From Chytriomyces cf. hyalinus JEL632 (Eukaryota; Chytridiomycota; Chytridiomycetes; Chytridiales; Chytriomycetaceae), in NCBI GenBank assembly GCA_025435555.1, contig JAIWWG010000100.1, forward strand, positions 41,312 through 105,311: a stretch of 64,000 bases of DNA, in the 5' to 3' direction. This document shows positions 1 to 64,000 of this stretch, in pieces. A model generated the notes under the pieces. The model made no database searches. It was not told where the DNA came from and saw only the letters and a program-made list of their open reading frames with translations. The stretch's first letter is position 1; every line of letters begins with the position of its first letter. A program made the translations under genes and the position numbers.

Positions 1-1673
1 CCCCTTTGGTGAGAACAGCTTATTTTTTGAACTCTGTCGCACACACTCAAAAACAAAAATATTCATTTCTTCATGTCTCCCCTTATCAATGCAACAGGAG
101 AGACCTCATGCAGAAACACCGCGCCACCCCTTTCCACGTGTTGGTCGGTGGTGGAGACCAGATCTACATGGACGGACAACACCACCTGTTCAAGGAAGTC
201 CCCCTCCTCGCCGAGTTTCTCGAAACCGACGACATTGCCGACCGCAAAAAAGTCCAATGGACACAAAAACACGAACGCAGCGTCTCTGATTTCTACTTTC
301 AAAATTATATTTCCCACTTCCAAGAACCCGAATTTCGCGACGCTCTCGCATGCATTCCATACACATTCACCTGCGACGATCACGACATTTTTGATGGATA
401 CGGATCGTACCCGGAAGAAATTCGCACGTCCCCCGTGTTTTTGAATACGGGAAGAATTGCGCATTACTTTTACTTGTTGTTTCAGCATCATACGACTGTG
501 GAGCATGCTGCGAGTACTGGTCTGTTTCCAGAGAACCGCGGTTACAACTGGATCAAGCAAGTTGGTGCAAACACCTTGAGCATGGGTTTGGATGTTCGAT
601 CAAAGAGAACCGAGCAGCAAATTATTCCTGAGGATGTTTGGGCTGATATCTGGGTATCACATTTTCATTAATTGCTTGATCCTGTCATTATGACTTTCTC
701 ATCATCAAAAACAAAAAACCAGAACAACTTGACCCACCGTCTCGACGCAAACCCAGAAATCCGACACCTCCTCGTTGTAGCAACCATTCCCGTGACATAC
801 CCGCGTTTCGGAATCGTGGATGAAGTCTTGGAAGGTGTCAACACCGTACAACTCGGTCTCCGTTGGTTGATTCGTAAAGGTGTCGAAACGTTTGATTGTA
901 CGCGTGGTCCTGAAAAGTCGCTTGAAAAGAATGCGGTTGTTGTGGAACTTTTGGATGGAACCGGGCATGGTGCGTTGTTTGGAAATTTGCTTGGAATGCA
1001 TGGGCAGCCAGAGTTGCGTGATGATTTGGTGGATGATTGGGTGCATGATTTCCATGTGAGTTTTTATTTTTTTATTTTGTTTGTCCACCAAACTCACATT
1101 CCCATTTTTCCCAGATCAAAGAAAGAAACATCATGGTCACAAAGCTGCAAGAAATTGCAGCAAAATACCGCGTCCGAATCACATTCTTGTCTGGAGACGT
1201 TCACATTTGTGGAATGGGTCGTTTCAGAACTGCCACAGATAGCGACGAGTTTGACTTTGCCGGAAACGATGTCATTAATGACCACAGAGCCATGTACCAG
1301 CTTGTTTCAAGTGGAATTGGAAATGGTACATTCGAATGCATGCAATCCAAACCCCGCTCCTTCAAATACTAATCGCCTCATAACACCCACAGCCCCAGCC
1401 CCAGACGCCGTCATCACCCTCCTCCACACAAACGGCCGAATCCTAAGCCCACACGTCTCCGAACTCCCCGAAACATGCGAAGAAATGATTGAACTTTTCA
1501 CAAAAGACGTTGACGACACGGAACGTAGCCACAGCCGTCTGTTGCCCCGTAGAAACTGGGCTAGTTTGGAGTTTCGCCCAGACCACAGTGTGGGAATGTA
1601 TTTGCATGTGGAGAATGCGGATATTGAGAAGCCTACTGTGCCGTATGCTGTTGCGATTCCGAGATTGGTTTGA
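1..1673 (+). CDS. PhoD-like phosphatase, 3' part of the gene (5' truncated by window)
   Basis: Metallophosphatase of the PhoD-like family (a fungal/oomycete subgroup of alkaline phosphatase D); such enzymes hydrolyse phosphomonoesters or diesters at a bimetal centre. The coding part can be read in four exons: about 98-651, 713-1052, 1114-1325 and 1393-1673, with introns starting GTATCA, GTGAGT and GTACAT. An intron GTGAG at position 9 to CAG at 97 shows that upstream exons lie outside the window. Visible signatures are GGGDQIYMD, the metal-binding TCDDHDIFDGYGSYPEE, and FLSGDVHICG, followed by the family-typical SSGI-x-N-x-P-x-PDAV. The stop is at 1671-1673. The neighbouring F-box/LRR gene converges on it. 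I am confident of the family; the substrate and cellular location cannot be read because the N-terminus is missing. Confidence 0.87.
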
Positions 1674-2027
1674 GGAGAGCATTGTTGTGTCATCATCGTG
1701 TCTTTTTTTGGTTTTTTTTCCAAGACGTTTTGGACTGGAACATTTCTTATTTTTTGCTCTTCTTTTTTGCTTTGTGGACGATGGATGGATGGATGTGTGT
1801 AGTGGACGTTTCTTGTGTGGATTGAGCTCATTAAAAAGAAACCAAAACGTTTGAACGTTTGCCAAAGCCGGCGTGATTTTTTGTAAACGCTCGTTCATCT
1901 CTGTCAGATTCCTGGCGATATTTGATGCAATTAAATACAACATTTATTCACCAAGACGCATTCCTCCTTAAACGCCAAAAAGAAAACACGCCCCCATCGG
2001 TTTCAAAAAAGTCAAATACAACCCGTT
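1674..2027. other. Intergenic region between two convergent genes
   Basis: Shared 3' flank of the PhoD-like gene (+) and the F-box/LRR gene (-). It is T-rich on the + strand, with runs near 1706-1720 and 1749-1773, as expected for 3' ends. A short ATGG tetramer run (GATGGATGGATGGATG) lies near 1781-1796. I see no gene. Confidence 0.6.
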
Positions 2028-3320
2028 CTATTCAGAGTCAGAACCACAATCAGAATCAGGTTCAGATTCCGGTTCAGATTCCGATTCCTGATCGGAATCA
2101 TTGTTTTGATCCCGGTGACTCCACTTTTGACAATGTCGGTACCCGTTCACCTGGTTTCTTGGATCTTCACGATCCAGACACATTGACGCCAAGTTGGGCA
2201 TCCGCGCCAAGTCCAACATTCCACCTTCCCACCCCGAAAACTGATTTCGTATCAAATGCAACGCGCGCAACCCTTGCAAGCTTTCAATTTCATGCGATGG
2301 TATCACTCCATTGAACTGATTGTCGGAAAAATCTAGAGACTCAAGGTTTCTCAATGCGCCAATCCCTGTCAGTGTCCCAAACATGCTGCAACCGCTCATT
2401 TCCAAGACCGTCAGAGCTCGCAGGTTCAAAATCTCTGATGGGATTTCACTTGAAATCGTATTACCGCTAATGACTAGTTCGTCCAGACTTGTGAGCTCAC
2501 TGATGGAGGCTGGAATGTCGGTGAATCGATTTTCATCAGCCCACAGCATTGTCAGTTTGCGTGGATTGCCAAACACGGTTGGCAAGGGGCCCGTGAATTG
2601 GTTACTGCTGATGTAAATTCTCTCGAGATTCGAGTTTGGCAGTGCCGGGAACTCTCCGCTCAATCGATTCCTGGATAGATTCAAGTGGCGCAGTCCAGAT
2701 AGAAGGCTAAACGAACTCGGAAGCGCTCCCGTCAAAAGATTCTCGGGCAGCAATACAGTCGTCAAATTGCTGAGCGCACCAAATACATCCGGGATTGTGC
2801 CTCTTAACTTGCATCCGTCCAGCTCAATCCTCTCAACCGCAGTCAAGCAACCGATGGACTCTGGAAGTCTCTTTTTGACTCGCTTGTATTTGTAGTCGAT
2901 ACTCGTGATCCGTCCAGCCAGTTCCCTGGCAACGGCAGATTGATATAGTTGAGGAATAAGGAGCCAAAGTCTACCAAGGTTGTGCTCAGACCCTTCCTCA
3001 AAATCCGGCAAATGCATGTTGAGCACAGCAAACTGCGTGGTCAACAGACGCTCATTGATCGCCCTACACAGCCGCCGGTACTTGAAGACGGTCCAAACAG
3101 GAATCCAGGCAAAGATGAGGTCAACGATTTCGAGAGGCAAGTCTTGCAGCCGGGAATAGAATCTCTCGTTGTGGTTCACCAACCGTTGAACTTGGATTGA
3201 AAGATGCCGTTGCGTGACTTTGAAGACGTTCATGTCGCTGATGATGGACAGTTGGGTATCTTTGATGGCAGTGACTTGTGCTTTTATGTCACCGAGTTCA
3301 CTCAGGATGGTTGCGAGCAT
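2028..3320 (-). CDS. F-box and leucine-rich-repeat protein
   Basis: Uninterrupted frame; the first ATG is at 3320, giving about 430 residues. The N-terminal 50 residues look coiled-coil-like (ILSELGDIKAQVTAIKDTQ). An F-box follows at about 60-100 (LPLEIVDLIFAWIPVW), then at least eight plant-type LRRs of the form L-x-x-L-x-L-x-x-N-x-L-x-G-x-[IF]-P (for example LTTVLLPENLLTGALPSSF). The tail is acidic and Ser/Glu/Asp-rich (about 25 residues ending DCGSDSE). F-box proteins normally link Skp1/cullin ligases to targets through the C-terminal repeats, so this is probably an SCF substrate receptor, although plant-type LRRs after an F-box are not the usual animal/yeast FBXL arrangement. Decayed relatives lie at 4010-7740. 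The absence of introns contrasts with the neighbours. Substrate unknown. Confidence 0.85.
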   Translation of the reverse strand: MLATILSELGDIKAQVTAIKDTQLSIISDMNVFKVTQRHLSIQVQRLVNHNERFYSRLQDLPLEIVDLIFAWIPVWTVFKYRRLCRAINERLLTTQFAVLNMHLPDFEEGSEHNLGRLWLLIPQLYQSAVARELAGRITSIDYKYKRVKKRLPESIGCLTAVERIELDGCKLRGTIPDVFGALSNLTTVLLPENLLTGALPSSFSLLSGLRHLNLSRNRLSGEFPALPNSNLERIYISSNQFTGPLPTVFGNPRKLTMLWADENRFTDIPASISELTSLDELVISGNTISSEIPSEILNLRALTVLEMSGCSMFGTLTGIGALRNLESLDFSDNQFNGVIPSHEIESLQGLRALHLIRNQFSGWEGGMLDLARMPNLASMCLDREDPRNQVNGYRHCQKWSHRDQNNDSDQESESEPESEPDSDCGSDSE

Positions 3321-3649
3321 GTCAGTGTTCACGGGATGCACAGCAACCGCTGATGAATCTTCTGTTCGAGCTCGCTTAGATCCTGCTTGTGGTTATCGGT
3401 TAACGCCGTTTTGCTCGTTCGATGGCCCATACCTGTCATCGTTGGTTGCTCGATCAGTTATTAATAATTACGTGCATATAATCTGGGCGAACGGACTTCA
3501 TTTTTTAAACTTCCTTCACCAATCATCACCGCCCCGCCGCACGAACCCTTTCACAATCCATGTTTGGAAAAAAGGTTTTCTATATTTGGAGTCCTCCATC
3601 TCGTGCGTATAAAATGCTGAGTGTTATGTCGCACCTGCTTCCAAAAAAA
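3321..3649. other. Intergenic, divergent promoters
   Basis: Upstream region of the F-box/LRR gene (-) and of the secreted Cys-module gene (+). AT-rich around 3455-3480. A GTATAAAA box at about 3608-3615 lies 35-42 bases before the ATG at 3650. No other gene seen. Confidence 0.5.
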
Positions 3650-4092
3650 ATGAAACTCTCCGTTGCTGTTTCAATATTTTATGCGACGAGCGTTGCCAGC
3701 ATCAAGCTCAGAGACGGAGATGACACAGGTGACATTGACATTCTTTAACCAACAACAACAACAACAGCTCCACCAGACACTCCAGCATTCCAGCCTTCCG
3801 TTGTGGAACTTCGTGGGAAAATGCCAATGCCAATTGTGGCACAAACTGCCCTTTCGGAAAGGATGTCGAGTGCAGAAATGGGGAGCTGTGCTTCCGTGAC
3901 TTGCAAAAGGTGTGCGAGCAGCCAGTTGACCCACCAATCTCAACAACAGCCAAACCATCGCCAAGCAAAAGCACAAGTACGCAAAAAGCTGGTGGTGGTG
4001 CATCCATTTCCGGAACGGTTGCAGTTGACTGGTGCGATTCCAGAGAGCATCATTTACTTGCGCAGTTTGAAGGAAGTGGACTTGTCGCATAA
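3650..4092 (+). CDS. Secreted protein with a CGTSW-type Cys module; probably a broken LRR protein
   Basis: Exon 3650-3728 encodes a signal peptide (MKLSVAVSIFYATSVASIKL). A GT-AG intron 3729-3793 keeps frame into exon 3794-4092. The second exon has a compact Cys module, CGTSWENANANCGTNCPFG then CRNGELCFRDL, of the kind found on many secreted chytrid proteins where I believe it acts as a wall-binding module. A Ser/Thr/Pro/Lys linker follows (TTAKPSPSKSTSTQK). From about 4014 the adjacent frame reads as an LRR (LTGAIPESIIYLRSLKEVDL) while the module frame runs into TAA at 4090-4092. The ancestral product was therefore probably signal peptide, Cys module and LRRs, now interrupted by a frameshift near 4010. 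It may be a short secreted protein or a pseudogene. Confidence 0.5.
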
Positions 4093-4375
4093 TGGGTGAA
4101 TGTCCTTGTTACATGCGTTTTGTATCCCTTTTTTTTTAACCGTACTTTGAAAACACGGCAGGTTTGACGGTACCGAGATCCCAGTCTATTCTATAATGGC
4201 GCTGTACAATTTATAAGCATTGCTGCTGAATGACTGTGGCTTGGAAGGAGTGGTGGGTTTGGACTTTGCCGCGTTTTTGGAAACGTTGAAGCGGTACGCA
4301 CTGAGCGGGAACAATCTCGAGTTTGAAAGCAAGTTCAAACGGGCTAAGATAGATCATCTCCTCGGATAAAAAAAA
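4010..4375 (+). pseudogene. LRR protein remnant
   Basis: Out of frame with the preceding module. An LRR at 4020-4098 ends in DLSHNG and is followed by GTGAAT...GGCAG, an intron of about 65 nt. The continuation (FDGTEIPVYSIMALYNL) hits a stop at about 4215. After it another frame reads LLNDCGLEGVVGLDFAAFLETLKRYALSG, and this block also ends in a stop. The last block is clearly similar at DNA level to 7145-7310 (shared ATAATGG, TATTGCTG/CATTGCTG, GCGGCGTT/GCCGCGTT and TGAAGCGGT), so both derive from one F-box/LRR ancestor. Stops and frame changes argue against function. Confidence 0.6.
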
Positions 4376-4897
4376 AACGGGACCTGGTGTCGGAAAACTG
4401 CAAGACTGCAAAAATAGTTCCATACTATTCAGCACACGTCAGCATACGCTGAAATGATATGACTGCACTTTGTAACATGAGGGTTCTTCGGGCACACGGC
4501 TGGATGCTAGGACACTGGCAGAGTGTTGGGAAAGTACCGAGGGTAATTGGAGGATAGAAAGTCGGTGTTCTTTTACGTATCATTTAAGGCTATTGCAACT
4601 GTCCACCAGATAAGAAGCAGAGTTTGACGCGCGGGAAAGGTTCGGTTTTTTGACCTGATTCAAACTGGAACCGAAGCACGGATGCGCTGTGCGGAGCCAT
4701 TCCTAGAAACAATTAAGAACGTGCACGAGCATATGCAAGCCAGAATCCCGCAAGGATCCCCTTGCATTGACTGGCCTAGCAACCCGTTTCTCACGATCCG
4801 CCGCATTTTCAAAAGAAGTATAAAACTGCCGCGTTTTGGTCTCCAAACTACCATCCAACACTCACTTCATTCTTTCAAAACACATTCTCCAGCAAAC
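4376..4897. other. Intergenic region and promoter of the next gene
   Basis: No convincing gene. The 3' part is the promoter of the secreted protein that starts at 4898; it contains an open stretch in the same frame from 4682, but the TATA box at 4819-4825 places transcription after it. Confidence 0.5.
4819..4825 (+). promoter_or_regulatory. TATA box of the CBM-like secreted protein gene
   Basis: TATAAAA about 75 bases before the ATG at 4898. It decides between the ATG at 4898 (after a normal 5' leader) and an upstream in-frame ATG at 4682, which the transcript would not include. Confidence 0.6.
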
Positions 4898-5452
4898 ATG
4901 AAGTCCCTCTGCCTCTTCGTCCTGACCATCGTCGCCCTTATGATGCAAGTCTCTGCCACTCCCACGTATGCCTCTATAAAGTCTATCGAGAATCAGCCTT
5001 GCACTACTTTTGGCGCGTACCGCTGTGAAGGAACCAGTCTGTTCCAATGTGGCTATACAACCGGCAACAAGCTCGTCTGGCGTCTTCTCTGGGACTGTGG
5101 CAGTGACTTGACATGTACTGTCGTACCTGGAGGCTTCGTGGGATGCACTGCGCCGGCATATGAAAAACTCACCAAGGAGAAGGAGGAGTATTACGAGGAA
5201 GAGTACGATGAATGCAGTGCCGACTACAAGTTTGAAGACAAGCACTGTCAATACGGAGACTGCGCGGCCAAGTACACGCGCAGTGTTTGCAAGTTTGGAG
5301 CGTGGAGATGCAAGGGAAATGCCGTGCAACAGTGTGGATACGTTGCCGGGAATGTGCTACAGTGGAGATGGGTTGGTCAGTGTCCGAAAGGACAGTTTTG
5401 CAATGCCAATGGACCAAATGGATTTGTTGGATGTCAGTTGACCAAGCCTTGA
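4898..5452 (+). CDS. Secreted protein with two CBM19-like (chitin-binding-type) Cys repeats
   Basis: 184 residues, one exon. A signal peptide (MKSLCLFVLTIVALMMQVSA) is followed by two copies of a module with the pattern C-T/K-x-F-G-A-Y/W-R-C-x-G-...-Q-C-G-Y-...-W-R-...-C-...-C-...-G-F-V-G-C, at about residues 31-82 and 125-181. They are separated by a Glu/Lys/Tyr-rich linker (KEKEEYYEEEYDE) and a Cys-containing stretch. Spacing and composition resemble family 19 carbohydrate-binding modules, which bind chitin. There is no catalytic domain, so it is more likely a wall-binding or lectin-like protein than an enzyme. Transcript signals are clean: TATA at 4819 and an AATAAA at about 5518. Family assignment is by pattern only. 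Confidence 0.75.
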   Translation: MKSLCLFVLTIVALMMQVSATPTYASIKSIENQPCTTFGAYRCEGTSLFQCGYTTGNKLVWRLLWDCGSDLTCTVVPGGFVGCTAPAYEKLTKEKEEYYEEEYDECSADYKFEDKHCQYGDCAAKYTRSVCKFGAWRCKGNAVQQCGYVAGNVLQWRWVGQCPKGQFCNANGPNGFVGCQLTKP

Positions 5453-5586
5453 TGCTTTTGCATGTTTTGATGCACCCCTTGCTGCCCTTGTGATTATCTT
5501 TTGTCCCGTGAGACATCAATAAACCTAAGTTTATTTCATCGCAATCAGAACCTGAAAGTGCGGAGAAAAGGCGTTATGAGGTTGAG

Positions 5587-6100
5587 AACGGGAATTTATT
5601 GGGTATCAAATACCTTGATACAATGACTCAGAATCGGGCAAATTGTCCCAAGGATCTTGCAAATGAATCCGACAAATCCTGGAATAATCACTCCTCTCAA
5701 CTGGAGATTCAAGACACTCGGCGGCGTGATTTTCCTCGCGTGCAATGTCATCTTTGCAGAGTCATTTTGTTTGATTTCTGTCCGGTATTCGTCAAAGATG
5801 GATCCATCCAAACGGATATCAGAATCGTTGCACAACATGGAATCCTCGCGTTCGTGTTGATTTGTGGGCCATGTATCTCGTTATCACATCCATTCCCAAC
5901 CGAATCATTCTCCACATTTCCGCCACCTGCGTCAACATGAGAGAAGGTAATTGCAGTTGCGATAGTGTTTTCCTGCTTCTTTCGAGTGTCCACAAGTTTC
6001 GCACGCCAAAGGATTCGTCGAGTTCTTGTCAGCATGCTGCGGATGGATATGTTTCTGCAAAATCCTTTTCGCGACTCGAGTATCCACACGAGATTGGAGG
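5587..6100 (+). pseudogene. Decayed multi-pass membrane protein
   Basis: Hydrophobic coding-like blocks continue one another but sit in three different frames: FKTLGGVIFLACNVIFAESF (about 5706-5765), TDIRIVAQHGILAFVLI (about 5815-5862) and DLWAMYLVITSIPNRIILHI (about 5863-5922), followed by CVNMREG. Read together they look like consecutive transmembrane segments of a receptor-like protein. No single frame or plausible intron set joins them, so I read a pseudogene. Kinship with the multi-pass gene at 63477 is possible but not shown. Confidence 0.4.
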
Positions 6101-6141
6101 TCGCTTTTTTTTTTTTTTTCGATTCAGCTTTGGCATGCAGT

Positions 6142-6323
6142 GCAGTTGCCTTTCAAAGTGGTGTGCTGAATACGGACAAGAATGGATGGCTGCTGGGGTC
6201 AGCGGTTGTGATCCAGCGGCATCAGGTCACTGACGGTTTGCAGTTGCCTTTCAAAGCCAATGTCTGACGAGATTGGATGACCGCTGGGGATATCGGTTGT
6301 GATCCTGCGGCACCACTTGGACG
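6142..6323 (+). repeat. Imperfect direct repeat, two units about 99 bases apart
   Basis: Unit 1 (about 6142-6225) and unit 2 (about 6241-6323) both begin CAGTTGCCTTTCAAAG and later share GCTGGGG, CGGTTGTGATCC and GCGGCA at the same spacing. The intervening bases differ, so this is an old duplication. It lies between two pseudogenes and encodes nothing I recognise. Confidence 0.6.
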
Positions 6324-6329
6324 TAGCTT

Positions 6330-6564
6330 TCGAATGGGGAATCCGTCATTGGAATCGACAAGGAGGCTGTTTTGAGAGACTTTCTGTTGCTGTGCATTCC
6401 AAAAGAAAAAAATTGAAATGCGGACGCTGAACGACTGGCGAATTCCATAGGATGACATACTACGGGATGGCAAGGCAAGGGAAGACGGCGACCATTTTCA
6501 AGCAGCTGCAAAACTGGGCCATACCGAAGCGGCTCTGCAACTATCGAACGTAAACGCGCATGCC
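6330..6564. other. Unassigned sequence between pseudogenes
   Basis: No feature recognised. Confidence 0.4.
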
Positions 6565-7376
6565 TTGTGGGGAATGGATGCCGTCTCTTTCGAAGCCAAA
6601 ATCTATTACTTTAAACCGCCGCAAATACGGGACACTACCCTTTCGATTTTGCCTTTCGAAGTCTTGACTCTAGTCTTTCAGTGGCTACGTCCCAAGCAGT
6701 GCATTCTGTTACGGTCGACCTCACGCCACATATTGGCGTTGTTGGGTAATGAATCGTTTGCTCGCCATTTTTTTTCAAGCAAACGCGCATCTCCAGTCGC
6801 TCCGGCAGAGAACTGCTTTGACAAGATGCTGTTTCATGGACCACGCGCGTTTCAAGTGGCATATATCGAAACGAGACTGCATGAAATCCACAAAGTCGGT
6901 TTCTTTGAGCAGAAAATCGTGTGATGCGACAACACGATGAAAGAGTTTCCTGCAGCGTTCATTCACTGGACAAGTTTAACTTGCTTGCAGTTGAGCGACA
7001 TGGACGTGACGGGTGAATTTCCAGAACTTTTTTTATTTTATTGTTTAAAATTTAGTTTTTCACGAATTTTTTGGATCACACTTTCTCACACCATGGCTTT
7101 GATAACCATTTGCAGGTTTGGCGACTCTGAGCTTTCAGTCGCTTCTATAATGGAATAGAAGAATTTGGAAGTATTGCTGTTGAATGCATCCGGATTGACT
7201 GGTGAAATGGGGTTGGAGTTTGCGGCGTTCCTGAAACGGCTGAAGCGGTGCTCTTTGCGCAAGAACCGTCTCACGTTTACTGGTAAAAAAAGGATCAAAT
7301 GGATGAAGAAGGACTACTTGCTTAAGTATCTTGATTGCAAACTGTGTAAAAATAAAACTGCGCAGTGCCGATTTTA
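6565..7376 (+). pseudogene. F-box/LRR protein, decayed copy
   Basis: An F-box is still readable at about 6628-6750 (LSILPFEVLTLVFQWLRP), continuing to about 6924 with FDKMLFHGP and FFEQKIV. After a frame break, 6937-7020 reads FPAAFIHWTSLTCLQLSDMD and DVTGEFPELF, an LRR. A T-rich intron-like stretch follows, then 7115-7376 gives LLLNASGLTGEMGLEFAAFL and LRKNRLTFTG. Internal stops (about 6922 and 7157) and frame changes separate the blocks. Layout and sequence match the remnant at 4010-4375 and the fragment at 7447-7740, so this is one member of a small local F-box/LRR expansion whose intact relative may be the gene at 2028-3320. Confidence 0.6.
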
Positions 7377-7446
7377 AAACATCGTCAGTGATGGTCAAGA
7401 TTGTTGTCTTGAGAAGGGGGTTGGGTAGGACTTTGGTACTTGAAGC

Positions 7447-7740
7447 GTGGAATGGACGGTGTTCTGGTATCGTTTTTTGCTCGACATTTCCTTCAAGCAA
7501 AACGGCACACTCCTGCAGAGAACGGGTTTAACAAGATGCTGTTTCATGGACCACACATGCGCGTTTTTATTGGAACGACACCTGAATCAAATCCACGGTT
7601 CCTTCGAACAAAAAAAATTCGTGTTGCGAATGAAGGGAATTTTTCCTGCGGCATTTTTTGAAGGGTGTCACTTTTTTCGCGTAAGTACCATCTCACGCTT
7701 TACTGGTTAAAAAAAGAAGCTCAAATGGGTGAAAGAAGAA
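7447..7740 (+). pseudogene. Second partial copy of the 6565-7376 F-box/LRR gene
   Basis: Covers the interior of the same gene: RHFLQAKRHTPAENGFNKM and MLFHGPHMRVFI correspond to RHFFSSK, PAENCFDKM and MLFHGPRAF at 6760-6850. FLRTKKIRVANEGNFS aligns with the FFEQKIV block in a shifted frame. The same AC-rich donor-like context and TTTACTGGT...AAAAA end are present at 7697-7715 and 7276-7290. It is a truncated tandem duplicate with no start or intact frame. Confidence 0.55.
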
Positions 7741-7960
7741 TCACTTGGACAAGTCGCTGACTTGCAGGCTGGTTCCAGTTTGAAAAACACAAACCAAAGT
7801 GAAAGTGGAACTCATCCAAAATAATATCCATACAGTTTGCAACATATATTTTGTGTAAAAACTCTTATCTAACTGACCCAAACAACTTGGGTGCACCCAT
7901 GACAACAAAAAAGACAACAGAGAAATGGCAAAAAAAGAAACAAACATGCTCAAACAAAAA

Positions 7961-9424
7961 TCAAGCAAGTTGGTACAGCTGCACACCCTTAATCTTGAAA
8001 AAGGCCTCATTGAGCGCGCTTCCAACGTTGCTAACAAAGTCTGCGCACGATCGACCACCGGCAGCAGCGCTACACTGGTTCGCAAACACACCGCCAGCCC
8101 AGTCTCCACAGAACGTCAAGTTGATGATGATTTGTTGAGTTCCAAACGTTTGTGGTTGACAGTTGTTTCCGAAACCAAAGTACGCGTATCCATCGTTGGT
8201 TGGCCAGAGTCCTGGGTTTGGGTTACCGTTTGTGATGTCAGCTGGAATGGCGTTTCTTGCAAAGTTCCAGACTTTGATGAATCCGGGGGCGCCGTTGGAT
8301 TGTCTTGGGACCCATTCCATTGCGTAAACACCTCCACGTTGACGGTTGAAAGAGTCACCGAATGTGGCACCTTTGGAAGTTTGAGTGCCACATCCGTTGT
8401 TTCCCTCACAGCTCTTTTGCTGGTTGTCCAGGTTCATGGAGCAGCCTGGTCCCGTGTGGAGAGTCATGATGTTGTTGCCGACGCCGTTGACACCTTCCAT
8501 AAAGTCGATTTCTCCGTGGTTTGGCCAGTTGGTTCCGACAGTCCAGAAGGCAGGCCAGGTACCGCATCCAGAGGGAATATGTAATGCATCGACAATGACG
8601 AGTCCGGCATCGAATCCGTCAACAGAGGTTAAACGCAAACTTTTTGGTGGACCGCCGCCAGTTTGCTTGGAACCCATGTAAAGGTACTCGCCGTCATCGT
8701 TGGCAGTCCAGAACATGTTTGAAGAGATACCCTCATTACGGCTGACGTATTTGACGTGTCCGTGGGTTGGATCACTGTCCGTGTAAAAGTACCAGCCGTC
8801 TCCGGAAAGCATGGATTTAGGGGTGTGGTTCTTGACGAGCTTGTATGGACCACCGGGTGGGGGTGGGGGTGGGGGTTGTGGGTTGGAGGAGGACATGATT
8901 CCACAGATTGCACCGTCGGCATTGTTTACAATGGCATCGCCAACACCAGCTGCTCCAGACTTCATCCAACAAGTTCCGCCGTTGGCATTGGTCCAAGAAA
9001 AGTGGGTGCATCCAGAGATTCCTGCACATTTGGAGCTGCAAGCGCTTCCCGCGGCAATCACCGAAGTAAGGTCCTGGCCCTTGAAATCGCACTTGGGAGC
9101 CCACTGACAGTCAGAAACCGTAGTCCATCCACCGACAGCCGGTTGAGCAGACTTAAGGTATCCACAGACACCGTCTTTGGCGTCATTGGAAAAGGCATCG
9201 TTGGGGGTGACGGATCCGCTTTTCATCCAGCAAGTTCCGCCGTTGTAGTTTGACCAGGAAAAGTGCGTGCATCCAGAGGTTGCTTCACACTTGGGACCGC
9301 ACTGAGCGGCGGGAACGGCAGCGTTCGTAAGGTCGGCTCCCTTCCAGTCACAGGAGTAGGCCCATGCGGCACCGTCTCCGGTTGGGTTCCAGGATACTGC
9401 TCTTGCTGCCAGGTGTGATGCCAT
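7961..9424 (-). CDS. Glycoside hydrolase family 16 beta-glucanase with two N-terminal Cys modules
   Basis: 487 residues from the ATG at 9424. Two similar modules at about 24-90 and 105-176 share C-D-[WF]-K-G-x-D-L-T and GCTHFSW-[ST]-N-x-NGGTCWMKSG with conserved Cys, resembling PAN/apple-type domains. A Pro linker (NPQPPPPPPPGG) leads to a GH16 domain at about 190-487. The catalytic motif GEIDFMEG carries nucleophile E305, D307 and acid/base E310, with WPAFWT upstream. GH16 enzymes cleave or transfer beta-1,3/1,4-glucans, here probably wall or algal laminarin-type glucan. The frame is open up to 9556, but TATATAA at 9484-9490 lies inside that extension, so translation most likely starts at 9424. 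From that start I see no convincing signal peptide, which is odd for such an enzyme; an unseen upstream exon is possible. Confidence 0.85.
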   Translation of the reverse strand: MASHLAARAVSWNPTGDGAAWAYSCDWKGADLTNAAVPAAQCGPKCEATSGCTHFSWSNYNGGTCWMKSGSVTPNDAFSNDAKDGVCGYLKSAQPAVGGWTTVSDCQWAPKCDFKGQDLTSVIAAGSACSSKCAGISGCTHFSWTNANGGTCWMKSGAAGVGDAIVNNADGAICGIMSSSNPQPPPPPPPGGPYKLVKNHTPKSMLSGDGWYFYTDSDPTHGHVKYVSRNEGISSNMFWTANDDGEYLYMGSKQTGGGPPKSLRLTSVDGFDAGLVIVDALHIPSGCGTWPAFWTVGTNWPNHGEIDFMEGVNGVGNNIMTLHTGPGCSMNLDNQQKSCEGNNGCGTQTSKGATFGDSFNRQRGGVYAMEWVPRQSNGAPGFIKVWNFARNAIPADITNGNPNPGLWPTNDGYAYFGFGNNCQPQTFGTQQIIINLTFCGDWAGGVFANQCSAAAGGRSCADFVSNVGSALNEAFFKIKGVQLYQLA

Positions 9425-9483
9425 GGTTTGTTGGTTTGTTGAAGTTGTTTGGATGAAGTTGGAACCGGGACCAAGGTCCGTCC

Positions 9484-9490
9484 TTATATA
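9484..9490 (-). promoter_or_regulatory. TATA box of the GH16 gene
   Basis: TATATAA on the minus strand, 60 bases upstream of the ATG at 9424. It argues against the longer in-frame start at 9556. Confidence 0.55.
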
Positions 9491-10765
9491 GGCGTGTTCA
9501 GAAAAATCAATCGGGGTGGCAGTGTGGATGGCTTCTGGCGTCACGGGTTTGGTCATGCTCTGTTATCCGACGCGCGCGATTGAATTTTTTTAAATTTTGT
9601 TCCAAGGATCACGTGCCGCTGGGGCAACCACTTTGCGAGGTAGGATTGGGTGTGGGTGGGTGCAATGTGTGCTGCTTGGATGATGCTGGATGCCGTGTTG
9701 TTGGATCAACGACCAGCAAAGCTCCACTGACCCCCGTCAAGCGTCAGTCCAGTCCAAACAAAAACGGCGCGGGATCCAACTTGTAAAAATTTCAAATAAA
9801 ATGTGCTGATCGTCGGATCGAACCCCGTTCTGGCCGAAACAAGATTCAAGCCCTGACTGACCAAGCGTCGCACAGTTATCCAATCATAATCATTGGAAAT
9901 AAAAGCCGGATTAAAAACAATGTCATTTGTTTTTTGATTGGACGCTCGCTTGGTGTCTGTCTTGTTGACAAATTATAAGGGCTTCCATTTCATCCCATCC
10001 CATCCCAACCTGCGTTTAGCGTTGGGCGTTGAGAGCGTGATGCTGGATCATTTGTTTCAGACACGCGCGTGTTTGTGAAGTGTTTGCGTGTATGTGCAGT
10101 GAGTGATCCTTGAAGAGCCGTGAAAAAGCTGAAACAATTGAATGCGCGTGAACATGCGATCAAGTGCGTCATTGTTATTCTCATTGTTATTCCGATTATT
10201 ATTATTATTATTTTTATTCTTATTCTTATTCTTATTTAATATCTCGAAATTGGGTCACTGTCCGTCATGTTTATTTTTTGTGGTAATTTCCAAGTAAAAA
10301 AGCTCGGGGACACGCGTTGACAACTTGTTGCAAAATTGAGTCACATGTCTGTTCTGTCTTACCCCACGCCCTTCCCCCTTATCAGTGAGTCTAAAAAAAA
10401 AAAAGGGTTTCAAGCCATGAGATCAGTCTCACCGCGACAACTGATCACACCGACTCATCCTCCAACAGCCATCAAACAAGCAAACATTATCACAACCGAT
10501 CAACCTTCCATCCTCATTCTCGATATACTCTCGCCTCTACTACTCGGCAGAAGGCAGCACCCTCGGCTGACCCCTCAATGCGGTGCGCGTGACAAGTTTT
10601 TACAGCATCACCACTTCAAACGCAAAAACGAACAAGTATTTTACAAATTGTAGTATAATGGTAGCCAGCTGTATTGGGGGGAAAAGTAATAAATGATAAA
10701 AAAATAGGAGTCTGAGGGAGGGGGGGATTGCAGGGACCAAAAGTCATTTTTCTCTTCCTTTTGTT
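9491..10765. other. Long intergenic region
   Basis: About 1.3 kb without a convincing gene. It holds an ATT/TTATTC-rich microsatellite-like stretch at about 10190-10240, a purine run GAGGGAGGGGGGG at about 10711-10724, and a tRNA-like B-box at about 9832-9842 that does not fold into a tRNA. The left part is the GH16 promoter, the right part the 3' flank of the next gene. Confidence 0.5.
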
Positions 10766-11484
10766 TCACACACGCAGCAAGTCCGTCACTCTCAACTTTT
10801 CAAAATGCGAATCGCCTTTATACGCGAGCAACCTGCAAAGTATCGAGAAAAATCAGAGAAATCAGCAACACAACACGACGCAATAAAAATAAAAAAAAAA
10901 AAAAAAAAAACCTCGCATCAATTTTACTCCTCGTTGCCCGATCCAAAAGTGGCGCTCCATTCCCAGGTCTCCCAAAATGAAAATACGCTGGTTCATTTGG
11001 ATCATCTTTCGATGGATCGTGGATCCGGTTCGTAAGTCCAGGTTCGGTGCGTTGAACTACATCGGTCTTTTGGCGACGCGTTGTTTGACGTGTTGACGAG
11101 GTTGTGGAAGAATTGGGGGTTGTTGGGAGTGGGAGGCTGTTGCCGGCGGCTTGGCCTTTGAATAAATCCCCCAAAACATTTAAACTTACATGCTAGAATT
11201 CAAAGTTGGGAAATATGATAGTTTACCTGGTTTATTCAACGGACATGCATGCTGTAAATCGAGTGGAGTCGTTGGACGTCTTTTCGGGTTCGATGCGAGT
11301 TTTGGTTTTTCAGAGTGATTGATAAGATCGAATTTGTACTGTGTTTTTGTGTGTCAGTTGTGGGGAAGAGTCTCTCTCTTGCTCTTACATGATCCATATT
11401 TCTAGGCGGTTTCATGCGCCGGCTTTCACGAAATACGGGTTGTTGGTTGAAAAATTGGTGTCGCTCTGCTTCTTTGGGGTCCAT
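10766..11484 (-). CDS. Small protein with an FGRPGNGAP motif, function unknown
   Basis: Four exons fit by phase: 11484-11389, 11251-11227, 11155-10912 and 10832-10766. The introns are GTAAGA...ACAG, GTAAAC...AAAG and an A/T-rich GTTTTT...TGCAG. The product is about 143 residues. It begins MDPKEAERHQFFNQQPVF, passes through a Ser/Thr/Pro-rich middle, then carries PAYFHFGRPGNGAPLLDR and ends LLAYKGDSHFEKLRVTDLL. I do not recognise the family. The FGRPG-x-GAP element looks like a conserved core because it sits in otherwise low-complexity sequence. There is no signal peptide or membrane segment. It lies 3' to the next minus-strand gene's start-side neighbour with the same orientation. Exon 2 is only 25 nt, which makes automated annotation likely to miss it. 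Confidence 0.65.
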
Positions 11485-11712
11485 GTCGGTCTGGACAGAA
11501 TTGTTCAGATGTCGAAAAGAGCAATTTTTTTTTTTTTTTTTTTTTTTTTGCGCGCTCCCGGTCGGGATAGTACCTTTTTCAACGCCGTTGCAAGGTTATC
11601 CTTGAATCGCGAGTTTTCCGCAATTTGCGCGCCTGGTTTTTTTTTTTTTTACGTTCAGTTTCCGGTCCAAAAAAAATAACGCGATGACGAAAAAAAACAA
11701 AATAAAAACGAC
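11485..11712. other. Intergenic, with a 27-base T tract
   Basis: Contains a pure T run at about 11523-11549 and a second T run at about 11638-11651. It is the promoter side of the gene starting at 11484 and the 3' flank of the gene ending at 11713. No gene seen. Confidence 0.6.
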
Positions 11713-12390
11713 TCAACTCAATTCATCCGCATAATTTCTCGACAACTTTCTCAACTGGAAACGAGCCTCCTTTTCCTACGTGTGTATATGTTTTTTTGTG
11801 TTGAAAATAACAAATAAAAAATAAAAAATAATTAACAAGCAGGGCCAGCACTACCTCAATAACAACAGGATTCTTTTCTCTCTGCACATCGCGACTATCA
11901 AAAATCCATTTCGTTTGTCCATCTTGTGACGCGTGTTGTTTACGTGAGGCGCTCTTGATTTCACTGCGTTCCTTCATTTGTAGTTTTTCAAACTCGGCTA
12001 AAGATGGGGATCCCCATACAAAACAACAACCAATTAAACACAACGCAAAGCAAATACAAAAAAAAGATATTCTTTTTTGTTTTTACCCAACTGCCGTTGA
12101 CTCGCCTTTTTCTTTTCCAAATTCTGCATCATGTCGCTATAAATCGATGCAGCAAGGCCTGGCCCATGTTTCGGGTTTCGCGGTTGTACAGTTTGTCCGC
12201 CAAAGAAAATTAAACGCGATGGTTGTTGCAGTTGCTGTTGTTGTTGAGAATCGCCAGTAGTAATTGACCCATCGACAACGACAGCGACGGCGCGAGGTTG
12301 AACAAGAGTTCCGTCGAGGTTGACTTTGGCGCCGAGCGTGCCCATCGTGTTTTTTAGGCGACGGTTTGTGCGTTCGAGTGCGCTTGACAT
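11713..12390 (-). CDS. Small charged, coiled-coil-like protein, function unknown
   Basis: Three exons with exact phase agreement: 12390-12087, 11997-11855 and 11775-11713, giving 169 residues. It starts MSSALERTNRRLKNTMGTLG, has a Gln-rich patch (SQQQQQLQQPS) at about 56-66, then a highly charged helical half (LEKKKASQRQLAEFEKLQMK, later EKEARFQLRKLSRNYADELS). No signal peptide or membrane segment. I do not recognise a family; helical content suggests a structural or adaptor protein. An upstream in-frame GTG codon is not a start, and TATATA at about 12435-12440 sits 45 bases before the ATG. The next gene upstream ends at 12603 in the same orientation. Confidence 0.7.
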
Positions 12391-12602
12391 GTTTGAAAGT
12401 TGAAAATCTTTCGGGGGGATCGACACGAAGAGAATATATAAAAAGTGAACAGCACTTTTTTAATAATGTTCCAAATGAAAAAACAGTCCACATCAACAAA
12501 AAACATCTACAAAGAAGGAACAGCCCAAAAAAAAGACTCCTTGAAATGAGAGGAGAAATCCACAAAAAAAAAAAGCATCAGAAAGAAAAAACCCGTTCAA
12601 AA

Positions 12603-14842
12603 TCACAGCATCAAGACAACCGAGAACGACACAATCCCCACAACAACACTACTAAACGCACCAGACGCCAAAACACCCGTAGCAGCAGGACCACGCGCAG
12701 TCGTCTTCAACGGTCCCACCGTGTAAACCCCACCCGAATTGGATCCCGGCGCAGCAGGCTGATACTGCGCAATCACCGCCGCCGCAGCAGGATTCAACGC
12801 AGCAGGCGCAACGTAAGTACCTTGATACGTAGTCCCATTGTCACATTTAATCATGGGCGGCTGTGGTGGCGAATACTGGCTCAAATTGATTGAGCAATCG
12901 ATTCCACTCCACGGCGCGTCACAAATACATCCCTTTGCAGAACATTGTCCTTTCGCGGAACAAGAATTAATACACGTGTTGTTGTTGTATCCAGCAATGA
13001 TTTGGACATTCGCAGCAACGTTGGTGTTGTTGGAGACTTGAATTGGAGCGGCAATGATGGTTTCACATTGATGATGGCATTGCGCGTTTAAAGCGGCTAA
13101 ATGGCCGGTACTGAAAATGTGGGTTCCAGTGAGGAGGTAGTCGTCCACGCAGGCGCTAATGAGGAATTCAATGTGTTCTGGGATGAGTCCGTCGCAGCCG
13201 GGGACGTTGAGGATCTCGCGGCATTGCAGGGTTGCTTTGAGTTTGTCGGCGTCCGTGTAGATGGGGGTTCCTGGGATGGTGGTGTTGGTGGTTGGGAGGG
13301 TGTAGTTGTAGTTGTTTGGGTCGTAGATTGGGATGTAGACGGATGGGGAAGGGGAAGCGGCAGCGGTGGTGGAGGTGGTGGTCATGGATGCAACACTCGA
13401 AGATGCACTTGAGGAAGTGGAAGGTGAGTTGCCAGCTGGTGGGACCGTGGACGAAGAGGGCACTGACGACGAAGACGCAGAAGAAGAGCTGGAAGAAGCA
13501 GCACCGGTCGACGAAGACGAAGAAGACGTCGCAGCAGCACCAGTCGTGGTCGAGCTAGCAGTGGTGGCAGCAGCGGATGAAGTGGTAGAAGCAGCAGTGC
13601 TCGACGAAGGAGCTGGAACGTTGGAAGTAGTAGTAGCAGGCGAAGTAGGTGGCACAACCACAGCAGAAGTCGTGGAACTTGCGCTCGTTGCTGGGGCAGC
13701 CGATGAAGTGGTCGAAGAAGAAGAGGAAGCAGCTGGAAGCGAGGAAGTCGTGGTAGTCGCAGCACAAACACTCTTTTTGTAATCCGCATCAGTAAACTTG
13801 ATTCCAGGAACAAGATCCTTGTAATCCTTGCCCCACCAAGCAGCCAAAGGTGGGAAACAGGTTCCTTTGGTGTACCGTCCAACCATGTGGTTCTCGCTGT
13901 CGGGTACTCTGTGGGTGTTCCACTTGCAAGATTTGGCGCAAACTCCCGAGTTTTGTTTGATGCTTGCCATGTATGGGGACGCGTTGATTGTGATGCTCAT
14001 TTCGGTAAACATGTGGGTACTGATTGTGACAACGGTACCGTCGTCGGTGGTGAAAACCCATTGGTCCTTGGTGTTGGAGTTTACGGAGATGCCGGTAGTT
14101 TCCTGAGAAATGCGGTTGTATTCGACCGTCTTTCCGGCAGAGTTGGATCCGTACTTTTTCATGGCGGAAACAATCACGACAGAGTCACCGTATCTGTGAT
14201 GGACAAGTTATATTTTTTGGATGTTTAGTCGCTTGTAAACCAGATGATAAACACAAAACAAAACACATACCTGATGGATGCAGCACCGTTACACTTGTAG
14301 TTTCCACACTGGTAGTGATGCGCCTGAACTTCCATGTGCTGGTTCTTGAACAAGTAGAAACCGCCGTGATCCTGGCCTTCACACTTGGATCCGTCAAACA
14401 GCTTCAAATGCGGGTCTCCAGAACTAACACACGTCTTTGGTGGCGAGGATTCGTACTTGACGTCGTAGGTGGACTCACACGTGTGAATTGTGGGGGAGCA
14501 AGGAGCGTTGACACCGTAACGGAGCTTCAAGTTTGCAGCGCTGCCGGTGGAGTAAATGTTTGGCTTGGCCACGAGTGTGACGGTTTGGGGAATGTTCCAG
14601 TTGTCTGGGGTGTAGTTGAGAATGTTGGGATGCATGGTGAATCCGTCAATGTTGAGGGCCTGGGAGACTGTTCCGGCGGGCTTTGAAGTGAGCTGGACGG
14701 TGAAGTTGGCAGCGGCAACACCTGCGGGGTATTGAAGGGTTGCGGGGTTGAATGCAAAGAGTTCCGATGCCTTTCCGCAGTTCTTGAGGTCTTGGGAGAA
14801 GGCTTGGGCAGCGAGGCCCATGAAGATGCAGAGGGTGAGCAT
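12603..14842 (-). CDS. GPI-anchored surface protein: vWD-like domain, Ser/Thr-rich stalk, EGF-like module
   Basis: Two exons, 14842-14271 and 14193-12603, joined at ASIR/YGDS; about 720 residues. Order: a signal peptide (MLTLCIFMGLAAQAFSQ), an N-terminal domain with Cys, a von Willebrand D-like domain beginning CVSSGDPHLKLFDG (about 135 onward, crossing the intron, with GGFYLFKNQ and a YGDSVVIVSAMKK strand), a mucin-like Ser/Thr/Ala stalk of about 140 residues, a second folded part, an EGF-like module (CSAKGQCSAKGCICDAPWSG), and a C-terminal hydrophobic tail preceded by small residues (SGAFSSVVVGIVSFSVVLML), a GPI-attachment signal. vWD domains mediate adhesion and multimer formation in animals, so adhesion or coat function is an inference. 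ATAAATA at about 14953-14961 is a plausible TATA element. The stalk looks like a long acidic frame on the other strand, which is an artefact. Confidence 0.85.
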
Positions 14843-15363
14843 ATGCTAAGGAGGGTTGGTTGGTTGGTTGTTTGGGTGGGTGGGGTGTTGGTTGTTGCTG
14901 GATGTAGTTGGTAGTTTCTGAGAATATCCAAGATGCTGAAGAAGGAGGGAGGGTATTTATGAGAAAGGGGGAAGGTAAATTTTAGTCAATCTTTGAAACG
15001 GAGAAAAACAGAGTGAGTGAGTGAGTGAGTGAGTGAGTGCCAAAAAGAGTTTTTCCATTTGCAAAACTGTTTTATGTAAATAATTAATTGCAATTTTACA
15101 ATTTCAACGAACAAACGCCAACTAACTATCAAACCAATTGATGAAAAATTGATGAAAATTGACAATTATAAATGGGAAAAAATTACTAATTTACACTGGT
15201 TTTAAAGGAGAGAGTCTCTGAAACATGAAAATCCCATTTGTCCTTTATTCTCTTCCTTGAAACGACCATCCATCCCCCACTTTTACACTTTTACACTTTT
15301 ACACTTTCACACTTGGAAACAAAATAAAACACAAAACATTTTATCAACGCTTCGGCATAAATC
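14843..15363. other. Intergenic region with a GAGT microsatellite
   Basis: Promoter of the GPI-protein gene on the left. It holds a (GAGT)n tract at about 15011-15038, TTTTACAC repeated four times at about 15282-15308, and AT-rich sequence at 15060-15180. The right end is the 3' flank of the Cys-rich protein ending at 15364. Confidence 0.6.
15011..15038 (+). repeat. (GAGT)n microsatellite
   Basis: About seven perfect tandem GAGT units, intergenic. Confidence 0.9.
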
Positions 15364-16034
15364 TCATTGTCCACCACCCAAAACACATGAAACATCCAAA
15401 CACACACGCAGTAAAACAAAAGAGACAGAATCGCTGCAATAAACTCCACAATTACAACAATAAATAATATCAATCGGTAAACATCCGGTCCTTCTTTTTT
15501 CATGTTCCGGTGAAGCACCCTATTTTATGTTTGGTGTTTTTGCAATTTGTGTTACCAATCGTTTGTTATTGAAACATAAACAAGATGCAAAATGGAGATT
15601 GTGATTTTAGACGAGGAGAGGAGAGGAGAGGAGTGGAGAGGATGGAGTGGAGAGGAGTGGAGAGGAGTGGAGAGGAGTGGGGGGTATAGTACCTGTGTCG
15701 GTGCTGCTCCCGGCATCATCGCAACACACGCAGCGACATTCTCTTCTGTCTCAGGCGGGTATGGCGGTGTCGGTATGTCGAGTATCGTTGCCGGAAACAA
15801 CCAATTTTTTTTAATTAGATGGCAAATATTTAGGGTTCAAACATGAGGGGATGGATGCAAGGGGATGGATGGCATTTCAAAGGGATCCATCCATCATCAC
15901 CTCATCACCTCAACTTTCAAAGGTGCGTCCAAAGTCGCGTACGATGGAGGAAAGTCTGGTGTCAGCGACGATAACACAACAACGGCATCGACTTTATTCT
16001 GCGCTTCCAGTTTGCCGTCGTCTTTTGTCTCCAT
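15364..16034 (-). CDS. Small Pro-rich protein with Cys-rich tail (tentative gene model)
   Basis: Phase-consistent model: exon 1 from ATG 16034 (METKDDGKLEAQNKV, then LTPDFPPSYATLDAPL), ending KVE before GTGATG. Exon 2 is about 15754-15691 (TEENVAACVAMMPGAAPTQ), exon 3 about 15520-15364 (GASPEHEKRRTGCLPIDIIYCCNC, split here as GASPEHEKRRTGC and LPIDIIYCCNCGVYCSD). The intron between exons 2 and 3 contains the GGAGA/GTGGA repeat at 15610-15680. A PPSY motif followed by a Cys-rich C-terminus resembles the two small genes to its right (16241 and 16965), suggesting a related membrane-tethered protein. Splice sites are weak and the third exon has little Cys periodicity at its end, so the model is uncertain. 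Confidence 0.4.
15610..15682 (+). repeat. GGAGA/GTGGA purine repeat
   Basis: Irregular tandem purine units (GAGGAGAGGAGA, then GAGTGGAGAG) on the + strand, inside the probable second intron of the minus-strand Cys-rich gene, where it is a long pyrimidine tract. Confidence 0.8.
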
Positions 16035-16240
16035 TCTTGTTCTTGATTGCGTGGGAAGGGGGAGGACAATGAAAAAAAGCGACCACCAAAAAGCACACTC
16101 ATGAAAGCGATATAGTGAAAAAAAAGGTGGGACTTTCCTTTTCTCTCTTTTTTATTTAAAATTGTGTCATCATATTTTAAAATCGTGTCATCATCTATAT
16201 TTTACTTGCCGGCCCCCTCCTCTCTCTCCATGCAATCACC

Positions 16241-16477
16241 TCAACAACAGCAACACATCATCGGAAGCACCACACAACACGCACAACAGTCTGGAACAAA
16301 CAAACACAAACTCCATGCGTTCCCATTTTGCTTTGCATCTGGGATTGGAGCTCCTTGAATCTCCGGTGCTCGAGGTGTCGAGTTTGGCGCAACAGCAACA
16401 GCAGAAACAACAGCAGCGGTGGGCTGCATCTGCTCCATGGGAGTGTACTTTGGAGGGTCCTGGATGGATTGGCTCAT
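16241..16477 (-). CDS. Small Pro-rich protein with Cys-rich hydrophobic tail
   Basis: 78 residues, one exon, ATG at 16477 and TGA at 16241. It begins MSQSIQDPPKYTPMEQMQPT (PPKY is a PPxY-type motif), has an Ala/Val/Pro middle, and ends with a hydrophobic Cys cluster (LCLFVPDCCACCVVLP then MMCCCC). This layout (soluble Pro-rich head, short Cys-rich membrane-associating tail) is that of CYSTM-like and similar plasma-membrane proteins, where the tail inserts in or is acylated onto the membrane. It shares Y-x-PMEQMQ with the gene at 16965-17186, so the two are tandem paralogues. Biochemical role unknown. Confidence 0.65.
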   Translation of the reverse strand: MSQSIQDPPKYTPMEQMQPTAAVVSAVAVAPNSTPRAPEIQGAPIPDAKQNGNAWSLCLFVPDCCACCVVLPMMCCCC

Positions 16478-16634
16478 GAAATCTTGTTGGTTGGTTGGTC
16501 GTCGTGCGGGTTCACCTTTTTATTTTATTTTGGATTTGGGGACTGGGTTTGAACCTTGTGTCACAAATGGGTTCAGGTTCAACCCCCCCACTCTGTTTTC
16601 TTCTTTAGAGTTGTTTGTTTCCAGCAAGCGCCCA

Positions 16635-16666
16635 TGGAATGGAATGGAATGGAATGGAATGGAATG
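16635..16666 (+). repeat. (GGAAT)n short tandem repeat
   Basis: About six perfect TGGAA units between two small Cys-tail genes. Confidence 0.9.
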
Positions 16667-16964
16667 ACGGGGACAGATATGGACTACTGCAATTGTGCAT
16701 GGGTTGTTGTTGATTTGCATGTATGCAAGCTGTCTACTTTGGTTGCGTGTCGTCGAAGGGACACATCAGTTCTTGGGTTTCAAACTTATAATTTCACAAG
16801 CCCCCTCGCCCAGCCCACTCTATCAGCTCACTCTATCCATTCTTGCATCTTTTTCCACCCAGCCGCTCTTCCCCTCTACATCCACGCCCATCACAACACA
16901 CACATATAACAAAAGTTGATGGCACGGGTGGGAATCTTATTCTTTTTTATTTTTAGGTTCAATT

Positions 16965-17186
16965 TCAACACTGACACGCAAAACAGCAAAGCGAAGCAGT
17001 CAGGCAACAGTCACCGGCATCACAACACCACCAAGACTGATTTGAAACTTGTCTTGTTGGTTCATCTTGTTCCTGTGGACTTGATAACGTTGTCGGTGGT
17101 GGTGATGCTGCATCTGGACTCGGTTGTCGCGTCTGCATTTGTTCCATGGGTCGGTATGCGGGTGCAGGTTCGTTGATGGAGTTCAT
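16965..17186 (-). CDS. Small Pro-rich protein with Cys-rich tail, paralogue of 16241-16477
   Basis: 73 residues from the ATG at 17186. It reads MNSINEPAPAYRPMEQMQ, then a Pro/Ser/Gln-rich stretch (PSPDAASPPPTTLSSPQEQ), then a tail starting at NQSWWCCDAGDCC and continuing LTASLCCFACQC to the TGA at 16965. The frame is open further upstream but without supporting sequence, and the paralogue's start aligns with this ATG. Same orientation and architecture as the neighbouring gene 490 bases away, so a recent tandem duplication is likely. Function is probably at the membrane or cell surface, by analogy with Cys-tail proteins. Confidence 0.65.
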   Translation of the reverse strand: MNSINEPAPAYRPMEQMQTRQPSPDAASPPPTTLSSPQEQDEPTRQVSNQSWWCCDAGDCCLTASLCCFACQC

Positions 17187-17498
17187 TTTGGTTGCATGTA
17201 CGAGGGGATGATAAAATAAAAAATGGATTATTGGGATGTGTGTGTGTAAAAACAATTGACTTGATTTGAGTGATTTTTTTGATTGGCTGTTTTCGAACCC
17301 TTTTGGACAGATTTCTTTCTTTTTGGATATTTACCCAAACCCAAAACAGAGACATGTCATTTTCTTGAATTCACGCGACCCTTGATGTCCCCAAGCATCA
17401 CAACGAAGCATCGGCAGCTGCAATATGCTCCCCATTCTCTCCCCCCCATTGTTTTCCAAAAAAAAAAAAACAATCAGCACATTATTTCAAAGCAAAAA
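17187..17498. other. Intergenic, divergent promoters
   Basis: Upstream of the Cys-tail gene (-) and of the GH92 gene (+). A TG/GT-rich stretch at about 17236-17247 and an A run at about 17459-17470 are the only visible features. Confidence 0.5.
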
Positions 17499-20400
17499 AT
17501 GACTGTCCTCTCCAAACCGGGAATCACGCGTCGATACCTTCCCAGATTCAAAACTAGACCCTTGATTATCGTTGCTGTTATCGCCTTGTGTTTGATTGTT
17601 CAGCGTCAGGTATGTGATTACCGCCATTGATTGCTTTCATCTTTCAACGGGGGGTTTAATTGCTTTTGTTGAACAATCATTTTGTAGTGCCATATTATAT
17701 CCATCAAGTTTAAGCGTTCTGAGGTGGATAATTTGAAATGGGTCGATCCAAGAATTGGGACGGGTGAGACACGACTCTTTAAGAAAAAAAAAATTAGTTG
17801 TCTTGTGTTAAAAACATCACACGAAAACAGACGGGGATGGGCACGTATGGCTTGGAGCTAGTGTACCAAACGGTATGGTCAAAGTTTCTGCAGATTCCGG
17901 TTCGTTCCTATTTTTTTTTTTGAGTGTGTCAAGGGTCCTTTGCTAAAATTGGACACCCCGCACAGACCATGTTGAACCTGGATATCATCCAACGCGGCCA
18001 ATCATTGGATTTTCACATACCCATGGTAAAGCAAAGGCTGCCAAAAACTCTTTGTCGCTTTTTCAAACAAAACAATTTTTGAAAAAAACAAAAAACCACA
18101 CAGTATCCGGCACGGGTGGAGGCCGTTCATACCAAAACATGGTCCTAACCCCGCACTGGAACACCGGAAACACTACATTACTAGAACCTTTCGCGACTCG
18201 AATACCCGACTTTGTATCGCACCGTGATTGGGAAGAATCTAAACCTGGATATTACGCAGTCTCGTTATCCAGCGTCAAATTAAACGCGTCCATCACTGCC
18301 GCTGCATCATTTGCAAAACATCAATGGTCGTTTCATTTGGATACAGTTCGAAAAAACAATTTGTTGGCGGCGGGGGAAAATGTGACTTTACATGCAGTGT
18401 TGAAGGCCAAGCATCCGACAATGGGATTTAAATCTGGGGTTGCTGAATCGGATGGATCTAGGATCATGGTGACGGGGGAGTATCAAGGTAGCGAGAATCT
18501 CTTCGCTTTGTTCATGGCTCCGACAGAAAAAGTTTTGTAACTTTTTTTGCGAAAAATTAGATACATGGTCCTCATCCTTTGAATTACACCCGACCAACGG
18601 CATTTATAAAGTATACTCCTGCATGGGCGCAGCATCCACCAAACCGCATCAATACGGCGTTCTAACAAACACCGAATCTCAAAACGGCGGCCGTTCGCAA
18701 GACACCAAAACCGTTCAGGTAAAAACAACAAATTCTGTGGGATTATACGATTACTCGGGAGACGGCGATAACATTGGTGGATACTTTTCCTTCACTGTGG
18801 ACGAAACAATGGCGGATGAAAATGGGAATGTTCAAGTGTTGCTGGATGTTGGAATTTCGTTCAAGTCCATGGATAAGGCTTGCGAGCGGTTAAAAGAGGC
18901 GCAGGCGGTTACTTTTGATGAGCAGGTCAAGATTGCTGCAACGCTTTGGAAACAGGTATTTTTATTTTTGTTTTGACAACTTGCAGATTTGTCGCGTTTC
19001 CTTTTATTTTTTGAAACAAAAAATTGTTCAACAGAATCTCGGCGCAATTTCAGTGCAAGAGCCGCTTCTCCGGAAAGAAGATGAAATCATTTTCTTTTCC
19101 AGTTTCTATCGAATGTTTTTCATGCCAGTGAATCGCACGGGCGAGAATCCAGCGTGGCCGGATGGAACCGAAACTTTGCCTTATTACGACGACTTTTGTA
19201 AGCCTTTTTGTTGAATTCTTTCGTTGCATGGAAAGATATGAATTTTAATTTCTTTATTGTTAGACTGTATTTGGGATACCTTTCGAACGAGTGAGCACTC
19301 CCTTCAAATTTCAGAAATTCATTCTTGCGAAACCTAAAAAAACTTCCGCACCAAAAAAAAAAACAAAAAACACCAGTGAACCCGCTCTTAACTCTCATTG
19401 CACCAAAACTTGAAACCGACCTCATAAACTCACTCATGCTCAGCGCCAAATACAACCGCGGATACCTCGGCGACAGCCACGTCGGAAACTCATTTGGAAT
19501 CACACAAGGCGGCAACAACGCCGAAATCCTTATCACCGAAGCCTTTATCAAAAAAATCCCTGGAATCAACTATACAGCCGCGTATGAGTTACTTCAAACG
19601 AGCAGTGAAACCGAGTCCCCGTTTCATTACATTTTTGAAGGACGCGGTCATGTGGACGAGTATAAAACTGATGGGTATGTTTCTGTGAAATCGAAGGGTG
19701 ATCTTGATGACCTCATGGCGCGGAATAATGGGCGATTCAAGTCGAGTTCGGTTTCAAGGACGGTGGAGTATGCGTATGCGGATTATACGATTGGAATGAT
19801 GGCGAAATCGATGGGGTTTCTGAATGACTCTGTTGCATTGTTGCGGAGGTCTGGAAATTGGAAAATGTTGTGGGATAATGAGACGGTGGATCATGGGTAT
19901 ACCGGGTTTCTGCAACCGCGATTAAAAGCGGTGGATGGGAGACCGGGTCCTTTTAAACGCATATCTCCTACTTTCGGGTCACCTATTAACCATTTCAACG
20001 ACATTGATGAGTTTTACGAAGACTGTTCGTGGTCGTACAGGTGTGTTGGTCTCCCCCCCCCCCTTTTTTCTGACAAGTCCATATCAAGGCGGTTTCTTAT
20101 GTTTGTTTAAACAGCTTCTTTGCTCCACATCAAATGAAAACTGTCATTCAATACATGGGCGGTGATGAAACCTTCATCTCACGAATCGACGCATTCTTCA
20201 AACTCGGCATCTACAACCCAGGAAACGAACCTGCATTCCTCGTCCCCGTCCTCTACCACTACGCAGGAAGACCCGATCTAAGCACGAAACGGTTAGACAC
20301 TATAATCAAAAACAATTTCACATCGCAACCAAACGGGATCCCCGGGAACGATGACAGCGCGTCCATGGGATCGTGGTTCATGTGTGCCGCGATGGGGATT

Positions 20401-20703
20401 TTCCCGGTTGCTGGGCAGGATGTGTATTTGATTGTTGCGCCGCGGTTTCGGGCGGTGACCGTGAGGGTTGGTGAGGAGGGGAGGAATTTGTTCAAGATTC
20501 GTGTTGTTGTGCGGGATGGGGAGGAGGAGGATGCGCGTGTGATTCAAAGCGCGAAATTGAATGGGAGAATCTTGAATCGGTCTTGGTTGAAACATGAAGA
20601 AATTGTTCGTGGAGGAAAGTTGGAGCTGTTTATGGGTTCTAGTTTGCGTGAATGGGGGTATGCAGTTGAGAACCGACCTCCGAGTTTTGATGGTCTTGAT
20701 TGA
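17499..20703 (+). CDS. Glycoside hydrolase family 92 exo-alpha-mannosidase (type II membrane protein)
   Basis: About nine exons joined by GT-AG introns of 55-90 nt. The N-terminus has a short basic stretch and one membrane anchor (RPLIIVAVIALCLIVQRQ), so it is probably a luminal secretory-pathway enzyme rather than a secreted one. GH92 hallmarks follow in order: VDPRIGTDGDGHVWLGASVP, NGMVKVSADS, DHVEPGYHPTRPIIGFSHTH, SGTGGGRSYQN, later GYLGDSHVG, then the C-terminal active-site block starting GNEPAFLVPVLYHYAGRP and the PGNDDSASMGSWFMCAAMG segment. GH92 enzymes are Ca2+-dependent inverting exo-mannosidases acting on alpha-1,2/1,3/1,4/1,6 linkages of N-glycans or mannans. GH92 is abundant in bacteria and present in some fungi. 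It lies immediately before GnT-I and GH47 genes, which points to N-glycan processing. Linkage specificity cannot be read. Confidence 0.88.
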
Positions 20704-20782
20704 ATATAATTACAAAACAGTTGCAAAAACTTTCAAAGATATTCTTGAATTATTGGTAGTATATAGCTTTATTGCGGTGTGC

Positions 20783-22275
20783 TTAGTTGTTCTGAATGAA
20801 TCGTCCATCTTCATCGACAATAAATGCCCGCGATGCCTGCTTCGGTGCAAAGTATGCGATAACCTGCCGGTCAAACACTACCGGTAGAATTCCATCCACA
20901 GCGGACCGGATGACTCCATCATGGACACTGTCTATGATATTTAGCGCCGTTGCTATTGCTGACAGCTCCTCCGGGCTTTCATACTCCACACGAACCTTCA
21001 ACAACCCCGAGTCACACGTCCCATTCATCCGTCCCCATACCACAGCACTCACCATGGGTACCTTCAACACTTCATTCCAAACCCCAAGAATCGCTTCTTC
21101 ATAAACAGATTTAAACAACCGCTTCTTGTAAAACGGATTCCCCAACCCGGCAATCGTTTCCCTCAACTCTGCAAAATCGACGGCATGTTCAAACGTCGTG
21201 TGCGTGTTTCCAGCAACATGCTCTTCAAACATGTATCCATTGCTCACGCCTCGTCTGCCAATGTTTGTGTTGCGCGACATTTCTGGGATGATGCATTGCC
21301 GCCCACGACGTTGCGCATTGTTTCGCATCCATAGATCCCAGCCTTCAACACTGTACTCGGGAAACGGGGCAATGCTTTCATACACGGATCGAGTGAGAAG
21401 CCAACCTAGTCCGGGCATGTGGTCGGTGCGTAACAGGCGTTTTGGGTCGTGTGAGATGGCGTGGGGATGTGCTTGGTCGTTCCAGCTGCTGATGCAGTAG
21501 AGGCTTGGGTCCATGTACATGAGTGGAATGGTTTCTTGAAAGTAGCTGAAGAAATCGGGGCTGACGATAAAGTCGTCTAATTTTTGTTTTTTTTTGTCCA
21601 TGTGTGTGAGGGACGGGAAACGAAACAACGGAATTCGCACCTTCAATGATAATCACATGCTGCGCTTCAGGGTCGGCAAAAAACTTTTCAATAGCCCATT
21701 TATAGTGCCGGGCCACAGCAGTATACGCTTTGAAAGTCTCGTCGTCAGTCGCGTTCGTGTTCGGGGGTGCAAATTCGGTGGTCCAAACGCGTTCGCTGCT
21801 TCCTATCTTTTGAAGTACTAAATCCTGAACCTCTTTTACGCCACAGTCCTGGGTTTCAAGTAATGTTGAGTGAAAATATACATCGTGTGTGCACAGAACA
21901 CGCGAATTACCAAACTGACTGTAACTGGAAACTTTCTCGCGCTTGTTCGATATTTAAAAACAGCGTCCATGGCGCGCCCAATGGATAACCGGCTGCATCC
22001 CATGATGAGGACAGGGATAGGCGAGTCTTTCATTTGTTTGACCATTTGAAGGTATTTCGCGACGTGTTCTTTTTCGGAATCGAATTGTTTTGATGGAGGA
22101 GTCTTTCAATGATGCACACAGAATTTCGTAAGGTTGGATAGGCATGATTACACAAAGAGGAGGAAACCTTGTCTCTGCACGGAGATGGTACTGAGAATGA
22201 GCAGATGTAGAACACAAGCAAGACTGAAATCATGAACCACACTCGAGTTCGAATCGCGCGGGTAATTTGGGTCAT
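20783..22275 (-). CDS. MGAT1: N-acetylglucosaminyltransferase I-like (GT13) type II membrane protein
   Basis: Four exons fit by phase: 22275 to about 22168, then from TPPSKQFDSEKEHVAKYLQM to SLD, then DCGVKEVQDLVLQKIG to the EDD motif, and 21576-20783. An N-terminal anchor (VWFMISVLLVFYICSFSV) follows the ATG. The catalytic domain has PIPVLIMGCSRL, FPVTVSLDCG, the metal/UDP-binding VIIIEDDFIVSPDFFSYFQ (HVIIIEDD), DPSLYCISSWND, MPGLGWLLTRS, WDLWMRN and GRRGVSNGYMFEEH, in the order of animal GnT-I. GnT-I adds GlcNAc to the alpha-1,3 arm of Man5GlcNAc2 in the Golgi and opens hybrid/complex N-glycan synthesis. A related GT13 enzyme such as POMGnT cannot be excluded. The gene is tail-to-tail with GH92 (79 bases) and divergent from GH47. 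Confidence 0.85.
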
Positions 22276-22472
22276 TTTTTATCGTGAGATGTCGGCATTC
22301 AAACACTTGTCATTGTCTAAAAAACTTCGGCCTTGAAAAACCGGACAATTGAAATGGCATTGTTACATTTCCCATTGAAACTTCATTGGAAAGAAAACCA
22401 AATACCTGCTCCCAGATTCCAAACCTATTCTCATCCTTACTCACTCCGGACTCTGGGAAAAACATTAGGGCA
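22276..22472. promoter_or_regulatory. Shared divergent promoter of the GnT-I and GH47 genes
   Basis: Only 197 bases separate the start codons of the minus-strand GnT-I gene and the plus-strand GH47 gene, so the two must share an upstream region. I see no clear TATA box. Co-regulation of two successive Golgi steps is an inference from the arrangement. Confidence 0.5.
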
Positions 22473-24638
22473 ATGATTGTCGTCTACGGATCCACGCGCG
22501 TGCATTTTCCAAACAGATTTCAACTCATCTATTTGCTCACTGCGATCTGCGCACTTGCCATCGTGAGTCTAAGTCTCATGCCTACTTTGTCGGATACATT
22601 GTCTGTCCGTCAAAAACGCGATATGGATGTCAAAGTTGCTGGTACCACCGCGTTTGATGCGTCAAAGGAGAAGAAATTGGGGCTCAACTTGCCACCTTTT
22701 TTGAGCACCGGACGCCAAAATAGCGATCCTCAAAAGATGCAGTTTGTGAAGGAGGTGCGGTACAGATTTTGTTCAAGTATCTCAGTTTATTCACATAAAA
22801 AAAAAAAAAAGATGATGGAACACGCATGGTCCGGGTACGTAAAATACGCGTGGGGCCACGATGACCTGCAACCCATCTCCAAAACGGGTTACGACTGGTA
22901 CCAAACACAAAACCTCCTCAACACGCCCGTGGACGCTCTCGACACACTCTATATCATGGGTCTCCACGCCGAATACAACGCCTCCAAACATTTAATCCTC
23001 GAAACGCTGGATTTCAAGAAAATCACGCAGGCTGTGAGTGTGTTTGAAACAGTGATTCGCGTGTTGGGTGGGTTGCTGGCTGCGTATGATTTGGAAGGGG
23101 ATGCGCGGTTGGTTGAAAAATGTGTGGAGTTGGCAGATTTGTTGTTGCCGGCTTTTGATGGGGAGTCTGGGTTTCCAGTGAATCAACTGGTTCTTGCGAC
23201 GTGAGTTGTTTTTTTCTTTTGCTTGCGTTGAATTATTTTTCAAAGACGGTCTGATTTGATTTGATTTGCCAAAGTGGAGAGACTCGTGGATCTCGTACCG
23301 CTCTAAGTCTCGCTGAAATCGGATCACTTCAGCTCGAGTTTCAGTATCTCTCGGACGTGACTGGGAATCCCATGTATGCTGAAAAGGCACTGTTTGTTTA
23401 CAAGCAACTGCAAACTATCAAAACACCGATTCCTGGACTATACCCGGAGTATATACATTCGGGAGATATTCGGGGCGAGGTTCAAGGTAAACTGCTTGGG
23501 CGTGTAGTGTTTTTCGAAAATGACATTGTCAAATACCAAAACAAAAAAAGGCGGCAAAGTTTCACTTGGAGGGATGTCAGATTCGTACTACGAATATCTT
23601 TTGAAAATGTGGCTTTCAACCGGCGAATCCAAGTTCTTTGACATGTACTATGAGGCAGCACAGGTGCCAAACGCAAAATCTTTTTCTACCTAAGTCTCCT
23701 CTTTGCCTTTAAACATTTTCTTTGGGATCCAAGGGATTTGGAAGCCGCCTTGTCCGACATTCGCCAAGCGGATACCTCTTTGTCCCAGGCGCAAACGTCA
23801 GGAGATATACTCAAGAAGATGGAAGCACCAGTGTCTCTGTCGACAGCGAGAATTCATTTGATCATTTAGTGCGTGCAGTATACCATTCAAATTTCGCGAA
23901 ATACCAACACTCTGAACTCTGCCTTTATGCAGGCTTGTTTCGCGGGTGGAATGTTTGCAACAGGAGCCTTGGCATCACGAACAGGAGAATGGACGCACCA
24001 TTTAGATATTGGTCGGAAAATCACAGACTACTGCTGGAAAATGTATGAAAATACAATGACTGGGATTGGACCCGAAAACGCGGAGGGCGATGCTGTTGCG
24101 CGGGATCCAAGATACCATCTGAGGTAAGCTTTTTTGATATTGATGTACCGTACATAAGGGCATGCGCCGTTTATTTAATTTTCACACAGACCAGAAGCTG
24201 TTGAATCCCTATTTTACATGTGGAGACTCACACATGACCCTGTCTATCGACAACGCGCATGGACGATTACAAAGATGCTTGAAAAGTATTGCAAAGACGA
24301 TGGTGGGTACCATGGCCTTACAGATGTGAATGAGGTGGATGGGGAAGCAATGGATCGGCAGGAATCCTTCTTTTTGGCGGAGACGCTCAAGTACTTGTAT
24401 CTGTGAGTTTATTTAGGTTTGGTTATGCAAGCAGACAGATGCCTTTTTATTGAAACGCAAATGATGCAGAATCTTTGCCGACGATGACACGATTGCGCTT
24501 GAAAAATACGTCTTCAACACGGAAGCGCATGTACTCTCGGTACGAGGCCACGGGCGAAGAAGGGACACGTCCAAGTATTCCCCAGTCCCGTTTTACGGCA
24601 CACCCGATGAGCCGGTGTTGTTTGTTCAGGAAGATTAA
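22473..24638 (+). CDS. Mannosyl-oligosaccharide alpha-1,2-mannosidase, GH47
   Basis: Class I alpha-mannosidase that removes alpha-1,2-mannose from Man9-8GlcNAc2 in ER/Golgi. The ATG at 22473 starts a protein with one anchor (FQLIYLLTAICALAIVSLSL). About eight exons follow. Motifs in order: HAWSGYVKYAWGHDDLQPIS, VDALDTLYIMGL, VFETVIRVLGGLLAAYDL, AEIGSLQLEFQYLSDVTGNP, GGMSDSYYEYLLKMWLSTGE, SPSGYLFV, FDHL then ACFAGGMFATGAL across an intron at about 23868, RPEAVESLFYMWRLTHDPVY, and the C-terminal RQESFFLAETLKYLYL and FNTEAHVLS, whose Thr coordinates Ca2+ in the family. The length fits a normal enzyme. It differs from EDEM-type proteins by the full C-terminal signature. It shares a promoter region with GnT-I. 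Confidence 0.9.
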
Positions 24639-25129
24639 CAACAAGACCACATGAGTTTCACTTGTTTCGACATTGACTATTTAATAAATGACTGTATTTC
24701 GGGGGGTTGCGGTCAAGCGTTACGACACTCGAAAGCAGATCGTGGGGAAGAGAGAGTGGTGATTTGCATCAACGTTTGAAGCAAACAAAAGAAGTAAAGG
24801 GAAGTGACGCAAAATAGATTGAAAGTAACGCCAGTCAAAACAAATAAAAAGCTGACAATTTGCAGAAAGTGTTAAAATTTTGAACACGTGAACGGCCGAA
24901 TTATCAAACCCAATAAGTACCAACGCTCAGTCCGATTCTCAGGTCAATAATGTATATATTATTGAATGCGTAATATAAATAAACTACAGGAGGAGGATAG
25001 TTGCAATTAAAATGATTTTTAAAAAATATAAAAGCATGGCTAACGTATATAGGCACAAAAAAAGTGGACAAGCATTGTTTTTGACGCATTCCCATCATTG
25101 AAGAACAGGGCTAGGATCCCCACATAAAT
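24639..25129. other. Intergenic, AT-rich
   Basis: 3' flanks of the GH47 gene (+) and the following minus-strand gene. AT-rich (TATATATTATTGAATGCG near 24951-24968) with poly(A)-signal-like AATAAA motifs on both strands. No gene recognised. Confidence 0.5.
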
Positions 25130-25696
25130 TCAAGTCGACTCGAGAGGGGGAAACACGCGCGTCAACCGAGCATTCGGGCCATGCATTGGCAGAAACGAAG
25201 AGGATCGTTCACTCCTCACAAATAAACCGTTACCATCCCTTCTTGTTGATGCAGGTACATTTGATTCGCGCGGCGCATTGTGCAAGTCAGTTGTACCTGA
25301 ACATTCATGCAACGCAGAAGCACGGCGGTCCCATAATGTTGGAAGAACAGTTGTAGTGAATCCTTGCTCAGAATCACGCGATTTATAGACGGGTAATGGT
25401 TCTTCGTCGGGGGTATGATGGTTATATTGGCGAAGAAGCTGTTGCTGCCGTTGGATGTACTCTCGCTCGAGAAGTGTTTCACGGCAGATTTTACATAAGA
25501 GGCAGACAAGAATGACAATGGAGACAAGTAGACTGATGCCAATCACGACAAGGAGCGGGATACCGATTGAGAGTGGCAGGACGTTGTTTGAGTTGTAGGT
25601 GGTCGTGTCCGCGTTGGTGAGTGGTACGGTTGTTGTGCATGGTATGATGCTGCTGCTGCTCGGAGGCTCAAATACTGGTGGAGGTGATGCGTTCAT
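25130..25696 (-). CDS. Single-pass membrane protein, function unknown
   Basis: 188 residues, one exon, ATG at 25696. A short Pro/Ser/Thr-rich N-terminal segment of about 40 residues (PPPVFEPPSSSS) without an obvious cleavable signal peptide precedes one transmembrane helix (LPLSIGIPLLVVIGISLLVS onward, about 41-66). Cys residues lie at the inner face (VCLLCKIC), then a polar tail of about 120 residues follows with a Gln/Arg-rich helix (REYIQRQQQLLRQYNHH). The arrangement fits a type III/signal-anchor protein with a cytoplasmic tail and possible palmitoylation at the Cys cluster. I do not recognise a family. It sits among several other small membrane or Cys-rich genes. Confidence 0.6.
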   Translation of the reverse strand: MNASPPPVFEPPSSSSIIPCTTTVPLTNADTTTYNSNNVLPLSIGIPLLVVIGISLLVSIVILVCLLCKICRETLLEREYIQRQQQLLRQYNHHTPDEEPLPVYKSRDSEQGFTTTVLPTLWDRRASALHECSGTTDLHNAPRESNVPASTRRDGNGLFVRSERSSSFLPMHGPNARLTRVFPPLEST

Positions 25697-26125
25697 TATT
25701 TTTGGGGACCCTTGTTTGTGGAGATAGTGAAGGGAGACAGTTGTTCAAGATGCTTTTTTTTTTGTGCAAATTATAAATGATTTTGTTATGGATGCTTGGG
25801 GGAAAGTACAGCGCTGGGCATGGCATTGTTTTATTTGTTGTTTTTGTGGGTGTATTTTGGGTGTGGAAAAGTGGGCAGAGTGAGTCACGGTGTTTTTGTG
25901 AATGCATCATGAGCTAAAATATTTGTTTATATATGGACGCGTGTGGAATAGCAGACAATGACTTGATCGTTGAAGCTGTGAAGCAAGGAGACATGTCTCA
26001 TTAATAAAAACAGTCAATAAATATTTGGGTTTGAACTTTGTGAGCGTTGAACCTATTTGAACACAGGGAATGACTTCCATAAAAACAAAAGCAACACCTC
26101 TTTCAAAAGAACACGATACAAAACC
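25697..26125. other. Intergenic, divergent promoters
   Basis: Upstream of the single-pass membrane gene (-) and of the CDCGGCD gene (+). T runs at about 25754-25764. No gene recognised. Confidence 0.5.
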
Positions 26126-26614
26126 ATGCAGTCCATCCCATACGTACCGCTGGCAGACAGCTTCGACCTCCCTGCATACCAGACACTGGACATGCCGCAT
26201 GCCCCTCAATCGCAAATGCAGATCCCATCCCTCCTCGACGCCCAAAACACACAATCGCAAATGCAAATCCCACCCCTTCTTAACACGGAAACCATCCTCC
26301 AACAACATCCACTGCAGCTGCAACAACCCCGCGCTCCAAATCCATCCACGTGGCCGTCATGCAATTGTTCCTGCCCAAGCGCCGGGTCTTGCAATGGACT
26401 CGGCGACTTGATCGTGGCGTTGGTAGAATGCGGTTTTTGTATCGGAAACGGTTGTGTTGGGTGCATGCATGCAGTGTGTGAGGTGTGTGGGGATTGTTCG
26501 TGTGATTGCTGTAGCGGATGTGACTGCGATTGTAGCGGCTGTGATTGTGGGGGGTGTGATTGTGGAGGTTGTGATTGCGGCGGTTGTGGTGATTGTGGGG
26601 GTTGTGCGTGCTAG
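26126..26614 (+). CDS. Gln-rich protein with Cys/Gly/Asp repeat tail
   Basis: 162 residues, ATG at 26126 in a good context (AACC-ATG). The head is polar and Gln-rich, with two imperfect repeats (APQSQMQIPSLLDAQN and TQSQMQIPPLLNTE). From about 75 onward the tail is Cys-rich: CNCSCPSAGSC, then the hydrophobic GLGDLIVALVECGFCIGNGC, then tandem CDCGGCD-type units to the end (GCDCGGCDCGGCDCGGCGDC). The terminal repeats have C-x-C-x-x-C spacing, which could bind metal or be densely acylated or disulphide-bonded. The layout (polar head, short hydrophobic Cys segment, Cys tail) parallels the small Cys-tail genes at 15364-17186. I do not recognise a named family; a metal-binding or membrane-tethered role is a guess. 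Confidence 0.6.
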   Translation: MQSIPYVPLADSFDLPAYQTLDMPHAPQSQMQIPSLLDAQNTQSQMQIPPLLNTETILQQHPLQLQQPRAPNPSTWPSCNCSCPSAGSCNGLGDLIVALVECGFCIGNGCVGCMHAVCEVCGDCSCDCCSGCDCDCSGCDCGGCDCGGCDCGGCGDCGGCAC

Positions 26615-26829
26615 CTGACATCGCTTATTTATATGCATAGAGTGTTGGGGTTTGTCTGAGTGAAACAGTGAACATGCATTTCAAGTCATATAAACGCAAT
26701 CAAGACATCTGTTGTTGAATGCAATTATAGCTTCGCGCGTTGTCGTGTCTGAGAGAGAGTAGCGAGATGGATCATTTTGGGGATCGTGACTTTTTTTACT
26801 CAACCGACCACAAAACAAACAACAACGCT

Positions 26830-26830
<1 letters not shown>

Positions 26831-26866
<36 letters not shown>
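26831..26866 (+). repeat. (CA)n microsatellite
   Basis: About 18 perfect CA units just beyond the last exon of the CYSTM-like gene. Confidence 0.95.
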
Positions 26867-26869
<3 letters not shown>

Positions 26870-26883
26870 GCCTGCAGCTCCAT

Positions 26884-27513
26884 CTAGAACAGGCACTGAG
26901 AAAAGAGATTTCGTATGCGTGTTAGTTCAACAAACTTGTTCAAAATTTTTTAAAGTTTGAAGGAAGGAGCAAGGGTGCGCCCCTCCAACAACAACTCACA
27001 TCCAAACAGCAGCACAGTCCACATCCAAGCGCTGCTCCAGCGGCCAAGTTGTTCTGTTTTTGCAAACAATAAAGAAAGAAGAGGAAGAAGGAAGAAAAAA
27101 AAAGGCGTGAGAACCGACAACGCTTTCCCCTCCTCCTCCTCCTTCATAAAAGACAAACTTACCACTCCTGAAGACTGCTGCTGCTGAGGCTGTTGCTGCA
27201 CATAAATAACTTGCGGCGACTGCTGCATAGGAGCCTGACCATACGGCTGCTGTCCATACTGCTGCGGTTGTCCATACTGCTGTTGGGGTGGATACGAGTT
27301 GTATCCAGGAGGTCCCGCCTTGGAGTCGCCGCTGTCCATGGGTGGTTTATAGTCTGTTGGCATGTAACCGCCACCACCCGGTGGAGGTGGACCCGATGGT
27401 TCGGCGTAGGATGCCCCCATTGGAGGGGGTGGGCCGCCTGGTGGAGCAAATGATCCTTGGGGTGGAGCGCCTGGTTGGGCGTACTGTGGTTGTTGTTGGC
27501 CTGGGTAACTCAT
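26884..27513 (-). CDS. CYSTM-type small membrane protein, Pro/Gly/Gln-rich
   Basis: Three exons with exact phase: 27513-27163 (117 codons), 27053-27000 (18 codons) and 26895-26884 (C-L-F-stop). The product is 138 residues. A Pro/Gly/Tyr/Gln-rich head (GGPPPPMGASYAEPSGPPPP, later QQYGQPQQYGQQPYGQ) ends in QQSSGV. The tail then reads NNLAAGAALGCGLCCCLDCLF, given here as NNLAAGAALGCG plus LCCCLDCLF, which is the CYSTM pattern: small residues, a run of Cys, and a terminal aromatic. CYSTM proteins are tail-anchored plasma-membrane proteins linked to stress tolerance in fungi and plants. The last intron (donor GTGAGT at 26999) is needed: reading through gives a longer tail without the family ending. 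The final coding exon has only 12 nt. Confidence 0.75.
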
Positions 27514-27876
27514 TTGGGTGCTTATTTTTGGAAATGAAAGTTAAAATTTGTATTTCATTGTTGGCATAGCATGTGAAGCATGATGGGTTTCAAGTATCTG
27601 TTTACCTCTGGGGGTGTCGTAGGGTGGTGTGGCTGTGTATGAATGGAGTTGCCAGGTGGTTTGTGGTTGGTGGTGGGGTCACTGGCTGCTGAGGGTTATT
27701 CCCTGGATGCATCGAGCAAAAAAGAAGGAACAGCGCGACTGAACAAAACAAGGCTGTTTGCGCACTAACATACCCTCACAGCCATTCCCTCGCGAAAGCA
27801 ACAAAAAGGTTTGAAACTTAAATTCCAGTGTATGAAGAAATACAAGCAATCGCGAGCAAATAAAAAAAAAAAACTT
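27514..27876. other. Intergenic, divergent promoters
   Basis: Between the CYSTM-like gene (-) and the Gln/Ser-rich gene (+). GT-rich at 27600-27680. No gene recognised. Confidence 0.5.
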
Positions 27877-28362
27877 ATGTCCAATCCCCCGCGCTCACAA
27901 CAACCAACAACAGCAACTGTAAACCTTCAGCGGCAGCAACAACCCGCACCCCCGCATCCAAACGTGACACTCACCCAGAAACCACCCGCGCTGTCCCTCT
28001 CGGCGGCAGACCAAATCGCACAGGCTTTGGCGACATCCAACTCAACCTATGCGCTCGCAAAAGTGCACTTTGACCCTCTTGCTGCATCGATTCGAAGGGT
28101 TATTGAAGTTGACAGGACCAAGCAGCAGTCAGCTGTGGGGGGAAATAGTTTGAGTGGTGGTGCTGGGAATGCGGCGCAGTTTCGGTTTGATGATTCATCT
28201 TCATCGTCGTCATCATCATCGTCGTCGGGAGTTGTGTATTCGAATGGCGGTGGTGCGAGTGGTCGCTTCAACATGGGTGTGCCGAATGTCAACAATTTCA
28301 ACACTTTGAACTCGACGGCCAAGCTGCACGCAACAAACACACAGACCTCGAAGCTGATTTGA
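27877..28362 (+). CDS. Low-complexity Gln/Ser/Asn-rich protein, function unknown
   Basis: 161 residues from the ATG at 27877 (in-frame ATGs lie upstream but within a Lys-rich, A-rich leader). A Pro/Gln/Thr-rich N-terminus (QRQQQPAPPHPNVTL) is followed by one ordered-looking segment (SLSAADQIAQALATSNSTYA then LAKVHFDPLAASIRRVIEVD), likely helical, then a Gly/Asn-rich part with a run of about 14 Ser and a polar C-terminus (FNTLNSTAKLHATNTQTSKL). No signal peptide or membrane segment. Not recognised. The helical segment is the only part worth a profile search. Confidence 0.55.
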   Translation: MSNPPRSQQPTTATVNLQRQQQPAPPHPNVTLTQKPPALSLSAADQIAQALATSNSTYALAKVHFDPLAASIRRVIEVDRTKQQSAVGGNSLSGGAGNAAQFRFDDSSSSSSSSSSSGVVYSNGGGASGRFNMGVPNVNNFNTLNSTAKLHATNTQTSKLI

Positions 28363-28573
28363 AAATATTCCACAAAAATAAAATATTAAATATATTGAAA
28401 AGAGTAAGCGGATGTCGTTTGAGTTGTCGAGAATCAAGTAGCAGCTTGGATTTTGGATTCATGCAGCTACCTACGAGGCACTAACAAGGGTCGCCTTTTT
28501 ATCGACACTGCTCCCCTTTACTCACATGCACGCATCCTGAATTCTTGACTACCCCTGCCCAGCTTCACTCCCC

Positions 28574-29680
28574 ATGGCCTCTTGCTTCAGAAAAGAAACG
28601 CGTTTACTTGGAACTCAACTTTTGTATTCACCATCAACAGGCACTGCACTCGCCACCGTCCAGCAGCAACCCGGACTTTCCATCAAAGCATGCGCCGGTG
28701 AATACTCGTTTTCGCTTTCTGGGTGGCTGATCATCAAGAAACAAATACGTTCACCAAAAAAAAAAAAAATGTTGACCGCGCACATCGAACACGGCCTTGT
28801 GACAGTCTGCGCTACATGTTTACCAACTGTACAAGTACCCAGATCACTGCTCTTTGGTGCCAGCTCACCAGCAACGACACCTACATCAACCGAGCAACTG
28901 ACTCCCACCGCCCAAAGGTTTCCAGCTGCAAGTTCAGTTGAACCACTTGCAACAACCATCCACCATCAGTCTAAAGAAAACTTTGAATTTGGCATCGAAA
29001 TTCTTCAAAAAGAGGGACCAGAGTCTGCAGGGAGTCTGACTGAGCGGGCAGCACAACACACAACGCGGGGTCGATCGCACACGGTGTCTGCATTTTGGGG
29101 TCAACAAACGCATGAACCATTCCTCATCCCACAACATGAACCCGGTAACAGCAGTGCTCCTCATAAACCAGACGCGTATGCAGCAGCACCTTCGCCGTCG
29201 TCGCTGTGCTTTTCGCCAGATTCCATGGAACTGGGCGGTTTCTTTTTGGAAAACCAAGTTTGTCTTTGTTATGAGTTGAGCGCGTGTCATTGCGTCGAGT
29301 TGGAGGGGATCCCTGAAGTGCTGCAGTGTCGTTGTTTTTCGTGCCATAATCGTCGATTCAGTAACACGGCATGGGATGGACCAGTAGTCAGGCGGGGAAG
29401 TCGCGGCCATGGTCAAGCTGTTCATGCGAAACCGCGTAGCAAGAGTTTAGATGTTCACTGCCATGCGCGAAGGAATTCTACTGAATGGCACGTTTTGGAT
29501 AATGAGGTGACTTGCCTTTTATTTTTTTTTTTACAGTTTCTATTGTTTTTATCAATCTCTTCTCTCTTTGTGTGTTTGTAGCGGTCTACGAAGGGAGTTT
29601 GTTTCGGTAGGCACAGCAAGAGTTGTGTTTGTGGCGGTAGCGGCGTTGGATGTGAGTGCGTGTTCAAGTGCACGTGTTGA
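28574..29680 (+). CDS. Cys-rich C-terminal protein, possibly CXC/tesmin-like; tentative
   Basis: Exon about 28574-29505, intron GTGACT...TTGTAG (about 29506-29580), last exon to TGA at 29678-29680. The N-terminal 200 residues are Ser/Thr/Ala-rich and poorly ordered, and an A run at 28757-28770 in this part may mark an unrecognised intron. The C-terminal third has two Cys clusters. The first is CLCYELSACHCVELEG then LQCRCFSCHN; C-x-C-x-x-C-x-N is how CXC (tesmin/TSO1) DNA-binding repeats end. The second, in the last exon, is GVCFGRHSKSCVCGGSG and CECVFKCTC. If real, it is a zinc-binding nuclear protein; spacing is not a full match, so the family is unproven. The next gene also ends in a Cys-rich zinc-binding module. 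Confidence 0.45.
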
Positions 29681-29950
29681 CGGTGTAAAAAATGCAGACT
29701 GCGCAACGGGCAAAACAACAAACAAACGAGAATATCACGGCTGGACTGAATCTGATATTCGCCTGTCTTTTTGCGCGCATTTTTGCAAAAGGGAGTGAGA
29801 TTTGTAAAAAAGAGGAATAAATGAATAAAAAAATGAAGGAAATATTCCCAATCCTATTTATAGAACTTTCATTAAGCGACCCCCTCACTGTCTCCACAGA
29901 TTTCCGTGTTCCAAATTCGGATCCCTTTGAATCAAACACCCACCCCAAAT

Positions 29951-32583
<2,633 letters not shown>

Positions 32584-33241
32584 TAACGCGTGCACTGTCT
32601 GAAGGAGGGGTTACTTGAAGAAGTTCGTTATTTTTTTATCTTTTTTTGCTCCGGACTTGATTTGGGTTGATTCGGGAGAAAATCTGTGCGATGTATGGAT
32701 ATAATGATTCGTTTTTCTTTTCCTGTTTCTTTTCCTGTTTCGTTTTTTACGTTGAAGCGCGTCGCGGTTGAGTTTTTTTGTTTCTGTGTTTTTCAACTGT
32801 CTGGCAAATCATGACTTTCTTGTACATATTCGGCCCAATTGAACTTCTCCCATACATAGGCATTCTGAGCAAAGAGAGCGAGATATGCTTGCTAACGAAC
32901 AGATGCTCTGTCTGATCCTAGCTAGCCCTGCCTGTCTCATCGGCTGAACTTGTGCTCAGATGCAATGAACTTTCGGCCATGTACCCGGACCTTTTGCAGC
33001 AATCGAAAAACGTTCATTTCACCAGAACAAAAAACACAACAAAACAGACAGAAAAACGCGAATAAAAAAAGCTGCAAAAAATAAAATAAAAGGAAACGAT
33101 TTCCCACCAAAATACATACAACGAGGAAACGACAAAACAAAAATAAATTGAAGCGAAAATACAAAAAAATTCAAAAAAAATCATCCAAACAAATCAAAAA
33201 GAAAAAAATACCCCAACCCCAGCTCGCACAGTCACATCCTC
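32584..33241. other. Intergenic between two convergent genes
   Basis: 3' flanks of the F-box/zinc gene and the GSH1 gene. T-rich on the left, A-rich on the right (33010-33215), as expected for opposite 3' ends. No gene recognised. Confidence 0.55.
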
Positions 33242-35972
33242 TCACAGACTCAATCCAGGAATACGACCCTCCGTCTTCCCAATCTCATCCACGCGTTTCA
33301 TCAAATCCCACGCAACACTTTGACCCACGACACTGTCTCCTTTATAGTCTGGGTGTGCAGCCACAAAATTGCGCATCCATCGCGCTGCGGTTGGAATCTT
33401 TCCTGACGCTCTGCGACTCAACAAGTCCAAGTATGAATCCAAGACTTTGAGCGTCTGAAGCGGCAAGGATGGATGCAACGCCAAGTATGCGCGAATCAAG
33501 GGAATGAGACCTGGGAAAGCGCCCGCCTAGGAATAACCGATAAGTGTTTGACAACGAAGCCATTTTTGGCTTTTTTTCCGCAAGAGCTTTTTTTGTGTTT
33601 ACCTTTCCGTTAATAATGACATCCACAGAAAAGTCGCCCATGTAATCTTCTGCGTCTGAACTTGCGTAGCCGGAATCGTTCATGTGCACGCCTGCTGGAG
33701 CTTCTTCGAAACCTGCTGGACGGCGCGCGTCGTTGCCGAAGATGTTTTTACGGAATTTGAATCGCTCGTTCAAGACTGCGTCGCGTTTCTGACCAATTTC
33801 CATGTTTTCATCCACCTGCAAAAGAAAGCATTCAGCAAAAAGAGGACATAGAAAAAAAAAAGGGGGAGAAGAGAAAAATACAATACCTTGCTCAGAGCCA
33901 TATAAAAGTTCAAATCAAAGCTCAAAATTGTTCGCGTCAGCAACACAATAAATATACTGTATGCAGCATTCTCAAAGTCACTCAGTTGCACTTCCATACT
34001 CCGGAATTCAACTCTCCATCCAATCGGGCTGAGCGGCGGGGGTGGCTTGAATCGCATGGTTTGCCAGTTGGTGCTTTGAATGTTTTCAAAATGGTCACTC
34101 GAAGTTTCGTCGTTCAGGTCAAGTTTTTCGGAAAAGACAACGAGTGGGTCACGGATGTAGAGGTGCGCGTAGTGGCGTGCTAACATGTCGTCAATTCCTG
34201 CGAAAATAAAAAACCATTTTCAACATCATAACGTCATACACAAAACTGATTTTTTGATGCCCATTTACCGTTCTCAACGAGCTCTTTGTGGATATCCTTA
34301 TCATATACCAGGTCAATATCATTGTACTTTTCATCAAAGTGACTCTGAACTGCGGGGGGGAGAGATGACACGGATGGACTCGCCACGTCAGGGTCGCTCA
34401 TACACCCGCCAGAGTAATTGGGTCCCGGAGACAGATACGTGGAGATGGACGCGTATCGCGATTTGGGAATTTTGAAGCGCGATTTTTCGAGAGGCTGTTA
34501 AAAGATTTTCGCGAGTGTCAGCATTTTTTTGGGGATATCGATGCTTAAGCGGGAATTTGACGAACCTCAATCCCGCGCTCTTCTTTCGTTCGGTCATCCA
34601 CGGAAGCACTGATGACGTTCCAACGGCAATCCACGTCAGCCAAGTACCCTCTGAAGATGGGCGCCCCAGCACTCAAGGCCATCTGTAAGGGAATGCATGA
34701 GTACAATTTTTTTAAAACTGCAGTTCAGAGAAATAACTTTTACAAACCATAATTGGCGTCAAAGGAGCCAAATGGTCATACAGCTTTCTAGCCTCTTCCA
34801 CACTACACGCCTGGAACGTGACTTGCAAACAACAGCATCCCATCCCAAAACACATGGCATCCATGTAGATATGGTCTGGTTTCGCGTCTGGAACCAAGTC
34901 GGGCAAAGTAGGGGTCTGTTGACGAGCAGCTGGAGTTGTGGATGGCGGCGTGCGAGATGACTGACTTTCTCGGCGAACGGCGCTTTTACGATCTTCGCAG
35001 AATCCGTCCATGCAGGTTGGGGCGGGTTCGAGGAAGGGAGACGAGGTGTTGACATCTTTAAAAATGGGTACGTTGATGGATACTTTGGATTCGCGACGTT
35101 CGCGAATATTCGCTGTGAGTGTTCTTGTGGTACCAAATCGGAAATAGAAGTTGAGATAAAAGTAAAAAAAAGGTTTTTAGAGCTTCCCCACAAAAAAACG
35201 TCACACGGCGTGAAAAAAAAAAGTATACCTGAATCGAGGGTGCGGATTGATGGCAGCGTCTGGAATAAACAGAGATTTGCTGGCCCCGTCCAAAGGCGTT
35301 GGGGTCGCAGAAGGCTCCAAGAAAGAAGTTGGCACATTGACGCCAAGAAGTGGAAAGTTTGTAATAGAAACAAGGGCCTCGTTTTTGCCGAGATATGTCG
35401 CAGCCAGCTTGCGCCTGTCAAAAACATCGATTGAATACGCCTTCGAGTTCCAAAAGGCCACGCTCCAATTTATATACCTTGCAACCATATTCGGCTCAAC
35501 ATCCAACAGGTGGTCCAGCGTCGATCCGTACGGCCCAGCAGGAGTTCCCTCAAGCATATACCGTCCATATTCTGGCTTGAAGGACCACGAAATCGGCTCT
35601 CTGTTTTTTTCACCCCCAAAAAATCAGCACATGATTTCGAATGGTGGGGGTCAGAGACAAAAAAACAACAGCACAGGGGAATAAAACTCGCTCTTACCCA
35701 GCCTGCACAGCCAGCCGCTCCCGCTCCTCCAGCTTAAGAAGGATTTCGTACGCATTTGCCGTGGCCTTGACTGTCTTTTGGGTCCCGTTGCCACCTTCAA
35801 ACGCCACAACCACGTATTCAATCTCGTCCCCCCACAGCAACTTGTCCCGTCTTCGGTGCTTGAGATTGTTCCAAATGTTGAGGAATTGCCGAATCCCGTG
35901 CGCTCGGACGTGATCCGCGTGCTTGCGGGCGTCATCCCATGGGAGCGGTGTCCCGACTGTCAAAAGTCCCAT
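33242..35972 (-). CDS. GSH1: Gamma-glutamylcysteine ligase (glutamate-cysteine ligase catalytic subunit)
   Basis: First, rate-limiting step of glutathione synthesis: ATP-dependent joining of Glu and Cys. The ATG at 35972 starts [20 protein letters not shown], the near-invariant N-terminus of fungal/animal GCL, with [20 protein letters not shown] then IEYVVVAFE. About nine exons follow on the minus strand. Recognisable blocks are [28 protein letters not shown]-type [30 protein letters not shown], the conserved [14 protein letters not shown] region (cysteine-containing catalytic core), [20 protein letters not shown] then [20 protein letters not shown], and the C-terminal [20 protein letters not shown]. 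Length and order fit a full-size enzyme. No truncation or missing catalytic block noticed. Its promoter adjoins the transposon at 36190. Confidence 0.93.
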
Positions 35973-36189
35973 TTTTTTTTTTTGGATTCTTTTTTGGAAC
36001 GGCCAGATAACCTTTTTTTACAACCAACTTCCACGCAACCAACCAAACACTGGCCCGCAAGTAAAAGAACGAATTTCTTTGGAAGCAGCAATAAAAGTGC
36101 AACAAAAGAGTGATGCCAGAAGGCACACGAATTTCCGATTTATTTTTTTTATTCATTAAATATTGAAATAAACGTGTTTTGTCGTCTTT

Positions 36190-37150
36190 TCATTGCAGTT
36201 TTCCGTGTAAGCTGTAAAGTGGTTGGCGGCGCAATTTCACTTGTGTGATTTGAGTGACAGCCTTGAAAATACGATGGTGGCTGTTTCTGTCTGATCGAAA
36301 CAAAGAGGTAAGAATCTGAAAATCTTTAAACCTCTTGTTCACAGTCTCATGCCTTGCCCCCATCTGGTTCAGGTTGTGGTTGTGAGCACTGGTGGCTGCA
36401 GAGGTGATCACCATCTTTGTGATCAGCCTTGTGTCGCCTCGGTAACCTTGATCAGCAGCAACCCTCTCACCAGGTTCAATGAGGCGCAAGAGAGTCTGGC
36501 GGGCCATTTTCAAGTCAGGCCACTTCCCACACGGGACCCCGCCACCCACGTAGACGATCTTGCTGGTTCCCAAGGCCACAGCAACTTGGTAGCGGAAGCC
36601 AGCATGCTTGAACTTGTGACTGTACAAGTCTTGATCAAGTGGACGGGCCTCAGTGACAAGCATATCGACACCATCGACGTAACAAGACAGTCTCTTTATT
36701 GGCCATTGTTCGAATCGCTGCTCAAAATGGATCTGTTTTTAAGTAATTTTTGAGTGGTTGTTGAAAATAAATATGTTTGAACATTTGTTGAAATGAGAAA
36801 ATTTTCACCTCGTCCATCATTCCAAAACAACTGATCCCTTCGTACACCTTGTCCCTCCAATTGCTTTCAGATGTGTTGAACTTTGCTGCTGCTATTGCTT
36901 CAGTGGGGTACGTTTTCAGGTAGAACAGGCTCCACAGAAAGTGAATCTTCTGGAGTCGACTCGAGTAAAAGTGACGTTGCACGATCTTCCACAGATCAAC
37001 AGCAGACTCCACCAGAAGACCAAAGTGAGCAATGAACCGTCGATTCCAGAGGTCTTGGTGTCGGTGGTAGGACTCAAAGGACTTGCCAATGTGTGGGGAG
37101 GCCAGTCTGATCAGAAGTGAGAGTTGGTGATCCCACTCAAACTGGGACAT
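36190..37150 (-). CDS. DDE superfamily transposase (Harbinger/DDE_4-like), apparently intact core
   Basis: Two exons with intron GTGAAA...AACAG at about 36808-36726. The first ends FNTSESNWRDKVYEGISCFG then MMDE; the second starts IHFEQRFEQWPIKRLSCYVD. The DDE catalytic core is visible: CYVDGVDM (first Asp region), VAADQGYRG (second Asp), and GARHETVNKRFKDFQILTSL (HETVNKR with the Glu), plus KIVYVGGGVPCGKWPDLKMA. This is the pattern of the PIF/Harbinger or related DDE_4 endonucleases that cut and paste DNA transposons. I take the ATG at 37150 as a minimum start; an upstream exon between 37150 and 37321 is possible. The neighbouring plus-strand gene at 37837 completes a two-gene element. No stops or frameshifts in the core. 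Confidence 0.75.
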
Positions 37151-37339
37151 GCAAAAGTGACTGAAACAGAGAAGTGAATAAAGAAGTCGATTCCTTATGC
37201 TCTTTATTGTTCCAACCATCCTCAAAAAACACGTGTCTGAACTGGCATGGCCAGTCTGTGATGAGCAGTGATCAGATGCAACGTTGCGGACTGGCAGTCG
37301 TACCTTTGGCTTGCGAAACAATCAAACAAGCCTGGGAAC

Positions 37340-37395
37340 CCTGAGTTGAACTGAATTGAACTGAACTGAACAGAACTGAATAGAGTGAAGTGAAC
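37340..37395 (-). repeat. Degenerate TGAACTGAA tandem array
   Basis: About six imperfect copies of TGAAC(T/A)GAA at 37347-37397 between the two genes of the transposon. May be a transposase-binding array or simple sequence. Confidence 0.6.
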
Positions 37396-37668
37396 TGAAT
37401 CACCTTTTTGACATTCACACACTTTATTTACAAAACCTCATGTTCTGCATGAATGCCTGCCTGCGATGATGAACAACATTGAACCTGAGCTTAGCAAGGC
37501 CAGATACATTGTAGTTCACCACTTACGAATTTCCTATATTTTATTTAAATAACTTACAATGAATAAACAGCAGTGTCGCTGCGTGGTTATGTGTAAAAAA
37601 GTGTTCATGCTGTGCTGCTGGCGTTCATGAATGTTCAGAGTTTGTATTTTTGAACCACAAAAGGTGTG

Positions 37669-37702
37669 TTCACTGAACCACGCATTCAGTGAATTTGCGT
37701 GG
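37669..37702. repeat. Nested inverted repeats (two mutually exclusive hairpins)
   Basis: TTCACTGAA (37669-37677), loop CCACGCA, TTCAGTGAA (37685-37693) forms a perfect 9-bp stem. The loop CCACGCA itself pairs with TGCGTGG at 37696-37702, so two alternative hairpins compete. It lies between the two divergent transposon genes. Confidence 0.75.
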
Positions 37703-37836
37703 ACACTGCATTTGGCAATGGGCCAAAAAATTTAAAATTTAAAAAATCAAGAAACAAGCCACAAACACGTTACGCGCTCTTGTTTGCAGTATATAAACAG
37801 CTCTTCTTCCTCTTTATTTTCAGGCACACCATCCTA

Positions 37837-38847
37837 ATGAGACAAAAGAAAGCAATTCTCAAATGTGGCAATTGGACACCAGAGCAGGATATTATCCTGT
37901 ATGACTACCTCATAGACCATGATGATGGACGCAAGACGGGCAAGGATGTCAAAGCAGCAGTTCCGGTTCTTCAAGCCTTTGAAGCCCCAACCCTCAACAC
38001 CAAAATTCGAGGCATGCGCCACAACATCGCCAAGAACAAGGGTGAGTTGTTTTTTTTTTAAAGTTTTTAAAAAATTTCGTTACACAAAAATCTTACAATT
38101 TATCTTCAAATTTATTTCAGATCCACGCCAAGACGTCCAGCCAATGGATCTTTCCAGTTTCAAGTCCAAACGGTCAGGTACCTGACGATGACAATGATTC
38201 TGACAACGAGACCATCCTCCCGCCACCACATGTTGCATTCCCCAGGCATGTGTCGTGACCCAAGCCAAGCCTCAGCCGCCTCAGCCACCCCAGCCCGCCC
38301 AGTTACAAACAAGCGACACAAACCTGAGAGTCCCAAGAAAACTACTGTTGTCGACGCCAATGTGTACACGAAAGCTGTTGCACGAGCAACACCTTTTGCC
38401 TCCACCTTGCGTCTGCATGATCTGATGAGGTTTATGGATGAAGATACGGGATTACACCATGTGCAGATCATCCTGCACATTGTGACTGATCACCACATCC
38501 AGTACAACATCACTGCAGATGGAAAGCAACTCGTTTACATACTCAAGCCCAAGACTGTTGCAGCAAGGGACTTTGTCGATCCAGATCACGTGGATTTTGA
38601 CCATTCTCCAAACCACGCCATTGTCCAGTACTTTCACAACGACCCTGGGACAGAGGAGTTCACTTACACTATCAACCTGCCAGAGCCTGTTGACTCCAAC
38701 TGTGTCAACATGAGAAATGTCTTGCGGACAGTTGAAACAAAAGACATTAGTGGAAAGATGGTGCAGATTCAGCAACGCGTTGCCAAAGTGTTAGTATACA
38801 TGGTCTCAGGTCAAAGGAGTGGGGATCGTGAAAGTGATTGGGAATGA
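37837..38847 (+). CDS. Myb/SANT-like protein, probable second gene of the transposon
   Basis: Three exons in phase: 37837-38041, about 38121-38175, then about 38245-38847. The N-terminus has a Myb/SANT-like segment (CGNWTPEQDIILYDYLIDHD, then LNTKIRGMRHNIAKNK), followed by a basic, Ala/Pro-rich linker (KRHKPESPKKTT) and a folded C-terminal part (LMRFMDEDTGLHHVQIILHI, later HDFDHSPNHAIVQYFHNDPG-type sequence ending SGQRSGDRESDWE). Harbinger elements typically carry a transposase and a Myb-like protein that recruits it to DNA. The location, divergent to the intact transposase and free of stops, supports that. The transposase-free alternative is an ordinary Myb-like gene. Confidence 0.65.
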
Positions 38848-39552
38848 TCGGGTTTTATTGTCGGGTTTCTTGGCGGGCCATTTACTTCCCCCCTTTTTTT
38901 TGTCATTTATATAAATAAAAAGTGAGTTCGTGTGTCTTCCCATGATTTTCTGCTCCAGAACTGCATCAGAGACTGCGAAAAACTTGTTGACAGAAAGATT
39001 TGGCAAAACGTGCCTCAGGCCGGGATTGAACCGACGACCTTCTCCTTACGAGGGAGACGCGCTACCGCTACGCTACTGAGGTTTTTCGATCTAAAAAAAA
39101 GGACAAATTATGATACTAAAGAAAACCAAGACGCGTAGATGATAGAACTCTCTTTAAAACGCACCCCAAGAATGTCACGATTCATGGATCAAGTTCGTTG
39201 TAGATACACCTTCGGTGACCTTCGGTGACTTTATCTAAGCTACAGCCTATGAAAGCTCAGGGAAGCAGGGCATTGCACCATCGTTGTTTCAAACTGAAAC
39301 CGGTGCCATTTGATCGAAATTAATCGACCCAGAATAAAGTCTGTGAACACCTGACTTTATACTTCCTTTATTGAACATAAACACGAGAGACTGCGTCAAA
39401 CTCTGACAAAGAAATGCATGTTTTCTGAAAGCTCAAAGTTCTCGACGATCGATAACCATAGTAGCAACATATATGAATGAGGGCAGGTGCTGACAATAAG
39501 CATGATTTTTGGAAGCAAAAGATGACAATAAGGAAGTGACAAAAGTCAAAAA
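38848..39552. other. Intergenic region with one tRNA gene
   Basis: Contains the tRNA at 39011-39082 and a short tandem CACCTTCGGTGAC/CTTCGGTGAC at 39208-39228. Otherwise no gene recognised; the right end is the promoter of the TIR-like gene. Confidence 0.5.
39011..39082 (-). tRNA. tRNA-Thr (anticodon CGT)
   Basis: Minus strand, 71 nt plus discriminator A. Acceptor CCTCAG/CTGAGG pairs (6 bp); the outermost pair would be A1 with C72, a mismatch. D-arm GCG-T-AGCGGTA-G-CGC. Anticodon stem TCTCC/GGAGA with loop CTCGTAA, anticodon CGT, reading ACG (Thr). T-arm GTCGG-TTCAATC-CCGGC. TTTT follows four bases after the discriminator (39004-39007), a Pol III terminator. No intron. Confidence 0.9.
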
Positions 39553-40626
39553 ATGATGCGAGGAAAAGTGCAGATTTCCCCCGAGCCGCCAACGATAGAC
39601 CCGCTTTCAATCCAAGGACTGCCCTTCTCGCACTTTCACACTCTCATCAACCAATGGGGCGGCCATGAAGCACTAGCACGCATGAGCACTTCCCAAGTCT
39701 GCGAAAAGTATGTCAAACCAATGACACGCGATGGAGGAAAATCCCTATGCGAGACCTACGCGGAATCCTGCAACACGGAGCGACAAAGTTTACCCGCCAA
39801 AGCCGACTGGTTCGTTTCCCATTCTTGGGGATCTGGGTTCCTAGACGCGGTGGAAGCGTTGCAAGATTTTTTCACGGATCATAAACTGGACTTTGACACG
39901 ACCATCGTGTGGTTTGATTTGTTTTCAAACCCGCAGCATAATACGAGTGCTAAACCGTTTGAGTGGTGGAAAACAACGTTCATGGAAGCTGTCAAGGATA
40001 TCGGGAATGTGGTCATGATTCTGCAGCCTTGGCAAGACCCAGTACCGTTGAAACGTACCTGGTGCGTGTATGAGTTGTACGCGTGTCATGTAACGAATAG
40101 CAAGTTTGAGTTTGCTATTACACGTGCGGAGAAGGAAGCGTTCTTGAAATGGCTTCCGTCGCATGTGGAAGGATTCTTTATGCAGTTCCATGACTTGACA
40201 TGTAGCCGCAGTCAAGCGACACAAAAGTCTGACCGTAAAGCCATTTTTGAGGTGATCAAGTCTTCGATTGGGTTTCTGGAGCTCGATCTGCTTGTGTTGA
40301 CCAAAGTTCGAGCGTGGGTCAGAAGTCAGATTCATCAGCAAATGGTCTCTGAGGATGGTGATGCGGAGATGTGGAGGGAAGTTCAAAGGCAGTTTTCGGA
40401 GGTGGAGAATGCGTTCGATGAGGCTGTTAAGCGCTTGAAAAAAGTGTTTGGGCACAAGAACGCAAGCACGCTGAGATTCGGAAGTCGGTATGTGGGGGCT
40501 TTTGAGCGGCGTCAAATCATGCGAGAAAAAATGGTTAACCGACTGACCGACGAAATTAAAAGGGAGCGCAGGCGCAAATGGACGCGTCATTTCAACGTTT
40601 GTGGCACCAAGCATGCGGTGGAATAA
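39553..40626 (+). CDS. TIR-like domain protein, standalone
   Basis: 357 residues, one exon, ATG ATG at 39553. After about 75 residues a TIR-like fold reads ADWFVSHSWGSGFLDAVEAL and QDFF, then TTIVWFDLFSNPQHNTSAKP, FEWWKTTFMEAVKDIGNVVM, ILQPWQDPVPLKRTWCVYEL and YACHVTNSKFEFAITRAEKE. The blocks (V-S-H-[SA]-W, WFD, N-Q-H, P-W-x-x-P-x-x-L-x-R-x-W-C-x-[YF]-E) match a TIR-related domain I know from multidomain proteins of chytrids, algae and oomycetes, where it is usually joined to NTPase or TPR parts. Here the rest is an Arg/Lys/Glu-rich helical tail (VNRLTDEIKRERRRKW) with no recognised domain. Such domains can be signalling modules or NAD-cleaving effectors; I cannot assign a catalytic Glu with certainty. 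No signal peptide. The neighbour upstream is a tRNA. Confidence 0.6.
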   Translation: MMRGKVQISPEPPTIDPLSIQGLPFSHFHTLINQWGGHEALARMSTSQVCEKYVKPMTRDGGKSLCETYAESCNTERQSLPAKADWFVSHSWGSGFLDAVEALQDFFTDHKLDFDTTIVWFDLFSNPQHNTSAKPFEWWKTTFMEAVKDIGNVVMILQPWQDPVPLKRTWCVYELYACHVTNSKFEFAITRAEKEAFLKWLPSHVEGFFMQFHDLTCSRSQATQKSDRKAIFEVIKSSIGFLELDLLVLTKVRAWVRSQIHQQMVSEDGDAEMWREVQRQFSEVENAFDEAVKRLKKVFGHKNASTLRFGSRYVGAFERRQIMREKMVNRLTDEIKRERRRKWTRHFNVCGTKHAVE

Positions 40627-40725
40627 TGTTTGAACTCTAATCATTTTGAATGAGGTTCAATGAGTCGGTGAAATGCAATACACTTTAATACAACAGTTAC
40701 AACTTGACAGTTCATGACTTGTCTT
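40627..40725. other. Short convergent 3' region
   Basis: 99 bases between the stops of the TIR-like gene and the next minus-strand gene, including AATACA. Confidence 0.4.
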
Positions 40726-41451
40726 TCAACGTCTGTTTCCTCCAACCAATGGAATCGACTTGATCACACTTTGGTAACCTCCCGCAACAGTCTGCAACAA
40801 ACCGCTCACTCCATTCTCCAACCCGAGAGCCAACCCGCCAAGGCCACCAGCAGCTCCTGCAAGTGGGTTTCCACCGGCGCCTGCATCGCTACCACCACCT
40901 AGGAGTCCTCCAACACCACCCGCACCGCCAAGCAATCCTCCAGCACCGCCAAGCAAGCCACCAAGAGGATCTGCGGCAGCTGGAGCAGCTGGAGCACCGG
41001 CTGCAACCTTGGCGGCGACAACCTTTGAGTTAGCCGCTGGAGCACCTGGAACCGCTGGACGCGTGGGCGTGTTGGACGACCCAGGACCAGGTCCAACATT
41101 CTGGTACACACTCGGACCATCCCCAGCAGCAACAGGTACAACTACAGGTTGTCTGATGGGACTCGCTGGCTTTGAAACAAGTCCAACCACCGTGTTTCCC
41201 GTTGATGGAGAGCCTTGAACCTGTTGTTGTGGCACAGCAACGGCTGGGGTCGCGGCTTGAATGACGGGGACCGGTTGCTGTACTTGCACGATAGGTCCTG
41301 ATAATATTTGAACTTCTTGCGCTGGTGCAGCCGCGCCAGGGTAGGTTGCCTGCTGGTCAAGGACTTGGATTTGTACTGTTGAGTCTTGCGGGGTTGGCAA
41401 GGCGTTTGCAGAGATGGCTAGCAAGCACAGGAAGGAGTAGATTGGAAGCAT
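40726..41451 (-). CDS. Secreted Ala/Gly/Pro/Val-rich protein
   Basis: 241 residues, ATG at 41451, no intron. It has a signal peptide (MLPIYSFLCLLAISANALPT). The mature part is low-complexity: Val/Gln/Pro-rich first half (VQVQQPVPVIQAATPAVAVP), then Ala/Pro, then Gly/Leu-rich repeats (LGGLLGGAGGLLGGAGG, GGLLGGGSDAG). It ends SVIKSIPLVGGNRR. This composition is typical of extracellular wall/coat or amphipathic proteins; no Cys, so not a disulphide-stabilised effector. No family recognised. An upstream in-frame stretch lacks an ATG that would improve the signal peptide, so 41451 is the natural start. Confidence 0.7.
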   Translation of the reverse strand: MLPIYSFLCLLAISANALPTPQDSTVQIQVLDQQATYPGAAAPAQEVQILSGPIVQVQQPVPVIQAATPAVAVPQQQVQGSPSTGNTVVGLVSKPASPIRQPVVVPVAAGDGPSVYQNVGPGPGSSNTPTRPAVPGAPAANSKVVAAKVAAGAPAAPAAADPLGGLLGGAGGLLGGAGGVGGLLGGGSDAGAGGNPLAGAAGGLGGLALGLENGVSGLLQTVAGGYQSVIKSIPLVGGNRR

Positions 41452-42193
41452 TTTTGTTTGTTGGGATTTGATGCTGGGATGTTTTGATGCTGGAATTGGA
41501 GGATAAGTACGTTGGTATTTATGCTCTTCTTTCTGAAACAAAATTGCGGTTCAGTTTTTGAAACAACAGATTTGTTGAAACTTTTGAAAATGATGAGTTG
41601 TAAAACGCACAGGCATTTCTGCCAATTAATTAATGCGCGTTCTGAAACTGAAATACGCGTGACTGGGCGCTTGTGTCGAAGGGTTCGACATCTCTGTCCA
41701 TGTCTCCACGGAAACATCGCCTTCTCCATCCAATCCAACCACGAACTCTTTTTCAATCCAACCAAAACATCATCATCGTATCCGTTATATTTCCCCACTC
41801 ATAAACGCAACTAAAGCAGGGGGGCATACTAAAAAAAGAGAGAATATCCAAAATGGGGAGAGAGACAGACGTCAAGTCAAAACGGGAATGAGAAACAAAA
41901 AATAAAATACCAAAAAAATGCATGGAAGGCCCAGGAAGCGTGTACCAATCCCTTCACTCAGAGCAGACGCGAAACAACGACGGGGGAAAACAAAAAAAAA
42001 AAGGCTCGTCTCCCAACACCGAAACGAGTGCAATTCCGGGACTCACCCGAAACATAAAACATCCCCCACAAAATTCCCCACGAAATTCTCATCTGCCCCA
42101 AAAAAAAAAGAAGCAAATCCCAACGGTTCTATCTACATACAAATAAGGCTCCACCCCAATTGGACAACGCGGTACTATTGCTTGCACACACAC

Positions 42194-42265
<72 letters not shown>

Positions 42266-42266
42266 A
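41452..42266. other. Intergenic region including a GA microsatellite
   Basis: Left part is the promoter of the secreted protein, right part the 3' flank of PP1. Only the GA tract at 42197-42264 stands out. No gene recognised. Confidence 0.55.
42197..42264 (+). repeat. (GA)n microsatellite
   Basis: About 33 GA units directly after the PP1 stop codon (on the minus strand a CT tract in the 3' UTR). Confidence 0.95.
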
Positions 42267-43721
42267 TTACATGATGCTGTTTTTGCCTCCCTTGCGAGGA
42301 GGCGTGATGGGCCGATTTGCACCGCCGTAAAACTTTTGCTTCTTTTCGGCAGGTTTGAGAATCTGAAAGACGCCACACAGAAGTGAGCATATTTTCCAGC
42401 ACAAAAGAATTTAAAAAAGAATATTCCTCTCACCTGGAAGGAACACATTAAACTTTCATCAACACTCATCATGGCCCCCGAATTATCAAACTCTCCACAA
42501 TAATTGGGCGCGCTAAACAACGTCACCAACTGCCGTTTCGCAAAAAATTCGTATCCATCTTCAACCACTTGATGTGCACGACAAATCAAGTCCAAGTCGT
42601 GCTTTTGAAGGAACCGCGTGACGACGTCTGGACCAAATGTAAATGAAACTCCACGGTCGTTTTCGCTCCATCCAGTTGTATCTTTGTTTGGGTCGGACCA
42701 AAGCAAGTCGCACAAGAGTCCTTTTTTTTGTTTGAGAAGTCATTCAGTCACATTTTCAATAAAACTAAAGATTTTCATTTACCAGTATCAGGAATATCTG
42801 TAGGCCGCATCAATCGACGCACTTGTTCCATGGATTGCAAATCCGGAGAGAGACCGCCATGCATTGTAAGAATTTTTTCATCAATAATCGCAGCGATGGG
42901 GAGACAGTTGAAGCAATCCGTAAACGTTTTCCAGAGTTTGATGTTGTATCTGCGCTTGCCTGATTCATGAACAAAAGTTGAGTTTTAACTCTCGCGTTTC
43001 AATCCCGGGCATACTACTACTATACTCACACTCATCATAAAACCCGTAAATTCGATTAATACTCGCTGCCTCATGGTTCCCTCTCAGAATGAAAAAGTTT
43101 TCGGGAAACTTGATTTTATACGCGAGGAGGAGACAGATTGTTTCGAGCGAGTGTTTTCCACGATCCACATAGTCGCCCAGGAAGAGATAGTTCGCATCGG
43201 GTGGGAAGCCGCCGTACTCAAATAGGCGGAGCAAGTCGTAGTATTGGCCGTGGATGTCGCCTGTTACATGTCGGTGAAAGAAAAAAAAAAAAAGTGGAAT
43301 CAGAAGATGAAGAAAAGACCTTTCGAAACGGTGTCTTTTTTTCTTACCGCAGATTTTGATGGGAGCTTCGAGTTCAAGAAGGATAGGCTGACTGATGAAT
43401 ATTTCCCTGGACTTGTTGCACAGATATCGAACCTCGTGCTCAGCCAGTTGCACTTGACGCCCGGGTTTTCCGCCGCGGACTAGTTTTTATTGAAAGGGGG
43501 AGCTGTTATTTAGCGAGCAGGAAGCGTTGGCAGAGCGAAGCGCAAAGAGACACTTTGTTCAATATTGTCTTTTCGTCTCACTCGAACCACGTCTTTCTCA
43601 GGACCCCTTCATCCCCACCCCATCTCCGCAGCAGCACACCCTCTTTCTTTCACTACTTACCCTCGAGTAACCGGTCAATCACCGAGTCGATGTCGATTTC
43701 CTGGTTGGAGTCGTCCGCCAT
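42267..43721 (-). CDS. GLC7: Serine/threonine protein phosphatase PP1 catalytic subunit
   Basis: PPP-family metallophosphatase that dephosphorylates proteins in the cell cycle, glycogen metabolism and splicing under control of regulatory subunits. Exons joined by short introns run from ATG 43721 ([20 protein letters not shown]) to [176 protein letters not shown], and the C-terminal [17 protein letters not shown] (RPITPPR is the PP1-specific Cdk site). Metal ligands of GDIHG, GDYVDRG and GNHE are present, and nothing seems missing. Its TAA is immediately followed by the GA tract. Confidence 0.95.
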
Positions 43722-43874
43722 TTTTAACTTTTCTCTGTCCAACTTTTACAGAAAAAATTTAGTTGTGCACTTCTTTTTCCTTCTTTTTCAAACAAGTCTC
43801 ATTTTGAGTGTGCGTGTATTTTGCCTTCAACAAGCGGCAAGGTGTAGAATTAGCATAAAATAAAAACTGGAAAT

Positions 43875-44370
43875 TCAGGCGCTTTTGACCAGTTTCCAAG
43901 TGCTCTGCGAAACATGTCAATGGAAGAAAAATAACAAAAAAAAACATGATCACCTCGTAAACTACAAAAGTCAAGATTGTTCCTGGGATTACTCGAATGA
44001 GCGCGGGTCCAACTCCTTTGTAAAATCCACGGATTCCTTCACCCCTGTGTGTGTGTCATTTAGAGTGAGATTTTTTTGCGGATCAAAAGTAAACAACAAA
44101 ATCGGAACAAACCGGAATATGCGACCAGTCGTCTCTATCGATGTTTTATACCTTCCCTCCGTGTCAACGCGTTGATTCTTTTGAAGCAAAATTTTAGGTC
44201 ATTGAATGTTGTTTTAAAGAGGTGGGGTCGTCACCTGAATGCGCGCACGAATTACTTGGTACGGATACGTTACAACCATCGCAATCACTTTTGAAGTGAC
44301 AGACATGACTGCAACATCAGCGGTTCCCTGCATAGAATCAAAAAAAGGCATTTGAAATCATTCGCGAAGA

Positions 44371-44408
<38 letters not shown>

Positions 44409-45293
44409 AAGAAAGAAAGAAAGAAAGAAAGAAAAAACGGCACATACAAGTTTATCCTGGCCCCCACGACCTTTCCATTTCTTCATTTCCTCATACGCCA
44501 TGAATTGCACGGCGCCATGACTCACACCCACAAGACTCATTGAAAGCCCCTTGTACAATCCACGCACTCCTTCCCCAGAATACGTCTTTCGCAATCCTTC
44601 AAACAACCCTTGATACGCGCCTGGATCTCCCGCCCGATCCGCACACATTCGCGTCTTGACGAGCCAAAGCGGGTTCGTGACCAGACACGTCATTGCACCC
44701 GCCACAGCGCTTGCCAACAAATGATGCGATGCGGGTAAGCGGGAAGTATTGTTTGTAGAGTTGTTTGTTGTGGTTGTTTCGTGGACTGTTGTTGAAGAGT
44801 TGCGGTCGATTCGGTTTTGCATTTGGGTTTTGATGACATCGTACCTGTTGTTCGATTTCATGGGAATAAGATCTCTTTTGGGGTGAGTGAATGCATGTGG
44901 AATACATACCACAGAAAGTAGAGTCCCCAAGACATGCATGATGCAGTCAAGTTGGGTGACAGACCCCGGTACAGTCCACGGACCCCATCCATGGAGTATA
45001 TGCGTGAGAAGGTTGCAATTGTGCCACGAAGCCCAAATGCGCCCTTTTTGGATGTTACGTCGACTGTAATCAGGTTTGGAACATCAGAATAAAGCGTGCC
45101 AAGCTGTGCGTGCGTTTACCTTGGAACCTAGGGGGGAGAGATGGAGATTCAGCAAAGGGCAGTCGCAGAGGAAGCAGAGTAGTTACCTTGTCTTGACGAC
45201 ATCCAGTGGATGAAGGATCGCCGTCGAGACTGCTCCTGCGCTGAATCCGGCAATGGCCTGTCCAAACGCACTGCTAAGTCCTTTTTCTGACAT
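43875..45293 (-). CDS. Mitochondrial carrier, SLC25A32/FLX1-like (folate/FAD type)
   Basis: Mitochondrial carrier family protein with three two-helix repeats. Introns break it into about seven exons from ATG 45293 (MSEKGLSSAFGQAIAGFSAG then AVSTAILHPLDVVKTR). Signatures: HPLDVVKTR (repeat 1), NPLWLVKTRM (repeat 2, with Trp where most carriers have Asp/Glu), YPYQVIRARIQ (repeat 3), and LYKGLSMSLVGVSHGAVQFM, GLSPNLTASCMSWGLYFLWY. The Trp-containing second motif and SWGLYFLWYD are typical of the SLC25A32/FLX1 branch that carries folate and/or FAD. The last exon reads STWKLVKSA after a 53-nt intron; reading through gives an unlikely hydrophobic tail. A 33-base A run plus GAAA repeat (44374-44436) is inside an intron. 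The start lies 49 bases from the divergent 45343 gene. Confidence 0.85.
44374..44436 (+). repeat. A-run followed by (GAAA)n
   Basis: About 33 A, then about eight GAAA units, intronic in the carrier gene (a T/TTTC tract in the sense strand). Confidence 0.95.
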
Positions 45294-45342
45294 TTCCTTT
45301 TTTTTTTTTTTTTTAACTTCAAAACTTTACCACAATCAAAAC
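45294..45342. promoter_or_regulatory. Very short divergent promoter (49 bases)
   Basis: Start codons of the carrier gene (-) and the glycosyltransferase-like gene (+) are only 49 bases apart, and the spacer contains a 17-base T run. Either 5' leaders overlap or transcription starts inside the opposite gene. Confidence 0.5.
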
Positions 45343-46899
45343 ATGTTCCTGAAAACGCGATTCAAGGTCCCGAAAAGAGTCGCTCGCGGACTGATTCTAT
45401 TGAGCATCACTCTGGCTACGCTTTACGCGCTCAGATCCTCTCGCGCTACAACCGCCAAAGTGCCCATCCTCCTCGAAACAGATGCACACTTGAAATCACA
45501 GCGGGATCAGACTGCTTTACTCTCGATTCTTCACTACAACACACATGAAGGCTGTGCGCGAAATTTGCGGCATGTTTTGAATTTGGTGTCGAAATCATTG
45601 GATGGGTTTGACTATTCCATCTCGCGTTTTGATCCGTCGCATCTTGGATACGCGTTGGCGCATGAATCTGCGCAACGGTTTGTTGAAAGTGGAATCTATG
45701 CGAATGAGGTATGTTCTTGTTTTGATTGCATGAAATGTGGTTTACATTGAATAACAAAGATGCTCAGATTTGCGCAGGGCATGATGTGGTTGTTGTCTCA
45801 GACACGATCCCACACGCACGCGGACTGTTGCTATCTCTGTTGCATCCAGATCCTTTGAAACGATGCACTTCCACAGTCATTTTGGAAATCACGAATCGTT
45901 TCGATTATGCAATCACGGATCCTGAAGATTTGATGAGGTATTTTGCCCGTCGTGTCTTTTTTTCGCATCTGCGCCATGTAAAAATCGGGGCGGTTTTAAC
46001 AAGAAGATGGCAGATACTATTCCCTGTTTCATGACCTTGTTGCGATGCAAAGCAATCAGTTGTTTTGGGTCGCAAACAACAACTTTGAGCGTGCGTACAT
46101 GGAGCATCGGTTGAATATCAACATGCCGTTTGTCAAAGTACTGCGACCCCTTGGATATACGGATGCTATGGACAAGTCTTTACATGTAAACAACACTTGA
46201 ACCCTATCTGAAAATGACACGCAAAGTAACTCAAAAAAACCAATAGACACCTGACAACACATCCATCCTCACTCTATTTCACAACCACACGAACGTGTTC
46301 ACACTCTTGAAAAGCGAACATATCCCCAATTTGACCATTTTCCCAAAAGAACACGCGCACTATGGAGGTCCGCAAGGATTGACTGGGTACAAGGCGTACC
46401 TTGAATTCCCGTACCAAGTATCGACCATGAAATTGTATGAAAACCTGGCGGGTGGTGTTGTCATGTTGATTCCTACGCCGCAGTTTTTGGAGCATATTTG
46501 GAAGGTGATTTGATTCGATCACATTGTTTTCTTCATCATTTCTCAAACAGCGATCAGAGCAACAACCATGAAATTCTATATCACATGTGGAGCCTTCGAC
46601 GATTACCTGTCCGCCAATGGCTCCATCTCAAACCACAACATCACGCACATGTCCCAGGATTCCCGCAATGGAGTGCATACATGGATTACTATGCACCTGA
46701 ATTTGCGCCGTATTTGTATTACTTTGGTTCATGGGAGGAATTGCGTGAGTTGGCCAGTTTGGATGCATGGGAATTGGATTCTAGACGTGTTGCGGAGGGG
46801 AGGGGGATGTTTTATGAACATGTAAGGAGAGATACTGTGAAGGGTTGGGAATCTCTTTTTGGTGAGATAAGGGAAAGGAGTAGCAAGCATGAAATCTAG
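45343..46899 (+). CDS. Glycosyltransferase-like type II membrane protein, unassigned
   Basis: About five exons, ATG 45343. An N-terminal anchor (RVARGLILLSITLATLYAL) precedes a luminal domain: LLSILHYNTHEGCARNLRHV, CAGHDVVVVSDTIPHARGLL, TSTVILEITNRFDYAITDPE, VANNNFERAYMEHRLNINMP then VKVLRPLGYTDAMDKSL, HYGGPQGLTGYKAYLEFPYQ, VSTMKLYENLAGGVVMLIPT and PQFLEHIWK. The type II layout, the nucleotide-like DLVEITNRFDY-type strand and the late LPTPQFLEHIW loop suggest a Golgi glycosyltransferase, in keeping with other such genes in the window. I cannot name the family. The last intron acceptor is best placed after GCGATCAG (giving WK-SNNHEILYHMWS). The stop is TAG at 46897-46899. Confidence 0.55.
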
Positions 46900-47424
46900 T
46901 AAAACGCATACACATGGTTTGTACATTATCCTCTTTATTCAAAACGGGGGTGGCGTAAAACATTCCAGTTTAATTTTAGGTACTGCGAAAGCAAAGCTGT
47001 AAAACCGGCCTGAGGGCAATCAATTGGGCCCATACGACGCCGATCGAAGACCCGGCAAAACCGAATGACGTGTCCGGCAAAGTTTTACGGTTGTTACTGA
47101 CACATGTCCTTCATCCTTGTCAGAAAAGGCAAATCGGACAAGTGTTTGAGCGTGCGCAATGGATCGTTGGAGATTTTGTAGCGAACCATTTGTTCTCTGG
47201 GCAACATGAACAGCGACAATTCACAGTGGATCCAAAGAGACTCGAGTTTCATCAGGAAAATGATACCACAGGAAATCCTTTTGTCTTCTGATTGCCAGGA
47301 ACTCTCTCGCACACAACATATTCCAAAAAAAGAAGGTCATGAAAAATCAAACTGTATTTCTTTGCTTACTGCGGGCACAAATGCCTCAGTGTGTAAGATG
47401 TATAAAAATGTCAAACGTGTCAGG
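46900..47424. other. Intergenic region
   Basis: 3' flanks of two convergent genes. A short minus-strand frame at 47094-47312 (ending LKHLSDLPFLTRMKDMCQ) looks vaguely coding but has no start, partner exon or relatives that I recognise. Confidence 0.45.
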
Positions 47425-48196
47425 TTACATGCGATCAAAGCGCTGTCTCAGCATCGCAATCTCGTCCGCATTCGATCCAGTCTCAGCATCAATGCGCGTG
47501 ACAATGTCAAACAGCCTGTCGAGAAGCGCCGTCTGCGTGTCCATCTTCCTGTGCAAATCCCGTACAAGCTGTTCCAGTGACGGCTCGGCATGAACATGCT
47601 CTGACTCAGCGTGGCTCTGCATGGCTCGGGGAAGTGTCTGCAACGAGAGTCTGTGGGGGAGTGGCATGCGAGGGACACCCGATTGATCCACAACTGCATG
47701 ACCCATGCGAGGAGACGGAGGCAACGACTGTATTGGCAGTGGAGACAGCAGTGGGTTGTCGGAGTGTGTCTTGGTCGATAGAAGGGAGGCTCGACGCATT
47801 GTCGTCGAGTAGGTACCGGTATCGTCGCCGAAATGGATGGATGAGTTTCCTCCTGGGGTGTGGCCGCTTGCGCGGCTGCCTGGTCGTGAGGGTGTTGTTG
47901 GTGTAAGGGGTCTCTCTGGGTCAAATTGTGCCGTGGGAGGGTATCTGTTGCATTGGATAGTCAGGCGCACATTGTATATGTTGATCTGAGAGAGCAAGTT
48001 GTCTTGATGCAAGAAGTTTGGCAAGTGAAGACACACACCTCAGTCTAGCGTTGGCTGATGCAAGGGGCAGATGCGAGTCGTGGTCCAGCTGGTCCACAGA
48101 CAGCGCAGAAGGTGGTCTGTTCTGCACTGGGCTGTCGTCGCCAAAGAGGATTGACGATCGTCCACCGGCTGTTGCTGATCCAGAGACTCGAACCAT
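47425..48196 (-). CDS. Low-complexity protein with SSI-x-x-GDD motifs and a C-terminal coiled coil
   Basis: ATG 48196, one intron (about 48044-47941), stop at 47425; about 220 residues. Begins MVRVSGSATAGGRSSILFGD then DSPVQNRPPSALSVDQLDHD. The second exon has TPTTPSRPGSRASGHTPGGN then SSIHFGDDTGTYSTT, a Ser/Pro-rich stretch, and a C-terminal helical region (SLEQLVRDLHRKMDTQTALL, DRLFDIVTRIDAETGSNADE, IAMLRQRFDRM) with heptad-like spacing. The GG-x-SSI-x-FGDD element occurs twice and again in the divergent neighbour at 48397, so it is a conserved short motif. It resembles the PPGG/SS-x-x-FG elements of Jupiter/HN1-type microtubule-associated proteins. Function inferred only as cytoskeleton-related. 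Confidence 0.6.
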
Positions 48197-48396
48197 TGCT
48201 TTACTTGCTGATATAAATTGCCCATCGTGATTTTCCACCTGCGCTTCGCTTCTTGCTAAATTGGCCTTTATTTACAACCCATAAAATAAATATATTGGAC
48301 GGAAGATAAATCAGGATTGTGAAACTGATCTTTTGAAATTGTTTTGAGCGCTCATGTTCTGCTCGTTTCATTCTCATCCCAAAAAACCCAAAAAGA

Positions 48397-49218
48397 ATGA
48401 GCAGCCGAGTTCCTCCAGGCGGCCGCTCTACTCTCAATCTTGCCTCCACCACCACGGGACCTACATCAGCTTCTGCCATGCGCCGCCAATCCAACCCCAT
48501 CCTCGGCAACTCTGAACCAGTCCAAAAAGTTGTGGGAAAGAGGCGCTCAGAGAACTCGAATGCAACATTCGCGAGTCCTGCGGCTACACCAGAAACTCCT
48601 CAGAAATTCTCGATTCGGACATTCCCGAAAGCTGCTAGTGCTTCGACACACAGCAGGATCTTTGAGTCTACTCCAGTTTCACCGCCTTCCTCCAGATTTC
48701 GCAGAGAAAGTGCGCCCGCTACAACCAGCGGTACTCCAGCCGCTGGAGTCGCTTCCACAACTCCCACCACAACAGGCCGCAAACGCGTGCAGCAACCAGC
48801 AACCATCTCCGAGGCAATCACGCCACCCAAAACTCCAACCCCGAAACCCACGCAACTTCCAACTCCTCTTAAATCTCGCCACCTTGACCAAACAACTGCA
48901 ACCAAAGAACCAACTGCCCCCCACCGCCCACACTTGAAACCACAGCCTGAATCTAACGCACACCAATGGAAATCCAGTATCCTCCTTGGCGACGATAGTC
49001 CAGTGACGCCTAGTTTCGGGCCAACGAAAATCAGTTACCTCCCCAAACGGCGGACCGCGTTGCAGAAGGAGACACCGGGTTCCGTCAAGCTGGCAGAGTT
49101 GACGGGGTTTCAGGATGCTGCCGTGTTGATTTCCAAGAAGGAGGCTGGGAAATTGGATCCTGCGAGTGTTGGGTTGGCTGCTGGGAAGAGTGGATCAAAG
49201 AAACTTGGTCAACGATGA
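48397..49218 (+). CDS. Pro/Ser/Thr-rich protein with PPGGRS and SSI-x-x-GDD motifs (Jupiter/HN1-like?)
   Basis: 273 residues, one exon, ATG 48397. Starts MSSRVPPGGRSTLNLASTTT; NPILGNSEPVQKVV lies at about 33-46. The middle is Ser/Thr/Pro-rich with basic residues. HQWKSSILLGDDSPVTPSF follows at about 187-205. The C-terminal 80 residues are ordered-looking (FGPTKISYLPKRRTALQKET, KLAELTGFQDAAVLISKKEA). The combination PPGG plus S-S-I-x-x-G-D-D is what I recall for the conserved segments of HN1/Jupiter-like microtubule-associated proteins and flagellated-protist homologues. It shares that motif with the divergent gene 200 bases away, so the two look like related partners or paralogues. Not proven by alignment. 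Confidence 0.55.
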   Translation: MSSRVPPGGRSTLNLASTTTGPTSASAMRRQSNPILGNSEPVQKVVGKRRSENSNATFASPAATPETPQKFSIRTFPKAASASTHSRIFESTPVSPPSSRFRRESAPATTSGTPAAGVASTTPTTTGRKRVQQPATISEAITPPKTPTPKPTQLPTPLKSRHLDQTTATKEPTAPHRPHLKPQPESNAHQWKSSILLGDDSPVTPSFGPTKISYLPKRRTALQKETPGSVKLAELTGFQDAAVLISKKEAGKLDPASVGLAAGKSGSKKLGQR

Positions 49219-49675
49219 ACTTTTGTTTTCTGTTTTGCTTTGCGAGTGTTTTTTTCACGCGTTCGATTAAACTTGAAATCGTAACGTGACTACTTTGGTG
49301 TTCAGAACCCGAGCTGCGACAAGACGGGTGTGTTTTTAACTATGTATGATCACCAGAAAGCATTTTTTCGATGATGAATTGCTGACGCTTGTTTCACGGA
49401 GACGCGCTCTTACTGCCATCTCGAGAAAAAGAAATGAGGAGCATCGGGTTTGACAAGATGTTGCTCTTCTGGAAAAGCACACGTTTCAACTCAAAATGCA
49501 AGCAGGAAGTCTGAATTGAGATCATGCTCTGCCCTCAAGTGTGATGGGCGGGGGTGTCCAAGCTTTGGCTTAATTTCCCCTGTTTTGCCCAACCTTAATG
49601 GTTTCGCGTCACCGTTTATATTAAACTGAATATTTTTGTATATCAGTTTCCAATCTGACAAATCTTCCAAAACAA
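49219..49675. other. Intergenic region
   Basis: 3' flank of the 48397 gene and promoter of the GT31-like gene. ACCGTTTATATTAAA near 49611-49625 may include a TATA-type element about 55 bases before the ATG at 49676. No gene seen. Confidence 0.5.
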
Positions 49676-50836
49676 ATGCGAAAAGGCGTGCTCAGCAAAC
49701 AATTCCAACTGCTCCTTTTAGCCACTTTGCTTGTTTCTCTGATCAATTGGCTGCTGTTTCCCTGCTCAGAGTCATTTATTTCAAAGGCGCATGTGACCAA
49801 TGACGCCCGATCTCGCGAAAATGACCACACCCTCTACTACAAACTTATGGATAAAATGCCCATGTTCTTCAACTCATCAACCTATCATAAAAATCAGGAC
49901 TCATCAGTCATATTCAGCCTCCCAAAGACATTACTGATTCCGCAATCTCAACAAAGCAACCAACCCCGAGTCGACGATGCACCGCCACTCAGCAACACAC
50001 AACCACGTCTTAAATTCCATCTTGATGTTGATAAAATCGGCTGCCCAGCGCGTAAACGTGCCCTCATCAGTATCCTATCCACTGTCGACGTTCACAGCAC
50101 GTTCCGGCGAAACCATTTGCGCCAAATTTACCAAGAACTGAATTCAAAAACAGCAAACACAGCCGACATGATTGATATCGTGTTTTATTTCGGAACACCT
50201 CGATCAAAAGAGGAAGCATTCCTGTTGCGTTTAGAAGTAGCAGCACATCCGTCTGATAGCGTGGTGTACGGGCGACGGGAAAACAAAGACAAGGGCAAGA
50301 TTATTGACATGTACCATGCCATGCGGAAATCACGATTCTACGCTCCACATCCGACACACAGAGGTCGCTTTTGTGCGCGGTATCAATTCTTTGGGAAGGC
50401 AGATGACGACGCTGTGATTCATTTGCATCGTTTGAGTCAGTATCTTGAATTTGTCCAAGAAACGGAAGGAACGATGCATAGGCTTTGGATTGGGAGGACG
50501 GTGCACAACTTTCAGCTCGGCATGACAAGTTTGCTTAGCATGGATCTTGCCGAGTGGGTTTCCACGAGCCGTATTCCTGTCTTGAATGCGATTGGGAAGG
50601 AAGATAAAAAGGTTCGAGACTGGCTCAGATCCGGGAATATCGACCATTCTTTGGTGGATGCGTCTTTTCGATTCCACAACAAGATGGGTTCTAGAAAGTA
50701 TGGTCCCGCTTGGGCGGATGGAGTGGCGTCAAACGCGAGTATTGTCACTCATTATTGCAAAAGTCCAAAAGAGTTTGCTCAATGCGTGGAGGATCTGTTT
50801 GGGTACGACTTTTTAGCTTTTCGGGGTAGATTGTGA
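49676..50836 (+). CDS. GT31-like beta-1,3-glycosyltransferase (type II membrane protein)
   Basis: 386 residues, one exon. The N-terminus has a signal anchor (QLLLLATLLVSLINWLLFP), a stem, and a luminal domain: KRALISILSTVDVHSTFRRN, HLRQIYQEL, MIDIVFYFGTPRSKEEAFLL, KGKIIDMYHAMRKSRFY, and RYQFFGKADDDAVIHLHRLS, whose DDD is the metal/nucleotide-sugar motif of GT31 galactosyl/N-acetylglucosaminyltransferases. After it GYGRTVHNFQLGMTSLL-type sequence, then SMDLAEWVSTSRIPVLN and EDKKVRDWLRSGNIDHSLVD follow, similar in position to the E-D-V-x-x-G motif of the family. GT31 enzymes usually transfer Gal or GlcNAc in beta-1,3 linkage. The sugar is not readable. A gene-rich glycosylation theme is seen in the window. 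Confidence 0.75.
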   Translation: MRKGVLSKQFQLLLLATLLVSLINWLLFPCSESFISKAHVTNDARSRENDHTLYYKLMDKMPMFFNSSTYHKNQDSSVIFSLPKTLLIPQSQQSNQPRVDDAPPLSNTQPRLKFHLDVDKIGCPARKRALISILSTVDVHSTFRRNHLRQIYQELNSKTANTADMIDIVFYFGTPRSKEEAFLLRLEVAAHPSDSVVYGRRENKDKGKIIDMYHAMRKSRFYAPHPTHRGRFCARYQFFGKADDDAVIHLHRLSQYLEFVQETEGTMHRLWIGRTVHNFQLGMTSLLSMDLAEWVSTSRIPVLNAIGKEDKKVRDWLRSGNIDHSLVDASFRFHNKMGSRKYGPAWADGVASNASIVTHYCKSPKEFAQCVEDLFGYDFLAFRGRL

Positions 50837-51221
50837 AATACAAACACGTAAGGTGTAGCGTCAAGCGCGGAGACAAATAAAAATCTGCCGCTTTGCTGCA
50901 CAAATAGAAGGGAAGGGCGGCAACGTGGATGAACTTGGCCGCTTGGAAGAGATTTGATAATAAACGCAGTTCATCTGACTACCAAACCGCACGGCTTCAG
51001 CAGTGTTTTGAGGATCCCCGAAATTGCCTTTATCGCTGCACCTGTTTGAGTCTTAAGTGTTTATCGGACAAAAACACTTTATTTTTGCAATAATTAACTT
51101 AATTTATTAGGCTGAAGACGGATGCATAGAATAGGAAATTGAAGGGCAAGGAGGACCTCAGACAGCCTCCAAGAAAACGTACAAAAAGGGATTAAAAAAG
51201 ACATATGAGTATCCGACATTT
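50837..51221. other. Intergenic between convergent genes
   Basis: 3' flanks of the GT31-like and zinc-finger genes, AT-rich near 51070-51110. No gene recognised. Confidence 0.5.
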
Positions 51222-52161
51222 TTATACCGCGCCATGCACCTTGACTTGATGCAGGCGTAAACTTTCGTTGGTCTTGTAGAGCCTGCCGCAGTCTCTACAA
51301 GGAATATTGCGCAGATTCATAGCACTCGTGACGACCTTTTCCTCCATAGACATGTGCACAACGGAATGGTCCTTCAAGTCACACAACTGCTTTCCGCGGT
51401 AGTTGCACCCGGGCTCCTCGCACGAGTAGCGGGTGTCGTCGGGGAAATGTACCCGCTCATGCACCGTCAACTGGTTCTTTGTCTGGAAAGTCTTGTTGCA
51501 CTGCTTACACTCAAAGGGACGCTCCCCTGTGTTGTTGACCTTTTAGTTTATCGTAACAACCGAACCACGACTGAAATTTTTTTTTGGGTAAAGCTGTTGA
51601 TAAACAAGTAAAGCGATACCTGTGTGAACACGGATATGCACAGCAAGACCGGCCTTGAATTTGAAGGCTTTTGGGCACTGTGGATATGGGCATGCGAATT
51701 TTCGAGGTTCACTGTTTTTTTTTTTTTTTTCGGTGAAACAGGTTCACGCCAAATTCTCAGTGAGGCAAGAATGAGGCGGTTGCCGCAGCAAGTGTAGGGA
51801 GCTAATCAGAAACTGCTCTACTGGGAGGGCTGTCCGGGGCTGGAAGTACTCACGTGCGCGAGGTCATGGACCCAGCTTGGCTTCTTGCGTCCGATTCCTC
51901 AGATGCGCTGCGCGTTAGGGAAGGAGAATACGGCTGCTCAGGGACCGGGTAGTGAGTCATCAAGAACATATCCACTGGCGTGTTTGCTGGTGCCAGCAAA
52001 GAGGGTATGGGATTCATGGCGTCCAGCATGAAATCGCAGACTTGAACGCCGGGAAAGGTCACGGCATGGAACATGAAGAAAGGATCCAACCAGGGCAGGC
52101 CATTGGGATTCAAGCCATCGACAAAGCTCTGGCTATTTTCGACATGCGAGAGGTTGTTCAT
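51222..52161 (-). CDS. C2H2 zinc-finger protein, putative transcription factor
   Basis: ATG 52161. The first exon gives about 100 residues of a Pro/Ser-rich N-terminal region (SQSFVDGLNPNGLPWLDPFF and RSASEESDARSQAGSMTSR). Introns at about 51854-51712 and 51618-51532 separate the zinc-finger part. Fingers: FACPYPQCPKAFKFKAGLAV then HIRVHTG, then ERPFECKQCNKTFQTKNQLT (VHERVHF), YSCEEPGCNYRGKQLCDLKD (HSVVHM), and IPCRDCGRLYKTNESLRLHQ VKVH. Four C2H2-type units, the third atypical in spacing, joined by a TGERPFEC linker. DNA-binding is expected; targets unknown. The C-terminus is short (AMNLRNIP then fingers to GAV). Confidence 0.8.
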
Positions 52162-52463
52162 GGACGCTGTTTTAAAATGGGAAATTGTCGCTCTTGCGAC
52201 AAATGGCGACCACCCACCGTTGCGTCAAGAAAAATTGTTCAAAAAAACCAGAGCGAAATCTTGGGCTCCGTTCGGCCAAAAAATTGCAAAAGTCCTTGTT
52301 TTTACGTCTTGCAACATTCATTGGCCCGGGCGGTATCTGGCAAATACGGGAGAGGGGGTATTTGGGAAATGCGGTTTATGACCTCAAAAGCTGTATTTCT
52401 CAAGTATTGGGCTATTTTTGACCAAGTGCAACATAAAACATCGTTATCTGTCAAAAAAATACT

Positions 52464-53340
52464 TTATTCAGAATAGTCACGCCTGTTGCGCATAGTCATC
52501 CCACATTGCATTTGCAATAGAATCCCTCCAATTCTCCGCTTGCTCCCAGTCATCATGAAATCCTGCATTACAACTGCTGTAATCAACAAAGGAGGTTTCG
52601 TTTTCCAGATGCTCAAATCTGTCAGAAGCAAACTTGGAGCGAATGATGTTGAGTAAAATGGGAAGACCAATTGCTAGATCATGCTGGGTCTCCAAAGAAT
52701 ATGATTGCATGAATTTCAGAATGGGAAACTGCTTTGCCATGCATCCAAAAGTCCGCTCAACATTGTGTGCTTGTGCATGCCTCGGATTGAACAGCTCCTT
52801 TTTAGTTTTGGGTCTGTTAACAGTACAAATGTCAGTTCAAGCCATTCTCAATTTTCAAGACGTTACCTGAGGTCGCCTGCCCCCCATTCCTTCAAATGGC
52901 ACTGCACACCACAATAAGGCAACAGAATTTGCAGTCGCTGAGCATAGCCAGCATCTGCAAGATACCAGCAACCTGATGGAATGTTGAATCATTTCTGCAA
53001 GGCACCACCAGAACTTCGCCATGGTGAGCAGAGCCTCCCCATCCTGCATGGGTGTACTGAAACTGCATGTCAAACACACACCCCCAGCATGTTTTGAGTG
53101 AGCACACCACCCTTGCGACTTCTGTAAGGTGATGCTTCAGTTTCAGCAACACATACACTGAAATGAGTTCCTTCAAGAGCTCCAATGCAGCCATCAAAGA
53201 ACAGAGAGAACTTTGGATTCAACACAATCTCAGGCAGAATCTCGCAATCTGGCAGCAGCAATGTCATGAACTTTGGTTGCAAGTGCAAGATGGCCTGAAG
53301 AGTGAAAGGGATGGCTCACAGCCTTGGCGGACCTTTGAAA
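52464..53340 (-). pseudogene. PIF/Harbinger-type transposase, decayed
   Basis: Core blocks in shifting frames: LLLPDCEILPEIVLNPKFSL, FFDGCIGALEGTHFSVCVAE, MQFQYTHAGWGGSAHHGEVL, then WYLADAGYAQRLQILLPYCG, LKEWGAGDL, and after intron GTAACG...AACAG (about 52867-52815) KTKKELFNPRHAQAHNVERT and FGCMAKQFPILKFMQSY. This is the DDE_4/Harl1 pattern (GAxxGTH, GSAHH, YLADAGY, ELFNxRHxxxxNVERTFG). Single-base frame shifts near 53085 and 52985, and a break near 53290, make it non-functional. The intact element at 36190 is a different branch. Confidence 0.7.
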
Positions 53341-54434
53341 CCTCTCCTTGTAGAAATATAGGCGCTGGAACACAACTATATAGCGATCTTCGTGAAGTTC
53401 TTAAAGCTTGTATCGATAGTTTCTACTCTTTAATATATCAACTAAGGAATCATACAACTATTAGCGTAAGAAAGAAGAAGTATCATAACTGGCTAACCTA
53501 AGGATATACGCAGTGTTTGGTTTTGGTTTCTTGGGCTTTTATGATATTTATTATCTTAAGGTGAATCACAACACATCAAAACAGCTCTCCTTATGTACAT
53601 TTTTGGCTCCCATAAAATCTCATTGGGCTTTCTTCAGTTTCACTTTTGAGCCACCCTTTTTTTCCATTTCATTTGTCATTTCATTTCTACAAATGAGATT
53701 TGATGTGAAATCATCCATTTTTCATTTGCAGTTTGAAATTGCTGAAAAAGTGAGTCAGTGCTGACAATTCAGTTTTTCAAGCTGATTAGTCATTCATTAC
53801 TGGCTGACAGTTAAGGCTTGTCAATTATAATTAATATCCCCATATTGGGTAAGGTTATTGATTAATTGCTTGACTGGCTTGACATATTAGTCATACAAAA
53901 GTAGCAATAGAATACTTTTCCAAGTTGATTTCTATTTCTTCTTCTTAAGCTTATTTCTCTATAAAGATCAGAAGATAGCTGCATGAAGTTGACAGCAGTG
54001 TGGGTTGAACCAGTGACCTGTGGGTCTTTGGTCGCTAACCTTAACAACTAAGCCAGCATCATATAAATTCCAAACAATTACTTTCAACCATGCTTATGCT
54101 TGATCAGAGCAAGAATAGTTGAAATCATGTGGTAGGAATAAGCTATCGTCATCTACAAGTCTGCTACCCTTTATAGAATACAAGTATTCGTGTATTCATT
54201 CCCTTGTTATAGTATCTACTAGACGTTTACCCTACTCAATGTCATAATTCATGCCCATATGTATTGAGGTTGGTGGAATGGTGAGGTGCAGTGACTCTTC
54301 TTTATCTGCAGTAGAGAATAAGAGATGAATCAGGGAGAATTAACCTTTATTGAAGTAAACAGTGCTCCATCACTTGAGACTGATATTCAACATAAACGAA
54401 CGCAACGACCTCCTTGAACCATTTTGTACCCACC
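53341..54434. other. Gene-poor AT-rich region, probable transposon remnants
   Basis: Base composition is distinctly AT-richer than the flanks (for example 53400-53560 and 54040-54260). A tRNA-like stretch is at 54002-54055. No intact gene recognised. Confidence 0.45.
54002..54055 (-). repeat. tRNA-like fragment, possibly a tRNA-derived SINE
   Basis: Minus strand shows an A-box-like TGGCTTAGTTGTTAAGG and a B-box-like GGTTCAACCC about 35 bases apart, but T-arm and anticodon stems do not close, so it is not a tRNA gene. It could be a tRNA-derived SINE or a primer-binding relic. Confidence 0.35.
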
Positions 54435-54893
54435 ATGGACACACACAGCCAGCCCATTATCCCAGATGAACAACCCACAAATCCTCAACAACAAATACAA
54501 CAAGACCCCGTTACTATTATACTTAATCGTTCTGCAGCCCAAGAGGCTCGAATTGAAGAACTCACCGCCGCGCTTCAAAGACTCTACCAGAACACGCCTG
54601 CTCCTGCCCCAGCTCCAGCTGTTGCCCAAACTGAATCTACCCAAACTCCAGCCCGTCGATTACCTGCCTTCAGACTACCTGCAATCAAACCACCCCCCTT
54701 TGGTGGAGAATACCATAATAAGCCAGCCTACGAACTTCAAAACCAAATTGATGACTATCTCGAATGCTCCTACGAACTCTGTTTACTCTATGGACTTGCG
54801 CCCTCTACCTCAGACATGGTAGGCAGCACTACCAGTCAGCATTTGATAGCCAGACATCAGGGCTACTGCTGCCAGGTGCAGCGGTTACGCTAG
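54435..54893 (+). pseudogene. Retrotransposon gag-like fragment
   Basis: ATG 54435, open to TAG about 54893; 152 residues. Polar Gln/Pro-rich start (DEQPTNPQQQIQQDPVTIIL), a short coiled-coil-like stretch (ARIEELTAALQRLYQN), then LPAIKPPPFGGEYHNKPAYE and LQNQIDDYLE, resembling the start of a Ty3/Gypsy-type gag (PPPF-x-G-x-x plus A-x-x-L-x-N-Q-I-D). From about 54822 the reading frame leaves the recognisable part and ends. No protease, RT or integrase follows, so it is a truncated remnant. Confidence 0.55.
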
Positions 54894-56055
54894 CAGGTGT
54901 TGGGCATCACTCAGAGTCACTTTGTGCATTGGTTGGATAGTTTTCGATTTAATCACCAACAGAGCAGCGCCAAGGCAAAAAGGCTCTCTAGGGAACAATC
55001 TCCACGACTCATGGGCCCTGCCACCCAATTTGAGGTGATTTCACCCCCATGTGAAGGCTGGCTGTGCCCAAAAGTGGAGATATGTCCCTTAAAGTCGTGA
55101 CAAACTGTTTTATGTGAAAAGGGTATAGAGGTAGCACCTCAGAATAGGCAATAACCATCAACTTGAACTACTACTTGAATTTATAACCATTGTACCGCGT
55201 GCTAGACCCTCCTACACCGACAAAAAGAGTTCAGACTAAGCAACGAACAAAAGATTGTTGCAGATAATCACGCGCCAGTGCTGCGACGCAGCTTACTTGT
55301 ACATTCGATCAATGGCACTGCTGGGTGTGTTTGTTAAACGCACGACTTTATAGGCCTGCTCGACAGAAAAGAAGACCCAGGAACGTGAAAAGGGAGTCAA
55401 GAGAATCTGGAAAGTCATCCTGCGTACACATTGATGTTGGTATCAGGGAGTGTGGGAACCAACTTGCACCTATAAATGCACCTTTTACAGGATGGTCCAA
55501 GGGTACATCCAGAGAATAGCTGCTGCTGAGAGACAAGGCCATCATGCATGCGAGACTGTGTGCATTCAATGGTTTGGAGTCATGGCATTTTCGCGTCCCT
55601 TCAAGGTCCAAAGGGGAATGAATATCTTTCACGAAAATCATTTTATTTACTTTTGTCGCCACCAAGTATTTCTTGAACACCAGAATGCCCGTGCGAGTAA
55701 GTCGCGGCATTGGTAGTCGGAATGTCTTTGGTAGGGCTGTTGGCCTTGGTGGTCGGAGCCTTTACCAGGATGTGGAACTCAACATGGCTAGCGCACAGCT
55801 GCCACTGTGGATGCTCACCTGTCTCTATGAACACTTCCCATGTCTCCTCCACTTAATACACACAGTCCCTCAATACGCCGCCAGAGCTGATCAACCACAA
55901 AACATGGGGCGTTACAAACCCTAAACCAAGGCAAAAAGAAATAAAATGAAGCGCGAATGCGACTAAATCCACTCCGATTTAAACTCTTGCCTACACCCTC
56001 GTACCCTCGCTTCTTCCCCCGCTTCGTCACCCAGCCTCGTCGATACACTGCTGCC
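54894..56055. other. Gene-poor region
   Basis: About 1.1 kb without a gene I can support; several mid-length frames on both strands show no recognisable domain. The right end is the promoter of C1-THF synthase. Confidence 0.45.
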
Positions 56056-59000
56056 ATGACCCATCCCATCATTCTCGACGGAAAGTCCATTGCAGAGTGA
56101 GTTGCTTGACACGATCGAACAGTGGACTGTTCCCAACTACCACTCTCTTGCGCCAGATCCATTCGGGAGAAGCTGCACAAGGAGATTGCTGAACTCGCTG
56201 CCGCAACAAACGGTCACTTCCAGCCCCATCTCACAATCATCCAGGTCTCAACTCCATACCCCACATGCGAAGCCCCAATGCAAACTATTCAACAATACAA
56301 CTATCGAAATCCCAAACATCGAAAACTAGGTCGGTGCTAGAGAGGACTCGAGCGTATATGTGCGCATGAAGCAGCAAGCAGCCCAGAAGGTTCGTATTCA
56401 TGCATATCACAAATGCATTTGCGATGCTCATTTACTCTCTTCCACTTGCCCCAGGCAGGCATCAAGTTCTCATTGCACAAACTACCGGAAGATGTGTCCC
56501 AAACAGAGGTTTGTTCTCATCAGTTTTTTTTACTTGACCATCTCTCATTCTTCGATTGCAGCTGCTTGCTCTTGTCGCATCGCTGAACGCGGATCCGTCT
56601 CTCCATGGGATCCTTGTTCAACTTCCCCTACCAAAAGGATTCGATGAACGTCTCGTCACTGAATCGATCGATCCCAAAAAAGATGTCGACGGGTACGAAA
56701 CATCAAAGCCCCTTTCAAAAGAAATTATGCTTACTCTCTTTCTTATGCGCATGCGAACAACCAGTTTCCACTCCATGAACATGGGTGAACTCGTAAAGCG
56801 CGACTCCGAGCCTATGTTTATCCCATGCACCCCCAAAGGTGTCATGGTCCTTCTCGAACACGCAAAAGTCGATCTCTCAGGGAAAACTGCCGTCGTTTTA
56901 GGCCGCTCGAACATTGTCGGATCTCCAGTTGCGACGCTGCTCACCGCAAAGGACGCGACTGTTACCATTTGCCACTCTCGAACCAAAAACATTGAAGAGA
57001 TTGTCAGAACTGCGGATGTGCTTGTCGCTGCTGTCGGAAGACCCGAAATGGTGAAAGGATCTTGGTTGAAGCCGGGATGTGTTGTCATTGATGTGGGAAC
57101 CAATGCTATTCCTGGTAAGGCGTCCCTTTTGTTTTGGAATATGCATTGAATTCCCACTCGTTTTCACAGATGCCACCAAAAAGGCTGGCGTTCGCTGGGT
57201 AGGCGATGTTGCTTACAACGAAGCCTTGCCCATCGTTTCTGCCATCACACCTGTCCCAGGCGGTGTCGGACCAATGACTGTTGCAATGCTCCTGGATAAC
57301 ACTGTTCTTTCTGCCAAGCGATTCTTGAAAGGATTCAAGGCCCCTTTGGAGCCTTTGCGATTGAAACTCCTGGAACCCGTTCCTAGCGACATTGAAATCG
57401 CAATGGCGCAAAGACCCAAACCAATCAAGCGAATCGCCGAAGAGCTCGGATTATTCCCGAATGAGTTTGAGGAGTATGGTCCCTCGAAAGCCAAGATTTC
57501 TTTGTCGATTTTGGACCGTTTGAAGCACAAGAAGGATGGAAAGTACATTGTGGTGACTGGGTAAGCTGATTCCCCTTTCTCTCGTATCGAAACTCAATTT
57601 TTTGCGCGTCTTAGAATCACTCCAACCCCTCTCGGCGAAGGAAAGTCCACAACCACCATCGGTCTTGTCCAAGCACTCGGTGCACACCTGCGTAAGACTG
57701 CTTTCGCTTGTGTTCGTCAGCCTTCGCAAGGCCCCACATTTGGAATCAAAGGAGGCGCCGCTGGTGGTGGTTACTCGCAAGTGATCCCCATGGACGAATT
57801 CAACCTTCACCTCACCGGCGATATCCACGCCATCACTGCCGCCAACAACTTGCTCGCTGCTGCGATCGACGCACGTATTTTCCATGAAGCGACTCAATCC
57901 GACACGGCCCTGTTTGACCGTCTATGCCCCAAAAAGAAGGGTGTGCGTTCGTTCAGCGAGGTCATGAAGGGTCGATTGGCGAGATTGGGAATTTCTGAAG
58001 AAAAGTGGATCAACCCGGAGCTTTTGAGTGCCGAGGAGCGATCTGCGTTTGTGCGTTTGGACATTGACTTGGAGACCATCACGTGGCAGCGCGTTTTGGA
58101 CACGAATGACCGCTTTTTGAGAAAAATCATGGTTGGTCTTGGACCTCAGGAGCAAGGAAAGACTCGGGAGACTGGGTTTGACATTGCTGTTGCGAGTGAG
58201 TGTATGGCTGTGTTGGCCTTGACGACAGACATGAAGGATATGAGGGAGAGGTGCGTTTTTGTTGTTCTTAACTTTTCTTCGAAGTCACCATAGCTCACTG
58301 TCACTCTTGGATTTGACAGACTTGGAAAAATGGTCGTTGCAAGCAGCAAAAGCGGCCGTCCAGTCACGGCAGATGACATTGGCGTCGGCGGTGCACTGAC
58401 TGTTTTGATGAAAGATGCCATTAAGCCAAACTTGATGCAAACCATTGAGGGGACCCCTGTCCTGGTGCACGCCGGACCCTTTGCAAACATTGCGCACGGA
58501 AACAGCTCCATTCTCGCCGATCGTATCGCATTAAAACTCGCCGGAACCGACCCAGCTTTAACGGGCGTTGATGCCGAAGAAGTTGGATACGTGATTACCG
58601 AAGCTGGATTCGGCGCAGACATTGGAATGGAAAAGTTTTTTGACATCAAGTGCCGTTACTCGGGTTTGGTTCCAGACGCTGTCGTTCTTGTTGCGACTGT
58701 TCGATCGTTGAAAATGCACGGCGGTGGCCCTGAAGTGATTGCTGGAAAGCCATTGTCGGAAGTGTACCAGACTGAAAACTTGGCGTTGTTGGAGGTTGGA
58801 TGCGCTAATATGATGAAGCACGTGGCGAATGCGCGCAAGTTTGGCATTTCTGTCATTGTTGGAATCAACAAGTTTAGTTCTGACACGGACGCGGAGTTGC
58901 AGCTTGTCCGTCAAAAGGCGTTGGAGGCTGGCGCTGCGGACGCCGTAATTTGTAACCACTGGGCTAAAGGCGGTGCTGGTGCGATTGACCTTGCAAACGC

Positions 59001-59418
59001 TGTGATCCAAGTCACAAACGCACCCAAGCCAGTCGACGGCGGTTTCCGCTTCCTGTACGACTTGGACCTTCCAATCGAACAAAAGATTGAAATCATTGCC
59101 AAGGAAATGTACGGCGCCGACGGAATCGAGTTGAGCGAGCTTGCAAAGACCAAGATTGAAGTCTACACGCGTCAAGGTTTTTCCAAGCTTCCCATCTGCA
59201 TGGCCAAGACCCATCTGTCGTTTTCGCATAACCCCAAGTTGAAGGGTGTTCCCACTGGGTTTGTTGTTCCTGTACGGGATATTCGTGCATCTGTAGGGGC
59301 TGGGTTTTTGTACCCGCTTCTGGGCGAGATGAGCACAATGCCTGGGTTGAGCACGAGACCTGCGTTCTTTGACATGGATGTTGATATTGAATCAGGCCAG
59401 ATTCAAGGGCTTTTCTGA
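56056..59418 (+). CDS. ADE3: C1-tetrahydrofolate synthase, trifunctional
   Basis: Cytosolic methylene-THF dehydrogenase / methenyl-THF cyclohydrolase / formyl-THF synthetase, interconverting one-carbon folates for purine and methionine synthesis. Nine or so exons. Dehydrogenase/cyclohydrolase domain: [34 protein letters not shown] (Y-x-x-x-K catalytic Lys), [24 protein letters not shown] across the intron at about 56693-56763, and [20 protein letters not shown], then [20 protein letters not shown]. Synthetase domain: [20 protein letters not shown] (P-loop), [97 protein letters not shown] and the C-terminal [16 protein letters not shown]. No mitochondrial leader. Full length and intact. Confidence 0.95.
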
Positions 59419-59584
59419 AAAGAGTGACTTTTTTCCCATGCGAAGAACAACCAGCATATGAACATCAATAAAAAGCCATGTTTTGATATTGTTTTTATGT
59501 ATGCTGCACAGTTTTTTTTATCGCGTGTTTCCAAAGTTTGACAAGCCATCCGTCCATGGCGGACAAGAGCGCGCGGCGCAATCT
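59419..59584. other. Convergent 3' region
   Basis: 166 bases between the C1-THF synthase stop and the RBX1 stop; AATAAA at about 59467-59472 on the plus strand. Confidence 0.5.
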
Positions 59585-60283
<699 letters not shown>

Positions 60284-60408
60284 CTTTGATTTTATTCACG
60301 TTTTATTTATTAATATTTTTTCTCGTAAAATTCATTGGACCTGCTCTTGCCACAAACTTCGGCGATCGAGATACAATGTCGCCTTCGAATGCGGGTACAT
60401 TTAAAAAC

Positions 60409-61734
60409 TCAGTGCTGATGCTCATCCTTCTTCAATTCGGCCAAATTCTTTGTAACCTCCACAGGACTTCCAAACAGCGCCAACTTATTTATCACAGTCG
60501 TCTCTTCGCCGCCTAGATTCTGTCCCACAAACAGCGTAATACTGCTGACGCTCTGGTACTTTACGAAACGCAGCGGAACTGTGGCTGAGACGAGATCGCC
60601 ATCCGCGGTATAGACGGTTGAGAGGTCAATCACTTCGATGGTTCGATCGAGTCTCCTTCTTCGAAGGAGAGAGTTGTGGCGCGGTTGATGTAGGTTTTGA
60701 TTGATTTGGGTGCCTTGTCTGTAAGTTTTTTTTTGGTTTGTTTTGGTGGCTTCAGCAACTTTTATCACGGATGCTGATATAATACAGTGAACGGAAACCT
60801 TTTGGCCCAGAGATGATCAACGAATGCAACTTGACAACTTGATTGAACGGAACCACGAGAATGATTTGTTCGTCCACGTCAGACTCCAGAAACTGCTTCG
60901 CATCTGTTCCAAAGATGCATGCGACCGTATGGTCATCTGATTGGTTCAGGCATTCGATTTGTCGCGCGTCAATAAACTGTGCAAGGTTGCCCTGAGGAAA
61001 AAAAAAGTGATAGGTATTTTGGTCCCAAGCACAGACTTCGTGAAAAAAAAATCTCTTTATACAAACATGTGGACCGACAGAAGGACCCGCAGAGTTCTCA
61101 CTTTTCGGGCCTTGATGCTGTTCAACAAGTGTCTGGAAAAAAAACATGCACGAAAAAAATATATTTGTGGACGCGTTCAAGAAGCAAGTTTGGTTGAAAC
61201 AAAAATAAAAGTTCATGTACCTGCAATTGACGGGGATCAGCTCCCTTCATACTCGCCACGAGTTCACCGCCTTTGTAAAAATGGAATGTTGGAACAGACT
61301 GAATCGAGTTTTTCGCAGCAGTTTCCTGGTTTTAGATACGTATTGCGTCCCATCAGCAATTTCGTCCACATTAACGAACGACTGGTATGCAGTATAAGAA
61401 AAAACCTTCAACTGGTCGATATCGACTGTGACGAAAGTAACGTGTTTGTATTTTGAAGCGAGTTCAGCGTAGAGCGGCTTGATTGCCTTGCACTGAAAGA
61501 ATACACTTAGACGGATGCGAATATAATTCGGGATGCGAGAGCCACACTCACGGGTCCGCACCAAGTGGCTGTAAAGTCAGCGACGACCTTGCACAAAAGA
61601 ACGTCGGTTAGTTCACACGCATTCACGGCATGCAACTCAAATACAAAAAAGCTACAAACGAGTTCCGTCGGTGCAGCCGTTGAGATGGTCTCGTTGAACT
61701 GGGCGTCTGTCGCCATGCTCTTTACAAACGCCAT
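60409..61734 (-). CDS. TXNL1: Thioredoxin-like protein 1 (TXNL1): thioredoxin plus PITH domain; probable frameshift
   Basis: Thioredoxin domain with active site WCGPCK followed by a C-terminal PITH domain; TXNL1 associates with the 26S proteasome. From ATG 61734: FNETISTAAPTEL, intron, VVADFTATWCGP, intron, CKAIKPLYAELASKYKHVTF then VTVDIDQLK, intron, ETAAKNSIQSVPTFHFYKGG then ELVASMKGADPRQLQ, intron, TLVEQHQGPKSENSAGPSVG, intron, GNLAQFIDARQIECLNQSDD, later VVPFNQVVKLHSLIISGPK, intron, DKAPKSIKTYINRATTLSFE then EGDSIE. After that the reading frame continues one base off (TIEVIDLSTVYTADGDLVS, then LRFVKYQSVSSITLFVGQNL) to DEHQH and the stop at 60409. A single-base indel near 60642-60650 explains it; no intron I tried does. 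Confidence 0.85.
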
Positions 61735-61786
61735 TTCCGAATTTTTTTTATTTGTTTACTGTTTATCCTTCTCCCCCGTCTTCTGT

Positions 61787-62071
61787 TCACAATCTCTCCC
61801 AAACGGAAATCTTTTGCGCGCCATAATCATCTCGGTTAATTCCCACCTGCGGTTTCTCAGACTCTTGAACGTTGCGAATGAATATCTGCTTAAAGTTGGG
61901 CGACAGCAATTCGTTGTACACTTCAACAGACAACGCGTACGGTGGCCCCTTTTCATCGGCATCACGCAGTGGGAACATGAGGCATATTAAATGGCCTCCC
62001 TTGTTGACAAGGTTGCTCATTGTTTTCGCCCACGCAGATCGCAGCGTTGGCACCAATGCGCACAGGAACCT

Positions 62072-62106
<35 letters not shown>

Positions 62107-62613
62107 GAGGTTGGGATACAAGCCATTAAGTACACGGAATCATCGACGCGAACAGTGAGAAACAGTCTTACGTATGATCAAAGATAATGTCAAACGGAGC
62201 AGAAGGACTGAATTCGAAAAAGTCGGCAAGTTGAACTTGCACAGTTTCCCGAGAAAGACCCCGCACTTGATGTAATTCCTTGTCTGCTTCAGCGACTCCC
62301 TGTTTGCGTGACAGTATTAGCGCGAAAAAACGCGCGCAACAACGTGAAAGAGACATACTGTTGGACTAATGTCAAGCCCAATTGCCGAGACACCCTTCTT
62401 TGCAGCGAATGCAGCAAGATCGTATCCTCGCCCGCATCCAGGAATGAGCACAGACCATTGCGACTTTGAAGGTGGGAAGAGAACTGATTCATGCGACTGA
62501 AGGACCGACAGAAGCGCTGGAGTGGCATCGCCCAGGTCCCATCCAGTGCGGCCTTCCTGCCACGCAGACTCCCACCGTTCCAAGTTCACGTGTTCTTTGG
62601 TGGTGTCTGTCAT
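61787..62613 (-). CDS. Thiol/thiopurine S-methyltransferase (TPMT family)
   Basis: SAM-dependent methyltransferase that methylates thiols/thiocyanate or thiopurines; in fungi a sulfide/thiol detoxifier. From ATG 62613: NLERWESAWQEGRTGWDLGD, ATPALLSVLQS, LIPGCGRGYDLAAFAAKKGV (SAM motif I), SAIGLDISPT, intron, GVAEADKELHQVRGLSRETV, FSPSAPFDIIFDHT, intron, FLCALVPTLRSAWAKTMSNL, VNKGGHLICLMFPLRDADEK, GPPYALSVEVYNELLSPNFK, to SVWERL. The DHTFLCAL block is diagnostic of the plant/fungal thiol methyltransferase branch. The last intron carries a 33-base C tract right before its acceptor (62072-62104 on the + strand as G). Exons otherwise normal; about 215 residues. Confidence 0.88.
62072..62104 (+). 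repeat. Poly-G (33 bases)
   Basis: Thirty-three consecutive G on the plus strand, i.e. a C tract on the sense strand ending immediately before the AG acceptor of the last intron of the methyltransferase gene. Confidence 0.95.
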
Positions 62614-62732
62614 GATTTGATTGTTGTTCTGTGTGGAGATTGCCCATGTTGCGGTTGGAAAATTTATACTCGTTTTTGATCCAATAAAATTCGAAATCAT
62701 TTTCGAAATCCAAAAACAGCAAACAGCTTTTT

Positions 62733-63290
62733 TTACATTTCTTCAAACACTTCGTCGTCGTCGCTGTCTTCTTCATTCGGCCTCTGCTTCTTATTCGCAG
62801 TGTCGTCACCAAAGTCTTTCCCGCGTTTTCCAAATACATTGAAATTCTGAGGCGGTAACGTAATGCTGTGGATGATGAAAAGGACGATGAAACTGCAACA
62901 GGTGCAGGTTGCGCACTCTTGACTTGCTCTTGCAATCGTTGATAAAGATTTACCTTCTTGACAAGTCGTTTTCAAAGTTGGTTCCTTTTTCCTGCTCGAA
63001 AACAACTTGGCAGTGCTCACACACAAACATTCCGTCTTCTGGACGAATCATTCGAAGGACTTGGAACGGATCGTATTTGCTGGTGCATTTCGGACAAAAG
63101 TACGAGAGATTATGTATGTATGCTCTTGCTCTGAACTGTTCTTGCGTTCGTTCAAGTACTCTCTGATACAGCACCGCACTTTCGCAGCAAGCACTGAAAC
63201 TCTTTGACAGACACGTACGCTTTAGCACTGAATCTCGAGTATTTCTGGATGGCTGTTTGATCGAATCCTGATGCCTTCAAAATATGTTTA
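62733..63290 (-). CDS. Zinc-ribbon protein, TFIIE-alpha-like (model incomplete)
   Basis: Clear zinc ribbon C-x2-C ... C-x2-C: LSYFCPKCTSKYDPFQVLRM then RPEDGMFVCEHCQVVFEQEK, preceded by a basic helical stretch RVLERTQEQFRARAYIHN. This is how TFIIE-alpha reads after its winged helix. Downstream, acidic low-complexity FGKRGKDFGDDTANKKQRPN and EEDSDDDEVFEEM to TAA at 62733 gives a nuclear, acidic tail. Between them the frame or splice is unclear: LQEQVKSAQPAPVAVSSSFS looks coding but is one base off the ribbon frame, while a GTAAAT...TTGCAG intron gives a hydrophobic stretch. Upstream, SGFDQTAIQKYSRFSAKAYV to about 63290 also looks coding, but there is no room before 63477 for the usual 150-residue winged-helix part. 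Either truncated or a different zinc-ribbon protein. Confidence 0.4.
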
Positions 63291-63476
63291 ACGTTTTGTA
63301 CATAACAAATAAATATTACTAATCAGAAAGAGACGTAATGAAACGGGTGCTTTTACTCATGGGTTCATGAATTTACCGAAATCACAATTTTTCATTCGAC
63401 AAGAATGACAGCATAAAAGGAGTCGTCTCCATTCTTGCATATTTGCGAAACAGACACGCCCAGCTTCTACCTTCCA
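63291..63476. other. Short divergent promoter region
   Basis: Between the zinc-ribbon gene (-) and the membrane protein start (+) at 63477; no motif recognised. Confidence 0.4.
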
Positions 63477-64000
63477 ATGGCATCCACCTCCATCCAAACT
63501 CCCGTCTTGCTTGCCACGTTCCTGTGCGCAATGGCATTTGAGAACGCAATGAAGGGTCTCATCCTCTCGGTCCACAAGTTGTACCAAAGCAAGACCCCAG
63601 TCCCAGCCATCATGGTAGTCGCCAACACGCTGTCCCTCGTATACGCCCCAGTCTACGTAAGCACCATGTTTGCCACGACAGACTGCCAAACAACGTCCAT
63701 CGCCTTCAAAATATGCATGCACACCTTCTTTGCAAGCTTCTCCATCTTTCTACTCTACAAAACATGGGTCGTTTCTCAAAAACACCGCTTAGTTGCTATT
63801 GGCGCTATTATCCTACTCACGAACCGGTGCATCTGGATCCTCGCCGACTGCATCTATTCCAAAAGTGTACAAACGCTCTCCGGGTGCTACTACCAACAAG
63901 ACAAAGTAGCCATCGTCGGAATCTCTACAGGAGGCATCTTGGTTGACATTTTTTGTACATCCGCCACAATCGCAAGTGCATTCAAAAACTTGGATCAAGA
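63477..64000 (+). CDS. Multi-pass membrane protein, N-terminal part (cut by window end)
   Basis: ATG 63477, open to the window end (174 codons). At least five hydrophobic segments: TPVLLATFLCAMAFENAM, IMVVANTLSLVYAPVYVSTM, FKICMHTFFASFSIFLLYKT, HRLVAIGAIILLTNRCIWIL (with LADCIYS), and VAIVGISTGGILVDIFCTSA. Topology suggests a 7TM-like receptor or transporter. There is no signal peptide. I do not recognise the family, and the gene is incomplete here. A decayed membrane protein at 5587-6100 may be distantly similar. Confidence 0.6.
   Translation, partial: MASTSIQTPVLLATFLCAMAFENAMKGLILSVHKLYQSKTPVPAIMVVANTLSLVYAPVYVSTMFATTDCQTTSIAFKICMHTFFASFSIFLLYKTWVVSQKHRLVAIGAIILLTNRCIWILADCIYSKSVQTLSGCYYQQDKVAIVGISTGGILVDIFCTSATIASAFKNLDQ

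Follow-up and report, generated by a model that had tools for sequence, protein, structure and literature searches.

Do three adjoining genes of Chytriomyces cf. hyalinus JEL632, encoding a GH92 exo-alpha-mannosidase, a GT13 enzyme resembling GnT-I/MGAT1 and a GH47 alpha-1,2-mannosidase, form a compact locus for N-glycan maturation, as the initial annotation of this DNA proposed, or are they neighbours by coincidence? We address this question with spliced gene models from the window (the whole analysed stretch of 64,000 nucleotides), searches of the genome for other families of the pathway, and comparisons with related chytrids.

Gene models and arrangement of the locus

The three genes are spliced, intact and consecutive, in the order GH92-GT13-GH47, with gaps of 79 and 197 bases that are exact for the spliced models; on these points the initial annotation was accurate. 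The models were spliced by hand, with GT..AG introns. The GH92 gene (17499..20703, plus strand) consists of 10 exons (17499-17609, 17688-17763, 17831-17899, 17966-18025, 18104-18487, 18561-18955, 19035-19197, 19264-19290, 19377-20040 and 20115-20703) and encodes 845 aa, with the acid E643, the NDD motif N728-D729-D730 and an N-terminal helix at 21-44 in the structure model, where the confidence of the model is low. Between two converging stop codons, 79 bases (20704..20782) separate it from the GT13 gene (20783..22275, minus strand), which has 4 exons (22275-22168, 22102-21911, 21848-21641 and 21576-20783) and encodes 433 aa, with a hydrophobic stretch at about 12-30, an EDD motif (E169-D170-D171) that an intron interrupts, and W249-D250. 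The next 197 bases (22276..22472), a putative shared promoter, lie between two diverging start codons, those of GT13 and of the GH47 gene (22473..24638, plus strand). The latter has 8 exons (22473-22754, 22812-23200, 23275-23486, 23551-23663, 23734-23868, 23933-24123, 24190-24402 and 24470-24638) and encodes 567 aa, with a hydrophobic stretch at about 18-36 and the motif GGMSDSYYEY. Thus, GH92 and GT13 converge, and GT13 and GH47 diverge.

Deposited proteins of JEL632 are identical over the full length to the GT13 model (P0001) and the GH92 model (P0024). The GH47 model has a relative with 93% identity over 100% of its length, P0144 of Chytriomyces hyalinus, which represents a 5-member cluster in a 90%-clustered protein collection. 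In a Pfam run on five single-frame pieces of the three genes, the GH92 catalytic, GNT-I and GH47 domains all scored over the cut-offs; the GH92 N domain, at 34.2 bits on an exon piece, fell just below its cut-off of 34.5, and both GH92 domains are precomputed for the whole deposited protein. Each of the three proteins has a hydrophobic N-terminal stretch, as judged by hydropathy only. We read these stretches as predicted membrane anchors; all three enzymes probably belong to the secretory pathway as type II membrane proteins.

The neighbourhood in the genome and in related chytrids

In the 37.8-Mb genome, GT13 and GH92 were each found at a single place, and GH47 at six, the cluster copy being one of these. 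Genome searches yielded 55 loci that were typed to 9 glycan-related families, the list for each family being a lower bound. Of these loci, only GH92, GT13 and GH47 have a member of another family within 10 kb, and the same holds for 50 kb. When the loci were placed at random 20,000 times, ignoring contig ends and leaving out a single weak match to PF02709 (3.1e-4), at least one cross-family pair fell within 10 kb in 39% of the draws, and three different families fell within 10 kb in just 0.135%, the latter being a post hoc figure, uncorrected for the number of stretches of DNA surveyed beforehand. The frequency of random pairs fits a chance arrangement, in which GH92 and GH47 would serve general mannose trimming or mannan turnover and GT13 would act elsewhere in the Golgi. 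So does the rest of the window, where 30 further ORFs (of the 91 with at least 140 aa) were scanned and yielded 0 matches to glycan-processing families. Against coincidence stand the rarity of the triple and the fact that GH92 and GT13, for each of which the genome searches found just one place, are both in the cluster.

The conservation of the neighbourhood was assessed from protein tables, in which contigs are told apart by size, rather than from gene order, with GH92 and GH47 represented by the best 120 of 1358 and of 2876 matches, respectively. For Chytriomyces sp. MP71, the matches listed comprise one GH92, three GT13 and four GH47 genes, and these 8 genes lie on 8 different contigs. In none of 4 further genera do any two of the three families share a contig among the matches listed; the Siphonaria GT13 lies on a contig of only 4,421 bases. 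In C. hyalinus, there is no GT13 among the matches listed, although GH92 (86-87%) and GH47 (93%) are present. Synteny in related chytrids, which had been suggested as a check on the proposal, is thus rejected as a conserved feature outside C. hyalinus on the indirect evidence of the separate contigs in MP71 and the 4 genera. The separation of the families in the relatives favours coincidence, as do Obelidium, Physocladia and Podochytrium, which have GH92 (among the best 120 of 1358 matches) and no listed GT13. Taken with the evidence from the genome, coincidence is a possibility of some weight, if not a probable one.

The proposal of a compact N-glycan maturation locus accordingly survives in part: the families, the intactness of the genes, the hydrophobic N-termini and the GnT-I and Golgi-like classes stand, and conservation of the locus is not supported. 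An analogy may be drawn with the bacterial polysaccharide utilisation loci, sugar gene clusters in which neighbouring genes serve one glycan class. The likeness lies in adjoining genes for one class of glycan; in contrast, the JEL632 cluster consists of three genes only, which converge and diverge and were not seen together in the relatives checked.

Assignment of the three enzymes

The GH47 protein, annotated as an alpha-1,2-mannosidase, is by sequence of the Golgi-like class, not of the ER type. Its best solved match is the Golgi alpha-mannosidase IA (1nxc, 345.5 bits, vs 271.5 bits for the ER mannosidase I, 1x9d). We take an Arg before the catalytic DSYYEY to mark the ER type; at this position, human ER mannosidase I has GARAD, whereas the JEL632 protein, with GGMSD, shares with mannosidase IA the lack of the ER-type Arg. 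GARADSYYEY does occur in this genome, at the place C46. Unlike mannosidase IA, the JEL632 copy is one of six, and its substrate is a prediction.

For GH92, we aligned 26 rows, of which 25 are different (P0033 appears twice); the tree omits the first 370 residues of P0031, a fused part, and includes 16 non-chytrid GH92 matches, picked by hand from the 111 listed. The general acid E643 is present in 26 of the 26 rows, and the base D730 and NDD in 25 of 26, one row being the duplicate. In the available text of a study of the family (PMC12858847), the alpha-1,2 type is characterized by a DED motif and a 580-loop with His-Glu. The JEL632 protein has NDD instead of DED and a spacing of just seven residues from FF to GNEP (a loop pattern that matched chytrid rows only) and is, by these motifs, not alpha-1,2-like, a character that would suit it to acting around the GnT-I step. 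By sequence it matches the alpha-1,3-mannosidase BT3130 best, with the alpha-1,4 enzyme BT3965, which also has NDD, close behind. The fold search likewise places BT3130 first by E-value, with TM-scores that are alike for all subtypes (approximately 0.73 with BT3130, and 0.74 with BT3990, which is of the alpha-1,2 type). The acid Glu and the NDD motif are shared with the alpha-1,3 enzymes BT3130 (6f8z) and AnGH92A, and the 580-loop is absent from AnGH92A as well, whereas the JEL632 protein lacks FTSCYL, the signature of the AnGH92A clade. The JEL632 enzyme, which we read as membrane-anchored, differs further from AnGH92A, for which a signal peptide is predicted, and from the bacterial BT3130; AnGH92B, with NDD, is inactive on oligosaccharides (AnGH92A and AnGH92B as given in the available text of PMC12858847).

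Could this GH92 take the place of Golgi mannosidase II and remove mannose once GnT-I has acted? GH38 occurs at two places in the genome; the nearest proteins of the frames tested are named Ams1, and the 8 matches of each frame include no entry for Golgi mannosidase II. Therefore, nothing downstream shows use of the GnT-I product. GnT-II and FUT8 were not found in genome searches, neither of which had a working control, and the nucleotide-sugar-transporter type was found at two places. The failure to detect a GH38 of the mannosidase II type is compatible with replacement by GH92, as are the hydrophobic N-terminus and the best sequence matches, which include, besides BT3130, 7zgm, titled a plant N-glycan specific alpha-1,3-mannosidase. 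In the GH92 tree, moreover, the branch with JEL632, MP71 and Siphonaria holds all three lineages that have GT13, and species with only the other branch have no listed GT13. However, C. hyalinus has the same GH92 branch and no listed GT13, the fold hardly separates the subtypes, 7zgm ranks only 26th in the fold search, and the deposited Siphonaria relative P0027 shows neither the hydrophobic N-terminal stretch (0.68) nor an anchor; if, furthermore, an alpha-1,3 enzyme worked ahead of GnT-I, it would remove the GnT-I substrate. We consider such a replacement improbable. Equally doubtful is its broader form, a fungal hybrid-type route in which a Golgi-anchored GH92 would have taken over the GH38 mannosidase II step from an unrelated family, with three steps encoded side by side.

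The GT13 protein, annotated as GnT-I-like, is borne out as such. The last exon frame alone gives 157.8 bits for the GNT-I domain (cut-off 25.4), and the protein matches rabbit GnT-I (1fo9) with 207.8 bits over 64-416, compared to 127.4 bits over 144-291 for POMGnT1 (5ggf). In a midpoint-rooted tree of 23 rows, two of them long, the five chytrid rows form one clade (100/100) that joins the three animal MGAT1 rows at 91/88, the MGAT1 rows among themselves grouping at only 86/75; the two POMGnT1 rows lie across a 98/98 branch from both. Following rabbit GnT-I numbering and roles, we take the motif EDD (E169 D170 D171) to be the metal site and the W-D pair (W249-D250) to hold the catalytic Asp; the protein keeps equivalents of R117, H190, W290 and D291, with D101 as the counterpart of D144. 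Animal MGAT1/GnT-I (rabbit 1fo8, 1fo9) is thus matched in tree position, EDD, the W-D pair, most of the catalytic chain, the hydrophobic N-terminus and the size of about 430 aa. The differences are an identity of just 30-31% to the three animal MGAT1 rows, the fungal host, and the GnT-II and Golgi mannosidase II partners, which were not detected. The structure model of this protein (mean pLDDT 57.4) was too poor for use.

A role like that of POMGnT1, with GlcNAc added to O-mannose rather than to N-glycans, would fit the approximately six O-mannosyltransferase places in the genome and the local resemblance to POMGnT1 around WDxWMR and GRxCIIP. It is, nevertheless, highly unlikely, given that the motif is EDD and not the EED of both POMGnT1 rows, that the alignment runs along the greater part of GnT-I but covers just a section of POMGnT1, and that PF15711, present in both POMGnT1 rows (P0012 and P0013), is missing; on its position across the 98/98 branch, identity with POMGnT1 is rejected. 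Least credible of all is a contaminant or recent foreign insert: other C. hyalinus lack a listed GT13, identity to the MP71 copies is only 39-43% (vs 56% for GH92 and 60% for GH47) and codon usage is least like that of GH92 (r 0.42 vs 0.54-0.58 for the other pairs), but the three introns, of 62-65 bases, resemble those of the neighbours, GC is 0.49 (0.47 and 0.49 in the neighbours), the Siphonaria protein carries 16 extra residues at the EDD codon where the JEL632 intron lies, which look like a retained copy of that intron, the gene falls in the same clade as other chytrids, and the repeats around it are all short (14-17 bases) and two-copy. Repeats, introns, GC and codon usage together give little sign of an insert.

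A possible hybrid-type route and its significance

The reading that we prefer, and hold with middling confidence, is that GH47 and GT13 act in succession in a route to hybrid-type N-glycans. The Golgi-like GH47 would trim alpha-1,2-mannose to yield Man5GlcNAc2, and GT13 would then add beta-1,2-GlcNAc to the alpha-1,3 arm (the GnT-I reaction). GH92, with a non-alpha-1,2 and perhaps alpha-1,3 preference, would remove mannose in the same compartment or from other mannosylated glycans. The divergent pair, GH47 and GT13, could be co-regulated across the 197 bases between them. The two nucleotide-sugar-transporter places speak in favour of this reading; the five further GH47 places, the lack of a listed GT13 in C. 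hyalinus and the searches that detected no downstream enzymes speak against it. The neighbourhood itself would be young and confined to the JEL632 lineage, rather than an old conserved locus.

A survey of Golgi N-glycan genes reports a GNT-I domain from no groups other than animals and plants, as far as its available text goes (PMC5225481), and the accessible part of a survey of 103 fungi lists GT13 in one basidiomycete and no chytrid (PMC3652786). Literature searches on GnT-I in chytrids and fungi, drawing in part on partial texts, showed no report of GnT-I in chytrids among the papers listed. The clustering matters less because it is not seen in the relatives checked. The MGAT1-type genes of JEL632, MP71 and Siphonaria indicate that some chytrids do have such genes, which bear on when fungi lost the hybrid/complex N-glycan route and make a direct glycan test possible.

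Gene models and the affinity of the GT13 protein

Hand splicing with GT..AG introns gives complete proteins for all three genes of the cluster, namely, GH92 (17499-20703, plus strand; 845 aa, ten exons), GT13 (20783-22275, minus strand; 433 aa, four exons) and GH47 (22473-24638, plus strand; 567 aa, eight exons). The GH92 and GT13 models are identical in every letter to the deposited JEL632 proteins. GH92 and GT13 are convergent, with 79 bases between them, and GT13 and GH47 are divergent, separated by 197 bases; the spliced models thus bear out the coordinates and gaps in the initial annotation. The window spans 41312-105311 of its contig, in an assembly of 37.8 Mb and 242 contigs. Each protein carries a strongly hydrophobic stretch near its N-terminus, which we read as a putative signal anchor; a Golgi location of the three enzymes is inferred. 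The predicted GH92 structure (mean pLDDT 82.4, pTM 0.85) has an N-terminal helix at 21-44, within its lower-confidence part. The deposited Siphonaria GH92 relative P0027 lacks such a stretch.

A single GT13 place was found in the genome. The top solved match of its product is rabbit GnT-I (207.8 bits, residues 64-416), compared with 127.4 bits for POMGnT1 (residues 144-291). In a midpoint-rooted tree of the 23 proteins found, including three rows named MGAT1, two named POMGnT1 and two long rows, the five chytrid sequences form a single clade (100/100) that joins the animal MGAT1 rows (91/88), and a 98/98 branch parts these from POMGnT1 and a group with several PF05060-carrying rows. The JEL632 protein has EDD, whereas both POMGnT1 rows have EED, and equivalents of R117, D144, H190, W290 and D291 (rabbit numbering), residues with roles in rabbit GnT-I, are all present. 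The equivalent of D144, a uracil contact in the rabbit enzyme, is D in JEL632 and Siphonaria and G, G and A in P0003, P0004 and P0005, three diverged GT13 copies of Chytriomyces sp. MP71. The deposited GT13 of Siphonaria sp. JEL0065 (P0002) carries 16 inserted residues at precisely the EDD codon that holds an intron in JEL632, as if the intron had been left in the gene model.

The two mannosidases

GH47, one of six places found for this family in the genome, scores 345.5 bits against Golgi mannosidase IA and 271.5 bits against ER mannosidase I. Preceding DSYYEY, a position that we take to tell the Golgi from the ER class, it has GGMS, whereas a copy on contig C46 and the ER mannosidase I chain have GARA.

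One GH92 place was found. In an alignment of 26 rows (one duplicated), E643 is present in 26 and the NDD motif (N728-D729-D730) is intact in 25. Alpha-1,2 enzymes combine DED with a His-Glu 580-loop, according to PMC12858847; in JEL632, the FF to GNEP spacing is only seven residues. In sequence, the JEL632 protein matches BT3130 (172.5 bits), 7zgm (163.9) and BT3965 (158.7) best, against 112.6 bits for the alpha-1,2 enzyme BT3990 (linkage types as in PMC10167667). By E-value, BT3130 and then BT3965 head the fold comparison, but the TM-scores of all subtypes are similar (about 0.72-0.74) and 7zgm is 26th, behind BT3990. Because BT3965, an alpha-1,4 enzyme, also has NDD, we grade the JEL632 protein only as not alpha-1,2-like and perhaps alpha-1,3. 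The Physocladia obscura protein P0031 probably merges two genes through annotation: its GH92 part is fused to the domains PF13850 and PF07970.

Clustering in the genome and in relatives

Among 55 loci of 9 families, only the three genes of the cluster have a locus of a different family within 10 kb, and the same holds at 50 kb. When the same loci were placed at random in 20,000 draws, 0.135% of the draws brought three different families, and 39% any cross-family pair, within 10 kb of each other (both post hoc, for one genome). The window holds 91 open frames of at least 140 aa; 0 of the 30 scanned outside the cluster matched a glycan-processing family. At 12606-14845 (minus strand) lie two adjacent open frames: one is Ser/Thr-rich, has a hydrophobic tail and gives a weak EGF-like match, and the other has no Pfam match. 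An open frame at 26051-26611 (plus strand), Cys/Gly-rich at its C-terminus, likewise has none.

Co-location in relatives was judged from the contig size given for each protein in the protein tables, with GH92 and GH47 relatives limited to the best 120 matches each. In Chytriomyces sp. MP71, eight genes of the three families have eight different contig sizes: GT13 57,928, 19,664 and 49,767 and, among the matches listed, GH92 60,676 and GH47 25,996, 38,279, 42,627 and 13,123. Siphonaria has GT13 on 4,421 and, among the matches listed, GH92 on 39,721 and 32,610 and GH47 on 25,320. Again among the matches listed, GH92 and GH47 lie, respectively, on 741,013 and on 371,128 (twice) and 195,288 in Obelidium, on 3,969 and on 6,865 and 18,797 in Podochytrium, and on 31,872 and on 17,809 and 1,985 in Physocladia. 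The GH92-GT13-GH47 synteny that the initial annotation proposed to seek was not seen in the checkable relatives, although the cluster could be split across contigs in each, because some contigs are short.

Nine chytrid GH92 rows form two branches (100/99 and 100/100). That with JEL632, MP71, Siphonaria and C. hyalinus contains all three GT13 lineages; Obelidium, Physocladia and Podochytrium have only the other, with no GT13 listed. Such co-occurrence is only a hint in these sequences, because C. hyalinus is an exception and the species are few. For C. hyalinus, the matches listed include GH92 relatives P0025 (one member) and P0026 (four) and a five-member GH47 cluster, P0144, probably including JEL632's own; no GT13 appeared in the protein search, which covers annotated proteins of 0.55-1.75 times the query length sharing words with the query, unannotated genes being invisible to it.

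The N-glycan pathway and the fungal record

Searches of the genome for GnT-II and FUT8 found neither, with no positive control matched; FUT8-type genes are, by contrast, reported in chytrids in PMC10481521. GH38 has two places, for each of which one exon frame, compared with solved structures, best matched proteins named Ams1, with no Golgi mannosidase II named among the 8 matches of either. There are two places each for GT10 and the nucleotide-sugar transporter type, about six for O-mannosyltransferase and 33 GT32 (Gly_transf_sug) matches, several in local groups; these include matches on C111, C145, C166, C177 and C187. GT17, the GnT-III family, has two places (L022 on C210, L023 on C162) in this genome without detected GnT-II. 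If the GnT-I works, hybrid-type glycans would be the simplest product.

PMC5225481 restricts the GNT-I domain to animals and plants, describes fungi as without Golgi mannosidase II genes and does not contain the word "chytrid". Among 103 fungi, GT13 was recorded in a single basidiomycete (a table of PMC3652786), and a survey of zoosporic species has GH47 in all and GH92 listed once (PMC6690862). Our literature search on GnT-I in chytrids or fungi found no chytrid report among the papers listed. The clustering noticed in the initial annotation is correct and neat; a functional unit of GH92, GT13 and GH47 is unproven, and the interest of the locus lies in an MGAT1-type gene in a fungus.
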